Origin: Campylobacterales bacterium | GTDB taxonomy: Bacteria; Campylobacterota; Campylobacteria; Campylobacterales; Sulfurimonadaceae | DNA: 53,119 bases | Reading direction: 5' to 3' | Assembly: GCA_014859655.1 (NCBI GenBank) | Contig: JACUTT010000011.1 | Span: 1-53,119, forward strand | Shown: positions 1-53,119 of the stretch, one piece after another | Numbering within the stretch: the first letter of the stretch is position 1 | How the letters are laid out: each line of letters starts with the position of its first letter | Notes under the pieces: generated by a model | What the model was told of the DNA's origin: nothing | What the model saw: only the letters and a program-made list of their open reading frames with translations | Database searches by the model: none | Translations under genes and position numbers: made by a program

Positions 1-120
1 TCTTTTAGAAGCGAAAAGCACGTCTAGTGCGTTTGGTTTCTTCAGAAAACCAAGGTAGCTTCTTTTAGAAGCGAAAAGCACGTCTAGTGCGTTTGGTTTC
101 TTCAGAAAACCAAGGCAGTT
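1..120. repeat. Tandem 60-bp direct repeat, two copies
   Basis: Positions 1-60 and 61-120 are the same 60-bp unit and differ only at unit positions 56 and 59. The first copy is cut by the window edge, so the array may continue. Each unit holds three short inverted repeats: CTTTT/AAAAG, GCAC/GTGC and TTGGTTT/AAACCAA. The period is a multiple of three, and one minus-strand frame is open through both copies. No start codon or ribosome site is visible in the window, so I treat it as an intergenic repeat. Confidence 0.9.
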
Positions 121-135
121 TTTCTTAAGCCTGCC

Positions 136-621
136 CTACTTTAACGAGGCCTCATACTCCGTTAAAATGTCCATCATCTTCTGCTTACGCATCTTTTTGG
201 CGAAGGTGTAGGCGGTAAAACCGCTGGCATCACGTGCGCGCAGGTCGGGATTTTGTTTCAAAAGAAGCTTGAGTATTTCGTACCGGTTATAGCAGACAGC
301 GCCCATAAGGGGTGTGAAACCACTTTTGCGCTCCGTTTCGCTGACCTTTATCCCCTCTTCTATCAGTCTGCTCACCAGATCATAATTGTTATAGGCTATA
401 GCAAAATCAAGCATGCTTACGCCTTCTTCATCGCAATGATGAATATCTGCTCCGCTACTGATAAGAAGGTCAATAATCTCTTCGTCGCATTTCATCTTTA
501 TCGCCAGCGCCAAAACACTCTCATCATGTTCGTTGCAGGCTTCGAGGTTTCCGCCGGACTTGATTTGCTTTTTGATGCCGATGTAGTTGTTTTCTTCTAA
601 AAGTTTTGTCCACGCTTGCAT
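136..621 (-). CDS. Ankyrin-repeat protein
   Basis: A 161-aa soluble protein built almost wholly of ankyrin repeats. About four units are visible, with typical turns such as LLISSGADIHHCDEEG, LIEEGIKV and GFTPLMGAVCYNRYEILKLLL. Ankyrin proteins act as protein-binding scaffolds; the partner cannot be told here. There is no signal peptide or membrane segment. The ATG at 621 follows only a weak AGG ribosome site. It stands alone: downstream are the 60-bp repeats, and upstream, divergently, is dapD. The fold is confident and the role unknown. Confidence 0.85.
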   Translation of the reverse strand: MQAWTKLLEENNYIGIKKQIKSGGNLEACNEHDESVLALAIKMKCDEEIIDLLISSGADIHHCDEEGVSMLDFAIAYNNYDLVSRLIEEGIKVSETERKSGFTPLMGAVCYNRYEILKLLLKQNPDLRARDASGFTAYTFAKKMRKQKMMDILTEYEASLK

Positions 622-734
622 TGAAGTGCCTAATAGATTTTTAGCAAGTATAACAAGAAATACTTTGTCCGTGCTCTAAAGCAAGCGACTTGCCTGATAT
701 ATAAAGGTTAAGTTTAAGCTAGTGGCCCTTATGG

Positions 735-740
735 TATTAT
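735..740 (+). promoter_or_regulatory. Putative -10 box for dapD
   Basis: TATTAT lies about 30 nt before the dapD start in AT-rich DNA. No good -35 box is seen, which is usual for Campylobacterota vegetative promoters. Confidence 0.4.
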
Positions 741-770
741 TCGCAAAACCTACAAAAGAGAGCCACATTT

Positions 771-1961
771 ATGATTGAAACGACAGAAGAATTTAAAGCA
801 TTTGTTGAAAAAGCCAAATCAGCCCCCAACTACAAAGATCCGATCGCTTTTGGTATCTGCCGTGTTGACCTTAGTCAGCTTAGCAATGAAAAGGTTTTGC
901 AGGCGACCTACCCGCTTATCAACTGGAATGAGAACTTTGGCAGTGCTGCTGTTTTTATTGAAGCGCTCAAAGCAGACGGTATTGAGATCGACAATACCCA
1001 AAGCGAAGTCAGCTGCAAGATTACCTTTGAGTTTGTAAAACGTTGTATCGAGATCTTCAATCCTTATCTTGCCGAAGCGACCGGTGATGCGCACAGAAAT
1101 GTCCAGGTCATCATTCAGCTTTTCCAGCTGCTTGAGGACGAGGGGATGAGAGAGGGCGAATTCCGTGTTGTCTTCTTGTTTGAGGATGCACCTTGCGTCA
1201 GCGTTGAGGCAACTTATCTAAAACTCTACGCACTTTCGCAGGCAAAGGTCGCCATCAGAGGCATCAACCTGAATGGTGCCTTTGGTGCTCTTTCTAATGT
1301 TGCATGGCAGGGGAATACGCCCATAGACCTTGAGTATCTACGTGTGAATGAGATTGAACTCAAACTGCGCAATGAGTTTCCAAAGATCGACTTTGTAGAT
1401 AAGTTCCCGCGTTTCTTGCAACACATCATACCTGCTGATAACACGCGTATCCTTGAGGCGTCAAAGGTACGTTTTGGTGCACAGCTTCATCCTGGAACAA
1501 CGGTGATGCCGGGTGCATCATATATCAACTTCAATGCTGGAACTACCGGTGTGAGTATGGTAGAAGGGCGCATTTCCAGCTCTGCTATCGTGGGTGACGG
1601 CTCAGATGTCGGCGGCGGCGCTTCTATTCTCGGTGTGCTTAGCGGTACAGACGGAAACCCTATCTCTGTGGGCAAAAACTCACTTCTAGGCGCAAACTCT
1701 ACCTGTGGCATTCCTCTGGGTGACGCCTGTATTATTGACGCGGGACTGGCTATTTTAGAGGGGACAAAGGTCTCTATCACAGCAGAGCAACTTGCAAAGA
1801 TCAACGAAGCGAACCCTGGAAAGACACTGAGCGGAAGCGTCTTCAAAGGAAAAGAGCTTGCCGGTCTCAACGGCCTTCATTTCCGTCAAGACTCTACAAA
1901 CGGAGCAATTATCGCGCGCCGAAGCACACGCGAGGTGAAGCTTAACGCCGAACTTCACTAA
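771..1961 (+). CDS. dapD: Tetrahydrodipicolinate N-succinyltransferase
   Basis: DapD transfers succinyl from succinyl-CoA to tetrahydrodipicolinate in the lysine/diaminopimelate pathway, in the cytoplasm. The 396-aa product is the long form, with a large N-terminal domain (about residues 1-230) before the left-handed beta-helix of hexapeptide repeats. Helix turns such as GAQLHPGTTVMPGASYI, VGDGSDVGGGASILG and GKNSLLGANSTCGIPLGD are plain at about residues 235-330. The start is the ATG at 771 after a purine-rich AAAAGAGAG. The gene appears monocistronic or weakly linked to the rod-like gene 119 nt downstream. Identification is strong because the C-terminal repeats and length match the long DapD subfamily. 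Confidence 0.95.
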   Translation: MIETTEEFKAFVEKAKSAPNYKDPIAFGICRVDLSQLSNEKVLQATYPLINWNENFGSAAVFIEALKADGIEIDNTQSEVSCKITFEFVKRCIEIFNPYLAEATGDAHRNVQVIIQLFQLLEDEGMREGEFRVVFLFEDAPCVSVEATYLKLYALSQAKVAIRGINLNGAFGALSNVAWQGNTPIDLEYLRVNEIELKLRNEFPKIDFVDKFPRFLQHIIPADNTRILEASKVRFGAQLHPGTTVMPGASYINFNAGTTGVSMVEGRISSSAIVGDGSDVGGGASILGVLSGTDGNPISVGKNSLLGANSTCGIPLGDACIIDAGLAILEGTKVSITAEQLAKINEANPGKTLSGSVFKGKELAGLNGLHFRQDSTNGAIIARRSTREVKLNAELH

Positions 1962-2080
1962 GCATTGACACCCTTGGTCCTTGGGGCGACAGGGTTCTCT
2001 GCGATTGATAGCTGTAACTTTTTATTCTTACATCTTTTTCAGGAATTTTCTTATATCATAATTGGATTCAAGGAGTTTTC

Positions 2081-2389
2081 ATGGTAAATTTTTCTTCTAG
2101 CGTCTCCTCTCTTATCGCTCATCAAAACTTCACCAATGCTAGTGCGCATAATATCGCCAATGCCAATACAGACGGTTTTGTTCCAACACAGACCACGCTC
2201 AAGGAAACAGCAGGCGGTGTGCGCGCTGATTTTCAAAAATCTGACGACAACGGCTCGGCCTTGAGTCAGACCGATCTTACAAAAGAGATGACAGACCAGA
2301 TCATTTCGCAAAACGGGCATGCGTTTCAGGCCACTGCCATACATACAAAAGACGAGATGCTCGGCTCTCTTTTGGATACGCTCGTCTGA
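2081..2389 (+). CDS. Short flagellar rod/hook-like protein
   Basis: A 102-aa protein carrying both end signatures of the flagellar axial family (FlgB/FlgC/FlgE). At the N-terminus is an ASAHNIANANTDGF motif (residues about 20-33). At the C-terminus is a DLTKEMTDQIISQNGHAFQA helix that normally packs into the axial core. The middle domain is nearly absent, so it is shorter than FlgB or FlgC (about 130-160 aa). AAGGAG precedes the ATG at good spacing. It sits alone, away from the main flagellar genes at 8.3-9.9 kb. It could be a minor rod or junction subunit; function is inferred from the family signature only. Confidence 0.75.
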   Translation: MVNFSSSVSSLIAHQNFTNASAHNIANANTDGFVPTQTTLKETAGGVRADFQKSDDNGSALSQTDLTKEMTDQIISQNGHAFQATAIHTKDEMLGSLLDTLV

Positions 2390-2406
2390 CAAAGTTTTTT
2401 GCCGGC

Positions 2407-3726
2407 TTACTGCGTGATGATATTAATGCTTCTGATCTGCGAGAGCAGACCTTTTTCTGGATCGTAGCCTTCTACTTCTTCACCTATGTGTAAAGAAGTG
2501 ATCACCGTCTTTCCTATGATTTTTCTTCCTTCTACTCCGTTTTGAAGGGTTTTGATGCCCCAGACATTGTGAAGCACGGCTATCTCTCCTTTATGCATGC
2601 CGAGATAGAGCAGGATGTGCCCCGGTTTGTATATAAGCGTTTCAAAAGGGACGCCTTCTTTGATGATAAGCTCCCTTTTCTGTTTAAGTGTCAAACCCTC
2701 AAGCGAGATAACCCTTCCTGCCTTGGCCTGCTCAGAGGAGTTCCTCGGCAGCCATATTCCAAAAGGCGCATAAAGGTCGCGAAGCATAGAAGAGCAGTCC
2801 CTCTCTTGAAAAAGCCCTCCCCAGCCGTAATTGCTTCGTAGCATCAAATCGACTGTTCTTTTTAAATTGGAGGAGTTTAAAAGCAGCTGTCCCTCATGCC
2901 CGACATCAAAAGGTATCTTGACCTGCGTATAGACAGGGGAGTGGTTTTTACCCGGAGTTATCGCCAGGGCGATATAGTGTTCTTCTTCGATCGAAACAAG
3001 CGGCAAGCGCATTCCGACTCTGCCGTAAAAAACAAATCCGCCCCGCAGGTCTTTGATAGGGTAAAACTCGTCCAGGATCTCAACCTGTCTTGCATTTTGC
3101 CAAGACTCAGCCACCTTGTCGCTCACAAAAGAGATCTTCTGCAGGGGCACCCAACCCGTCGCATAGGCAGTAAAGACATAGGCCCAATCGCCCTCTTCTG
3201 AGAGGTGAGAAACAAAAAGCGGTTCATTCGCGTGTATTCCTGAGTTTTGCATATAGTCAAAAGGAAAACCCTCTCCTGCTCGACCGGGATCTCTGTAGAG
3301 GGGTTTTTCCGTGGGAAAGCTTCGCAGATTTAGATAAGAGAGGGAGATGGCTTTTTTATTAAGCATTCCGTAATGCTCATAGTTGCCTTTATGATACATC
3401 TTGGCAAACCATTCAGCAGGGATAAGCTGTAGGTCTATGCCGTAACTTCTTTCATGGGTGTAGCTGGCATAGGGCCATAAGATAGCCTCTACACTAAAGG
3501 GCGGCTGGATATAGTTCCAAGGCTCAAAATATTTCTTGTCATACGCTTCTTGCAGGGGGAGAAGTTGCGTATAGAGGCGGATATTGTCCACGTAAGCCTC
3601 TGCGGATTGAGGGAAAGTCTGTAGGTCTTTTAAGACGAACTCTGATTCTTGAAGGAATGATTTTTGAGCGCATCCTCCCAGACTCAGTACCAATAAAACA
3701 GAGGCGATAAAATAAGAATGCCGCAA
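2407..3726 (-). CDS. SH3/NlpC-P60 family lipoprotein hydrolase
   Basis: A likely peptidoglycan endopeptidase of the C40 (NlpC/P60) type. I choose the TTG at 3726 (439 aa). It follows AAGAGG at good spacing, clears the upstream repressor gene and leaves a clean lipoprotein signal ending in the lipobox SLGGC (Cys19). The middle holds SH3-like domains (about residues 115-290). The catalytic set is Cys311 (RDCSSML), His370 (PGHILLYLG) and His386 (LHNVWG). A longer reading frame opens at a TTG at 3768 but would overlap the repressor by 32 nt. It probably cuts stem peptides in the periplasm, anchored in a membrane. It may be cotranscribed with the repressor upstream. Confidence 0.85.
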   Translation of the reverse strand: MRHSYFIASVLLVLSLGGCAQKSFLQESEFVLKDLQTFPQSAEAYVDNIRLYTQLLPLQEAYDKKYFEPWNYIQPPFSVEAILWPYASYTHERSYGIDLQLIPAEWFAKMYHKGNYEHYGMLNKKAISLSYLNLRSFPTEKPLYRDPGRAGEGFPFDYMQNSGIHANEPLFVSHLSEEGDWAYVFTAYATGWVPLQKISFVSDKVAESWQNARQVEILDEFYPIKDLRGGFVFYGRVGMRLPLVSIEEEHYIALAITPGKNHSPVYTQVKIPFDVGHEGQLLLNSSNLKRTVDLMLRSNYGWGGLFQERDCSSMLRDLYAPFGIWLPRNSSEQAKAGRVISLEGLTLKQKRELIIKEGVPFETLIYKPGHILLYLGMHKGEIAVLHNVWGIKTLQNGVEGRKIIGKTVITSLHIGEEVEGYDPEKGLLSQIRSINIITQ

Positions 3727-3736
3727 TCTAAACCTC

Positions 3737-4396
3737 TTAATCAATAGAACCAAATTTCCCGACAACACGACCCAATACGGTCAGCTCATGCGGTTCTAAC
3801 GTTTGTTTTGTATACTCTTTGTTGTCGGATATAACGTCTATTTTACCGTCAATACGCTTTTGTAGTCTTTTGATAAAGAGACCGTGTTCCGTATTTATGG
3901 TAAATATGCCTCCACGTCCTATATCTGTCTTGCTTCGGTTGATGAAGATAATGTCTCCGTAGGCAAAGGTCGGCTCCATGGAGTCACCGGATACGTTCAG
4001 AGCCTCAACACTCTTAAGCTCGCGCTCGCCTCCCAAGGAGAGAACAAAACTTCTCTCGAGCATCATAGGCACGGAGTTCTCGTCATTGTCCAGAGCACCT
4101 CCTCCCGCAGATGCGCTTACATCAGAAAAGTAACGTACCATATAGAATTTGTTTGTCGGTTCAAGCAGACTTTCGGGAGACTGGCCATACAGAAGCCAGT
4201 TGATTGCTATAGAGCGCTTTGCACAAAAGTCCAGAAGCTCCTCGTAGGGAATCTTATCCCGCTTTTTCATCGTAGCAAAGTTCATCTGCGATATACCGAG
4301 CAGACCCGCGATGTCTTTATCAAAGATCTTTCTGCCGGGAAAATCCGAGGAGACCACATCTTTGATCTGCTCGACTATGTCATTAAAGTTTTTCAT
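3737..4396 (-). CDS. LexA/CI-like self-cleaving repressor (S24 family)
   Basis: A 219-aa regulator with an N-terminal helix-turn-helix of the CI type (about residues 20-60, including DIAGLLGISQMNF) and a C-terminal S24 peptidase domain. The self-cleavage parts are present: an Ala97-Gly98 bond in SASAGGG, nucleophile Ser139 in SGDSMEPT and general base Lys176 in LFIKRL. The family is normally cleaved after RecA activation. CAGGAG lies 8 nt before the ATG at 4396, which is why I prefer it to the frame's first start at 4447. The upstream region holds a palindrome that could be its own operator. It resembles repressors found in Sulfurimonas-type chromosomes rather than E. coli LexA, because its HTH is CI-like. 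Confidence 0.88.
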   Translation of the reverse strand: MKNFNDIVEQIKDVVSSDFPGRKIFDKDIAGLLGISQMNFATMKKRDKIPYEELLDFCAKRSIAINWLLYGQSPESLLEPTNKFYMVRYFSDVSASAGGGALDNDENSVPMMLERSFVLSLGGERELKSVEALNVSGDSMEPTFAYGDIIFINRSKTDIGRGGIFTINTEHGLFIKRLQKRIDGKIDVISDNKEYTKQTLEPHELTVLGRVVGKFGSID

Positions 4397-4440
4397 CTTA
4401 GACTCCTGAATGTCATTCTTTTTACTGTAATGATAAACTA

Positions 4441-4470
4441 TTGACATATTATTGCATAAAAATATATCAA
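4441..4470. promoter_or_regulatory. Palindromic operator-like site upstream of repressor
   Basis: TTGACATAT and ATATATCAA form an inverted repeat with a 12-nt spacer and one mismatch. Each arm starts with a -35-like TTGA (TTGACA on the plus strand, TTGATA on the minus strand). The site could bind the adjacent dimeric CI-like repressor and overlap divergent promoters. Binding is inferred from position only. Confidence 0.4.
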
Positions 4471-4551
4471 TTTGAAATATAAATAAGATCTTTTATCATA
4501 AATTTATAAAATAATCTCAATTAAACGTAAAAATACCTACAAGGAGAGATA

Positions 4552-4635
4552 ATGGCAAAGATAATCAAAAAAGCGGAATCAATGTTTTCAAAACTGGAAA
4601 GATCTTTAGAGACATGGGCAGAGAGAATCTTATAG
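4552..4635 (+). CDS. 27-aa small ORF, probable amphipathic peptide
   Basis: ATG at 4552 follows a near-perfect AAGGAGAG ribosome site at 4541-4548 and opens a 27-codon frame. The peptide begins MAKIIKKAESMFSKLERS and ends ETWAERIL. Charged and hydrophobic residues alternate as in an amphipathic helix. The upstream DNA is AT-rich, shared divergently with the repressor, and has a TATAAA-like box near 4505. The last 6 nt overlap tail-to-tail with the 36-aa minus-strand ORF at 4630-4740. No family is recognised. The ribosome site is the main evidence. Confidence 0.5.
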   Translation: MAKIIKKAESMFSKLERSLETWAERIL

Positions 4636-4740
4636 ATCTTTTTTGTCTTGATCACGTTTTGAGGCGTGGTAGCCCGCAAAGATCCAAAGAAGAAAGAGTA
4701 TAAAAGCAAGAGGAACTGCTATGTCTAGAAATGCTTTCAC
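4630..4740 (-). CDS. 36-aa single-span membrane peptide coupled to trmL
   Basis: A GTG at 4740 overlaps the trmL stop codon as GTGA, the usual arrangement for translational coupling. The frame runs 36 codons. It starts MKAFLDIAVP, continues with one hydrophobic segment (LAFILFLLWIFAGY, residues 11-24) and ends in a charged tail ASKRDQDKKDL. This looks like a small inner-membrane protein with its tail in the cytoplasm. It would be the last gene of the leuD-to-trmL operon. No known family is recognised. The clean coupling and membrane profile support a real gene. Confidence 0.6.
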   Translation of the reverse strand: MKAFLDIAVPLAFILFLLWIFAGYHASKRDQDKKDL

Positions 4741-5207
4741 ATTAGAGCCCTATAGGACGAAAAGTTCTGCTTGATCGCTTCATATAGAACGATCCCCGTG
4801 CTGATGGCCAGGTTTAGACTCCTGCCCTCTTTTGTCATGGGGATAGTGATGCATCTGTCCTTATGCTTTTCTAGAAGTTCTGCTGGAATTCCCTTTGTCT
4901 CGCTTCCAAAGAAGAGGTAGTCGCCTTCTTTAAAAGAGGCCTCGAAGTAGGGTCTGTCTGTTTTTGTGGTCGCAAAAAAACCCTCGGCAGCCCTGGGGTT
5001 TTGCTCAAAAAACTCTTCAATATTCTCCCAGACATGCAGATCGATCTTGTGCCAGTAATCAAGCCCTGCTCTTCGCACGGCTTTTTCGTTTATGTCAAAG
5101 CCCAGCGGCTTTATGAGATGCAAAGATGCGCCTGTGTTAACACAGAGTCTTCCTATGGCCCCCGTATTGTTGGGGATCTGAGGGTGCACTAAAACAAGGT
5201 TGAGCAT
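4737..5207 (-). CDS. trmL: tRNA (cytidine/uridine-2'-O-)-methyltransferase TrmL
   Basis: A 156-aa SPOUT-class methyltransferase that 2'-O-methylates the wobble nucleotide 34 of some tRNA-Leu, using S-adenosylmethionine. Visible hallmarks are the N-terminal HPQIPNNTGAIGRLC motif, the mid-protein FFGSETKGIP (SPOUT motif 2) and the C-terminal knot segment IPMTKEGRSLNLAISTGIVL. The length is normal for TrmL. It starts directly after purU, with no gap between its ATG and the purU stop codon, and overlaps the small membrane ORF downstream. It belongs to the same minus-strand operon as leuDB and purU. Confidence 0.95.
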   Translation of the reverse strand: MLNLVLVHPQIPNNTGAIGRLCVNTGASLHLIKPLGFDINEKAVRRAGLDYWHKIDLHVWENIEEFFEQNPRAAEGFFATTKTDRPYFEASFKEGDYLFFGSETKGIPAELLEKHKDRCITIPMTKEGRSLNLAISTGIVLYEAIKQNFSSYRALM

Positions 5208-6044
5208 CTAGAATATGACCGTTTTATTCTTATGGACAAATATTCTGTCTTCAAGTGCGAGTTTGAGCGCGCGCGAAAGTGTTACCTTCTCAACGTCTCG
5301 TCCTGAACGCTGCATATCTTTCCAGCCGTGGTCATGGCTGACGCTGATAACGTCTTGGGAGATGATCGGCCCCTCGTCCAGGTCGTTGTTTACAAAGTGT
5401 GCGGTTGCACCAATGATCTTCACCCCTCTTTCATACGCCTGTTTATAGGGATTTGCCCCTATGAACGAGGGGAGGAACGAATGGTGGATATTGATGATTC
5501 TGTCTTGATAAGCATCCACAAAATTTGACGTCAGTATACGCATGTATTTGGCCAAGATGATATAGTCGATCTCTTCAAACTGACGTAAGCACTCCAAAAC
5601 CTTTGCCTCATGTGCTTCACGATCAAGCCCCTCGTGCGAGACGCAGTAAAAAGGAATGTTGAACTTCTCCACTAAGGGTTTAAGGAGTTCATAATTGGAA
5701 ACCACGCCGATGATATTGGCGTCAAGCTCCCCTGCCTCATAACGTATAAGGATATCGCCCAGACAGTGAGACTCTTTTGTCACCATTAAGACAATATTTT
5801 TAGCCGAAGGAGAGACAACATGAAAGTTTACATTTTCATCCAAAACGCGCTCAAGCGCCTCTTGTAGGGTCTGTTCTTCTATGTCACCTTCGACCACTGT
5901 TCGCATAAAAAATTTTTTATTTTCGCTATCGACGAATTCGTTGTTTGACAAGATGTTGAGCTCAAGTTCATAAAAAAGCTTTGAAATCTTGAAGACCAGG
6001 CCCTTTTGATCGGCGCAGTCTATTAAAATACGGAAGTGGTTCAT
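5208..6044 (-). CDS. purU: Formyltetrahydrofolate deformylase
   Basis: PurU hydrolyses 10-formyl-tetrahydrofolate to formate and tetrahydrofolate, balancing one-carbon pools. The 278-aa protein has an N-terminal ACT domain (about 1-80) and a formyltransferase-fold domain. Its catalytic triad is Asn185 and His187 in NIHHSFLPSF and Asp223 in DLDEGP. The length is typical. Its ATG overlaps the stop of the CiaD-like gene as ATGA, and trmL follows immediately. The whole run is one operon. Confidence 0.96.
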   Translation of the reverse strand: MNHFRILIDCADQKGLVFKISKLFYELELNILSNNEFVDSENKKFFMRTVVEGDIEEQTLQEALERVLDENVNFHVVSPSAKNIVLMVTKESHCLGDILIRYEAGELDANIIGVVSNYELLKPLVEKFNIPFYCVSHEGLDREAHEAKVLECLRQFEEIDYIILAKYMRILTSNFVDAYQDRIINIHHSFLPSFIGANPYKQAYERGVKIIGATAHFVNNDLDEGPIISQDVISVSHDHGWKDMQRSGRDVEKVTLSRALKLALEDRIFVHKNKTVIF

Positions 6045-6361
6045 TTACTCTCTTTCAGTTCATTTAAACGCGTTTCGATGGAAGAGAGAAGGTACTCGAA
6101 AAAGTTAAGCGTAAGATCGACTTTGGCTTCGATGTTGGCATTGTTTGGCGACTGAAAGCCTTCAAAAAGGACATGTATCCGCTCTTTCATGTTCTTCAAA
6201 AAGATAGCCTCATTATGTGTTGAATCCAAGGCCTCCTGGCTTGCCTGACCGAAGGAGATATTAGGTGTGCGGTTCTCTTTGTGAAGAGTTTGTCTGTTTT
6301 CCGGCTCTTTGGGGTGCTCCAGCTCTTTGAGCGTAGATAAAATAACGTCTTTTAGTTCCAT
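6041..6361 (-). CDS. CiaD-like hypothetical protein
   Basis: A 106-aa acidic, helical protein starting [18 protein letters not shown] take the ATG at 6361, which overlaps the TPR gene by about 10 nt; the frame stays open further upstream. It resembles, from memory, the short Campylobacter protein CiaD (Cj0788), which also sits next to purU. The C-terminal half (ANIEAKVDLTLNFFEYLLSS) looks like a conserved helix. In Campylobacter jejuni CiaD is a host-delivered factor, but a free-living relative needs another, unknown role. No signal peptide is seen. The family call rests on synteny and weak recall. Confidence 0.55.
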   Translation of the reverse strand: MELKDVILSTLKELEHPKEPENRQTLHKENRTPNISFGQASQEALDSTHNEAIFLKNMKERIHVLFEGFQSPNNANIEAKVDLTLNFFEYLLSSIETRLNELKESK

Positions 6362-6600
6362 AATTTTAACAGCCACCTTTCAAATTCATTAAACTCTATC
6401 GGATCTTCCATTGTGATAAAAAACTCTTTCATCTGCTCGTTACAGCCAAGGAATTTTTTCCGCATTCCGCTCAAACGGCGTATGGCGATCTTGGCATCGG
6501 CATTGTTGGGGTCTTTTTTTAAGATCTCTTGATAAATCTCCAGCGCCTCCTCTTTGAGGCCCTGGAGCTCATAGATATTGGCGAGAGTTAGTGTTTGCAT
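6352..6600 (-). CDS. Short TPR protein
   Basis: An 82-aa protein with one clear tetratricopeptide unit at residues 1-36 ([20 protein letters not shown] followed by [11 protein letters not shown]). A basic helix and an acidic, aromatic C-terminus follow. Such proteins bind peptides or other proteins. It begins inside the last codons of leuB (13-nt overlap) and runs into the CiaD-like gene, so it should be translationally coupled to both. The partner is unknown. Confidence 0.75.
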
Positions 6601-7664
6601 TGTGCCGCGTAGTTGGCAATGATCGAGCCCATTTCGCTTGTGGAACAGACCTCTTTGGCATCATACATACTGATGTCTTTTGTGCGGTACCCCTCTTTGA
6701 GCGCCTTGGTGATCGCCATATCTATCTTGTCTGCAGCCTTTGTCTCTTTGAGCGCATAACGCAGCATCATCGAGGCGCTCGCTATAGTGGCGATCGGGTT
6801 GGCGATCCCCTGCCCTGCGATATCCGGAGCCGAACCGTGGATGGGCTCGTAAACACCGACCTTGCTTCCTACAGAAGCCGAGGGAAGAAGCCCGATAGAG
6901 CCCGAAAGCATGGAAGCTTCATCGCTCAAGATATCGCCGAAGATATTTCCGGTCAGCATAACATCGAACTGTTTCGGGTCACGGATAAGCTGCATGGCCG
7001 CATTGTCGACATACATATGAGAAAGTTTGACTTCAGGGTACTCTTTGGCGACCTCCTCCACTTCCTCTCTCCACAGTTGGCTAACATCAAGCACATTTGC
7101 CTTGTCAATTGAGCAGACGCGCTTGTCACGCTGCATGGCGAGTTTGAAGGCGACATGCGCGATGCGGTTGACCTCAAAGCGGCTGTAGACCATCGTGTTC
7201 CAGCCCTTGTTCTCATCGCGTCCCTTCGGCTCGCCGAAATAGATCCCGCCGATGAGCTCACGCACCACCATAAGGTCAACGCCTTTGATGATCTCGGGCT
7301 TTAGACTGCTGGCGTTGATGAGTTCGTCATAAACAGTCGCAGGACGGAGATTGGCAAAGACGCCGAGCTCTTTTCGAAAACGAAGAAGGCCGGATTCCGG
7401 GCGTTTTTCGCGTGGTAGCGTGTCCCACTTCTCCCCGCCTATCGCGCCAAAAAGAACCGCGTCACTCTCCATAGCTACGGTGATCGTCTCTTGAGGAAGG
7501 GGATCGCCATGGACATCATAGGCGATCCCGCCCATCAATACCTCTTCGTAGTTGAGCTCGAAACCTTCGCAGGCCGCTACCGCGTCAAGTACCTTAACCG
7601 CCTCATCAATGATCTCCGGACCGATTCCGTCGCCTTTTATCAGCGCAATTTTATAGCTTGCCAT
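6588..7664 (-). CDS. leuB: 3-isopropylmalate dehydrogenase
   Basis: LeuB oxidises and decarboxylates 3-isopropylmalate with NAD+ in leucine synthesis. The 358-aa product shows the family pattern GDGIGPEI at the N-terminus, the substrate-binding [20 protein letters not shown] stretch, the [12 protein letters not shown] loop and the NAD-binding [18 protein letters not shown] at about residues 275-292. The start overlaps the leuD stop (TAATG). The length and all motifs are normal. Confidence 0.97.
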
Positions 7665-8164
7665 TAGTTAGCCTTTTGTATTTCTTGTTGTGCGAAACTC
7701 ATCAATCCGCCCGCAGCAATAAGCTCTTGCATAAAAGGAGGAATAGGCGTGAATTTATAGGTATTGTCGGTGGTAAGATCTGTGATCGTTCCGGCATCCA
7801 TGTCAATCTTTATCTTATGCCCCTCTTTTATCTCAGCACTCTCGGGGAGCTCGAAAATAGGAAGGCCCATATTAAATGCGTTACGATAGAAGATCCGCGC
7901 AAATGTCGGTGCTATGACTGCAGCCACGCCTGCTGCTTTCAGTGCGATCGGAGCGTGTTCTCGGGACGAACCGCATCCGAAGTTATCGCCGGCAACGATG
8001 ATATCGCCCTTTTGCATGTTTGTTACGAATTGCGGATCGGCGTCTTCCATGACATGTTTGGCAAGTTCTTCGGGAACGGAAGTGCTCAAATATCTCGCAG
8101 CAATGATAAGATCGGTGTCGATATCCTTGCCAAAGTTCCAGACTTTACCTTCAATAGTTTGCAT
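7664..8164 (-). CDS. leuD: 3-isopropylmalate dehydratase small subunit
   Basis: LeuD is the swivel-domain subunit of isopropylmalate isomerase and needs LeuC, which is not in this window. The 166-aa protein contains the typical [21 protein letters not shown] opening in parts, then [19 protein letters not shown] (about residues 60-78). I choose the ATG at 8164 because AGGA sits 8 nt before it; an in-frame start at 8179 is also possible. It opens the leuD-leuB-TPR-CiaD-like-purU-trmL operon, and a TAGAAT -10-like box lies about 31 nt upstream. Confidence 0.95.
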
Positions 8165-8230
8165 TAGTAGGTCCTGCATAAATAAATTTTCGTGATTCTA
8201 ACAAAAATGAGGTTTAATGTAGTTTAAAAG

Positions 8231-8248
8231 TGATCCCGGGAAGGATCA
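8231..8248 (-). terminator. Hairpin downstream of flgG
   Basis: TGATCC and GGATCA form a perfect 6-bp stem with a 6-nt loop, about 33 nt past the flgG stop. On the minus strand it is followed by CTTTTAAACT, a weak T-run. It plausibly ends the flgF-flgG transcript before leuD. Confidence 0.5.
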
Positions 8249-8281
8249 TATTACTTAGTAGAAGCTTGCTTTTAGCCGGTG

Positions 8282-9070
8282 TTAACGTTTGAGATTAACA
8301 ACAGTCTGCAGCATTTCATCGGATGTCGTGATGGCTTTAGAGTCAGCCTCGTAGGCTCTCTGCCCTGTGATGAGCTCGGTCAGTTCAACCACAAGCTGGA
8401 CATTTGAAAGCTCGATAAAGCCCTGTCTTAGTGTTCCTAGTCCGTTCAGGCCCGGGGTGTCTTCAATCGGAATGCCTGATGCTTCAGTCTCAAGATAGAG
8501 AGTGTCTCCTAAAGAGTGCAGGCCTGCTGGATTGATAAAGTTGATTGTCGTGATCTGGCCGATCTGAGTGCCTTGGGGTTGGCCCGGCTGCATGACCGTG
8601 ACGATTCCGTCTGTGCCTATACTGATGTCGGTTGCATCATCGGGTACTACGATCTCAGGAAGAAGCTTATAGCCGTCTGAGTTTACCAAGGCCCCATTTT
8701 GATCCAGCTTGAATGCGCCGTTTCGTGTGTAGGATTCTATTCCCGTAGGAAGCTCGACTTTAAAAAACCCCTTTCCCGTGATAGCAATATCGAGGTTGTT
8801 TGCTGTCTGTTTCAGGTTGCCCTCGGTGAAGATTTTTGTGATCGCAGTCGGGCGTACTCCCAGACCGACTTCTATGCCTGTGGGCGATTTGGTGACCTGA
8901 GACGTGCCTGTACCCGCATACTCCAAGGTCTGATACATCAGATCGGCAAACTCTGCACGAGAGGACTTGAAGCCGATGGTGTTGACATTGGCAATGTTGT
9001 TTGAGGTGTTGTCGATGAGGAGCTGTTGCGCCATCATCCCGGTCGAAGCTGTATAGAGTGATCTCATCAT
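8282..9070 (-). CDS. flgG: Flagellar basal-body distal rod protein FlgG
   Basis: FlgG forms the distal rod of the flagellar basal body in the periplasm. The 262-aa sequence has the expected N-terminal ALYTASTGM-type helix (MMRSLYTASTGMMAQQ) with DNTSNNIANVNTIGFKSSRA, a middle domain and the C-terminal core helix ending in QRAYEADSKAITTSDEM. Length matches FlgG (about 260 aa). The 11-nt gap to the upstream flgF-like gene and the single sigma-54-like promoter in front of that gene argue for one transcript. Confidence 0.97.
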   Translation of the reverse strand: MMRSLYTASTGMMAQQLLIDNTSNNIANVNTIGFKSSRAEFADLMYQTLEYAGTGTSQVTKSPTGIEVGLGVRPTAITKIFTEGNLKQTANNLDIAITGKGFFKVELPTGIESYTRNGAFKLDQNGALVNSDGYKLLPEIVVPDDATDISIGTDGIVTVMQPGQPQGTQIGQITTINFINPAGLHSLGDTLYLETEASGIPIEDTPGLNGLGTLRQGFIELSNVQLVVELTELITGQRAYEADSKAITTSDEMLQTVVNLKR

Positions 9071-9081
9071 AATTTAAGTCC

Positions 9082-9906
9082 TTATGCCTTGGTCGAGGCT
9101 AGTTTTTCAATTGTGTCGCGGTTCATTTCGTTCATCTGCGTGTCCATGGCTTTTTGATACATTTCCACCAGCCGCTGGGCCTCGATCATGCCTACCATCG
9201 AGCGGATGGCATTAACATTGCTTTTTTCCAAGAAGCCTTGCGAAACGGCTCCGGAGTTCACGACAGGTTCAAGTCTGTCGGCGAGATCAGGTGTGAAAAG
9301 ATTGTCACCAGAGGGCTTGAGTCTGTTCATGTTTTGCGGCTCGACAAGCAGAAGGTCTTTTCCCACAACAAAACGATTGTTTCCGGGCAGAAGATAAGAA
9401 AACTTCCCGTCTTTGTCCAGCTCCACATTCTTGGCCTCTACATTAAATTCAATAAAATCGCCCGTCTGTTCATAATCTGCCGGGAGGACCCTGTGCCCTT
9501 GTTTTGTGACAAGTTCGCCTAGATCATTTAGCGAAAACGCCCCATCTTTGGTCAGTTTGACGCCATCGGGGGTCAGTACAGCAAAAAAGAGGTTTTCTTC
9601 TTTGAGCGCGACATCAAAACTGTTAGAGGTCTGCTGAAATGCTCCGACACTCATGTCGCGATAGGAGTCGATCACCTGGGGAACGCGCGCCACTGTTCTG
9701 TGCGTAAACTTGGCGGCCTCTTTGGTGTGGTTTTCAAGAGGCAGTTCATCTCTCTTCTCTTGATACAGACGCAAGAAGTCTCCAACGACCAGATCTTGCC
9801 GTTTGTATCCGTTGGTGTTTAGATTAGCAAGATTGTTGGCGATGTTGTCAAGTCGTGAAAACTGCGCAACCATCCCGCCCGCAGCAGAATAGAATCCATT
9901 TTGCAT
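9082..9906 (-). CDS. flgF: Flagellar rod protein FlgF/FlgG2
   Basis: A 274-aa proximal-rod protein of the FlgF/FlgG family (named FlgG2 in Campylobacter). It carries MQNGFYSAAGGMVAQ, LDNIANNLANLNTNGYKRQD and the C-terminal core helix SMVGMIEAQRLVEMYQKAMD. The middle domain differs from FlgG. AAGGAG precedes the ATG at 9906, and a well-spaced sigma-54 box lies 31-46 nt upstream. It is first of a two-gene operon with flgG. Confidence 0.94.
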   Translation of the reverse strand: MQNGFYSAAGGMVAQFSRLDNIANNLANLNTNGYKRQDLVVGDFLRLYQEKRDELPLENHTKEAAKFTHRTVARVPQVIDSYRDMSVGAFQQTSNSFDVALKEENLFFAVLTPDGVKLTKDGAFSLNDLGELVTKQGHRVLPADYEQTGDFIEFNVEAKNVELDKDGKFSYLLPGNNRFVVGKDLLLVEPQNMNRLKPSGDNLFTPDLADRLEPVVNSGAVSQGFLEKSNVNAIRSMVGMIEAQRLVEMYQKAMDTQMNEMNRDTIEKLASTKA

Positions 9907-9937
9907 CTGTGCTCCTTAGTATTATGAGACTGATTAA

Positions 9938-9952
9938 GCAAAGGGTGTTCCA
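9938..9952 (-). promoter_or_regulatory. Sigma-54 promoter of flgF-flgG
   Basis: On the minus strand the sequence TGGAACACCCTTTGC has GG and GC with the exact spacing required of -24/-12 boxes (consensus TGGCAC-N5-TTGC) and one change in the -24 box. In Campylobacterota, rod and hook genes are RpoN-dependent, under FlgS/FlgR-type control, so the context fits. Confidence 0.85.
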
Positions 9953-10033
9953 CTCTGATGACCGGAAATAAAATTAGCTTTCCATTCACTTGCTTAAATA
10001 AGTTTTTTTGTCTTAGCTTAATAAAGTTTTCGG

Positions 10034-10039
10034 TATAAT
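10034..10039 (+). promoter_or_regulatory. -10 box for rpoD
   Basis: A perfect TATAAT lies 46 nt before the rpoD start in AT-rich DNA. No strong -35 hexamer is at 17 nt. Confidence 0.55.
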
Positions 10040-10085
10040 CCATTTTTATTTTATAAAACACACCGCAACTCGCAAGGAGACGTCA

Positions 10086-11945
10086 TTGTCTGCAAAAGAC
10101 CTCAACAAAAACATAGAAGAAATATTTTCAAGCCATACCACTGATACCTGTATCACTTATGAAGAGATCGTAGAGCTGTTTGAAAAAGCACCGACTTCGG
10201 CCCAGGTGAAAAACATTATCAAGCATGCGCAAAAATACAAAAAATGCCTCTTTCCCTCTTCAGAGTATGCCAAGGTCTTAAACAAGCAAGAGTCTGATGC
10301 CCGTCGTGCAGCGCAAAAGAAAATGATTGCGGACGCAAATAATGAAGACTTTGACATCATGAAAGAACGCGAGCTCTTAGAGTGGTCTCGTTCGGATTCT
10401 CCTGTGCGTATGTACCTTCGCGAAATGGGGCAGATCCCACTTCTGACCAAAGAAGAAGAGGTCTCGATCTCCAAGCGTATAGAAAGCGGCGAAAACATCA
10501 TTCTTGACGCAATCTGTTCGGTTCCTTATCTCATTGACTTTATTCTTGACTATAAAGATCCTCTGATCAACAGAGAGCGCCGGGTCAAAGAGCTCTTTAA
10601 GAACTTTGAAGACGATGTCGAAAGCAGTGACGACGACTCAGAGACCGAAACAGAAGAAGAAGAAGACGCTGATGAAAAAGAGGCAAATGTTACCGTCAAG
10701 GACAAGAAACGTGTCGACAAGGTCATAACAAGTTTTAAAGCTCTGGAAAAAGCAAAAAAAGAGTGGATGAAAACCGCCGACAAAGAGGTCACGGAAGACA
10801 CAGAGGATCTTGAGTATACCCTACACCACTTGACCGCAAGCTATAAAAAGAAACTTGTCAAAGAGTGCCTTCTTGATCTTGGACCGACGTCAAAACTCAT
10901 CAACGAGCTTGTAAAGTCTATGGAAACCGCGCTGCACAGTGACGACGGTTTTGACAAAGAACTCAAACGCCTTGAATACAAGCTTCCTCTTTTTAACGAG
11001 ACCCTAAAAACCAACCACATCGCCCTTCTTGAGGAGATCGTTGACCTGAGCAAAGAAGACGTCACTGCAAAAGTGCCCGAAGCGACGATGGTAAGCACCT
11101 ATATGGAGATCAAAAAGCTTATCCAGACCAAAGAAGCCTCAAAAGACAGCTTTGACATGGAACCTGAAAAACTTCTCGATATTTTGGAACAGATCAAACG
11201 CGGCAAAGAGATCTCCGAGATCGGAAAGACGCGTATGGCGAAGTCAAACCTGCGTCTTGTTGTCTCGATCGCCAAACGCTATACAAACCGTGGTCTGCCT
11301 TTCCTTGACCTTATCCAAGAGGGCAATATCGGTCTGATGAAGGCCGTCGACAAGTTCGAGTACAAAAAAGGGTATAAGTTCTCTACCTACGCGACATGGT
11401 GGATCCGCCAGGCGATCTCGCGTGCTATAGCCGATCAGGCGAGAACAATCCGTATTCCTATCCACATGATCGAAACGATAAACCGCATCAACAAGATCAT
11501 GCGTAAACACCTTCAGGAAGAGGGAAAAGAGCCTGATGTCGAAACCATCGCAAAAGAGGTTGGTCTCAGCGTAGAAAAAGTCAAAAACGTCATCAAGATA
11601 ACCAAAGAGCCTATCTCGCTTGAAGCCCCTATCGGAAATGAAGAGGACGGGCGTTTCGGCGATTTTATTGAGGACAAAAACTCGCTTTCTCCCTCCGATG
11701 CGATCTTGAAAGATGACCTGAAACTTCAGATCGAAGGCGTTCTCGAACAGCTCAACGAAAGAGAAAAAGCGGTTATCAAGATGCGCTTTGGGATCATGGA
11801 TGATGAGAGCGACCGAACACTTGAAGAGATCGGCAAAGAGCTCAATGTCACCCGCGAGCGTGTGCGCCAAATCGAATCTTCGGCCATTAAAAAGCTCAAA
11901 CACCCCAAAGTGGGACGTAAGCTTAAAAACTATATCGAAGAGTAG
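10086..11945 (+). CDS. rpoD: RNA polymerase primary sigma factor
   Basis: A 619-aa sigma-70. Region 1.1 is at the N-terminus, followed by the region 1.2 motif [21 protein letters not shown] long acidic non-conserved region (about residues 170-220, with a run of Asp and Glu) precedes regions 2-4. Region 2 shows [20 protein letters not shown] and [20 protein letters not shown]. Region 4.2 has the [23 protein letters not shown]. Translation begins at TTG 10086, six nt after AAGGAG; no ATG gives a full region 1.1. It directs vegetative transcription and should read the TATAAT boxes noted in this window. Confidence 0.98.
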
Positions 11946-12020
11946 TCAGAAACTTTACGAAAAAGACCAATTATTTGCCGGCTCCTACCGGTCAGCAGGG
12001 CATCTTGAAGGAAACCACGC

Positions 12021-12707
12021 ATGAATTTTTGCGAAAAGTGGATAGAGTATGACTACAATCCCTATTTTCTTTTTGATCAAAATGGAAAGATCCTCTCTTT
12101 GAACAACGAGGCACAGCACCTTCTGGGCTATGCCGATTCTGCGCAGCTATTTAAGCTTACCATCACCTATGCCAATGCAAATACCGGGTTTAAGACAAGC
12201 TTTATGGACCTGGAGTTCGGACGCTTCCGTTTTTTTGCCCTGATGGTCGGGTACGACAATGAGGAGGAGATCGGACTTCGCCTTTTCCAGTTGCCTGTTT
12301 TCCACTACTCCAAGCCCAAAATAGAAGGTGAGATCGTCAATATTTATGCGCTTATAGATCTGTGCATCAGCTCCAGCTCCATTGGTAAAAGCACAAAATT
12401 TCTGCTCGACCTTGACCCGACCATCCCCAATATACGCCTCCGAACCGACAGGTTTATAAAACTTCTGAACAGGATCTACTCTATGCACGCCGAGGCAGAG
12501 ACGGTGACGACGAAGCTTTACTTTAGGGTGGGAGAGTACATCAAAACAGAAGAGAAGAAGTTTACCCTCTTCTCCATCGAGGTCACAAGCGAGGCGGCAA
12601 AGAACAGCAAAAGTTCACAGATCCGTCTGCTTGCCGAGGAGATGAATATCTTTGTCGATTTTAAAGCAGAGACAACAGTCCTGAATATCCCGCTTATTCA
12701 AGAGTAG
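12021..12707 (+). CDS. PAS-like domain protein of unknown function
   Basis: A 228-aa cytoplasmic protein. The first 100 residues look like a PAS sensor domain (YDYNPYFLFDQNGKILSLNN, then EAQHLLGY). The C-terminal half has alternating beta and helix segments that could be the remnant of a kinase or dimerisation domain, but no phosphorylatable His or ATP-binding boxes are seen. GAAGGAAA precedes the ATG. It follows rpoD by 75 nt and may be read through from it. It converges on the next gene with a 14-nt overlap. Function unknown. Confidence 0.7.
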   Translation: MNFCEKWIEYDYNPYFLFDQNGKILSLNNEAQHLLGYADSAQLFKLTITYANANTGFKTSFMDLEFGRFRFFALMVGYDNEEEIGLRLFQLPVFHYSKPKIEGEIVNIYALIDLCISSSSIGKSTKFLLDLDPTIPNIRLRTDRFIKLLNRIYSMHAEAETVTTKLYFRVGEYIKTEEKKFTLFSIEVTSEAAKNSKSSQIRLLAEEMNIFVDFKAETTVLNIPLIQE

Positions 12708-13215
12708 AGCGCTGTTCTATCCAGGCTTTTGATACGATCACCGCAAAAACAATACCTCCCGCCAGACCGAGTAAAAAAGCCGGGATGCTTAGGATATGGT
12801 TGTTGTTTAGGCCGATAAAGCTCATTACTAAGACGATATAGGGCAAAAAACGCCAGAGTGAAAAGATGCCTGAACTTGACTTGAGTGTCTTTTTCAGCGT
12901 CTGTCGGCTCTGTTTGAGCCGTTTTTTCTCTTCGTGCAGAAGCTGCGCCGATGTCAGTTCTTCTTTTGCCTCTTCATCCTCGTAGAGCGAGTGAGGGTCT
13001 TCGATCTCATCAAGAAGGCTCTCGTCTTTGCCCTCCCCTGCTTCTAGGCGTTTTTGAACCATACGGTGGTATCCGCTGAAGGTGCCAAAGAGAATCAGCA
13101 TCGAAGAGACAAAGGCAAGCTCAAAGTTTAAAAACCAGCGCCAATGCCCCAATACAAAAAGCACAGCAGCACAAACAAGGGTGAGCAGAAGTGTTCCGTA
13201 AAGTAACTTACGCAT
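12694..13215 (-). CDS. Membrane protein with central charged coil, unknown
   Basis: A 173-aa protein with two N-terminal membrane spans (about residues 5-22 and 29-46), a long acidic then basic helical loop, and two C-terminal spans (about 119-135 and 140-162). I use the ATG at 13215, which overlaps the atpZ stop by 8 nt; the longer frame from 13281 would run deep inside atpZ. It is third in the hemL-atpZ operon. A link with membrane assembly is only suggested by the neighbour. No family is recognised. Confidence 0.7.
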   Translation of the reverse strand: MRKLLYGTLLLTLVCAAVLFVLGHWRWFLNFELAFVSSMLILFGTFSGYHRMVQKRLEAGEGKDESLLDEIEDPHSLYEDEEAKEELTSAQLLHEEKKRLKQSRQTLKKTLKSSSGIFSLWRFLPYIVLVMSFIGLNNNHILSIPAFLLGLAGGIVFAVIVSKAWIEQRSTLE

Positions 13216-13504
13216 CGTCCTCGTCATCATAGAGCGGTTTTTGGTCCTGATAGCGGGGGTTGTTCTTCTTGAGCTCTTCAAATTCGCGCATCTGTTTTTT
13301 GTAGGCTTTGAAGATGTTCAAAAATGCAGCTGCGACGCCGATAAAGACACCGATCCAAAGCACCCATTTGACATCAAAAAGCTTTTGCAGACCGATCCCG
13401 ATCCCCAGACCTATCAAGATGGCGACAACGATCGATACACCCAAAGAGAGGGTCTCGACTCCCTCTATGATCGGTTTTATTCTTGGTTTTTTCTCTTCGC
13501 TCAC
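13208..13504 (-). CDS. atpZ: AtpZ/AtpI family membrane protein
   Basis: A 98-aa protein with two transmembrane helices (about 20-38 and 46-64) joined by a short loop, and a charged C-terminal tail ending in acidic residues. This is the usual size and shape of AtpZ/AtpI, thought to help assemble the ATP synthase c-ring or handle Mg2+. The GTG start overlaps the hemL stop as GTGA. The atp operon itself is not in the window. Confidence 0.75.
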
Positions 13505-14787
13505 TTGATCCTCCCCATTACTTTTTTTGCCGCAAGAATACTCTTTTCGATCATCTCATCGGTCGTTGCGGTGGAAATGAATCCCGTCTCAAACTGCGAA
13601 CAGGCAAAATAGACCCCTTCTTCGAGCATGCCTGCATGAAAGGCGGCAAAACGCTTCGTATCGCTCTTGAGCGCATCGTCAAAGTCTTTGACCGGCTTGT
13701 CATTAAAGAAAAACCCGAACATCGAACCTCGGACATCTGTCTGCAGCGCGATGCCGTTTTGCAAAGCTGCCTCTTTCATTCCCTCAAGAAGACGTTCTGC
13801 ACGCTTTTGCAAGATGGGAAAAAGGATGGCGTTCTCTTTGAGCTTGCCAATCGCCGCCAGCCCCGCTGCCATAGCAACCGGGTTTCCGCTTAGCGTTCCG
13901 GCCTGATAAACGGGGCCTTCGGGTGAAAGCTGGGACATGATCTCTTTCTTTCCCCCAAATGCGCCCACAGGCATGCCGCCGCCGATGACCTTGCCCATTG
14001 TGATAAGATCAGGAATTGTGCCGGTGATATCTTCAGCGCCTCTAAGTGTTGCTCTGAAGCCGCTCATCACTTCATCAAAGATCAAAAGCGTACCGTGCGC
14101 GTCACACAAGAATCGAAGCTCGGCCAGAAAATCTTTGTCTGCAGGCACAAGTCCCATGTTCCCCGCGATCGGCTCTATGATAACACAGGCAATATCGCTG
14201 CTTTGCTCAAAACATTTTTTGACGCTTTGGATATCATTGTACTTTGCCAAAAGCGTGTGCTTTGTAAAGTCAGCAGGTACGCCCGGTGAGCTTGGCGTGC
14301 CAAAGGTCGCCATGCCCGATCCAGCCTGCACAAGCAGCGAATCACTATGGCCGTGGTAGCACCCTTCAAATTTGATGATGTCGTCTCTATGTGTAAAACC
14401 GCGTGCAAGACGGATGGCACTCATAACCGCTTCGGTTCCGCTGCTGACAAAACGGATCTTCTCCAAAGAGGGGATAAGGTCAATGACCAGCTTGGCCAGC
14501 TGCGTCTCCGCAAGCGTCGGTGCGCCGAAACTGAGCCCTTTTTTGACAGCGGCAATCACCGCATTTTCGATCGTCTCATCCGCATGCCCAAAGATCAGCG
14601 GTCCCCAGCTCTGCACATAGTCGATGTAATGGTTTCCGTCAATATCAACAAGCTCCCCGCCCTCGCCTTTTTCAATAAACAAAGGTGTACCGCCGACGCT
14701 TTTAAAGGCCCGTACCGGGGAGTTGACACCGCCTGGAATCAACGCTTGCGCTTCATTAAATGCCGTTTGACTTGATTGCGTATTCAT
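13501..14787 (-). CDS. hemL: Glutamate-1-semialdehyde 2,1-aminomutase
   Basis: HemL converts glutamate-1-semialdehyde to 5-aminolevulinate, the C5 entry to heme. The 428-aa PLP enzyme starts at ATG 14787, after AGGAA. Motifs seen are [19 protein letters not shown] at the N-terminus, [31 protein letters not shown] and the PLP lysine (Lys266) in [18 protein letters not shown]. Length is standard. It is first in a three-gene operon and divergent from the TonB-like gene. Confidence 0.97.
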
Positions 14788-14815
14788 AAGGTTCCTATCA
14801 AAAAATAATGTGGGA

Positions 14816-14821
14816 ATTATA
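14816..14821 (-). promoter_or_regulatory. -10 box for hemL
   Basis: A perfect TATAAT on the minus strand, 28 nt before the hemL start. No clear -35. Confidence 0.5.
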
Positions 14822-14891
14822 TCCAAAGGCCCCCTCAAAAAAGCTTATACAGGGTGCCTGAAAGTTTTAAATACAATTTATCCTAAACCGA

Positions 14892-14897
14892 TATAAT
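14892..14897 (+). promoter_or_regulatory. -10 box for TonB-like gene
   Basis: TATAAT lies 42 nt before the TonB-like ATG, in the divergent region shared with hemL. The -35 position is only AT-rich. Confidence 0.5.
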
Positions 14898-14939
14898 GCT
14901 AGAAAACTTCCCTGCAGAGGGCTTTGTTAAAGTTGGCGA

Positions 14940-15797
14940 ATGAACAGAAGTACCGCAGCATTATTGATTGCTATCATGTTTCATGCCTTAGTGCTGATGC
15001 TCTTGTATTTTTTGATGTCCATCTCCCCAAAACCCCCTAAAGAACCCCAAGAGCAGCGCATCAAACTCTCTCTAAAAGAGAAGCCGCAACCCGTTGAAAA
15101 GCCGGGCGCGATAAAGAACGAGATCCCGCCCGTCACGCAGGCCCCTCCTTTGCCAAAGGGCAAACAGCTCGAAAAAGAGGTGCCTAAAACACCTAAAAGC
15201 AAGCCTGCCCCTCAAAAAGAGAAGCCTCTGCCTAAAGAAGCAGAAAAAACAGCACCCTCCCCTGCACCCAAAAAAGAGGTTAAAAAACCGGCATATAAGC
15301 ATTTTGAAAAAAAACAAAGCGAAGAGATAGAGATCACCAAAACACCGGTAAAAAAGAGCGCTTTGTACGAGAAGCTGTCCAAACAGCAAGCCCCTCAAGA
15401 GCAGGAAAAGCAAAAAGCCGAGTCGGGAACACATATCAGTCCCAATATTCAAGAGGCATACGGAGAGGCTTTTGGGAGACTCTCTGAGGCAGAGCAGAAG
15501 TATATTGTGGACAACCAGGAGATCATGCGCCGAATTACGCAGGAGCAGCTAAACCGTTTGGGGCCGGTAAATATCCCGCGCAACCTGAATGCCAACACCT
15601 TTAATATTATCGAGTTCTACCTGCATCCCAACGGCGATATCTCCGAGCTGAAGATTATCACCGTATCAGGCTTCGAAATCCTCGACGACACCTCCTTGCA
15701 GACGATAGAGTACTCCTACCACCGCTATCCCCTGCCAAAAGAGAAGACACTTATCCGTTACAAGGTCGGCTATTATCTGGGCGGACGAAGACCCTAA
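14940..15797 (+). CDS. TonB-like energy transducer
   Basis: A 285-aa protein with one N-terminal membrane anchor (about residues 5-27), a long Pro/Lys/Glu-rich periplasmic arm (30-170) and a C-terminal TonB-type domain. The last part includes FNIIEFYLHPNGDISELKII and a final strand ending in YKVGYYLGGRRP. Proteins like this carry proton-motive energy from an ExbB/ExbD-type motor to outer-membrane receptors or, as TolA, to the Tol complex. No exbBD gene is nearby. The ribosome site is weak. The ATG overlaps the stop of a 15-codon upstream frame. Confidence 0.85.
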   Translation: MNRSTAALLIAIMFHALVLMLLYFLMSISPKPPKEPQEQRIKLSLKEKPQPVEKPGAIKNEIPPVTQAPPLPKGKQLEKEVPKTPKSKPAPQKEKPLPKEAEKTAPSPAPKKEVKKPAYKHFEKKQSEEIEITKTPVKKSALYEKLSKQQAPQEQEKQKAESGTHISPNIQEAYGEAFGRLSEAEQKYIVDNQEIMRRITQEQLNRLGPVNIPRNLNANTFNIIEFYLHPNGDISELKIITVSGFEILDDTSLQTIEYSYHRYPLPKEKTLIRYKVGYYLGGRRP

Positions 15798-15803
15798 GCC
15801 TTC

Positions 15804-18506
15804 CTACTCACACATCGGATCGCTGCTGTAAAGTTTAGGCGCCCATTTCAGAGCCTTTTTGTCGATCTCATCGTGCAGGACAAAAAGCTGGGAATCTTTG
15901 GCCTGCTCAGCAGCGTCATCAGGCGTTGCAACGCCGATGCCGCCGGTAAGGATACTTTCCAGGCTCTCTGTTTCGATCTTCGCTCCGGAGAGACTCAGGT
16001 CTACCGAGATCCCGCTTGCATTATAAAAATAGGAGTTTGCACGGACAAGATGGGCATAGCAGGGCTCGACAAAAACCTCTATATCCACTCCTGTGGCGTC
16101 ATCACTCAAACGGTACTGCGAGACGGAGCCGATGCGCAGCTGCCTGTAGTACAGCGGCGTGTTCTCTTGTATGCCGCCGAGTCTTTGTGCCTGTACGACC
16201 ACGCGCAGGCCTTTTTCTTTAAAGTGTGCTACGGGTTTTTTGGGCATAAGATGAAAGTACTCCCCCTTATTACCGGAATTCCCGGGTTCGATAACGATAT
16301 AAGTTCCTTTCAGCGCAGCAGAAAAGTTTTTAACACCTTGCAGGCTGACCTCAAAGACCTCGCTCCAAAAAAGCGTGTCCTCTTTGATCAGATCGGCATG
16401 CCTGCTGTTGATCTTCAGGTGAAGCGCCACTCCCTCTTTGTTCAGGCTTACCGACTCAATATGGCCGACGGCAACGCTCTTGTACATCACGGTATTTCCG
16501 GCGATCAGCCCGTAGGAGTCTTTGGCGTATAGAGTCACGTCTTTATACTGGTTCATTGCTGCATCTTTGCTCCCATAAAGAGGGAACTGTTCGTGGTTGC
16601 GTGCTGTTTTTGCCTCGAGTGACACGGGGGTATAGAAGGAGATGCCGCCGCTCATGATCGTCTCGAGAGACTCCATGTTGATCTCCAGGCCGCTTAGGCT
16701 GAAACTGGCATTGAGACCGCTGGCGTTGTAAAAGAGCGTGTCCTCATGGATCTCGTTGGCATACTCATCTATAATAAAGATGTCAATCAAGACATTTTTT
16801 GTCTGTGTATTCCATTTGTACGAGACAACTTCGCCAACTCTGATCTGTTTGTAGTATAGGGGTGATCCCTCTTTGAGCGAACCCAGTTTATCGGCGATGA
16901 GACTTAGGAAGATCCCTTTTTTGGACAGGTACTCTGCCTTGCGCAGCTCAGCGTCGCTGCCATAAAGCTTGTAGGACTTCTTCAGCCTTGCATCAGCTTG
17001 AAAGTTTGGCGTCTCTATAGCAATGCCGCCGCGCACGATCGTCTCCAGACTTCCTGATTTAAGTTCAACCCCATCCAAACCCGCCTTCAGTTCAAACCCG
17101 CTTTTATGGCAAAAGAGAGAAGATGCGTTCAAGAGCTTTCTGTACTGCGGCTCAATGACCAGCTCGATTATAAAACTCTGCTTCTCCTTGCTGATCGCGT
17201 AAGAAGAGACCAGGCCGATTTCAAGTCCGTGATAAAAAACACCCATCTCCTCTTGTATATTGTCAAGGTTCCGCGCATGAAGAAGGACCTGCACACCCTC
17301 TCTTTGCGGCTTTTTATCATTTAAAGTGAAGGCTCTCTTGGGCTTCGCCTTGGTGTCAGAGGTGGTGAAGTTGATGTAGTTTCCGCGAATGATCGTATCC
17401 AGCCCCTCGACATGATCAAAACCGATCTTTGGCTCAACAAGCCAGAAGTAGGCCTTCTTATTGGCGAGAACTCTGAACTCCTTGTGCAGTTTCAGCTGAA
17501 CCTGTGTCTCCTCTTTTGTCAGGTCATAGGCAAGTGCGCTGACAAGACCTGCTTCGACCCCTCTATAGTAGACTTTGGAGAGACCTGCTTCGAGTTTGTG
17601 CGAGCCCTCTTTCATATTCAGATGTACCTCGTCTTCAGCCAAAAGGCTCTCTTCAAAACTCTCAAAAAGAGAAAAAAGCTGCTTTTGCTTAACCTTCGGG
17701 GAGGCGAAGGTGTCTTGGGTATTGCTCACATTGATACCGCCGGAAAGAAAGGAGGTAAAAGAGCCCATCTTCAGCGTCAGCCCGCTCAGACTTGCCTTGA
17801 CCTGAAGTGCGTCCATCTTCGAAAAGACGGATTTTTCATGGATAAGGTCGGCGTACCGGCTCTGTATACGCAGATACAGATCAACGCCCTCTCCGTCTGT
17901 TGAGAGTTTTTTATCTTCTACGATACCGATGGCCTGCTTCTTGTATAAAACAGGTGCTCCGATGGAAACATCGCCTTTGTCCGCGGCGCTCACTATAAGA
18001 GAGAGTCCGGGATCAAAGATGTCTACAGGAGGCGAGTCGAGGGCTATAAAATGGTCTTGATAAGGACGGGACATTAGTTCTTCGTTAGAGTTTGCGGCAG
18101 GCATAACGGCAATATAGACGCCGCTTATTATCGTATCCAGACCGGAGACTTCGGTGATGCTCACCTTGGGAGCGACCTTCCAAAATTGATTTCCCTCTCG
18201 CGTAATGCCATCGGAAGACTCTTTGTCGATCAGTGCCGTAATTTCGAGCATGGAGACATCATCGGGCATTATGCGGATATCCTCGACAACGCCGATTTTG
18301 ATCCCCTTGTACATAATTGCCGTCTTGCCGTCTTTGATCCCCTCGCCGTTTTCAATGACAATGGTGATACGTGCGCCGGCATTGATGTAGCTTTCCCAGA
18401 TAATACCTGCTGTAATCAAGATGGCGACAATCGGAGCAACCCAGACTAAAGAGATACCCCTCTCCTCTTTTCTCAAGCCGCGCGGCAGGGCGTCGTTTTC
18501 GTTCAT
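15804..18506 (-). CDS. letB: Seven-MCE-domain LetB/PqiB-like lipid transport protein
   Basis: A 900-aa periplasmic protein with one N-terminal membrane anchor (about 19-37) followed by seven MCE domains. Each domain is marked by a core of the form LYYKxxxVGxV, with examples TAIMYKGIKIGVVED, PVLYKKQAIGIVED, KVYYRGVEAGLVS, GVFYHGLEIGLVS, PLYYKQIRVGEVV, TVMYKSVAVGHIE and PLYYRQLRIGSVS. Seven is the number in E. coli LetB (YebT, about 880 aa), where stacked MCE rings make a tunnel for lipids between membranes; PqiB has three. The start overlaps the upstream LetA-like gene as ATGA. The two half-LetA genes in front support a LetAB-type system. Confidence 0.93.
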   Translation of the reverse strand: MNENDALPRGLRKEERGISLVWVAPIVAILITAGIIWESYINAGARITIVIENGEGIKDGKTAIMYKGIKIGVVEDIRIMPDDVSMLEITALIDKESSDGITREGNQFWKVAPKVSITEVSGLDTIISGVYIAVMPAANSNEELMSRPYQDHFIALDSPPVDIFDPGLSLIVSAADKGDVSIGAPVLYKKQAIGIVEDKKLSTDGEGVDLYLRIQSRYADLIHEKSVFSKMDALQVKASLSGLTLKMGSFTSFLSGGINVSNTQDTFASPKVKQKQLFSLFESFEESLLAEDEVHLNMKEGSHKLEAGLSKVYYRGVEAGLVSALAYDLTKEETQVQLKLHKEFRVLANKKAYFWLVEPKIGFDHVEGLDTIIRGNYINFTTSDTKAKPKRAFTLNDKKPQREGVQVLLHARNLDNIQEEMGVFYHGLEIGLVSSYAISKEKQSFIIELVIEPQYRKLLNASSLFCHKSGFELKAGLDGVELKSGSLETIVRGGIAIETPNFQADARLKKSYKLYGSDAELRKAEYLSKKGIFLSLIADKLGSLKEGSPLYYKQIRVGEVVSYKWNTQTKNVLIDIFIIDEYANEIHEDTLFYNASGLNASFSLSGLEINMESLETIMSGGISFYTPVSLEAKTARNHEQFPLYGSKDAAMNQYKDVTLYAKDSYGLIAGNTVMYKSVAVGHIESVSLNKEGVALHLKINSRHADLIKEDTLFWSEVFEVSLQGVKNFSAALKGTYIVIEPGNSGNKGEYFHLMPKKPVAHFKEKGLRVVVQAQRLGGIQENTPLYYRQLRIGSVSQYRLSDDATGVDIEVFVEPCYAHLVRANSYFYNASGISVDLSLSGAKIETESLESILTGGIGVATPDDAAEQAKDSQLFVLHDEIDKKALKWAPKLYSSDPMCE

Positions 18507-19108
18507 TTTTTTCCTTTTTCATCCCATAATAGTCGCGTATCAAAGCTCTCGGTCGCCAATAGCGTCAAGATCACCATTGCAGCAAAAGATGGGGCGGCAT
18601 AACCCGTTGTGACGACAGCAATCTCTCCAAATTGTACCAAGGAGACCATTAAGCCGATAACAAAAATATCGAGCATAGACCATCTGCCGATCAGATGGAT
18701 CGCTTTATAGAGGCTGTTCTTCTCTTCACGCCTCCAGCGCGAGCCTATTTTCACCGATAAGAGCAGGAAAAAAAGCACAAGCATCTTTACCGCGGGGATA
18801 AAGATACTGGCGATAAAGACAACCGTACCGACAAAAAATTCCCCGTTTTTGTAAAAATAGAAGACCCCGTCCAAAATCGTGTTGTTCTCATAGGTTGTAA
18901 TAGAAAGAGTCTTCATGATAGGAAAGATGTTTGCCGGAATGAAAAAACACAGTGCCGCCAAAGAGAGTGCCCAGGTGCGCGAAATAGAGTTCTTTTTTCG
19001 CTGCCGCAAAGGCTCATTGCAGACGGGACAGATATGCAGTTGTGCGCTAGAGAGGTGTTTGCAGTGCAGACAGAAGGCCTTGTCCATGCTGAGGTCATCG
19101 TGCGTCAT
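18503..19108 (-). CDS. PqiA/LetA-like membrane protein, second half-unit
   Basis: A 201-aa protein with an N-terminal zinc-ribbon-like set Cys13, Cys16, Cys27, Cys30 and about four membrane spans, as in one PqiA domain. E. coli LetA and PqiA (about 420 aa) contain two such units in one chain; here the units are separate genes. It overlaps the upstream half-unit by 14 nt and letB by 4 nt, so all three should be made together. It likely forms the inner-membrane partner that feeds lipids to LetB. Confidence 0.88.
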   Translation of the reverse strand: MTHDDLSMDKAFCLHCKHLSSAQLHICPVCNEPLRQRKKNSISRTWALSLAALCFFIPANIFPIMKTLSITTYENNTILDGVFYFYKNGEFFVGTVVFIASIFIPAVKMLVLFFLLLSVKIGSRWRREEKNSLYKAIHLIGRWSMLDIFVIGLMVSLVQFGEIAVVTTGYAAPSFAAMVILTLLATESFDTRLLWDEKGKK

Positions 19109-19679
19109 GATAGGCCTTCCAGAGTGCAGTGGCAGAAAAACAGTATCTTAACATAAAACTGAAAAGCATCAAAAAAACAAACATCACGATGCCTGCTCCG
19201 TACAGAAGCTCTGAGATTGCGCTAAGCTTGATGTAGGTGATCAAAACAGCAATGACATAGATATCGAGCATCACCCAGTGACGCACATGATACAAGATCT
19301 TAAAATAGATCTTCATCTGTTTTGGCTTTATGTTTCTGTTTAAGGGAAAATACAGCAAAAGAGAAATAATGATCTGCACAAAGGGTGCCAGTACCGTCGT
19401 CAAAAAGACCAGCAGACTCAGTTCAGGATAACCATCATTATAAAAATAGTACAAGGCGCTGAGCGTCGTGCCTTGCTGTGCGTCATTGCCAAGTTCGAAG
19501 GTTAAGATAGGCAGACTTATTGCTGGAATGAACATGATCAAAGCGGCAATTGCAAGACCCAACGAGAAAGCAAGAGGGCAGGACTTTTTTCGGACGCAGT
19601 TATCACAGCGCGGACAGTGGATCTCTTTAGCAGAAGGGTCGTCGTGCATGACCAGTCCGCAGTCGCTACAGCACAGCAC
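19095..19679 (-). CDS. PqiA/LetA-like membrane protein, first half-unit
   Basis: A 194-aa protein with zinc-ribbon-like pairs Cys4/Cys7 and Cys22/Cys25 and about four membrane spans. It begins with GTG at 19679, 8 nt after the lyase gene; the ribosome site is weak, so coupling to the lyase is likely. With the following gene it makes up the two halves of a LetA-type protein. Order and overlaps match a split letA-letB operon. Confidence 0.88.
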   Translation of the reverse strand: MLCCSDCGLVMHDDPSAKEIHCPRCDNCVRKKSCPLAFSLGLAIAALIMFIPAISLPILTFELGNDAQQGTTLSALYYFYNDGYPELSLLVFLTTVLAPFVQIIISLLLYFPLNRNIKPKQMKIYFKILYHVRHWVMLDIYVIAVLITYIKLSAISELLYGAGIVMFVFLMLFSFMLRYCFSATALWKAYHDAR

Positions 19680-19687
19680 GGCTTAGT

Positions 19688-20620
19688 TTAGCTCTTTTGC
19701 AGGAGCTTTAAGGCCCCTTTGTAGATCGGCTCGTCGATAAAACCGTACTTCTTGTCCGAAAAGCCGGTCACGCCCTGCTCTTTCATCTTTTCAAAAAGTT
19801 CAATGATATACTGCGCTCTTTCCAGCTCTTTGTCTTTGAGCTCAAAACACTTCATCGCTTCGTCCGCCTGCGAAGGAGAGATGCACCCTTTGGAAGCAAA
19901 GCCCATCATCTTTTCAAGCTGCAGCCATTTGCGAAACTCTGCCATATTCTGATGCTCTTGGTAGACGAAGGAGACAGGATGTGCACCGATGAGTTTTGCC
20001 GAGATCAAAAACTCTGCAAGCAAATAGTGAAGCGTCGGATTTTCGGGCACGATAATACTGTGGTTCAATCCCAGGTCGGCCAGGAGGTCCAGGATGCCCA
20101 GATAGACGGCCTTTACTCTTGACTTGTGCTGTAGCGATCTGAGGTTTTCCCAGGCCTCTTTTGTCTCGATGCTCAGATGCAGCTCTATGTTTTCGTCAAG
20201 AACCTCCAGCACACGCTCGACATCATGAAGCGTTTTGATCTTGGGGATGCGGATGGCATCAGGTTTGTACGCATTCAAAAAAGCAATCTCTTCAAGCCCG
20301 CCCTCGTCTATCGCATTGACACGGACGACGAGTTTTTTCGGGTGCTGAGGTATCTTGGATAAAAAGTAGGCGCAGAGTCTCAGTGCCATCGGTTTTTGTT
20401 CCGCCGAGACGCCGTCTTCAAGGTTGAGTATGATGCAGTCGCTCTTGAGGGTGTCGATCTTCATTAGATGCTTTAGATTGTGTGCGGAGAGCATCAGCGC
20501 CGATCTGAAGGCCTGAATCTTATTTTGTATGCGGTTGTTGGGGTGAAGAAGCTGCTCGAGAGCCTTGATGTCATTTGTCCTGACAATCTTTTCCAGGCGT
20601 TCGGGCTGAGCAATAAACAT
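19688..20620 (-). CDS. CitE-like HpcH/HpaI family CoA-ester lyase
   Basis: A 310-aa TIM-barrel protein of the citrate lyase beta/malyl-CoA lyase family. Recognisable elements are RSALMLSAHNLKHLMK (barrel start), the acidic metal-binding NLEDGVS, RVNAID, AIRIPKIKT, the LSIETKEAWENL glutamate and ASKGCISPSQADEA near the C-terminus. Family members make or break C-C bonds of CoA esters with Mg2+. No citF or citD is nearby, so it is not a citrate lyase subunit. AAGGAG lies at the cytochrome stop codon just before its ATG. Its place in a lipid-transport operon is unexplained. Confidence 0.85.
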   Translation of the reverse strand: MFIAQPERLEKIVRTNDIKALEQLLHPNNRIQNKIQAFRSALMLSAHNLKHLMKIDTLKSDCIILNLEDGVSAEQKPMALRLCAYFLSKIPQHPKKLVVRVNAIDEGGLEEIAFLNAYKPDAIRIPKIKTLHDVERVLEVLDENIELHLSIETKEAWENLRSLQHKSRVKAVYLGILDLLADLGLNHSIIVPENPTLHYLLAEFLISAKLIGAHPVSFVYQEHQNMAEFRKWLQLEKMMGFASKGCISPSQADEAMKCFELKDKELERAQYIIELFEKMKEQGVTGFSDKKYGFIDEPIYKGALKLLQKS

Positions 20621-20622
20621 CC

Positions 20623-20961
20623 CTACTCCTTTGCCTCATATAGATAGTCGTAAAGGGTCTTGACCTCGCTGCGTGTGAGAAAGTATTTTGGCATCAGACC
20701 GTTTTTCTCTTCGAGGGCTGCTTTGAACTGCTCTAGAGTGAGATGCTTGATCGAATCGGTCTTGAGGACTCTTTTTTTGCCCTTGTGTAGGTAGTTGGCA
20801 ATGACCATCCCCTCGCCGTTTGGTCCGTGGCATTTGTCACAGCCGATCCCGCGGGGATTTTTGTACAGATGTTGTGCGTACTCTTCTGCGGTGATAAAAG
20901 AGTCTTTTTCTTTGGCAAAAACACACAGACAAAGCGTTAAGATAAAGAAGCTAAACCGCAT
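20623..20961 (-). CDS. Small class I c-type cytochrome
   Basis: A 112-aa exported cytochrome. A signal peptide (about residues 1-16) is followed by one CXXCH heme site (CDKCH) and a probable Met axial ligand in GLMPKYFLT. It is a single-domain periplasmic electron carrier. It is first in the minus-strand run cytochrome-lyase-LetA-LetA-LetB and divergent from folD. The partner oxidoreductase is not in the window. Confidence 0.9.
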   Translation of the reverse strand: MRFSFFILTLCLCVFAKEKDSFITAEEYAQHLYKNPRGIGCDKCHGPNGEGMVIANYLHKGKKRVLKTDSIKHLTLEQFKAALEEKNGLMPKYFLTRSEVKTLYDYLYEAKE

Positions 20962-21024
20962 TCAAAGCGCCCTTTTAGTGTAATGCGGATATGATAACAA
21001 AAATATTCTAAATATGAGGTATTG

Positions 21025-21873
21025 ATGCAGATTCTTGATGGCAAAGCACTTTCATCGAAAATACAAGAAGAGGTGGCGCTCGAGGTAACAGAGCTTAGGA
21101 AAAAAACCGGCCGAACCCCCGGACTAGCGGTAATCCTTGTCGGAAATGATCCCGCAAGCCATGCCTATGTCGCCATGAAAAAAAAGGCCTGTGATAAGGT
21201 CGGTTTCTACTCCGTGACCCACGAAATGCCTGCCGACATTTCCCAAGATGCGATCGAGAAGACCATAGAGATGATGAACCTCAATCCAAACATCGACGGC
21301 ATCCTTATCCAGCTTCCTCTGCCTGAGCAGATCGACACGACAAAACTTCTGGAGCTGGTTTCTCCCCATAAGGATGTGGACGGCTTTCACCCCTTTAATG
21401 TCGGCCGCCTGACGACAGGCCTGGAGGGTTTTGTTCCCTGCACTCCACTGGGTGTGATGGAACTGCTCGAAGCGTACAAAATAGACGTCAAGGGGATGAA
21501 CGCCTGCGTCGTCGGCGCTTCCAATATCGTCGGGAAACCGATGGCGAGCCTGCTTTTGAATGCCAACGCGACGGTCGATATCTGCCACATCTTTACAAAA
21601 GATCTTAAGGCCCACACCCGCAACGCAGACATCCTGCTTGTCGGCGTCGGTGTCATCAACCTTATTACGGAAGATATGGTCAAAGAAGGCGCTATCATCA
21701 TCGATATCGGGATCAACCGCACCGAAGACGGCCGCCTTGTCGGAGACGTAGACTTTGAGAAGGTGAGTGAAAAAGCCTCCTATATCACGCCCGTTCCTGG
21801 CGGTGTCGGTCCGATGACCATTGCCATGCTGCTTCGTAACACCGTAGAATCCGCAAAAAAACGCCAAGGGTAA
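21025..21873 (+). CDS. folD: Methylene-THF dehydrogenase/cyclohydrolase
   Basis: FolD interconverts methylene-, methenyl- and 10-formyl-THF with NADP. The 282-aa product carries VGNDPASHAYVAMKKKACDK (catalytic Tyr and Lys), DGILIQLPLPEQID, PHKDVDGFHPFNVGRL and the C-terminal VPGGVGPMTIAMLLRNT. I take the ATG at 21025 behind GAGGT, not the TTG three nt upstream. It heads a plus-strand run through pepA and works with purU elsewhere in this window. Confidence 0.97.
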   Translation: MQILDGKALSSKIQEEVALEVTELRKKTGRTPGLAVILVGNDPASHAYVAMKKKACDKVGFYSVTHEMPADISQDAIEKTIEMMNLNPNIDGILIQLPLPEQIDTTKLLELVSPHKDVDGFHPFNVGRLTTGLEGFVPCTPLGVMELLEAYKIDVKGMNACVVGASNIVGKPMASLLLNANATVDICHIFTKDLKAHTRNADILLVGVGVINLITEDMVKEGAIIIDIGINRTEDGRLVGDVDFEKVSEKASYITPVPGGVGPMTIAMLLRNTVESAKKRQG

Positions 21874-21879
21874 TCAATA

Positions 21880-22689
21880 ATGAAAGAAAAAGCAAAAAAG
21901 TTTGCCCACAAGGCTTATAAATTCTCCAATTCATGGACAGGCACCGTCATCATCGTCCTGTTCGTCATCTTTTTTATCGCACAGGCTTTCAGAATCCCCA
22001 GCGGTTCGATGAAAAATTCGCTTCTTATCGGTGACCACCTCTTTGCCAAAAAGTTCGCCTACGGCATCTCCACACCGCACTTGCCATTTTTAGAGATCCC
22101 GCTTATCCCGGGAACTGACGGGCATATCTATGATGGCGACACGCCCGAACGCGGCGATATCGTCATCTTCAGATACCCTGAAAACCCGAGCTTTCATTAT
22201 GTGAAGCGCTGCGTTGCCCTGCCGGGTGACGAGCTGTTTATCCATGAGAAGAATCTCTATCTTCATCCGCATGAAGGGGATGGGTTCATACAAGAGCATT
22301 ATGCTCCAGAACAGATCGTCGAAGCCTCAGGCAAGCTCTGGATAAAAAATCCCTATGCGGCGAAGCATGCAGGCATCCATCATGATCCTTCCGTCGTCAA
22401 TGACGGCACGCATCCTATGCCGATCTTCTTCACGCCACCCTTTGTTGTTCCAGAAAATGAGTACTTCATGATGGGTGACAACCGGGATCACTCTAATGAC
22501 AGCCGTTTTTGGGGGCCGGTGCCTTACGGTCTAGTGGAGGGTACGCCCTGGTTTGTCTACTTCAGTATCAACGACAAGTATGAGATAAGATGGGACAGAA
22601 TGGGTAAAACACCTACTGATCTCGAAGGCGATGCGTATATCAAGCGCGCCGAAAACGAGAATGGCAAAAAAGACAAGGGGATATTTTAA
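21880..22689 (+). CDS. lepB: Signal peptidase I
   Basis: A 269-aa inner-membrane protease that removes signal peptides. One N-terminal membrane span (about 19-36) is followed by the catalytic Ser43 in IPSGSMKNSL and Lys109 in HYVKRCVALPGD. The later box MMGDNRDHSNDSRFWGPV is also present. Length is normal for Campylobacterota LepB. It starts 6 nt after folD and the next gene starts at its stop. Confidence 0.97.
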   Translation: MKEKAKKFAHKAYKFSNSWTGTVIIVLFVIFFIAQAFRIPSGSMKNSLLIGDHLFAKKFAYGISTPHLPFLEIPLIPGTDGHIYDGDTPERGDIVIFRYPENPSFHYVKRCVALPGDELFIHEKNLYLHPHEGDGFIQEHYAPEQIVEASGKLWIKNPYAAKHAGIHHDPSVVNDGTHPMPIFFTPPFVVPENEYFMMGDNRDHSNDSRFWGPVPYGLVEGTPWFVYFSINDKYEIRWDRMGKTPTDLEGDAYIKRAENENGKKDKGIF

Positions 22690-23385
22690 TTGGACAGTAT
22701 AGATATCGTCAAAATCCTCACGGCCATCGCCGCCTTGGTCATTGCGGTTATCGGACACGAGATCATGCATGGCTGGGTCGCGTATAAATACGGAGACAGC
22801 ACCGCCAAGGATATGGGCCGCTTAAGCCTCAATCCCATAGTACACATCGATCTGTTTGGTACGATTGCCGTACCGGCGATGATGTACTTCATCCCTATGC
22901 TCTTAGGGGGCGAATCGGGCATCCTGTTCGGCTGGGCCAAGCCTGTTCCGATCAATACGCGTATCGTGATCAATAATGGCGGCTACAATGCCGCGATGCA
23001 GGTCTCTTTGGCGGGTATCGCCTACAACCTGGTACTTGCCGTGCTTGCGTCGATTGCCTTTACCGGGCTTATGCCGCATGACCTTGGGTTTCGCGAGCTT
23101 CTGGCCAATGCCGACCAGTTTGTGCTTCTGTATTTTCTGTGGATGCTGCTGCTAATCAATGTCGTGCTTGCTGTCTTTAACCTGTTACCGATACCGCAGT
23201 TTGACGGCGCACACTTTGTCACCTATCTGAGCCTGAAGTTCGGCCTGGTCAAAATAGCGCAGTTCTTCATCAAAATGGAGCCCTACGGTATGATCTTCGT
23301 TGTTGTCATGCTCGTAGTCGAGCCGATTCGTTTCTTTGTGCTGGCAATGCCGGTGCAGTTTTTATTAAAATTACTCTTAGGATAA
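22690..23385 (+). CDS. Site-2 protease family (M50) metalloprotease
   Basis: A 231-aa multi-span membrane protease with the zinc motif HEIMH (His23, Glu24, His27) in the first helix and the third-ligand motif NLLPIPQFDGAH at about residues 168-180. It belongs to the short S2P group (no PDZ domain), whose substrates are mostly unknown. The TTG start at 22690 follows AAGGGG. It directly follows lepB, which suggests a membrane-protein processing pair, but this is inference. Confidence 0.92.
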   Translation: MDSIDIVKILTAIAALVIAVIGHEIMHGWVAYKYGDSTAKDMGRLSLNPIVHIDLFGTIAVPAMMYFIPMLLGGESGILFGWAKPVPINTRIVINNGGYNAAMQVSLAGIAYNLVLAVLASIAFTGLMPHDLGFRELLANADQFVLLYFLWMLLLINVVLAVFNLLPIPQFDGAHFVTYLSLKFGLVKIAQFFIKMEPYGMIFVVVMLVVEPIRFFVLAMPVQFLLKLLLG

Positions 23386-23389
23386 AAAA

Positions 23390-23836
23390 ATGTCAACTCA
23401 AAAATATTACCTGGCAACAGACCACGCAGGAATCGATCTTAAAGACCACACCTGTGACTACTTAAAGTCAAAAGGATATGAGGTCATAGACCTGGGTCCC
23501 TTCTCCAAGGAGCGCGTCGACTACCCCGACTATGCAGTAACGCTGTGTAAAAAGGTGCTTGAAGACAAGGGGAGCATGGGCATACTCATCTGCGGCTCGG
23601 GTATCGGCATGAGCATGGCGGCTAACCGCCATCACGGCATTCGCGCGGCACTCTGTCACGATGCCTATAGCGCCAAAATGGGGCGTGCGCACAACAATGG
23701 GAATGTATTGTGCTTTGGAGAGCGTATTGTCGGCGTCGGCGTGGCAGAGTCCATCATCGATGCCTGGTGCGAAGCCGAGTTTGAAGGCGGCCGCCATGCA
23801 GGTCGTGTTGATAAGATAGAAGCCATCAAGGGCTAA
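23390..23836 (+). CDS. rpiB: Ribose-5-phosphate isomerase B
   Basis: RpiB interconverts ribose-5-phosphate and ribulose-5-phosphate. The 148-aa sequence has the N-terminal ATDHAGIDLK, the catalytic cysteine loop ILICGSGIGMSMAANRH, RAALCHDAYSAKMGRAHNNG and NVLCFGERIVG. The length is typical. The gene follows the M50 protease by 4 nt. Confidence 0.97.
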   Translation: MSTQKYYLATDHAGIDLKDHTCDYLKSKGYEVIDLGPFSKERVDYPDYAVTLCKKVLEDKGSMGILICGSGIGMSMAANRHHGIRAALCHDAYSAKMGRAHNNGNVLCFGERIVGVGVAESIIDAWCEAEFEGGRHAGRVDKIEAIKG

Positions 23837-23857
23837 CTAACCGTTTTAAGGATACCT

Positions 23858-24190
23858 ATGTTTTTTGAGTGGTCTTTGCTTAGCTTTGTTACCCTGGCGG
23901 CCATCTTTCTTTTTGTCAAAATGTTCTATTTTAAGAACATCACCTACAAAGAGCAAAGAAGCAACGAACTAATGAAGCTCACACTCAAAGAGGCGGAGAT
24001 ACTGATACGCAAGTACCAGATACAGCTGCAGCGCTCTTTGGGCAACGTGGATATCCTGACAGACGAACTCAACAAACTCAGAAACGAACTGAAGGTCTTA
24101 AAGCAGAGAAACTCTCAGCACCGTGTAGAGACAGACAAACTGCGAAGCAAGATCAAAGAGCTAGAGGGACGCATCGACGCCCTGCTATAG
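23858..24190 (+). CDS. Membrane-anchored coiled-coil protein, unknown
   Basis: A 110-aa protein with one N-terminal membrane span (about residues 4-22, SLLSFVTLAAIFLFVKM) followed by a long coiled coil to the end, rich in Lys, Glu, Arg and Leu. AAGGAT lies before the ATG. It sits between rpiB and apt in the same operon. The build suggests a scaffold attached to the inner membrane. No family is recognised. Confidence 0.75.
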   Translation: MFFEWSLLSFVTLAAIFLFVKMFYFKNITYKEQRSNELMKLTLKEAEILIRKYQIQLQRSLGNVDILTDELNKLRNELKVLKQRNSQHRVETDKLRSKIKELEGRIDALL

Positions 24191-24223
24191 CATCATATTA
24201 TTTGATATAAAAGGTAATTCCCA

Positions 24224-24769
24224 ATGCTTAAGAGTGAAGAGAGAAAGATTATAACCGACGCCATCCGCGAGATTCCCGATTTTCCAAAACCGGGAATCAT
24301 CTTTAAAGACATCTCAACCATTTTGAACAATGCCGAGGCCTTTGGGCTTTTGATGGACCATCTCAAAGAGCGCTACATCTCTATGGAGCTTGACTTTGTT
24401 GCCGGGATTGACGCTCGCGGTTTTATTTTCGGTGCAGCCCTGGCACGCGATCTGGGGGTGGGATTTGTGCCTGTGCGCAAAAAAGGGAAACTTCCCTACA
24501 CCACCATCTCGGAAAAGTATTCGCTGGAGTATGGCTTTGACGAGGTCGAGATCCATATCGATGCCTTCAGAGGAATCAAAGATGCCCGCGTGCTCTTGAT
24601 CGACGACCTTATCGCGACCGGCGGAACGGCCTTTGCCGCAGCCAACCTGATAGAGAAATCGGGCGGAAAATGCATCGAATCCTGCTTTATCATGAGCCTT
24701 GACTTTTTGGGCGGCAGCAAAAAACTAGAAAATATCGCACCTGTTTACAGTGTGCTGGGAGAAAGTTGA
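24224..24769 (+). CDS. apt: Adenine phosphoribosyltransferase
   Basis: Apt salvages adenine to AMP with PRPP. The 181-aa protein shows [15 protein letters not shown], the [19 protein letters not shown] region, RKKGKLP and the PRPP-binding [17 protein letters not shown] at about residues 124-140. Length is normal. Its stop overlaps the trpB start by one nt (TGATG). Confidence 0.97.
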
Positions 24770-25971
24770 TGTATATTCCTTCAAAAAGCAAGTTCGATCC
24801 GGATACAAACGGCCACTTCGGCATCTTCGGCGGGCGCTATGTGCCTGAGACCCTGATGCCTTCTTTACTTGAGCTTGAAAAGACCTACGAAGAGCTTCGC
24901 CATGACGAGACCTTCTGGAAAGAGGTGCACTACTACCTCAAAGACTACGTCGGCCGCCCTTCCCCGCTCTATTTTGCGCAAAACCTCTCGGACGAGCTGG
25001 GCGCAAAGATCTACATCAAACGTGAAGACCTGAACCATACGGGTGCGCACAAGGTCAATAATGTCATTGCCCAGGGGATCATGGCCAAACGGCTGGGAAA
25101 AAAGAAGGTTATTGCCGAAACGGGCGCAGGACAGCATGGCGTTGCCACGGCGACGATCTCTGCGCTACTTGGGCTGGAGTGTGAGATCTTTATGGGAGCC
25201 AAAGATGTAGCCCGACAAGAGTTGAACGTCTTTAGGATGAAGCTCTTGGGCGCGAAGGTCCATGCCGTACAGAGCGGAAGCAAGACGCTCAAAGACGCGA
25301 TGAACGATGCGATCCGCCACTGGGTGACCAATGCGCGCGACACCTTCTACATCATCGGAACGGTCGCGGGACCACACCCCTACCCTATGATGGTGCGCGA
25401 TTTTCAGGCCATCATCGGCTATGAGGCACGCCAGCAGATACTGGAGGCAGAGGGAAGACTTCCCGACAAGGTCATCGCCTGCATCGGCGGCGGCTCAAAT
25501 GCTATCGGAACCTTTCAGCACTTTTTGGAAGACAAAGAGGTAGAGTGCATCGGCATCGAGGCGGGCGGACTGGGCATAGAGACCGACAAGCACGGTGCAT
25601 CCTTGAAAAAAGGGCGTCCGGGAGTCCTTCACGGACAGATGTCCTACCTTCTTCAAGACGGCGACGGACAGGTCATCGAAGCCCACTCCATCTCGGCAGG
25701 ACTTGACTACCCCGGGATCGGGCCTGAACACGCCTTCCATAAGGACAACAAGAGCGTCACCTACGACTCCATAACTGACCAGGAAGCCTTGGACGCCTTT
25801 GTCTGGCTCTCACGCAAAGAGGGGATCATTCCCGCCTTTGAGAGCGCGCATGCCATCGCCTACCTTAAAAAGATCAAAGACATCAAAGGCCAGACCATCA
25901 TCGTTAACCTCTCCGGGCGCGGCGACAAAGATATGATTCAGGCCAAAGAGCTCTTAAATTTCGACAATTAG
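24769..25971 (+). CDS. trpB: Tryptophan synthase beta chain
   Basis: TrpB condenses indole and serine to tryptophan with PLP. The 400-aa protein has [12 protein letters not shown], the PLP lysine (Lys95) in [23 protein letters not shown], the glycine-rich phosphate loop [10 protein letters not shown] and [13 protein letters not shown]. These mark the TrpB1 type, which normally pairs with TrpA. No trpA or other trp gene is in the window. I take the ATG at 24769, which overlaps apt, over the TTG just before it. Confidence 0.96.
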
Positions 25972-25979
25972 GAAAACAC

Positions 25980-27416
25980 ATGAAAATTTCTATCAATAAT
26001 GCCCATCTCTACGACGTCAGCGCCGAACTCACTCTCGTCTTCGCCCTGAGCACGGACGAACTTCTGCACGAGGGAGTGCTGAGTGAACTCTGCTTTAAGG
26101 CAGAACAGGATGAGATCTGTTACCTCTCTGAGTTTAAAACCCTCTATGTCGGTGTCGAGGCCAATGAGCACGATCTTTTTCGAAGTGCTGCCGCAACCGC
26201 GATCATAACAGTGAGCAAATACAAGTATAAAAGCCTCAAGCTTGCCCAGTACGATGTCAACAACAGCGAGGGTATCTTTAGCGCCCTTGTGGAGGGATTT
26301 TTACTCGGCGGATATAAATTCGAGCAGTATAAAAGCGAAAAATCGCCGCTCTTTTTGGAAGAGATCATCTTCTCATCAAGAACACTTGAGGACGAGCACA
26401 GCGAGCTTGCTCTTTTGGAAGCGAAGCTGCTCCATGCCCAGATCTGCGCCAATGCCACCAATTTTGCCCGCGATCTTGTCAATGCGACGCCTGAAGATAT
26501 CTATCCTGCCAAACTTTCTCAGATCGCCAAAGAGCTTTCAGAGCAGAACGGCATGTCTTTAAAAGTCCTGGGCGAGGAGGCTCTGGCAGAGGAGAAGATG
26601 AATGCGATGCTCTGCGTCGGACGCGCTTCACGCCACGAGACACAGCTGATCCATCTTAGCTATACCCCAAAGAATCCTGTCGCCACGATCTCTCTTATCG
26701 GCAAGGGACTGACCTATGACAGCGGAGGCTTGAGCCTCAAGCCCGCGGCATCGATGGTCAGCATGAAACTTGACAAAAGCGGGGCCTGTGCAGTGCTTGG
26801 CATCATGAAAGCCATCAGCGAGCTCAAACTTCCGGTGGAGGTGCACGGCATCATCGGCGCGGTCGAAAACATGATCGGCGGCGATGCCTACAAGCCCGAC
26901 GATGTACTGATCGCCAAAAATGGCAAGACCATCGAGGTAAGAAACACGGACGCAGAGGGACGGCTTGTTCTGGCCGACTGCCTCTGCTACGCGCAGGAGA
27001 AGGTCAAGTCAGACTATATCTTTGACTACGCAACGCTCACCGGTGCTTGTGTCGTGGCGCTGGGCCAGCATACGAGCGGGATTATGGGACACTCGGCATC
27101 TCTCAAAGAGAGTATTTGCGATTCGGCGCAGAAGACGGGCGAACTTGTCGGCGCCCTTCCCTTTAACCGTTATCTTAAAAAACAGCTCAAAAGCGATGTC
27201 GCCGATATCTCGAACATCTCCAACAAGCCCTACGGCGGCGCTATTACGGCGGGACTGTTTCTGGACAACTTCATCGAAAAAGAGAACAAAGAGAAGTGGA
27301 TGCACTTCGATATCGCGGGACCGGCCTATGTTGAATCAGCCTGGGGATACAACCCTTACGGCGCAAGCGGCGCAGGCGTACGCCTGACTCTGGATTGGCT
27401 CTCAAACCTCAAGTAG
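25980..27416 (+). CDS. pepA: Leucyl aminopeptidase (M17)
   Basis: A 478-aa cytosolic aminopeptidase. The catalytic C-terminal domain shows GKGLTYDSGGLSLKPAASMV, the signature NTDAEGRLVLADCLCYA at about residues 323-339, and DYATLTGACVVALGQHTSG. These hold the two-metal site (Lys, Asp, Asp, Asp, Glu). The N-terminal domain is variable, as usual. It starts 8 nt after trpB and ends the folD-pepA run; ychF follows behind its own promoter. Confidence 0.96.
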   Translation: MKISINNAHLYDVSAELTLVFALSTDELLHEGVLSELCFKAEQDEICYLSEFKTLYVGVEANEHDLFRSAAATAIITVSKYKYKSLKLAQYDVNNSEGIFSALVEGFLLGGYKFEQYKSEKSPLFLEEIIFSSRTLEDEHSELALLEAKLLHAQICANATNFARDLVNATPEDIYPAKLSQIAKELSEQNGMSLKVLGEEALAEEKMNAMLCVGRASRHETQLIHLSYTPKNPVATISLIGKGLTYDSGGLSLKPAASMVSMKLDKSGACAVLGIMKAISELKLPVEVHGIIGAVENMIGGDAYKPDDVLIAKNGKTIEVRNTDAEGRLVLADCLCYAQEKVKSDYIFDYATLTGACVVALGQHTSGIMGHSASLKESICDSAQKTGELVGALPFNRYLKKQLKSDVADISNISNKPYGGAITAGLFLDNFIEKENKEKWMHFDIAGPAYVESAWGYNPYGASGAGVRLTLDWLSNLK

Positions 27417-27457
27417 GACCAAAAAGACTCCCTTGGGTTAATTTGGCTTACTCCTGC

Positions 27458-27463
27458 TATAAT
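27458..27463 (+). promoter_or_regulatory. -10 box for ychF
   Basis: TATAAT lies 109 nt before the ychF start, giving a leader of about 100 nt that contains a small ACGCG/CGCGT hairpin near 27484-27499. No clear -35. Confidence 0.5.
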
Positions 27464-27571
27464 TCCAAAAATGATTTCAAGCACGCGAAAATCCGCGTCC
27501 ACAGCAAAATATCTCTTTGATAGACACAAGACTTCAAAAACACACCTCAAGAAGAGGAAAAAAGGAAAATT

Positions 27572-28672
27572 ATGGGATTAAGTATCGGCCTGGTAGGCTT
27601 ACCAAATGTAGGAAAATCGACAACATTCAACGCGCTTACAAAGGCACAAAACGCAGAAGCTGCAAATTACCCTTTCTGTACTATAGAGCCGAACAAGGCT
27701 GTCGTACCGGTACCGGACCCGCGTTTGGGCGAGCTGGCCAAGATCGTCAAGCCTGAGCGTATTCAGTACTCTACGCTTGACTTCGTCGATATTGCAGGCC
27801 TTGTAAAGGGCGCTAGCAAAGGCGAGGGTCTTGGAAACAAGTTTCTTTCCAATATTCGTGAGACTGAAGTCATCTTGCAGATCGTGCGATGTTTTCATGA
27901 TGACAACATCGTTCACACAGAGGGAAGCATCGACCCGCTTCGTGATGTCGAGATCATTGAGACAGAGCTTATCCTGGCCGATGTAGAGGTGCTTCAAAAC
28001 CGCGCGGACAGACTGCGAAAACAGGCAAAGTCGGACAAAAATGCGCAGGCTCTTATGGAGTTTGCGGACACACTTGCGGAGTTTCTGGGTGATGGAAACC
28101 TTGCGCGCAACTTCGATCAGTTTGACTCGGATATGTTCAGAGAGCTCAATAAAGATCTTCGTCTTTTGACTTCAAAAGAGATCATGTACGGTGCCAACGT
28201 CGACGAAGACGGCCTTCTTGAAGATAATGAGTACGTCATTGCACTGAGTAACCATGCCAAAGAGAACAACTGCGAAATAATCAAACTCTGTGCCAAGGTC
28301 GAAGAGGAGCTCATCGGTCTGGAAGAAGATGAGGCTGCCGAGTTTTTAAGAGAGTTGGGTGTTGAGGAGTCGGGTCTTGCGCAGATCATCCGCAAGGGTT
28401 TTGATAAGCTTGGCCTGATGTCCTACTTCACTGCCGGCGTCAAAGAAGTGCGTGCCTGGACGATCCGCAAAAACACCACGGCACCAAAAGCCGCCGCCGT
28501 TATCCACAATGACTTTGAAAAAGGCTTTATCCGCGCAGAGGTCATAGCATATGACGACTACATTGCCTGCGGCGGAGAGAACAAGGCAAAAGAGGCCGGC
28601 AAGATGCGTCTTGAAGGCAAAGAGTACATCGTCCATGATGGCGACATCATGCACTTCAGATTTAACCTCTAG
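27572..28672 (+). CDS. ychF: Redox-regulated ATPase YchF (OLA1 family)
   Basis: A 366-aa Obg-superfamily P-loop protein that prefers ATP. It has the Walker [18 protein letters not shown], the [19 protein letters not shown] switch II region and a C-terminal TGS domain (about 283-366), including [20 protein letters not shown] and [21 protein letters not shown] precedes the ATG. It is ribosome-associated in other bacteria. Motifs and length are standard. Confidence 0.98.
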
Positions 28673-28688
28673 CCCTCCAGCCAGGGCT
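28671..28688 (+). terminator. Hairpin after ychF
   Basis: AGCCCT and AGGGCT form a perfect 6-bp stem with a 6-nt loop, starting at the ychF stop codon. No U-tract follows, so it may be a processing or weak termination structure. Confidence 0.4.
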
Positions 28689-28939
28689 TGCGTCAATGTT
28701 CTGTATAAAATTGTATAGCAGATATTCAAGTGTTATTGAGCTGGACCCCAAAAACCGAACAACAATGCAGTAAAATTAAGGTGTAACTGCATGGCTCATG
28801 CCGCTACGTCCGCCGCATGTTGAATAGAACCGTTAATTAATGATTGATGTTACAAGCAATTTTACAAAAGAGCAGTGATAGTAAATAATTAACAATTTTA
28901 TCGAATAAAAAGAAATAAAAAAGAGGGGAAAGTCTGCCA
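28689..28939. other. Gene-free stretch with possible IS-end relic
   Basis: About 250 nt without a credible gene, between ychF and the convergent unknown gene. Around 28737-28764 the sequence GAGCTGGACCCCAAAAACC looks like the terminal repeat of an IS3-type element, by recall only. It is followed by AAGGTGT and an ATG that opens just 10 codons. No partner end or transposase is found, so a decayed end is the most that can be said. The rest is AT-rich. Confidence 0.3.
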
Positions 28940-30016
28940 CTAGAACTGCTGTAGATTGTAGAGCATAGTCTCTTTAATGCGTTTTAGCGTGCTTTCAAAA
29001 CTGTCGAGAGATCTTTCTCTGAGGGTCTGAAGTTTTAAGCGCTCCTGTCGGTAGCGGTCGCTTTTTATCAGAAGTTCTTGCTTGTACTCTTCAAAACGCG
29101 CATCAATAAAATATTTTGTATTTGTGTTGTTGCGCTTTTTGAAAAATTCCGAGATTTTCTTGTAGTCCTCTTTGTCCTGTGGAGCAGTGGCTTGGGTGTA
29201 GCCTTTCTGCGCAATTTGGATCAGCGCATTGGCAGGTTCACCGGTGCTGACATAGGAGAACATTGTTTTTTTGGTGTGAAGATGAATGTCATCTTCCTCG
29301 GTAAACATGTCGAGCAAAAGAGAGGGGGTGACATTTTTTACATCTTCGAGTCGCAATACCCTCGCCGCTGCGATCGCCGATATTTGAAGCTTGAGTTGGT
29401 CTACTCTTCGTATGAGCTTTACAATTTCGACCTGATAGACCTGCATCTTTTTGTTTTTGTCATCTCTGGCCTGCTTGACGCGCATCCACGCCTGTTCGGG
29501 CCTGTAGAGTATCTGCCCGCCACCATGCTGTTCCATAAGCGATTTTTTGTTTTGGGTACCGTTGATAGCCTCTACTACAACGGGACTAAGCTTGTCGGCC
29601 TTGTCGGCTATACTGATAAGATCGAAAAAGGTGTTGATGACTTCTTTGTAGAACTCCGAGCCAAAACGCCGCATATAGATCTGCGCGATCATGTAGATAA
29701 AAGAAAGATGCTCTTTGTTCTTTTTGATCGTCTCGATCTGGCTCGCAGGGTAGTTCTTCTCTTTTAGCAAGGAGAGCAGTTCAGCCAAAATGATCTGAAC
29801 AAGGGAGATGGTGACGCGGCTGAAGTCAAGCTCTTCAATCGATTTTATTTTTAAGAAATTAACCTTCGAAGCGGTATCGCTCTCATTGCAGATCTCTTTG
29901 CTCATCAAAGCCATGATCTCTTTTCTGTCCTCGTCGCAATTGACATGCATTACTTCTTTTTCAAAAAACTGCTTGTCTGAGAAAAGGTCCTGTATGTACT
30001 TCTCTGCCGGGTTCAC
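28940..30016 (-). CDS. Unknown 358-aa helical protein in psd operon
   Basis: A largely helical soluble protein that I do not recognise. It has an early segment resembling a helical bundle, a middle rich in coiled coil (about 180-215) and a C-terminal Lys/Arg/Glu-rich coiled coil. There is no signal peptide, membrane span or catalytic motif. The GTG at 30016 follows GGAAGA and lies 6 nt after the psd stop, so it is last in the thiL-truD-psd operon. It could be an accessory or envelope-linked scaffold; the role is open. Confidence 0.75.
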   Translation of the reverse strand: MNPAEKYIQDLFSDKQFFEKEVMHVNCDEDRKEIMALMSKEICNESDTASKVNFLKIKSIEELDFSRVTISLVQIILAELLSLLKEKNYPASQIETIKKNKEHLSFIYMIAQIYMRRFGSEFYKEVINTFFDLISIADKADKLSPVVVEAINGTQNKKSLMEQHGGGQILYRPEQAWMRVKQARDDKNKKMQVYQVEIVKLIRRVDQLKLQISAIAAARVLRLEDVKNVTPSLLLDMFTEEDDIHLHTKKTMFSYVSTGEPANALIQIAQKGYTQATAPQDKEDYKKISEFFKKRNNTNTKYFIDARFEEYKQELLIKSDRYRQERLKLQTLRERSLDSFESTLKRIKETMLYNLQQF

Positions 30017-30022
30017 TCTTCC

Positions 30023-30859
30023 CTACTTTTGCATCTGCGCAATATCTTGTGCAAAACTGACTTTTTCGCCGCTCTTGACAAAGATCTCCATTTTCTCAGC
30101 GATCAGCACGATGGTCGAGCCCATCTGGAAGCAGCCGAAGTCATCGCCCTTGTTCAGGTACAGCTCTTTATACTCATAGGCTACGCTCTCTCGCAGGTCG
30201 CCATTGGTGACGATTCTTGGCTCAAAAGAGACATCCATTCTTCCTACATTCAGCGCGCCCACAAGGACCATGTAAAAAAGCTCATCGTCTTGGGTATAGC
30301 ACTCGATGACCACCCTTTCGTTTTCGATGAAGAGATCGGGCATCTTGTTCAGATAGGTGAAGTTTACCGGATAGAGTTTGCCCGGAATATGCACAGCTTT
30401 TGAAATGCGGCAGTTTAGCGGGATGTGGTAACGGTGGTAGTCGCTCGGCGAAAGATAGAAGTTGATAAAACGGCCGTTTTTGATCCGGTGCTTCTTGTCC
30501 GCGTCGATGAAAGAGCCCAAAAGCTCGTCGACCTTGTACTTCATTCCCTTCACCTGCAAAGAAGAAAAATCATGGATCTTGCCGCATTCGCTGACCAGTG
30601 CATCACAGGGAGAGATCATGACAGAACCGTCTCTGTTGAAAGAGCGCGGCTCTCTGAGGTGGCGGGTAAAAAGCTGGTTTAAGCTGGCATAGCTTGAAGC
30701 CGGATGGAACTCGCCCATATCCAAGCCCATCAGTTTTACATACGAGGCGTTGATAAAGCTCTGTACCGGCGCAGGAAAGGACGCGGAGGCAAAACGGCCA
30801 AAAATCTGCGAAAGTGCGGAGGTGATGTGTCTATTCTTCAATGGTGTTTCCTTCTTCAT
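30023..30859 (-). CDS. psd: Phosphatidylserine decarboxylase proenzyme
   Basis: Psd makes phosphatidylethanolamine from phosphatidylserine at the inner membrane. The 278-aa proenzyme has the charge-relay region YLSPSDYHRYHIP (about 136-147) and the self-cleavage motif MGSTIV; Ser248 becomes the pyruvoyl group (usual motif LGST, here MGST). The start is ATG 30859, inside the end of truD (29-nt overlap); a TTG at 30841 behind AAGGAA is an alternative. Length is normal for the short class. Confidence 0.94.
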   Translation of the reverse strand: MKKETPLKNRHITSALSQIFGRFASASFPAPVQSFINASYVKLMGLDMGEFHPASSYASLNQLFTRHLREPRSFNRDGSVMISPCDALVSECGKIHDFSSLQVKGMKYKVDELLGSFIDADKKHRIKNGRFINFYLSPSDYHRYHIPLNCRISKAVHIPGKLYPVNFTYLNKMPDLFIENERVVIECYTQDDELFYMVLVGALNVGRMDVSFEPRIVTNGDLRESVAYEYKELYLNKGDDFGCFQMGSTIVLIAEKMEIFVKSGEKVSFAQDIAQMQK

Positions 30860-31952
30860 AGTTTCTGATTTCGCGTTTTGCGAGTTCCTCGATCAGCACG
30901 GTTGCGTAGGAGCCCTTAGGCAGGGTGAAATGCATCTCGTACCAGGCCTTATCCTCTTTGTACTCGGTATCGATCTCTTCGGGAAAGACGAAGGCATATC
31001 GGCGTGTTCCGTCTTCGTTCATCGGCGTATCAAACTCTTTTTCTACCGTATGGGCGATATCTTCGCTCTTTTTAACCTTCTTGCCCGGAAGAAGTCCCGT
31101 CGGGGCACGGTCTTTTTGGGAGAAAAGTTTGGCCTCTTCTTCGAGATCTTCAGCGTAAAATATTTTACCATAAGGGTAGTGCATGCACAAGTCCCCCGGC
31201 AGCATTTTAAAAGGATGGGGCTGTTTCTGTATCCGTTTGACAAGCGAAAGCTCCAGATTTAAAACCTCGGAAACTTCGTTTGCCGACAAGCCCGAACACA
31301 GACGGCTTATCTCTATGCGGCGGCTCAGCCAGAGATTGAAAAGATGGCTCTGGTAGGCCGAGACGAAAAGTCTTGCTTTTTTCTTGTTCTTCTCTTTTCG
31401 TTTCCCCTCGACGATCTCGCGGCCGAGCTTGTAGTTGTCCCCGTCGTTGCCGAAACGCTGATAGCCGAAGTAGTTGGGCATCCCGTCTTTGGAGATGTGT
31501 TTGATCGCCTGGTCAAGCTTCAATGCAGACAGAGGTAGAACTTTTTTCAGACGGATAAAAAAGCGGTTTCCCTTAAGATGGCCAGTGCGTATCTTGTTGT
31601 TATGGCGTACGGAGGAGAGGATCTTGATCAAGGGATGTTCAAAGCTCTTTATCGCCTCTTCTATGCGCGCGGGCACCGAGATATACTGAGTCGTCAGGGC
31701 GTTTTTGTCTTTAAGACCTGCCGTACCGACCTCTTTTGCCTTGCATCCGGTCGTGTTGCAGATGATATCGACCATCTCCCAAGTCGTCAGGTTCTTTTTG
31801 CGCACATGCAAGACGAGATGCTCGCCCTCGCCGCTAAACTCGTACAGAGGGATCTCATCCACAACAAAGTCACGCGGTGACTGGGCAAAATGGAAGTCTA
31901 TGGAGGAGTGATTAAGATAATAGTTTCGGTTCAAAAGTGGTGTGCCTTGCAT
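30831..31952 (-). CDS. truD: tRNA pseudouridine(13) synthase TruD
   Basis: A 373-aa enzyme that makes pseudouridine at position 13 of tRNA-Glu. The catalytic motif GTAGLKDKNALTTQ is present, as are PRDFVVDEIPLYEFSGEGEH near the N-terminus and the MPNYFGYQRFGNDGDNYKLG stretch. The TRUD insertion domain lies in the middle. It overlaps thiL by 22 nt at its start and psd by 29 nt at its end. Confidence 0.95.
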   Translation of the reverse strand: MQGTPLLNRNYYLNHSSIDFHFAQSPRDFVVDEIPLYEFSGEGEHLVLHVRKKNLTTWEMVDIICNTTGCKAKEVGTAGLKDKNALTTQYISVPARIEEAIKSFEHPLIKILSSVRHNNKIRTGHLKGNRFFIRLKKVLPLSALKLDQAIKHISKDGMPNYFGYQRFGNDGDNYKLGREIVEGKRKEKNKKKARLFVSAYQSHLFNLWLSRRIEISRLCSGLSANEVSEVLNLELSLVKRIQKQPHPFKMLPGDLCMHYPYGKIFYAEDLEEEAKLFSQKDRAPTGLLPGKKVKKSEDIAHTVEKEFDTPMNEDGTRRYAFVFPEEIDTEYKEDKAWYEMHFTLPKGSYATVLIEELAKREIRNYEEGNTIEE

Positions 31953-32758
31953 TTGGATTTGTAGTTCTGTCGTTTTGCTATAGCAAATATTTGTAAAGCG
32001 CAGCGCGTCGCCTTGGCTATTCGCTGCACTTTTTTTCTCTCCCGCGGCGAAAAAGCAATGAGCATCTCATACTCTTCTCCGCTGCAGCCCACGGCTTTGT
32101 CGATAGGCTTATAAAACTCAAATCCAAGGCGGTTGACAAGGGAGAGTTTTTTCAGATCGGCAAAGAGTCCGTCCGAGATGTCCATGCCGCAGCGAAGCGA
32201 CGAGCCAGCCTTGGAAATAAATCTCTGGCGGAGCTTCGGTGCATAAAAACGCCCTCTTCTCACCGACTTGACCCCTCTTAGCAGCGCATTGAGCGTTTTT
32301 TTTGAACTTCCAAGTTCACCGGTGTAGGCTACAAGATCGCCCTCTTTCAGCCCGCTTCTTTTCAAAGGGCGCTTGCTTTTAGCAAGGACCGTGACGGTGA
32401 TATCTATCTTGATGTTTGATATGGTATCGCCGCCGATGATCTCTATGCCAAACTCTCTGGCCGCTCTATCAAAGCCTCCAAAAAGCTCTTTAAGTTCGGC
32501 CGGACGCAGTGTGGAGGGCACGGCAACGGCCAAAAGCGCATACAAAGGATCGGCATTCATGGCAACAGCATCTGAAATATTGACGAGCATTGCCTTGTAG
32601 GCGATCTCTTCAAGACTGAACCATTCCCGCTTAAAATGCACGTTTTCAAAAAAAGCATCTTTTGAGATAATCCAGTCGTCCACAATGGCAGCATCGTCTC
32701 CGATTTTTTTGGAACGGAAGCAGGAGATGAAAAAATCTTCTTTATTCAAAAAATACAT
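31931..32758 (-). CDS. thiL: Thiamine-monophosphate kinase
   Basis: ThiL phosphorylates thiamine monophosphate to the active diphosphate with ATP. The 275-aa product is short compared with the usual 310-330 aa but keeps KKIGDDAAIV, SDAVAMNADPLYALLAVAVP, EIIGGDTISN and the GMDISDGLFADL motif. The ATG at 32758 lacks a good ribosome site at close range. It begins the thiL-truD-psd-unknown operon. No TPP riboswitch is seen upstream. Confidence 0.9.
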   Translation of the reverse strand: MYFLNKEDFFISCFRSKKIGDDAAIVDDWIISKDAFFENVHFKREWFSLEEIAYKAMLVNISDAVAMNADPLYALLAVAVPSTLRPAELKELFGGFDRAAREFGIEIIGGDTISNIKIDITVTVLAKSKRPLKRSGLKEGDLVAYTGELGSSKKTLNALLRGVKSVRRGRFYAPKLRQRFISKAGSSLRCGMDISDGLFADLKKLSLVNRLGFEFYKPIDKAVGCSGEEYEMLIAFSPRERKKVQRIAKATRCALQIFAIAKRQNYKSKCKAHHF

Positions 32759-32901
32759 CCATTATAGTTCTTTTGTCACCTCTGATAATAAGGGCAATTG
32801 TACCAAAACTTCCTTTTATATGAGACGATACCTCCTTAAAGAGAGGCATTAAGTCGTATTTAATGCAGTGCGGTTTAAAATCTTTTCCTTAAAGGAAATA
32901 A

Positions 32902-34110
32902 ATGCGCTGGTCAATTAAAACAATATTCAATAATCTCACCAAAATCCTGCTCCTACTTTCGGTTATTCTTGGCGTTCTTGCCGTCATTATGTTCAGTTTT
33001 AACGCGTCGATTTCTAAAGTAGACCTTTTGATACACCAAAAGGCACTTATAAAAGAGGCCTATGCCCTTGGCCGCGAGGATATTCAGCTGAGCAATATCA
33101 AGCTAAAAAGTATTTTCAATAACCTGAAATTCGATATCACAAAAATGAAGGATGCCTCGGCACTTGATATTCTTGGCAATTATGTCTACTCCTATGCGCC
33201 AGAGTATGCCCAAGACCTTGAAGCGCTCAGTCTCCAGCAGATGCGCTACATTGAAGCGGCCGACACCTATTATGACCAAAGCATTGAAAATCTTGAGCCG
33301 CGCCTTAAGGCCTATGAAACGGCTCAAGCGGAATATCTAGGCAAACTCCTTGAACTCGAAGGGAAGCATCTGGTTTATGAGTCACAGAAGTTGACCCTTA
33401 TCCAGTACGCTGTTTATCTGGCTTTTTTAATCTCCATACTTTCAACCCTATGGTTCACTCGCCGCCTCTCCTTTATATACAATGACCTCAAAACACTCTA
33501 CTCGGTTGATCTTGAAAGCAAGGGACGTATGTTTTTGACCGAAGAGGCAGAGATGATCACGAAGCGCATGAGTCGCAAGCCGACAGCCACGGAAAATCCA
33601 GCCTTTATCGACCCTGTAACCGAGATCAATAATTATAAGGGCCTGCTGAACGGTTTTGCCAACAGGAAGGGCAATAACGGGCCTATTCTGGCCGTATGTG
33701 TTTTCTCCCTTGACAATTTTAAAGAGATCGAAAACAGATACAAAAAAGATCTCGCCAATCAGATCCTCAAGAAAATCGCCTTTATGTTTTCGCTGTATGA
33801 GCAGCATACCGATGTGCTCGGACGTATCGATTATGATCAATTTGTTCTCATCTTGAACAGAAGTACCAAAGATGCCGCTTTCAAAGATTGCGAGCAGATC
33901 AGAAAAAACATCGAAGAAACAAAGTTCAAAGCCCCCAAAGGCGAGACGATCAGCCTGACAGTAAGCGGCGGGTTTGTGGTCAAGACACCGAACAAGCAGA
34001 TTGATGAAACTATTGTGCACGCCAAGGAAATCTTGACGACTGCTCGTGCCAAGGGCGGCAATAAAATTGCCCAACTGCGTGATCATGCAGAAAGCGGATT
34101 GAAGCACTAG
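32902..34110 (+). CDS. Membrane sensor with degenerate GGDEF domain
   Basis: A 402-aa protein with two membrane spans (about 12-34 and 166-184) enclosing a helical periplasmic sensor of about 130 residues. A cytoplasmic GGDEF-type domain follows (about 235-400). The signature is degenerate: positions of G-G-D-E-F read Asp310-Tyr311-Asp312-Gln313-Phe314 (in LGRIDYDQFVLIL). It is unlikely to make cyclic di-GMP and more likely acts as a receptor or scaffold. AAGGAAA precedes the ATG. A hairpin follows the gene. Confidence 0.85.
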   Translation: MRWSIKTIFNNLTKILLLLSVILGVLAVIMFSFNASISKVDLLIHQKALIKEAYALGREDIQLSNIKLKSIFNNLKFDITKMKDASALDILGNYVYSYAPEYAQDLEALSLQQMRYIEAADTYYDQSIENLEPRLKAYETAQAEYLGKLLELEGKHLVYESQKLTLIQYAVYLAFLISILSTLWFTRRLSFIYNDLKTLYSVDLESKGRMFLTEEAEMITKRMSRKPTATENPAFIDPVTEINNYKGLLNGFANRKGNNGPILAVCVFSLDNFKEIENRYKKDLANQILKKIAFMFSLYEQHTDVLGRIDYDQFVLILNRSTKDAAFKDCEQIRKNIEETKFKAPKGETISLTVSGGFVVKTPNKQIDETIVHAKEILTTARAKGGNKIAQLRDHAESGLKH

Positions 34111-34125
34111 TATACACTGCCAAGC

Positions 34126-34149
34126 GCCGGCTTTTTAGTCCGGCTTATT
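34126..34149 (+). terminator. Terminator after the GGDEF-like gene
   Basis: GCCGG and CCGGC pair across a 9-nt loop and are followed by TTATTTT. A weak rho-independent terminator. Confidence 0.55.
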
Positions 34150-34263
34150 TTCATGTCTCAAACAGTAACACTCCCATCTAAACAGCACAAACTCCCCTCT
34201 TTCAACCTACTTCAAGCCATGCATAGCTATAATCCACCAAAAATATTTTCGGAGGAATTGCGA

Positions 34264-35976
34264 ATGAGTATTCCTATTTATACTTACGATGCGGTAATTG
34301 TTGGTGCAGGGCTTGCGGGCTGTGCAGCGGCACTTGAACTGCAAAAAGCCGGCAAAAAGGTCGCGGTTATCACAAAACTGCACCCTTTGCGTTCACACTC
34401 AGGGGCTGCTCAAGGCGGTATCAATGCGGCATTCAGCGAGGCAGACAGTGTTGAACTGCACGAGTTTGACACGGTAAAAGGTTCTGACTACCTGGCCGAT
34501 CAGGATGTGGTTGAGTTTATGTGTAAGAATGCCCCGGAAACGGTGCGTTGGATCGAGCGTATGGGCGCGGCCTTCTCGCGTACGGATGACGGCAAGATCG
34601 CACAGCGCCCCTTTGGCGGACAATCCTCACCGCGTGCCTGTTTCGCAAAAGACCGCACGGGACTTACACTCTTGCAGACGATCTATGAGCAGGCAAACCG
34701 CCATGGTGTTACCTTTTGGGACGAGTGGTATGCCGCAGATCTTCTGTATGAAGATGGAAAAGTATACGGCGTAGCCGCTTATGATATTCGTAACTCCGAA
34801 AGAGCGATCTTTAACGCTAAAAGCGTCATGTTCGCCACCGGCGGATATGCACGTGCTTTCAAGATCAACTCCAATGCCCACGCCAACACAGGTGACGGAC
34901 TTTCACTGGTTGCGCGCCATGGACTTCCACTTGAAGATATGGAGTTTGTGCAATTCCACCCATCGGGACTCTCCGGAAACGGTGTTCTTATCTCTGAGGC
35001 AGCGCGTGGGGAAGGCGGACGTCTTCTCAACTCTGAGGGCGAGCGTTTTATGGAGCGTTATGCGCCTAACGCGCTGGAGCTTGCTTCTCGCGACGTGGTT
35101 GCGCGTGCTATCATACAGGAGATCCGCGAAGGCCGCGGTGTAGGTCCGCGTAAAGATGCGGTCTATATCGACCTTGTGCATCTTGGCAAAGAGAAGATCA
35201 TGGAGAGACTTCCTGAGCTTCGTGATCTGGCCATCACCTTCTTGGGCCTTGACATGATCAAAGAGCCTATCCTTATCTCTGCCACGGCACACTACTCGAT
35301 GGGAGGTATTCCCTGCGACGTCGACGGGCATGTGCGCAAGAACAACACCGAGTTCGTAGAGGGCTTCTACGCAGCGGGCGAATGTTCTTGTGTCTCTGTC
35401 CACGGTGCGAACCGACTGGGCGCGAACTCTGTGCTTGAGGCGCTTCTTTTCGGCCGTTTTGTCGGCAAGTCGATGGTCAATGACATTGACGGCATCGAAC
35501 TGCGCAAAGCCACACAGGCTGACGCGGACGCTATGAATAAAGAGATCGACTGGGTCCTGAGCAACAACGGTACGGAAAAAGTCGCTCTTCTTCGCAACGA
35601 GCTGCAACAGTCGATGACAGACAATGCCGGTGTTTTCCGAACAGAAGAGACGCTGATCAAACAAGTTGCCATCATGAAAGAGCTGCAGGCACGTTACAAA
35701 AACATCCGTATCGAAGACAAGTCAAAGATCTTCAATACCGAACTGCAAGAAGCGATCGAGTTTGGACATATGCTTGATTACTCGCTCTTCATCGTCGAGA
35801 GTGCTCTGGCACGCAAAGAGAGCCGGGGTGCGCACTTCCGCGAAGATTTTACCGCGCGTGATGATGAGAACTTCTTGAAACACACCATGGCCTACATGGA
35901 CAAAGACGGAAAAATCAAGCTAGACTACATGGACGTCATACTGGGCAAACATGAACTTAAAGCCAGAAGCTACTAA
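34264..35976 (+). CDS. sdhA: Succinate dehydrogenase/fumarate reductase flavoprotein
   Basis: The 570-aa FAD subunit starts at ATG 34264 behind GGAGG; the open frame extends 37 codons upstream without ribosome site. It has the dinucleotide fold [18 protein letters not shown], the flavin-linking His in [47 protein letters not shown] and [18 protein letters not shown]. There is no twin-arginine signal, unlike periplasmic MfrA of Campylobacter, so this should face the cytoplasm. With sdhB and sdhE it forms a type-E complex on menaquinone. Confidence 0.96.
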
Positions 35977-35986
35977 GGAGAGAGAC

Positions 35987-36967
35987 GTGAGTGAGATCAA
36001 AACACAAAAAATTACCTTCAAGGTATTTCGTTTCAACTCTGAAACTGACTATCTTCCGAACTATATCGATTATGAATTGGAAGTCACACACGAAGAGGTT
36101 GTGCTTGACATCTTGAACCGCATCAAATGGGGGATGGACGGCTCGCTTTCCTACCGCCGTTCATGCCGCCACGGTATCTGCGGTATCTGTTCTGTTAAGG
36201 TTGCCGGCAAGGCGATCCTGGCCTGTAAAGAGAATGTCCTCAGCCTGGTAGCCGCATTCGGCACTGAACTCGTCATTGAGCCGCTGAGCATCAAACGCGC
36301 GATGAAAGACCTTATCATCGACAAGGGAGACTTCTGGAGCAAGCATGACCAGATCAAACCTTACCTGATCAGCGAGATCGAAGAGTATCCTGAGACAGAA
36401 AACCTGGTCACACCGCAGCAAGCAGAAGCGCTCAACGAAGCGGACTACTGCATACAGTGCGGTGCCTGCCACTACTCCTGTCCTGCGCTTGAGATCAATG
36501 AGCAGTTCATCGGGCCGGCAGCCTTTGCCAAGGCTTTCCGTTTTGAAGCTGACGTACGTGACGAGGCCGGAAACGAGCGTCTAAACATCATTAATGCTCC
36601 CGAAGAGGGAGTGTGGGACTGTGTCAAATGTATGGAGTGTGCGGAAGTCTGTCCGAAAGATGTCAATCCTATCGAGAAGATCACTCAGCTTCACAACATG
36701 GTCTTTAGCGCAGGCGTAGCCAAAAACAATATCGCAACACGCCACGCGGTCTATTTCAAAGACTCAATAGCAAAACACGGACAGCTCAATGAGGCCGGTC
36801 TGGTCATCTATTCTGAAAAAGGCTACGGGATGTACAAACACCTCAAAGTCGGCGCCAGAATGATCGCCAAAGGCAAGGCGCATATCAATCCGTTTATCGT
36901 TCCAAAATCTGACAAGATGGATGAGATCGCCAAACTCGTCAAATCTTCGTCAAGCGCGAAATTTTAA
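35987..36967 (+). CDS. sdhB: Succinate dehydrogenase/fumarate reductase iron-sulfur subunit
   Basis: The 326-aa subunit begins with GTG 35987 behind AAGGAGAGAG, 10 nt after sdhA; the longer frame would start inside sdhA. The [2Fe-2S] set is in RRSCRHGICGICSVKVAG plus LAC. The two cubane-cluster motifs are CIQCGACHYSCP and CVKCMECAEVCPKDVNP. It passes electrons between the flavin and SdhE. The N-terminal stretch FRFNSETDYLPNY also recurs in the degenerate protein at 38.6-39.6 kb. Confidence 0.97.
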   Translation: MSEIKTQKITFKVFRFNSETDYLPNYIDYELEVTHEEVVLDILNRIKWGMDGSLSYRRSCRHGICGICSVKVAGKAILACKENVLSLVAAFGTELVIEPLSIKRAMKDLIIDKGDFWSKHDQIKPYLISEIEEYPETENLVTPQQAEALNEADYCIQCGACHYSCPALEINEQFIGPAAFAKAFRFEADVRDEAGNERLNIINAPEEGVWDCVKCMECAEVCPKDVNPIEKITQLHNMVFSAGVAKNNIATRHAVYFKDSIAKHGQLNEAGLVIYSEKGYGMYKHLKVGARMIAKGKAHINPFIVPKSDKMDEIAKLVKSSSSAKF

Positions 36968-36978
36968 GGAGTACAACA

Positions 36979-37857
36979 ATGTCTACACTGAAATATGCAC
37001 TATTTACCGGTTGTACTGCACGTCAAAGTACGCCCGAGCAGATGATGTCAACGATGGCCATCGCTGAAAAGATGGGAATTGAACTGGAGATCTTGGAAGA
37101 AGCGACCTGCTGTGGCGCGTCGCACCTTCAAGATTTTGACGACTTTTTGTCGCTCGTTCTCAATGCGCGCAATATCTGCTATGCGGAAAAACGCGGCATG
37201 ACCATGGTCACGATCTGTAACACCTGTCAGCTCAACACGATGATGACCAAACGCCGTCTCGACAAAGATCCTGAGCTAAAAGCACGCGTCAATGAGAAGC
37301 TTGCCGAAGTCGGTCTTGAGTACAAAGGCGAGTCTGAAATCAAACACTTTTTGTACGCGATCATCGACGATTTTGGTCTTGAGAACTTAAAAAAGATGGT
37401 AGTCAAGCCGCTTAGCCAGTTCAATATCGCACCCTTCTACGGATGCCATAATATCCGCCCTTCGGAGATACACGAAGAGTCAAACGGGCATGAAAATGCC
37501 TATGCACCTCGATCGCTTGACGACCTTATCTTGGCCTGCGGCGGCGTGAGTGTTAATTATGCAGAGAAGAACAAATGCTGCGGTTTCCATGCCGAGCTTC
37601 AAGCGCCTCACACGGCAGCTGTCTTGACCGGCAATGCGATCATGGGAGCCATGGATAACAATGCTGACTGGATGGTAACACCCTGCCCGCTTTGTCACCT
37701 CAAGCTTGACACCCAGTACGAACACGCCTCCAAGGCAGTCGGACGTGAGGTTAAGCTCCCGGTGCTTCATATGCAGCAGATGATAGGACTCGCGTTTGGG
37801 ATTTCCGGCAAAGAGCTGGGCTTGCAGCATCACGTGAGTGAAGTAAACTTCGTCTAA
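36979..37857 (+). CDS. sdhE: SdhE/HdrB-like CCG-domain subunit
   Basis: A 292-aa protein with two cysteine-rich CCG domains, as in heterodisulfide reductase HdrB and type-E SdhE/SdhC. The first reads EATCCGASH with CNTCQLN, the second FYGCHNIRP, KCCGFHAEL and CPLCHLKLD. These bind iron-sulfur clusters and anchor the enzyme to the membrane for quinone reaction. GGAG precedes the ATG. A strong bidirectional terminator follows. It closes the sdhA-sdhB-sdhE operon. Confidence 0.94.
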   Translation: MSTLKYALFTGCTARQSTPEQMMSTMAIAEKMGIELEILEEATCCGASHLQDFDDFLSLVLNARNICYAEKRGMTMVTICNTCQLNTMMTKRRLDKDPELKARVNEKLAEVGLEYKGESEIKHFLYAIIDDFGLENLKKMVVKPLSQFNIAPFYGCHNIRPSEIHEESNGHENAYAPRSLDDLILACGGVSVNYAEKNKCCGFHAELQAPHTAAVLTGNAIMGAMDNNADWMVTPCPLCHLKLDTQYEHASKAVGREVKLPVLHMQQMIGLAFGISGKELGLQHHVSEVNFV

Positions 37858-37862
37858 CTATG

Positions 37863-37894
37863 AAAACAGCAAGGCCTTTGCCTTACTGTTTTTT
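37863..37894. terminator. Bidirectional terminator between sdhE and the Met-rich gene
   Basis: A stem of AAAACAG and AAGGC with GCCTT and CTGTTTT (one C/A mismatch, CTTT loop), followed by T residues on both strands. It can end sdhABE transcripts and those from the minus-strand Met-rich locus. Confidence 0.85.
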
Positions 37895-37913
37895 CTCCCT
37901 CTTATTAAAAACT

Positions 37914-38327
37914 TTAGAGCACTTTTTTAAGCTGCTCTTTCAGCTCCGGATTGTCGTTAAGCGTTTTCTTGAACGCCTCTTGATTTAGGAGCATATTTGA
38001 AGCATCATTTGGATATTTTCAGGATCACTCATTAGCTTTCTTCGCATCGTATCTCTGAATCGCAACTGTTCCTGCTGCATCTTTTGTTGATGCTCGCTCA
38101 TCATCTTTTGCATTTCCGGATCGCTCATTATCCTCTTTTGGGCGTCAGCACCCATCATACCCATCATGTTCTGCTGCTGCATAGCATATTGCATCATGTG
38201 TCTATTCTGCATCTCTTGATTGTTCATGCCCATGCCGCCTTTTTGCATCGTTCCAGCAGCGTCTGCTGCATGTGCCCCCAAGTGTGAGTATTCCTGCTGC
38301 CATTGCTGTAGTTAGCCATCGTTTCAT
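37914..38327 (-). pseudogene. Broken Met/Gln-rich exported protein, two indels
   Basis: Read with two single-base corrections, this is a 137-aa exported protein. AAGGAA precedes ATG 38327 and a signal peptide MKRWLTTAMAAGILTLG. The next frame then supplies AHAADAAGTMQKGG, a natural AHA-AD cleavage site, and a body rich in Met and Gln (for example HMMQYAMQQQNMMGMM). The last part is LLNQEAFKKTLNDNPELKEQ. The first break is at the G5 run (38275-38279 on the plus strand as C5; four would restore the frame). The second is at the AAA run (37996-37998; four would restore it). Only 37985-38281 is open as written. It may bind copper(I) or form a periplasmic helical protein. It is either a pseudogene or a sequencing artefact. 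Confidence 0.75.
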
Positions 38328-38499
38328 ACTGATTCCTTTGTTGTTTTGATATTTCGAGTTTTCATTATAAAAAGAAAGGCATAAATTATACGTTAAATCA
38401 TATTATTATTTATTTTAAAATGGAAAAAAGAAAGGGGAATTTGGCGAATACCACCACTACAAGATCCATGTGGATAGTTTAGCGGCACTTGGAGCTGTT

Positions 38500-39633
38500 T
38501 TACAAGAAAGAGATTTTGACCTTGTGATCGTCGAAGCCTAGTTTTGCGCGGTCCCTCTCTCCTTCAAGCAACTGCACGAACTGTTCTTGGCAGATGACGC
38601 TTAAGCCTATCTCACGGCCCGTCAGACGCTACATCTTTGCTTGGTTCTTGTCAAAAAAGTCACGCATTTTTTCATTTTTAACCAGAATAAAGTCGGCATT
38701 TTTGTCCATCGCCTGCAGCAGTATGTCTCCCGCGATCATGCAAGAGAAGTTCTTGTCAACATGCTGTGAGTATGGGGTCATGTCTTCATGTTTTGAGGGG
38801 ATATTGATATGGACGGCACCGCTTTTTTCAACAAGAGACTCGATCGTGCCCGGCTCGGTCCCCTCGTAGGTGGCTATATTGAAACCGGCAAAGTCCCGAC
38901 TTTCTTGAACGGAAATTTCTTCGCTCTGCCTGTTTGTTCCCTCTGCAGGCAGAGGGCTTTCTTTTTGGAAAAAGTCACGGATCTTTTTGCCAATCTTTGA
39001 TTTTGGTTCGGGTTTTAACATTTTGAGACACTTTTTCAGAAGCTGTTCTATTGTTGCTTCTTCTGCACTGTCGTAGCTAAAGAGTCTGTTTTTCAATGAA
39101 GAGTGGTACCAGACGCCATTGTCCTTATCGCTTAGCAGACGCAGAATCTCTTTTTCATTTTCAGGGTGCTTTTCGATGATCTCGGCCGCACACAGAAGGA
39201 CATGGTCACCTATGTAGTCTCGTTTGTAGTTGAGGGTGTTGGAGGCGTAGTAGTGCAGCTCTGTACGTTTAAGGCAGCTCTCTTTCTCCTCCTGGCTCAT
39301 GTAGGGTGCAAGCAGGTCCAGTTTTGAGGCGAGATCGCTTTTGTCGATTTGAAGGTCTTTATAGACCAGAAACTCACTCGCCGGCCCTATCGTGAGTGTT
39401 TCTCCGCATCGGCTTATCACATCTGCAATGCGTTCGCTCGATCTTAAAAAATAGTGGTTAATCTTGCAGACACCCTCTTTGTCAAATCCAAAAGGCTGAA
39501 TCAAATTTATTTTTTCAAAAAGATCAGCTATCGTCTCATCGCTGCTATAGGAAACGCTATGCTTTGTGTAGTAGGGAAGATAGTCTGTACGACTGTCAAA
39601 CCTAAATAATTCCACCTCTGTCTTAGCCATCAT
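38500..39633 (-). pseudogene. Cysteine-poor SdhB/SdhE-like fusion with in-frame amber
   Basis: The frame starts at ATG 39633 (or 39630) behind GGAG and runs 334 codons to TAG at 38629-38631, then continues for 42 more sense codons to TAA 38500-38502. The N-terminal half matches the SdhB of this window: FRFDSRTDYLP versus FRFNSETDYLP, and KDLQIDKSDL versus KDLIIDKGDF. The C-terminal half matches the second CCG domain of SdhE (FNIA, then AMDKNADF). After the amber, TGREIGLSVICQEQF aligns without gaps to VGREVKLPVLHMQQM of SdhE. The iron-sulfur cysteines are lost. It converges on sdhE and may be a structural partner. I think related Campylobacterota genes exist as a DUF family near sdh, from memory only. 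Confidence 0.8.
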
Positions 39634-39791
39634 ATCAACTCCAAAATGCATAATTTGCACTATTATAATATAAAAAATTAAAATAATATCATGATATCAA
39701 TGTAGTTGTTGGCTTTTAATTATAGTACAAGCTTAGAGGCGCACTTAAGCAATTTTCCTATAGACTGAGTGACATTAACACAGGAGAATAC

Positions 39792-40043
39792 ATGCAATTA
39801 GAGAGCTTGATCATTATCTTGGCCATCGGCGCTGTCGCGGGCTGGCTGGCCGGAATTATTATGAAAGGAAGAGGTTTCGGCGTCATTGGAAATATTGTCG
39901 TAGGCATTGTCGGTGCTGTGCTTGGCGCCTACCTCTTTAACTTTTTGGGCATCGCGGTGGCGGGATTGATAGGTGCCTTGATCACGGCCACTGTAGGCGC
40001 TGTCGTATTGCTTTTTATCGCAAGCCTCATCCGAAAAGCCTAA
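39792..40043 (+). CDS. GlsB/YeaQ/YmgE family stress membrane protein
   Basis: An 83-aa, three-span, glycine-rich membrane protein of the transglycosylase-associated family. It shows the usual pattern GWLAGIIMKGRGFGVIGNIV, then a second Gly/Ala-rich span and a short basic tail. AGGAG precedes the ATG. Its role in stress is poorly known. It stands alone between the fusion gene and xth. Confidence 0.9.
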   Translation: MQLESLIIILAIGAVAGWLAGIIMKGRGFGVIGNIVVGIVGAVLGAYLFNFLGIAVAGLIGALITATVGAVVLLFIASLIRKA

Positions 40044-40146
40044 TAAAACTATTTTGGTTTAGCATTAAGGTCAGCTGGGGTTTTTAGAGGTGCCCTTAAG
40101 CCCATCCACACCCCCTCTTGGATAAAATTCATAAAAAATATCAGGA

Positions 40147-40923
40147 ATGCCTTTGTCGATAGAAATCATCTCGTGGAACGTCAACGGAATCCGCGCCGTC
40201 TCCACTAAAAAAGCGCTCAAATGGATAGATGAAAGAGTTCCCGATATCCTCTGTCTTCAAGAGATCAAAGCCCTTGAAGAGCAGATCCCGGACGATCTTT
40301 TCGAGCTGGAGTATGCCCACCGCTCCGTCAACAGTGCCGACAAAAAAGGCTACTCCGGCACCGCCACTTTTTCAAGCAGCGTACCACTTTATACAAAAAA
40401 CAGGCATGAGATCGATCTCGGTCGGGAGGGACGCATTCTCGAGCAGGACTTTGGCGACTTTGTGCTCTTTAACGTCTACTTTCCCAATGGGCAGAAAAAC
40501 GATGAGCGTCTGGAGGTCAAGATGAAGTTTTATGATGACTTTTTCACGCACTGCCAGGCACTTCGCGAAGAGGGGAAGTCGATCGTCATCTGCGGCGATG
40601 TCAATACCGCCCACAAAGAGATCGACCTTAAAAATCCCAAAGCCAATTCTAAGACATCGGGCTTTTTGCCGATAGAGCGCGAATGGATGGACAAGCTCGT
40701 CGCGCACGGCTATGTCGATACTTTTAGGTATGTGCATGGGGAACGCGAGGAGGAGTACAGCTGGTGGTCCTACCGCTCGGGAGCGCGCATCAAAAATGTG
40801 GGGTGGAGAATTGACTACTTTTTTATCTCAGAAGACCTGATCGAATGCCTTGAAGATGCCTTTATTCTCCAAGAGGTGGAGGGCTCGGACCACTGCCCTG
40901 TAGGGATCAGACTCGATATATAA
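40147..40923 (+). CDS. xth: Exodeoxyribonuclease III
   Basis: A 258-aa AP endonuclease and 3' exonuclease for base-excision repair. The family boxes are ISWNVNGIRAV, DILCLQEIKA, KKGYSGTATFS, CGDVNTAHKEIDLKNPK, GWRIDYFFIS and GSDHCPVGIRLD. These include the metal Glu and the catalytic Asp/His. The length fits XthA. A strong bidirectional terminator lies right after the stop. Confidence 0.97.
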   Translation: MPLSIEIISWNVNGIRAVSTKKALKWIDERVPDILCLQEIKALEEQIPDDLFELEYAHRSVNSADKKGYSGTATFSSSVPLYTKNRHEIDLGREGRILEQDFGDFVLFNVYFPNGQKNDERLEVKMKFYDDFFTHCQALREEGKSIVICGDVNTAHKEIDLKNPKANSKTSGFLPIEREWMDKLVAHGYVDTFRYVHGEREEEYSWWSYRSGARIKNVGWRIDYFFISEDLIECLEDAFILQEVEGSDHCPVGIRLDI

Positions 40924-40955
40924 ATCACTATATAGTTTTTTATATAGTGATTTTT
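40922..40955. terminator. Bidirectional terminator between xth and mogA
   Basis: AAATCACTATATA pairs fully with TATATAGTGATTT across a GTTTTT loop, and is followed by T residues. It serves xth on plus and the aroB-mogA operon on minus. Confidence 0.85.
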
Positions 40956-40959
40956 CTGC

Positions 40960-41493
40960 CTATTTTGCCTTTGGACGGAAGGCTTTTATTACCTCTTCGT
41001 TGCACTCGAGATAAGGTCCTTCGATCAGGTCGATACAGTAGGGAACAGCCGGGAAAACGGCGTCCAGACACTCTCGGATCGACTTCGGTTTTCCAGGAAG
41101 GTTGATGATGAGTGACTTTCCGCGTATCCCTGCCGTCTGGCGCGACAAGATCGCCGTCGGTACAAACTTGAGGCTCTCCTGACGCATCAGCTCGCCAAAT
41201 CCCGGCATCATCTTTTCGCAGACATTTTCAGTCGCTTCGGGCGTCACGTCGCGCGGGGCGGGACCCGTTCCACCTGTCGTCACCACGAGGCAACACCCCT
41301 CTTTGTCGCAAAGCTCGATCATCGCCTTTTCGATCTCTGCCTGCTCGTCGGGGATGCAGCGGTAGGCCTCTTCCCAGGGGCTGAGGAGATAATCATTCAT
41401 CGTATCGATGATCGCCCTGCCAGAGATGTCTTCGTACACGCCTGCGCTCGCGCGGTCCGAGGCGGTGATAATCCCAATCTTAATCTTGCTCAT
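40960..41493 (-). CDS. mogA: Molybdopterin adenylyltransferase
   Basis: MogA adenylates molybdopterin for molybdenum-cofactor synthesis. The 177-aa protein has IGIITASDRASAG, the nucleotide-binding VVTTGGTGPAPRDVTPEAT and LPGKPKSIRECLDAVFP. Length is normal. Its ATG overlaps the bioV stop as ATGA. It is the last gene of the minus-strand operon starting at aroB. Confidence 0.95.
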   Translation of the reverse strand: MSKIKIGIITASDRASAGVYEDISGRAIIDTMNDYLLSPWEEAYRCIPDEQAEIEKAMIELCDKEGCCLVVTTGGTGPAPRDVTPEATENVCEKMMPGFGELMRQESLKFVPTAILSRQTAGIRGKSLIINLPGKPKSIRECLDAVFPAVPYCIDLIEGPYLECNEEVIKAFRPKAK

Positions 41494-42014
41494 TGTTTTT
41501 CCTTTGTCTGTAGTGTGTGTCCTGCGCGGTTTATCATATAGGTCGTCGCGAAAGGCAGAAAAAATGCCTTTGATTTTTTCGGGTCAATGATCCGGTCTTC
41601 GCTCCCCAGATAGACCTCTATTTCAACGCCTCTGTCTTTCAAGGCTTTGAGTTTGTCCGTTTTCCACTCATAATAGAGCAGTTCGCGAAGCTGTTCTTCA
41701 CTGCCCTGCTCCATAACAACGCTCTCGTCAATGGGCGCGGGGGAAAAGCATGAACTCAAAAAATTCTTCAGATAGGCCTGCTTCTCTTTTAGAAAATAGA
41801 TCAGCTGCATACGTTTAAATTTTTCGTTCTTGTCCTGAAAAAAAGCGGGCGAAAAGAGCTGCAGCGTGTCGATGCGTTTTTCGCTCTTCAGGGCCTCTTC
41901 GAAGGCGCTGATAGCCCCATAGGAAAAACCCGCGATCGTATATTCCGACGCTTTCAGATAGGGATCAAAAAGTCTTTTGTCATGCGAAAGTGAAAAGCCG
42001 CTATAGAAGGTCAT
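41490..42014 (-). CDS. bioV: Pimeloyl-ACP methyl ester esterase BioV
   Basis: A 174-aa alpha/beta hydrolase of the BioV group, which replaces BioH in Helicobacter-type biotin synthesis. It opens [12 protein letters not shown] and has the nucleophile elbow GFSYGAISA. Possible partners are the Asp in YLGSEDRIIDP and the His in INRAGHTLQ. It overlaps the FtsH-like gene by 14 nt and mogA by 4 nt. The family call rests on length, the opening motif and phylum. Confidence 0.8.
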   Translation of the reverse strand: MTFYSGFSLSHDKRLFDPYLKASEYTIAGFSYGAISAFEEALKSEKRIDTLQLFSPAFFQDKNEKFKRMQLIYFLKEKQAYLKNFLSSCFSPAPIDESVVMEQGSEEQLRELLYYEWKTDKLKALKDRGVEIEVYLGSEDRIIDPKKSKAFFLPFATTYMINRAGHTLQTKEKQ

Positions 42015-43638
42015 CCATCACTTTCTTTATCTGTTCTTTATATATCTGCTCTTTGGAAATCAGCTCGCTTTGGAGCGCCTCTACCTGAGCTCTCATACCG
42101 CCTAAGAACTCTTTTGTCTCCGCATAAAGCTTGTTGATCAGATGGGCATTGTCTTTCGCCGAAGGGATGATCTGTTCGCCCATTGCGTAGTTTTCCAAGA
42201 CCAGCTGAACGATCTTTTTTGCCTCATTGAGATCTTCAGCCACATTGCTGGAGTGCTCACCGTAGTGGATCTCACAGATCGCCATGCCCGAGAGCATCAC
42301 CTTGATGTAGGCGAAGAGCTTGTGCTTGCTTACCAGGTCGACGTCATAGGGTTTCAGGCCGTCATTGACCATCGTGAACTTCTCAAAAGGAACCTCGAAC
42401 CAGTAGGCGCTGAGTGCCTTGGCCGACTGATAAAGTGCCTGCAGATCCTGTTCTTGGGCACTGTAGCTCTTTACCTTATGTTTTCCGAAGAGGACCTTGT
42501 CTTTGACCGCAAGGACCTCTGCCATCGAGATGCTTTTTTTGTCATGGCGAAGCGTTTCAAGGGCGGCTTCATTGACCAGTGTCGCCAAAGAGGCACCGTT
42601 GAAGCCTATGGTCATCCGTGAGATCTCTTTGATGTCGACGTCATGGGGAAGATTTTCAAAATATTTGCCGATGATCGCCTCACGCTCATCGACGGTAGGA
42701 AGATCGACAAAGATGCGGCGGTCGAAACGTCCGGAACGAAGTAGTGCGGTATCGAGAACATCGATCTTGTTGGTCGCGGCGATGACAACCACGCCGCTTG
42801 AATCCTCAAAGCCGTCCATTTCGGTCAAAAGCTGGTTCAGCGTCGCTTCGCGCTCGTCATTCCGGCTTGCGCCTCGCATACGTCCGACAGCATCAATTTC
42901 ATCAATAAAGATGATAGAGGGGGCATTCCGCTTGGCCTGGACAAAGAGTTCACGCACACGTTTTGCTCCCATACCGACATAGATCTGCACAAATGAGGCT
43001 CCACTTTGGTAGTAAAAGGGCACATTCGCTTCGCCGGCAACAGCCTTGGCGATCATCGTCTTTCCCACACCCGGAGGCCCGACCAGCAAAACTCCTCGCG
43101 GCATTTTTGCTCCGAAGTTTTTATACTTTTTGGGAGAACGCAAAAAATCGATGATCTCTTCCAATTCCTCTTTGACCCCGGAAATACCGCCGACATCTTT
43201 GAATGTAATGTCCGAATGAGAAGGCGAGATAGGATCGCTCAGTCCAAGCGAAGAGCTGCTTGATGATGGTGGATTTGTGCTCTCCGCCTTCTTTTTGAAA
43301 CCGAAGCGGTAGAGTACTCCGCCAAAGATCAAAATAATGCTCAAAGCCATAAGTATCTGTACGACATAGTTGCTTGAACTTGCCTCAACAGGAACGCGCG
43401 AAAGAAGGTGCTTGTCAATCATCACCGTAGGAATTCGATAGGTCTCTTCCTCGGTTATCAGGTAGATCTTCTCATCTGCCAGAATCGCACGTTTTATCAG
43501 CCCCTGCTCTAGAAGTTCATTGCTTTTATCCAAGGTGATCGCTACGCTGTTGTCGCGCAAAAGAGCAAAAAGGAAAAGCCCCAGAAGTATCCCGGCCGAG
43601 AAATAGAGTACCCAGCGGTTTGTCTTAGAGTCTAGCAT
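42001..43638 (-). CDS. FtsH-like membrane AAA protein lacking the protease motif
   Basis: A 545-aa protein with two membrane spans (about 10-26 and 93-110) and an AAA ATPase module. Walker A is GPPGVGKT (187-194), Walker B IIFIDEID (242-249) and the second region of homology [11 protein letters not shown]. In the C-terminal peptidase-like part, FtsH has the zinc motif HEAGH after a Tyr. Here Tyr403 is followed by Gln-Ser-Ala-Lys-Ala, so the protease is dead. It may act as an ATP-driven unfoldase or chaperone. It overlaps mtaB by 14 nt and bioV by 14 nt. A catalytic FtsH should be elsewhere in the genome. Confidence 0.88.
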
Positions 43639-44875
43639 AGTTCGCCTCCTCGTTTATCTCATACTCTTCTATAGTGATCCAGTTGCCGCTGAGATCATGT
43701 TCGCACTCGACCTCAATACGGTTGAAAAACTGGTCCAGACCGGCGTAGATGTTCCCTTTTTCACTCTCTATTAAGACCTCCAGAGGAACGCGGTGCTTTT
43801 GTCTGAAATCAAGATTGTTCGCCGTGATCAAGGCGTTAAGCTCAAGCATCCGCTCTTTTGAAACAAGGCCGTTGATCTCGCCCTTCATCGTCGCAGAGGG
43901 CGTCCCGTCACGTTTAGAATAGGTAAAGGCATGGACATGGGTTAAAGGCATCTGCTTAAGGTTTTCCATTGCCTCTTTCCATAGAGCATCCGTCTCGCCT
44001 GGATGACCGACGATGAAGTCTGTTCCCAGAGCAAAACCTTTTTGAGAGAGCTCATTGAGAAGTTTTATGTCGCTCTCGACACGGTTTCTTCTGTTCATGA
44101 TGCGTAGCATCTCCTGGGAGCTGTGCTGAATGGCGACATGCAGGTGCTTTTCCAGCCATGGCTCGCCCAGGAGCTCTTTGAACTCTTCCGTTATCTGGAT
44201 AGGCTCCATGCTTCCGATGCGGATACGGCGAACGCCTTTGATCTGAGACATTCGCTTCAGCAGTCCCGCCATAGACCTTTTTTCACCCTGCCCATAAGAG
44301 CCGACATTGGTTCCCGTAAGAACAAACTCGCCAAAGCCGTTAGCCGCGAGGCGTCGTATCTGCTCGAGTATCTTCTCTTCGTCGTGGCTTCGTGCATCGC
44401 CGCGCACAAAGGGGATGATGCAGTAAGAACAGCGGAAATTGCACCCCTCCTGGATCTTGATGAAAGCACGCGATTTTCCGATAAACTCTTCGACCACCGT
44501 ATCGTCGATGAAGTCCAGGTCGCCGATCTCATAAAACTTCGTCTCTTTTTTGAGCATCTCGTTGATCTTGGCTTTTTCGGATTGGCCGAAGACTCCGAAG
44601 ACCTTGTCCGCGTTGAAAAGCGACTCCCCTTTGGTGTGGGCTCCGCAGCCGGTCAGGTAGACCTTCGCACCCATCTTGTTTGCCGAGTTGACATAGCCGC
44701 GTACACCGCTGTCCGCACCGTTGGTGACCGTGCAGGAGTTGACGATGATGATGTCCGCTTCGTTCTCGTTTTCAATGATCTCAAAATCTTCCAGATGCGA
44801 AAGCATGACCTGAGAATCAAAAAGATTGGTCCGGCACCCAAAGGTCTTAATAAATACTTTTTGTTTGTTTGTCAT
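43625..44875 (-). CDS. mtaB: tRNA t6A37 methylthiotransferase MtaB
   Basis: A 416-aa radical-SAM enzyme that adds a methylthio group to t6A at tRNA position 37. The N-terminal domain (FIKTFGCRTNLFDSQVM) binds one cluster. The radical-SAM set is CNFRCSYCIIPFVRG. The GDARSHDEEKILEQI and LTGTNVGSYG stretches are typical of the MtaB branch. A TRAM-like tail follows. The ATG overlaps the mscS stop (TAATG). Confidence 0.94.
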   Translation of the reverse strand: MTNKQKVFIKTFGCRTNLFDSQVMLSHLEDFEIIENENEADIIIVNSCTVTNGADSGVRGYVNSANKMGAKVYLTGCGAHTKGESLFNADKVFGVFGQSEKAKINEMLKKETKFYEIGDLDFIDDTVVEEFIGKSRAFIKIQEGCNFRCSYCIIPFVRGDARSHDEEKILEQIRRLAANGFGEFVLTGTNVGSYGQGEKRSMAGLLKRMSQIKGVRRIRIGSMEPIQITEEFKELLGEPWLEKHLHVAIQHSSQEMLRIMNRRNRVESDIKLLNELSQKGFALGTDFIVGHPGETDALWKEAMENLKQMPLTHVHAFTYSKRDGTPSATMKGEINGLVSKERMLELNALITANNLDFRQKHRVPLEVLIESEKGNIYAGLDQFFNRIEVECEHDLSGNWITIEEYEINEEANYARL

Positions 44876-46518
44876 TACCAGTTCACCGTTGGGCCTTCGT
44901 TTGGATTGGCCGAGGGAAGCCCGGGCATTTTTTTCTCGTTTGCATTGAGATGAAGCGTCTGTGTAGGGTAAGCGATCTGAATATCATCGGCCGCATTGAA
45001 GGCATCGACGATCTCGACAGAGATCGTACTGCGAAGCGTCAGCGTGGCATAGGCATTGGTCAGATACCAGGCGCTGATACAGACCCCGTTTGGTTCGATA
45101 AAGGAGAAGACCCTCGGCTCAACATTGGTGTTTTTCAGGCTATAGCGGTTACGCAGTTTGTTAAGCTGAGTACGGGTGATATCAGTGTAGCCTTTGGAAT
45201 ACTTGCGCGCGATCTCCTTGGCCAGATGGATCGCTTTTCTGTGGTTTGAGTCAAAGGTGATCATAATGTCTATCCCGTCCCATACCGTCTTCAAGGAGAC
45301 ATGGGTATAGTTGGCGATCATGTGCGTAAAGATGTAGTTGTTGGGGATAAAGATAATGCGTCCCGCACGGCGGTTGTCGGTATAGCTCGTCAGAGTGATA
45401 TCTTCAAGGATGGTGATGCGCAGCAGTGAGATGTCTAGGATGTCTCCCACGTATTTCATCCCCTCTTTGTCGACTCTGATCCTGTCGCCGACATGCACAG
45501 CGCCGCCGAGCACGATGACAAGCCAGCCCAGAATGCTCATAAACCAGTCTTTCATCGCGATGGCAATACCCGCAGAGGCAAAACCCAGTACTGTGATAAA
45601 ATAGCCCGCATTATCTATGTAGGAAAAGGCCACTATCAAAAAGATTAGGGTCACATTCACAAAGGTAAGCATCTTGTGCGCCATATAGATCCGCTCGTTG
45701 TCTGTGATGTACTTCTTGATCACCAGCTTGATAAGAAAGAAGAAAACAAAGAGAACAAGGACGATAATGCCCAGATTGAAAAGTTTGAGCGTCTGTGCTT
45801 TTATCTCTTTTTCCACCTGCGTGACCGCAGTATCCGCGCGTTGTTCATAGACGACAAAGGCTTTTTTGACTGTCTCGAAGGCGCCCTCAAAGAGCGAAAG
45901 TTTGTGCATGTCTTCAAGCGAGGCTTCCATATCCTCATAGCTCTTGGTCAGAAGCGACAGCTCCGTGCTCAAGCGGGCCTTTTTGCGCAGAAGAAGAATA
46001 TATACACTGAGGCTCTTCTCTCTTTGTAGATACTCGTTCACCTTTCCGTTGATCTGCTTCACATACGAGAGTGCGGAAAAGATCGCGATCGGATTTGTCA
46101 CATTGGGCGGTTCAGGCAGTTCGTCGGGAACGAGCAGGTCCTTAAAGGGGGTGGTATCCTTACCTTGCAAAAGCTCGATCTGGTTTGCCAGTATCTGTTC
46201 GCGTGTCTCTAGCGCATTCAGTTCTTCGCGCGGCCCTTTCTTCTTGGAGAGTTTCTTGATGTTGTCACGCACTTCCTGAAGCTCTTTTTCGACTTTTCGG
46301 TAGGTGGTATAGGAGTCATAGCTCTTCTGCCACAAGACCCCCTCTTTTGCCAGTTTCTGGAGGGTATTGTCGATTTTAGAGCGCAAAAGATCAACCTGCT
46401 CCTGCTTTGCTTTTTCTTCTATGAGTTTTTCTTGACTCGCATTGTTCTCTGCCGGCACGCTTGTTTCGGCAAAGAGAAGGCTTGAAAAAGCGAGCAGAAA
46501 GAAAAAGAGTCTATTCAC
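44875..46518 (-). CDS. MscS-type mechanosensitive channel with N-terminal coil
   Basis: A 547-aa exported channel protein. I choose GTG 46518 behind GGAGA, giving a clean signal peptide (VNRLFFFLLAFSSLLFA); the frame also opens at TTG 46533. A long periplasmic coiled coil (about 20-235) precedes three to four membrane spans. The MscS core has GFASAGIAIAMKDWFMSILG and VGDRIRVDKEGMKYVGDI. It releases solutes on hypo-osmotic shock. It lies between aroB and mtaB. Confidence 0.9.
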   Translation of the reverse strand: MNRLFFFLLAFSSLLFAETSVPAENNASQEKLIEEKAKQEQVDLLRSKIDNTLQKLAKEGVLWQKSYDSYTTYRKVEKELQEVRDNIKKLSKKKGPREELNALETREQILANQIELLQGKDTTPFKDLLVPDELPEPPNVTNPIAIFSALSYVKQINGKVNEYLQREKSLSVYILLLRKKARLSTELSLLTKSYEDMEASLEDMHKLSLFEGAFETVKKAFVVYEQRADTAVTQVEKEIKAQTLKLFNLGIIVLVLFVFFFLIKLVIKKYITDNERIYMAHKMLTFVNVTLIFLIVAFSYIDNAGYFITVLGFASAGIAIAMKDWFMSILGWLVIVLGGAVHVGDRIRVDKEGMKYVGDILDISLLRITILEDITLTSYTDNRRAGRIIFIPNNYIFTHMIANYTHVSLKTVWDGIDIMITFDSNHRKAIHLAKEIARKYSKGYTDITRTQLNKLRNRYSLKNTNVEPRVFSFIEPNGVCISAWYLTNAYATLTLRSTISVEIVDAFNAADDIQIAYPTQTLHLNANEKKMPGLPSANPNEGPTVNW

Positions 46519-47569
46519 TTTTTTTCTCCGCAAACATTTTCAACACATCCATTACGGTCTCTTTTGAGACATCATCGCGCAGTTCAACCGCGCCGATATG
46601 CTCCGGCAGGATAAAGGTGATCGCCGAGTCCGCGCTCTTCTTGTCCAGAAAAAAAGCCGTATAGAAGGCATCCAGGTCGGATATCGTGTAGTCGACGGGG
46701 AGCTTGTATTTACGCAAAAACGCTTTGATGCGCTGAAGTTCATCTTCGTTCATGAGACCCAGACGAGAGGCGAGTTCATTGGCTATGACCATGCCGATCG
46801 AGACGGTCTCGCCGTGTAGATACTGGGTATATGCCGTCTCGTTTTCGATCACATGCCCAAAGGTGTGTCCGTAGTTGAGCGCCGCACGCAGTCCCTTCTC
46901 TTTCTCATCTTGCGAAATGACCATCGCTTTCGTCTGCACCGACTTTGCAATAGCTTCTTGCATCACTGCTTTATCATGCAGATCTGCACTCTCAAGCCAC
47001 TCAAAGAAGGCCTTGTCAAAACAGATGGCCATCTTCACGATCTCTGCTATACCTGCTGCATATTCACGCTCAGGCAGGGTTGAGAGGAAATGCGGATCGA
47101 CATACACGGCTATGGGCTGGTGAAAGGTGCCGATCAGGTTTTTCCCGTAGGCATTGTTGACCCCCGTTTTTCCTCCGACACTGGCATCGACCTGAGAGAG
47201 CAGTGTGGTGGGGATCTGGATAAAATTAATGCCGCGCTGATAGATGCTGGCGGCAAAACCGGTCATATCGCCGATAACGCCTCCGCCTAGAGCGATCAGG
47301 ACAGAAGAGCGGTTAAACTTGTGCTCAAAAATATTATTAAGGATTTTTTCAACATTCGAGAGGGTCTTGAATTGCTCCCCGTCTTCAACCGTGATGATAT
47401 AGATCTCTTTTGCCGAGAGCCTGCCAAGGAGGTAGTGCAGGTGCAGACCGCTTACTTTCGGGTTGGTGATAATCGCCACTTTTGCATCTATGTGCATGTT
47501 CTGCAGTTCGCCGATATGGACCTGATAGGAGTTGTCGATTTCACGCTTGAGCTGAATGTCAATGTTCAT
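46511..47569 (-). CDS. aroB: 3-dehydroquinate synthase
   Basis: AroB makes 3-dehydroquinate from DAHP in the shikimate pathway, with NAD and a metal. The 352-aa protein has LIALGGGVIGDMTGFAASIY, FIQIPTTLLSQVDASVGGKT, ALNYGHTFGHVIEN and LHGETVSIGM. These hold the metal Glu and His ligands. It heads the aroB-mscS-mtaB-FtsH-bioV-mogA operon. The upstream 110 nt is AT-rich with TATAATA near 47594. Confidence 0.97.
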   Translation of the reverse strand: MNIDIQLKREIDNSYQVHIGELQNMHIDAKVAIITNPKVSGLHLHYLLGRLSAKEIYIITVEDGEQFKTLSNVEKILNNIFEHKFNRSSVLIALGGGVIGDMTGFAASIYQRGINFIQIPTTLLSQVDASVGGKTGVNNAYGKNLIGTFHQPIAVYVDPHFLSTLPEREYAAGIAEIVKMAICFDKAFFEWLESADLHDKAVMQEAIAKSVQTKAMVISQDEKEKGLRAALNYGHTFGHVIENETAYTQYLHGETVSIGMVIANELASRLGLMNEDELQRIKAFLRKYKLPVDYTISDLDAFYTAFFLDKKSADSAITFILPEHIGAVELRDDVSKETVMDVLKMFAEKKSE

Positions 47570-47684
47570 TGTTTATCTTTTAAATTTTTAAATATATAAT
47601 ACTCAGCCAAGGCTTTAAAAGTGATAAATAAAAGATAGAAGATTGAAAATATCTGCCGCAGGTGGCCTTGAAGCTGCCGCGCTT

Positions 47685-49091
47685 TTATATCTGTGTAGGA
47701 ATAAAAAGCTGGTGGTAATTGCCCAGTCTGTGATAAAGCTGCTCGCTGTCGGTAGAGAAGAGAGAATAAAAGGGCTGCTCGAGTATCTTTTCAGAAAAAG
47801 GCAGACAGTGCAAAAAGTTCTCTTTCTGTTTTAAAAAGCGGATAGGATTAGCCTCTTCGGAAACGATCTTGATCGACTTTGAAAAGATGACAGATAAATT
47901 TTCATAATGCTCTACAATACGCTCTTTTTGTTCATTTTTCTCCTGGGTAAACTCAAAGAGTTCAAGGTTAAAAGAGAGTTGTGCCGAGATGTCAAAGACT
48001 GTTGTCGATATCTTTTCAAGGTCTTTGTTGTCCGTCAGAATAACAACGCTCTCTTTGAGCTTTGAGAAGGGCTTCTGCGCCAATTTAAGTACAGGAATCT
48101 TGCTGTCATAAAGGGTCTGGCGTATCTTGAGCATTGAAAAAAGTTTGCTCGAAAGCATTACGAGCCCGATGTTCATTTTCTTGATATCATTTAGTATGAT
48201 AGCCATTTTATCTTGCTGCGTATAGTCGATGTCGACAACGATACGCTCACTGCGGTGGGCCTTTATCTTTTCAATCATATCAATATCGGAGGCGTTGATG
48301 ACACGGATATAGAGCTTGTCTCCCAGGTTTTTGTGGATATGTTTTGCACGTTTGATGAGCTTTGGGAGTGTTTTTTCGCTCTCTGTGGCCATATCGATAT
48401 AGAGATAGAGATTTTTGCCATAAGGCGCGGGAAACTGGCCGAGCTCGCGTTTTATCGCGCGGTAGACTGTTTTTAAAACAGAAGGTTCACCCACAAGAAG
48501 CAGGAGGTCGTTGGGCTGGATCATCCGTTTTGGAGAGGCAAGAATAAGGCGCTGATTGCGGTAGATCGCGACGATTTTCCAATTCTTCTGCTCCAAGGCT
48601 TCGATATGTCTGTAGACAAAGGAGCTTCCGAAAGGAACAAGGATCTCCATGATTTCCCCCTCCCCCAGACCCACATTCTGCGCGATGACGGGAACATTGG
48701 GAAGGTAGTCTAGCAAACGGCTTGAGATCAGGTCGTTTGTATTGACAACCACGATGTTCTGGTCGTCAAACTCCAGCCCCCAACGATCAAGCAGTATGAT
48801 TCGCAATTGATGTTTGACTGCGCGGATATTTTTGATGCTCAGGTCAACATCGATCGAGTTTTTAAGGGCGATGATAACCTGGATGAAGTCCATTTTTAGG
48901 AGGTTTGAGAGCTTGTAGAAGCTGGTAGGATCGAACTGGTAGAACTTAAACTGAGAAGGTTTGGCGTTGGGAACATCAAGCTTGTCCATAGAAACAACAT
49001 AGTAGATATTTTCGCTGGTATAGGTATCGGCGACCCGTTCGATAAAATGTTTTCCGGTATTGCCGTCAGTCAAGATCAATATCTTTTTCAT
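47685..49091 (-). CDS. COG3400-type TrkA-like protein
   Basis: A 468-aa cytoplasmic protein. The N-terminal 130 residues look like a Rossmann-type TrkA-N fold (ILILTDGNTGKHFIERVADT). A TrkA-C-like module follows (about 140-215; VPFGSSFVYRHIEAL, LLLLVGEP). The C-terminal part is variable. Proteins of this size are common in Campylobacterota and were grouped as COG3400; the role may be K+ channel or transporter control. There is no membrane segment. The family name is from recall. Confidence 0.75.
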   Translation of the reverse strand: MKKILILTDGNTGKHFIERVADTYTSENIYYVVSMDKLDVPNAKPSQFKFYQFDPTSFYKLSNLLKMDFIQVIIALKNSIDVDLSIKNIRAVKHQLRIILLDRWGLEFDDQNIVVVNTNDLISSRLLDYLPNVPVIAQNVGLGEGEIMEILVPFGSSFVYRHIEALEQKNWKIVAIYRNQRLILASPKRMIQPNDLLLLVGEPSVLKTVYRAIKRELGQFPAPYGKNLYLYIDMATESEKTLPKLIKRAKHIHKNLGDKLYIRVINASDIDMIEKIKAHRSERIVVDIDYTQQDKMAIILNDIKKMNIGLVMLSSKLFSMLKIRQTLYDSKIPVLKLAQKPFSKLKESVVILTDNKDLEKISTTVFDISAQLSFNLELFEFTQEKNEQKERIVEHYENLSVIFSKSIKIVSEEANPIRFLKQKENFLHCLPFSEKILEQPFYSLFSTDSEQLYHRLGNYHQLFIPTQI

Positions 49092-49093
49092 AG

Positions 49094-50317
<1,224 letters not shown>

Positions 50318-50373
50318 AATAAAGCACAAACGCGCAATTGAGTATGATTGTGGACAAAAAAAGAGGAAAAAAT

Positions 50374-50670
50374 ATGAAAAGATTTATAATGCTTGCCCTG
50401 TTAACTTCGGCTTTAAGCGCGGGAGACTATGAAAAAGGGTGGGATGCGGTCAGGCACAGTGATTATAAAAGTGCGATCTCTTTGTGGAGACCTTTGGCAG
50501 AACAGGGCAATTCACAGGCGCAAAGTGCACTTGGTTCAATCTACTGCTTTGGCGACGGTGTTCAAGCCGACCTACAAGAGTGCACCTACTGGATCAAAAA
50601 AGCACGCGAAAACGGCGAAGACGTCTCAAAGATCTGGAATGACTACAAGCTGTGGAAGTATGACCACTAG
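50374..50670 (+). CDS. Exported Sel1-repeat protein
   Basis: A 98-aa protein with a signal peptide (MKRFIMLALLTSALSAG) and one and a half Sel1-like repeats (WRPLAEQGNSQAQSALGSIY, then CFGDGVQADLQECTYWIKKA). The ATG at 50374 follows GAGGAAAA; a 12-codon extension upstream is open but has no site. Sel1 proteins are periplasmic adaptors. A GAGGC/GCCTC hairpin lies at 50692-50707 as a weak terminator. Confidence 0.88.
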   Translation: MKRFIMLALLTSALSAGDYEKGWDAVRHSDYKSAISLWRPLAEQGNSQAQSALGSIYCFGDGVQADLQECTYWIKKARENGEDVSKIWNDYKLWKYDH

Positions 50671-50750
50671 CTCTCTTTATCTGTGCAAACGGAGGCTAAA
50701 ACGCCTCTTCCTTCCCCTTGTATCATAACTTTATGGGTGAAACGTTCTGT

Positions 50751-51650
50751 CTAAGAGAGGCTCTTTGTCTCGTCAAGGACGCGCTTGATCTCTGCTTTTA
50801 ACTCAAGCGCGATATTTTCCGCCTTATTATGCATCCATTCAAGATAAGAGCGGTCTTCGTTGACGATCTCTTCGGGCGACTTGCCCTTGTACTTTCCAAA
50901 ACTGATGATAAGATCGGCCTTGCTCTGCATCGCATCGAGATAATGGCTGAAACTGTGTCTGAGGTCCATATCAAGATCAAAGGTCTCAAACATATAAACA
51001 AGACTTCTGCGCTCCACCAGGGCTACCTCTTCGATGCGTCTTCCCTTGTGTTTTCCAAAAGGCATGATCTCCATCAAAATAGGCTGTGAACACATCTCGA
51101 TCATCAGTTCGGGCGTGTGGTTTTGTCGGAGGTGGTCGTAAAAGTTCTTGAGCACGATCACATCTCCCAAGGCGTCATGCGCATTGATCTGCACGCCGAG
51201 TTCGGCCATCTGTGCCGCCTCTTTTTTGTACAGTCCCAGCGCGTATCGGTTGTACTGCAGGCCGTGCGGCTCTTCATGGTAGAAGTAGCGGTGGATTCTA
51301 AAGGTGTCGATCAGCTGCATCTTGGACTCGAAGCCCTCTTTGGCCAGCATCCCCAGGTCAAACTCCGCACTTTGGATGACGATGACATTCTCAGGCGAGT
51401 TGAGCTCGTTTAGTCGCACAAAACCCTTCAGTTCGGTACACGCAGGCTTGCCTTCTATCATCTCGGGCGTGATATGGTGAATGGCCATGGAGTCAAATTT
51501 GCTCGGCAAGGGTGCCAGGCAGTACTCATTATGGACCTCTTCGACCCTGCCCTCATCATCACAGACCAAATAGCTCAGCTGAATGATCCTGTCCTCTTCG
51601 AGTATCCCTGTCGTCTCGGTGTCGAGTATAATGATTTTACGTTCTGCCAT
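50751..51650 (-). CDS. DEDDh 3'-5' exonuclease (DnaQ-like)
   Basis: A 299-aa protein with an N-terminal exonuclease domain (about 1-175) and two small C-terminal repeats (IMPFGKHKGRRIEEV and IISFGKYKGKSPEEIV). Catalytic residues are Asp and Glu in ILDTETTG, Asp in SAEFDLGML and His/Asp in AHDALGDV. The repeats resemble a DUF3820-type module. It probably trims DNA or RNA; it is not the replicative epsilon subunit by context. It stands alone before ribB. Confidence 0.88.
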   Translation of the reverse strand: MAERKIIILDTETTGILEEDRIIQLSYLVCDDEGRVEEVHNEYCLAPLPSKFDSMAIHHITPEMIEGKPACTELKGFVRLNELNSPENVIVIQSAEFDLGMLAKEGFESKMQLIDTFRIHRYFYHEEPHGLQYNRYALGLYKKEAAQMAELGVQINAHDALGDVIVLKNFYDHLRQNHTPELMIEMCSQPILMEIMPFGKHKGRRIEEVALVERRSLVYMFETFDLDMDLRHSFSHYLDAMQSKADLIISFGKYKGKSPEEIVNEDRSYLEWMHNKAENIALELKAEIKRVLDETKSLS

Positions 51651-51722
51651 CTCTTGTCCTCATATATTAATTCTTAAAAGAATACCAAAAAACGGCTTGG
51701 GATAAGATTGAAGGCTGAGGAA

Positions 51723-51752
51723 TTGCCGCCACAGGAGATGCTATAGCGGCAA
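51723..51752. other. Inverted repeat between the exonuclease and ribB
   Basis: TTGCCGC and GCGGCAA form a perfect 7-bp stem with a 16-nt loop, just after the ribB stop. No U-run follows on the ribB strand, so it is a hairpin of uncertain role. Confidence 0.4.
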
Positions 51753-51759
51753 AAAAAGG

Positions 51760-52791
51760 TTACTCTGTGGGATCGATAAGTTCAGCCACTTCAAGCCCGA
51801 AGCCCGAGAGTCCGATGAAGTCTGTGTGTCTCATGCTCGTCAGAAGACGCATATTCTTGATGCCGAGGCTTTTGAGGATCTGCGCGCCGATGCCATACTC
51901 TTTCATCGAACTGTGCTGATGATCAGGCTTGTTGATGAAGACCAAAGCACCGCTGTTGAGCTTGAGGTAGTTGATCGAGTCGATAAGCTGCTCATATTTG
52001 GGACCGTTGGAGAGAAGCTCGATGTCGGGGATGATGTTGTGCACCTTAACATTGGCCGTTTCGCCGACACCGTGGAAGACGATGGCCGTGTGCTCTATGC
52101 CTTCATGGTCCACAAAAGAGTGCTTTTTGACCTTGACACCGAAAAACTCGCTCTCCTCTTCGTGCGCACTTTTGATAAGACTCTCGTTGGCGAGTCGGTA
52201 CTCAACGATATCGGAGATATAGACTATCTTCTGATTGTGCTTCTTGGAAAACTCTTCAAGATCGTCGCGCCGCGCCATCGTCCCGTCATCTTTCATAATC
52301 TCGCATATTACCGAGGATTCGGCCAAACCGGCGAGACGACAAAGATCAACTGAACCTTCGGTATGCCCCGTGCGGATCAAGGTGCCGCCCTCTTTTGCAA
52401 TCAGAGGAAAGATATGCCCCGGCTTAACCAGTTCGCTCGCTCGACTTAGCGGATTGGCCAGGATCTTGATCGTCATGTCGCGCTCAGAAGCGGAGATGCC
52501 TGTAATCGCCTCGGCCGCGTCAACAGAAACGGTAAACGCCGTCTCGTGCATGGAGGTGTTGGAGCTGACCATAGGGTTCAGCTCCAGTCTCGAAGCGATG
52601 TCCTTGGAGATCGCCACACAGATCAGGCCTTTGGCATGCGTCGCCATAAAGTTGACATGCGCCGGTGTTGAAAAGGTGGATGCATAGACAAGATCCCCCT
52701 CGTTTTCGCGGTCTTCATCGTCCATCATGATGACCATGTTGCCTTTTTTTATCTCTTCTATCGCTGCTTTTACACGTTCTATTGGGCTCAT
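51760..52791 (-). CDS. ribB: 3,4-dihydroxy-2-butanone 4-phosphate synthase with degenerate RibA domain
   Basis: A 343-aa protein. The first 200 residues are a full RibB: MMDDEDRENEGDLVYAS, the RTGHTEGSVDLCRLAGL loop and VICEIMKDDGTMARRDDL. It makes the four-carbon riboflavin precursor from ribulose-5-phosphate. The C-terminal 140 residues fold like GTP cyclohydrolase II but lack the zinc cysteines and the Arg-rich active site, so a separate RibA is needed. No FMN riboswitch is seen upstream. Confidence 0.92.
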   Translation of the reverse strand: MSPIERVKAAIEEIKKGNMVIMMDDEDRENEGDLVYASTFSTPAHVNFMATHAKGLICVAISKDIASRLELNPMVSSNTSMHETAFTVSVDAAEAITGISASERDMTIKILANPLSRASELVKPGHIFPLIAKEGGTLIRTGHTEGSVDLCRLAGLAESSVICEIMKDDGTMARRDDLEEFSKKHNQKIVYISDIVEYRLANESLIKSAHEEESEFFGVKVKKHSFVDHEGIEHTAIVFHGVGETANVKVHNIIPDIELLSNGPKYEQLIDSINYLKLNSGALVFINKPDHQHSSMKEYGIGAQILKSLGIKNMRLLTSMRHTDFIGLSGFGLEVAELIDPTE

Positions 52792-52899
52792 ATGTGAATC
52801 TTTTTTTAGAATTTTGGTGATTATATCCTATTCTTTGAAATTTTTTGAGCCCTGCCCGCTTTTCATCCTAACATGTGATACAAGCCCGGCCAGATGAGC

Positions 52900-52928
52900 T
52901 TGACAAATATCAAAAGTTTGCCTATAAT
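52900..52928 (+). promoter_or_regulatory. Consensus promoter of the tRNA pair
   Basis: TTGACA at 52900-52905 and TATAAT at 52923-52928 with a 17-nt spacer, a perfect sigma-70 promoter, 28 nt before tRNA-Gln. Confidence 0.9.
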
Positions 52929-52956
52929 TCCGCCATACTAAAACAGTTGATGTCAC

Positions 52957-53031
52957 TGGGGTATCGCCAAGCGGTAAGGCACTAGTTTTTGGTACTGGCA
53001 TTCGGGGGTTCGAATCCCTCTACCCCATCCA
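52957..53031 (+). tRNA. tRNA-Gln (TTG)
   Basis: A 75-nt cloverleaf. TGGGGTA pairs with TACCCCA, the anticodon stem is CTAGT/ACTGG with TTG in the loop, and the T-arm has GGTTCGAATCC. The CCA end is encoded. Confidence 0.95.
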
Positions 53032-53040
53032 CCCACATAT

Positions 53041-53117
<77 letters not shown>

Positions 53118-53119
53118 AT

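Follow-up and report, generated by a model that had tools for sequence, protein, structure and literature searches.

An iron-sulfur-free SdhB–SdhE paralogue of the Campylobacterota as a candidate scaffold for complex II assembly

The contig examined here (JACUTT010000011.1, positions 1 to 53,119, hereafter the window) belongs to a Campylobacterales bacterium of the Sulfurimonadaceae and carries an sdhABE operon, encoding a type-E succinate dehydrogenase, followed on the opposite strand by a small methionine-rich gene and by a gene whose product resembles SdhB fused to the C-terminal half of SdhE (Table 1). The fusion gene starts at one of two ATG codons (39633/39630) preceded by a GGAG ribosome-binding sequence. 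The initial annotation had placed a single open frame at 38500-39633; the interval does correspond to a real gene, but the in-frame TAG within it had been overlooked. Beyond this codon the frame remains open for 42 codons until it reaches a stop at 38500, and the residues encoded there (RLTGREIGLSVI...LGFDDHKVKISFL) constitute the C-terminus normal for the DUF5644 / HdrB-like_C family, the profile of which spans the whole gene across the single TAG. Nearly all of the locus is shared, at high protein identity, with the closest relative of the window (L094 / G301), a sister species that the genome collection lists in the genus of the window; its public record label, 'Arcobacter sp.', looks wrong.

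Table 1. Features of the window around sdhABE and the fusion gene
Feature	Position	Strand	Remarks
truD	30831..31952	minus	recurrent neighbour of the family
thiL	31931..32758	minus	recurrent neighbour of the family
sdhA	34153..35976	plus	
sdhB	35951..36967	plus	intact, 12 cysteines
sdhE	36979..37857	plus	CCG protein, 10 ligand cysteines
small methionine-rich gene	37917..38327	minus	between sdhE and the fusion gene; two frame changes
SdhB-like/SdhE-C-like fusion gene, whole reading frame	38500..39633	minus	one amber codon inside; family profile match 38503-39630
ordinarily translated part	38629..39633	minus	333-334 aa
in-frame TAG	38629..38631	minus	codon 334 counted from ATG 39630
beta-grasp domain, like the SdhB [2Fe-2S] domain	39331..39627	minus	residues 2-100; cluster loop deleted
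DUF5644 segment, equivalent to the SdhB C-terminal helical domain	39025..39309	minus	residues 108-202; no cubane cysteines
linker	38896..39018	minus	residues ~205-245; low confidence in the AlphaFold model
HdrB/SdhE second-CCG-like domain	38503..38886	minus	residues 249-376, last 42 beyond TAG; no CCG cysteines

BLASTP aligned the N-terminal part of the fusion protein with the SdhB of the window (25% identity, E 8e-16) and its C-terminal part with the second CCG half of SdhE (E 2e-5), and the family profile matched both the SdhB profile (E 1.2e-28, columns 5-211) and the SdhE profile (hhalign, E 2.2e-19). Among Pfam models, DUF5644 (PF18712) scored 42.2 bits on the window protein, above its gathering threshold of 25, and 43.9 bits in the genome search; HdrB-like_C (PF22196, threshold 33.4) gave 28.3 for the read-through window protein and 34.0 for the intact protein of the sister species, and Fer2_3 scored below threshold. 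The AlphaFold model of the read-through protein, built with 51 relatives as input, had a pLDDT of 92.1 and a pTM of 0.86 and was weak only in the linker. Foldseek searches of the PDB with this model returned 3KWL first (E 3.6e-17, TM 0.81 by query length), followed by many SdhB/FrdB chains and then by HdrB chains. The resemblance of the two halves to SdhB and to the second CCG half of SdhE, which had been proposed from motifs that are indeed present in the sequence, is therefore upheld by alignment, profile and fold, and the unrelated fold that would have spoken against it did not appear when the protein was modelled alone. Chance similarity is ruled out by the profile and fold evidence. On the basis of these comparisons, the protein shares descent and fold with SdhB, and its C-terminal half shares descent with SdhE/HdrB.

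The gene belongs to an already catalogued but uncharacterised family, defined by the Pfam domains DUF5644 and HdrB-like_C. The family profile matches 3KWL over its full length (E 5.7e-96), and the window protein has the same fold and domain order. 3KWL is an uncharacterised Helicobacter pylori protein that we take to be HP0468, with the DUF5644 and HdrB-like_C domains; it is homologous to the window protein throughout, its sequence relatives are likewise free of cluster cysteines, and it differs in being about 500 aa long and in having both CCG-like halves, the first of which is missing from the window protein. To our knowledge, H. pylori has no sdhABE. HP0468 is reported to be up-regulated by hydrogen and to be a genome-wide association hit of unknown function (PMC6090961), and it figures as a DUF5644 protein among the Helicobacter genes compared for flagellar sheaths (PMC9570263); a literature search for the presumed C. 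jejuni tags of the family found no paper.

Within this common fold, the iron-sulfur ligands have been lost. None of the 12 SdhB or of the 10 SdhE ligand cysteine columns is conserved as a set in the aligned relatives (alignment rows L032/L063 and L033/L054 are without their first residues, which does not affect the conclusions), and the SdhB cluster loops are deleted or shortened. Of the seven cysteines in the window protein, one falls in a cubane column of the alignment, and this one is not conserved among the relatives. No [2Fe-2S], cubane or CCG pattern was found in any of 128 distinct family members, as compared with [2Fe-2S] and cubane patterns in 48 of 49 SdhB and CCG patterns in all 55 SdhE. 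The claim that the protein is metal-free is hence supported by sequence, profiles and predicted fold, and the search for homologues retaining iron-sulfur cysteines, which could have overturned it, found none; a redox-active variant is likewise ruled out among these 128 members. Because all cluster ligands are gone, the alignments show that the protein would be unable to carry electrons as SdhB and SdhE do.

Comparison with known proteins sets the family apart from each of them. With SdhB/FrdB it shares the beta-grasp and helical domains and the FRF(D/N)..DYLP.Y and EPLS..(K)DL.ID motifs, but it lacks the [2Fe-2S], [4Fe-4S] and third-cluster cysteines together with their loops, and so does not have the ligands of the three clusters that mark SdhB/FrdB. 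With SdhE/HdrB it shares the second CCG-like half, including the D.GAD, GRE(I/V).LPV and LG..H segments, but the ten cysteines of the two CCG motifs are lost and the first CCG half is absent from the short fusions. The domain order, SdhB-like then HdrB-like, is also that of TfrB-type proteins (fumarate reductase CoM/CoB subunit B, a fusion of SdhB and HdrB), the model of which (NF004898) matches both the SdhB and the SdhE of the window. TfrB is a catalytic iron-sulfur protein, whereas the family has no cluster sites.

Family members occur in three architectures: two adjacent genes encoding an SdhB-like protein of ~210-260 aa and an SdhE-like protein of ~230-300 aa; a fusion of ~500 aa, exemplified by 3KWL, in Helicobacter-type genomes; and a fusion of ~330-410 aa that lacks the first CCG half, the form present in the window. 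The stand-alone E-like relatives align with SdhE over their full length (E 8e-28). On the inferred tree, the SdhB-like parts form a single clade (SH-aLRT 99) that is closer to E-type SdhB than to FrdB or MfrB; the exact sister of this clade is uncertain owing to long branches. In some Campylobacter-type genomes, two-gene pairs (L037 7079-8432 and L077 1501-2853) lie inside the clade of fused forms, and this nesting suggests that the fusion may have been split again.

The copy in the window is probably not a healthy example of the family. Family genes were found in five of the six genomes searched in the genus, and four of these five are free of the stop; in the sister species, at L094 8001-9125, the frame is open, with Gln at the TAG position. 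A recoded TAG is ruled out by the normal reading of sdhA, sdhB and sdhE in the window and by the open frames of the four congeneric relatives. The fusion protein is 72% identical to that of the sister species, where SdhA reaches 96%, and its amino-acid divergence also exceeds that of the flanking genes. Synteny with the sister species is complete, and over 38500-39630 the synonymous divergence (pS) of the gene is 0.72, against 0.41-0.49 in the flanking genes, which suggests local recombination or relaxed codon selection; one mis-registered pair, a 177 aa gene, is left out of this comparison with the flanking genes. With a dN/dS of about 0.08 against the sister species, codon substitution shows a pattern of purifying selection on the gene. 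The end branch of the window copy on the tree is 0.24, as against 0.13 in the sister species, and the adjacent methionine-rich gene, intact in that species (133 aa, with a signal-like N-terminus), is broken twice. With relatives intact and the adjacent gene frameshifted, the window copy is probably decaying, or else its sequence is faulty; the segment resembles a local patch in which change and decay are accelerated, or in which the sequence is poor. The chances are about even that the gene has no function here at present, as a dying remnant or an artefact of the sequence, a reading that is compatible with any view of the family as a whole. Set against it are the family's clear signs of selection elsewhere and the 42 codons beyond the TAG, which retain 81% identity to the sister species without decay, so that the stop must be very recent, an error, or read through.

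Gene order links the family with complex II. The genes thiL and truD are recurrent divergent neighbours of family members, and at five loci (L100, L101, L136, L158 and L172) divergent thiL is followed by the family gene, sdhA, sdhB, sdhE and then desulfoferrodoxin. In L043 the family gene and sdhA share 4 bases, and in L044 the two are 40 bases apart. In the window's taxonomic family it is placed upstream of sdhABE and divergent, downstream on the same strand, or downstream and convergent. The distance to sdhABE is at most about 5 kb in 13 of the 15 sampled genomes with both; in the other two the genes lie on different contigs, as is also the case in two species from the genus of the window. 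At the L200 locus (4963-9782, minus strand) the family gene follows frdC-frdA-frdB on the same strand after a gap of 109 bases, which connects the family with complex II a second time and independently; sdhABE is found within a few kilobases of this locus. Sulfurospirillum-type loci present thiL or truD, then the B-like gene, the E-like gene and desulfoferrodoxin, with no sdhABE between. Desulfoferrodoxin (superoxide reductase) recurs just after sdhE, at L171 as well as at the five loci above, and also after the B-like and E-like pair in the Sulfurospirillum-type loci. Together, these arrangements show that the linkage to sdhABE is ancestral and that it is not obligatory.

The distribution of the family does not follow that of sdhABE. 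Profile matches (E 0.001) were obtained in 252 of 298 Campylobacterota genomes, a figure that includes true SdhB; family counts rest on a Pfam-only search, which under-counts, and on a broader profile, which also matches true SdhB at weaker E-values. Strong matches occur in most Helicobacteraceae, Campylobacteraceae, Arcobacteraceae and Sulfurospirillum-type genomes. SdhE was found in 116 and FrdB in 236 of the 298. Most Helicobacteraceae, Campylobacter-type and Arcobacteraceae genomes keep the family gene without sdhABE, and in Helicobacter, Campylobacter and Arcobacter it lies elsewhere than beside that operon; it is present, with no SdhE, in most Helicobacteraceae and Arcobacteraceae. Two draft genomes, G148 and G174, have an intact family gene and no detected match to SdhB/FrdB, and G148 also has none to SdhA. 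A strict association with sdhABE or FrdABC is ruled out by genomes that keep the gene with neither detected. Conversely, of 151 genomes in the taxonomic family of the window, only 17 carry the gene (about 89% are without it), although SdhE is present in nearly all members sampled, indicating that complex II does not need it there. Being kept without sdhABE and absent from most relatives with sdhABE, the gene is neither required by nor dependent on that operon. The expectation that homologues would always lie by sdhABE accordingly fails: the gene adjoins the operon in most genomes with this Sdh type and is elsewhere kept without it. The proposed role, whether as decoy, as assembly clamp or as regulator of the type-E enzyme, is supported only in part. 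In ancestral-type loci the gene order connects the family with sdhABE, and in one case with frdCAB; its retention without sdhABE, including the two drafts with no detectable complex II, and its loss from most sdhABE-bearing relatives speak against such a tie. The recognition of an iron-sulfur-free SdhB/SdhE fusion was right, and the connection with the type-E enzyme is plausible by ancestry and not general.

These data would fit a cofactor-free SdhB–SdhE paralogue acting as a scaffold, probably first for complex II assembly, an overall explanation that we favour tentatively and hold at somewhat under an even chance. A single origin early in the Campylobacterales, probably through duplication, at the sdhABE locus, of the sdhB-sdhE pair, would account for the pieces, which persist as two adjacent genes, as the full fusion in Helicobacter and as the shortened fusion here and elsewhere. 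The resulting rigid body, shaped like B joined to E, would most likely serve as a protein-binding scaffold, and its original role may have been the assembly or stabilisation of complex II enzymes (SdhABE, perhaps FrdABC), with the B/E-type surface occupied before or beside the real subunits. In the window copy, from which the amber codon removes the last 42 residues, this function is probably being lost. We know of no cofactor-free complex II scaffold of this kind described elsewhere. The [2Fe-2S]-binding loop of SdhB faces the flavoprotein, and its deletion makes docking on SdhA in the manner of SdhB doubtful; conserved gene order, moreover, may be a matter of inheritance. The specific proposal that the scaffold serves SdhABE and FrdABC assembly or stabilisation in Campylobacterota and was carried over to Helicobacter pylori and Campylobacter is rather unlikely. 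In Wolinella succinogenes, SdhABE can be produced and manipulated (PMC2680327).

A substantial possibility, though one we would still bet against, is that the SdhB–SdhE-shaped body was recruited outside complex II, for example as a cytosolic adaptor or as a scaffold for another enzyme, the proximity to sdhABE being a footprint of the duplication. The genomes that keep the gene without sdhABE, where it lies beside pepF, murA or thiL/truD, and the two drafts agree with such recruitment, as does the fast divergence relative to SdhA; adjacency to sdhABE nevertheless survives four placements (upstream divergent or same strand, downstream same strand or convergent), and one frdCAB arrangement exists. 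A decoy or negative regulator competing with SdhB or SdhE for partners, and thereby lowering complex II activity, would suit a fold that mimics both subunits and for which electron transfer is impossible, but it is very unlikely, since much of the surface through which SdhB makes contact comes from the cluster loops that are deleted or shortened here, and loss or retention of the gene does not track sdhABE. Least probable of all is a sensor or enzyme that binds some other ligand, whether a metal, a thiol or a small molecule. In its favour are the conservation of the family and its stable fold; against it, the structure-search records name no cofactor for 3KWL, and the conserved positions (D-Y-x-P-Y, EPLS..DL.ID, YIGD, GREI.LP) include no cysteine and look structural.

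The scaffold reading bears on a family found widely across a phylum that includes important gut and stomach bacteria; its structure, 3KWL, has been deposited since 2010 without an assigned role. Recognition of the family as a metal-free SdhB–SdhE paralogue that ancestrally preceded sdhABE offers a first concrete hypothesis.

Follow-up and report, generated by a model that had tools for sequence, protein, structure and literature searches.

An in-frame amber codon interrupts a DUF5644 gene

The analysed stretch of DNA (the window) comprises 53,119 nucleotides of contig JACUTT010000011.1 from a Campylobacterales bacterium of the Sulfurimonadaceae. On its minus strand, a gene of the DUF5644 family is interrupted by an in-frame TAG codon at positions 38629-38631, in the last tenth of the gene. 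The 333 codons upstream of the stop (38632-39630) encode an SdhB-like N-terminal part, the DUF5644 region in the middle and most of an SdhE/HdrB-like C-terminal domain. Alignment with the nearest relative (MAKIEVELFRF) puts the start at the ATG at 39628-39630; the mechanical ORF of 343 codons (38632-39660) starts at a GTG, at 39660. After the TAG, the frame stays open for the 42 codons that make up the remainder of the gene and the end of the HdrB-like C-terminal domain (38503-38628). They read RLTGREIGLSVICQEQFVQLLEGERDRAKLGFDDHKVKISFL and are followed by a TAA at 38500-38502, a stop position common to the nearest relative. The original prediction had described the amber codon and the 42 open codons leading to the TAA, and both were found as described, on the minus strand, which it had left unstated.

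At this composition, 42 open codons in a row would arise by chance with a probability of about 0.15. Since its length alone proves nothing, the extension was judged real by its homology, and on that ground it is the true C terminus of the DUF5644 protein. PF18712 (DUF5644) was matched in the middle of the protein at 42.2 bits, above the curated cut-off of 25. PF22196 (HdrB-like_C) was reached to its end (7-87 of 87) only when the stop was read through, at 27.5 bits and thus below its cut-off of 33.4, which the protein of the nearest relative passes with 34.0 bits. The extension had further been said to align gaplessly with the C terminus of SdhE. This applies to each of the two quoted blocks, but one residue is gapped between them. 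The equal spacing that had been proposed was confirmed: with the amber codon counted as one residue, NAD(F/W) and GRE are 27 residues apart in either protein.

The next gene, also on the minus strand (37914-38327), encodes a small Met/Gln-rich protein with a signal-like N terminus. Compared with the nearest relative, it carries two single-base frameshifts, at homopolymer runs at about 38275-38279 and 37996-37998. The counterpart in that relative is intact, with 133 amino acids, and matched no Pfam family above cut-off. On the plus strand follow the intact genes sdhA, sdhB and sdhE (34153-37857), which encode an SdhABE resembling 8-methylmenaquinol:fumarate reductase; SdhB and SdhE are encoded at 35951-37857.

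Relatives carry a sense codon and conserve the extension

The stop site was aligned in sixteen homologues, all from the same family of genomes, which gives 17 sequences with the query. The nearest relative (G024) belongs to the same genus; its contig, JAGXFN010000005.1, is titled Arcobacter sp. LH_M16, and a contig scan for relatives returned one match only, this same contig. At the position of the TAG the homologues have CAG, CAA, GAA, GAG or GCT, and a stop is found in 0 of 16. The DUF5644 protein of the nearest relative is 71% identical and has CAG at the site, one transition away from TAG.

The extension is conserved beyond the stop. Compared with the nearest relative, its identity is 81% and that of the body 70%, with dN of 0.13 and 0.19, respectively, at saturated dS. 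At the nucleotide level the extension differs from that relative at 32 sites, 22 of them third codon positions. Across all 17 sequences the mean pairwise identity is 0.49 for the extension and 0.40 for the body, and three invariant residues sit past the stop. Because the extension is conserved at least as well as the body, and its differences fall mainly at third positions, it had been under selection for coding until very recently. A comparison of relatives at this codon had been suggested in the original prediction, which named relatives that stop there as well, with no conservation beyond, as the result that would speak against it. The homologues instead show a sense codon throughout and conservation that continues past the stop.

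Changes unique to this lineage were counted against the sister sequence at sites where three outgroups agree. The extension has 4 changes versus 2 in the sister, and the body 18 versus 7, an excess that is weak (about p 0.03, one among several comparisons). The gene as a whole may thus evolve slightly faster in the lineage with the TAG, and the excess in the body can be read as a mild sign of relaxed constraint.

The same alignment bears on the idea that truncation leaves a stable and functional protein variant, the last 42 codons being dispensable. Shorter members of the family, of about 210-280 amino acids, suggest that some DUF5644 proteins can do without the C-terminal domain. The stop, however, lies inside the HdrB-like C-terminal domain and not between domains, invariant residues follow it, and all nearest homologues keep the end of the domain. 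We therefore regard a functional truncation as very unlikely.

TAG appears to be an ordinary stop codon in this genome

An extension that is in frame and conserved, with a spacing that holds when the stop is counted as one residue, could also be explained by functional readthrough or amber reassignment, in which an amino acid is inserted at the TAG in a fraction of the product or in all of it. Among the sampled contigs (0.69 Mb), however, TAG ends 134 of 442 long ORFs (about 30%). The release factor RF1 is present, with a match above cut-off, and PylS was searched in the genome and not found. Two anticodon-loop patterns were used to look for a suppressor tRNA. Among their matches in the 37 tRNA genes located, not all of which were read letter by letter, there was no tRNA with a CTA anticodon; these matches were D-arms or tRNA-Arg(TCT). 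A TAA flagged inside an RF2-like match turned out to be the regular stop of that gene. A tmRNA was seen at L063 1483-1859, with the tag peptide ANNTNYRPAYAVA.

Genome-wide amber reassignment was rejected on the grounds of the TAG-ended ORFs, the presence of RF1, the failure to find PylS, and the mixture of lesions described below, in which other interrupted genes carry TAA, TGA and frameshifts too. Since the stop is kept by no relative, so that a comparative sign of a maintained stop is missing, and no decoding machinery was found, functional readthrough of this TAG is improbable, and we give it very little weight. A useful level of TAG readthrough in the absence of a dedicated suppressor tRNA, yielding both full-length and truncated DUF5644 protein, is held to be just as improbable. 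A conserved extension after a stop is by itself no sign of recoding; what decides is which codon relatives carry at the site, whether the neighbouring genes are sound and how common lesions are in the genome.

Lesions around the stop and in the genome

The TAG and the two frameshifts of the adjacent gene all lie within about 640 bp (37996-38631). The contig is syntenic over the window with that of the nearest relative, and no other clear lesion was seen among the genes of the window in this comparison. Two flagged sites were discarded: stops at 32890-32899 lie upstream of the start of a GGDEF gene at 32902, and a stop at 20939 falls in an alternative reading frame that overlaps the real gene at 20623-20961. 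The DUF5644 gene and the gene at 37914-38327 also show the lowest identity to the nearest relative in the window (71 and 62%, respectively), with the others mostly at 81-100%.

In the wider genome, lesions were found in 11 of 474 sampled coding-like genes compared with the nearest relative (about 2%), and in the reverse direction 8 of 452 genes of that relative were affected, so the lesion background is ordinary and close to the relative's own rate. The lesions in the 11 genes comprise TAG five times, TGA twice and TAA twice, plus frameshifts. Besides the TAG in the DUF5644 gene there are thus four cases with this codon: in two of them frameshifts are present too, and in two the stop is near the C terminus. 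Genes with an in-frame stop plus frameshifts relative to G024 were observed at L079 (G000:C58, ~93480-94690) and L166 (G000:C2, ~10030-10650) and are probably pseudogenes.

Origin of the interruption

A recent mutation, an error and readthrough had all been offered in the original prediction. The relatives and the genome evidence favour the first two and speak against readthrough. The adjacent gene's two frameshifts, which the prediction did not include, point to an ordinary lesion, be it a mutation or an error, and the clustering of the three lesions fits both a nonsense mutation and a sequence error.

In the case of a sequence or assembly error, the base would be wrong, or the assembly would be a mixture in which a minority variant was recorded, and the organism itself would have a whole gene. 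The same would go for the next gene, with both of its homopolymer frameshifts being errors as well, arising for example in a low-coverage stretch. Three lesions in about 640 bp of a contig that otherwise has no clear lesion are in line with this, as are the location of both frameshifts at homopolymers, the lack of visible decay in the extension and a fragmentary assembly of 85 contigs with an estimated contamination of 4.84%. Against it, the rate of lesions in the sampled genes is unremarkable and similar to the relative's, the two affected genes have the lowest conservation in the window, and the DUF5644 gene has a mild lineage excess of changes, the latter two as expected if the loss is real. 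We consider such an error possible, with some doubt, and see in it the main rival to a real mutation.

The explanation that we favour as probable is a recent, ordinary nonsense mutation in the DUF5644 gene of a two-gene stretch that is losing function. In a non-essential, fast-evolving gene, a single transition would have turned a Gln codon into an amber codon, the TAG base presumably being real in the organism. RF1 would end translation at the TAG, giving a product that lacks the last 42 residues of the HdrB/SdhE-like C-terminal domain. The truncated protein is probably non-functional. The DUF5644 gene and the frameshifted next gene would thereby form a small stretch losing function in this lineage, beside the intact sdhABE genes. 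A single in-frame stop, an intact frame after it, a sense codon in relatives and a disrupted neighbour are also the features of bacterial nonsense pseudogenes, although the stop base is here taken from the assembly. Speaking against a real loss, most of the DUF5644 gene is free of other lesions and the extension has not decayed. The interruption is of little import beyond annotation, in that automatic annotation of the contig would yield a truncated DUF5644 protein. The more interesting question is posed by a cysteine-less relative of SdhB and SdhE that is often encoded beside sdhABE.

The DUF5644 protein resembles a fusion of SdhB and SdhE

By sequence comparison, the DUF5644 protein appears to consist of an SdhB-like part fused to an SdhE-like one, the SdhB and SdhE of SdhABE (8-methylmenaquinol:fumarate reductase) being homologues of its two halves. 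In direct comparisons, residues 20-222 of SdhB were 25-28% identical to the N-terminal half, and the C terminus of SdhE was 22-25% identical to the C-terminal part. The CCG domain PF02754 gave no match in the DUF5644 protein in the Pfam search, and Fer2_3 stayed below cut-off. No column of the family alignment has a cysteine in more than 4 of the 17 sequences, and because no cysteine column is conserved among these members, iron-sulfur cluster binding has presumably been lost in the family. In contrast to SdhB and SdhE, the DUF5644 protein thus has no cysteine ligands for iron-sulfur clusters and, judged by its sequence, would not be a canonical subunit.

The family was present in 156 of 298 genomes from the class and in 0 of 14 control genomes. 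Its open frames range from about 210 to 580 amino acids, with many of about 210-280 across the class. One group has open frames of about 500 amino acids, compared with about 376 for the protein here if read through; unlike in that group, the gene here is interrupted, and an HdrB-like C-terminal domain is present. HP0468 of Helicobacter pylori is given as a DUF5644 protein in a listing (PMC9570263), and PDB entry 3kwl, an uncharacterized protein of 514 amino acids, matches residues 12-238 of the DUF5644 protein (2.4e-17). A structure prediction for the read-through protein, made from two sequences, reached a mean pLDDT of 44.7, too low to be of use. An experimentally tested function for the DUF5644 family was not found; an accessory or regulatory role for SdhABE is a fair guess. 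In many relatives the DUF5644 gene is located beside sdhA or sdhE (loci L004, L008-L011, L013 and L014), and its orientation varies, being convergent, divergent from sdhA or downstream of sdhE.
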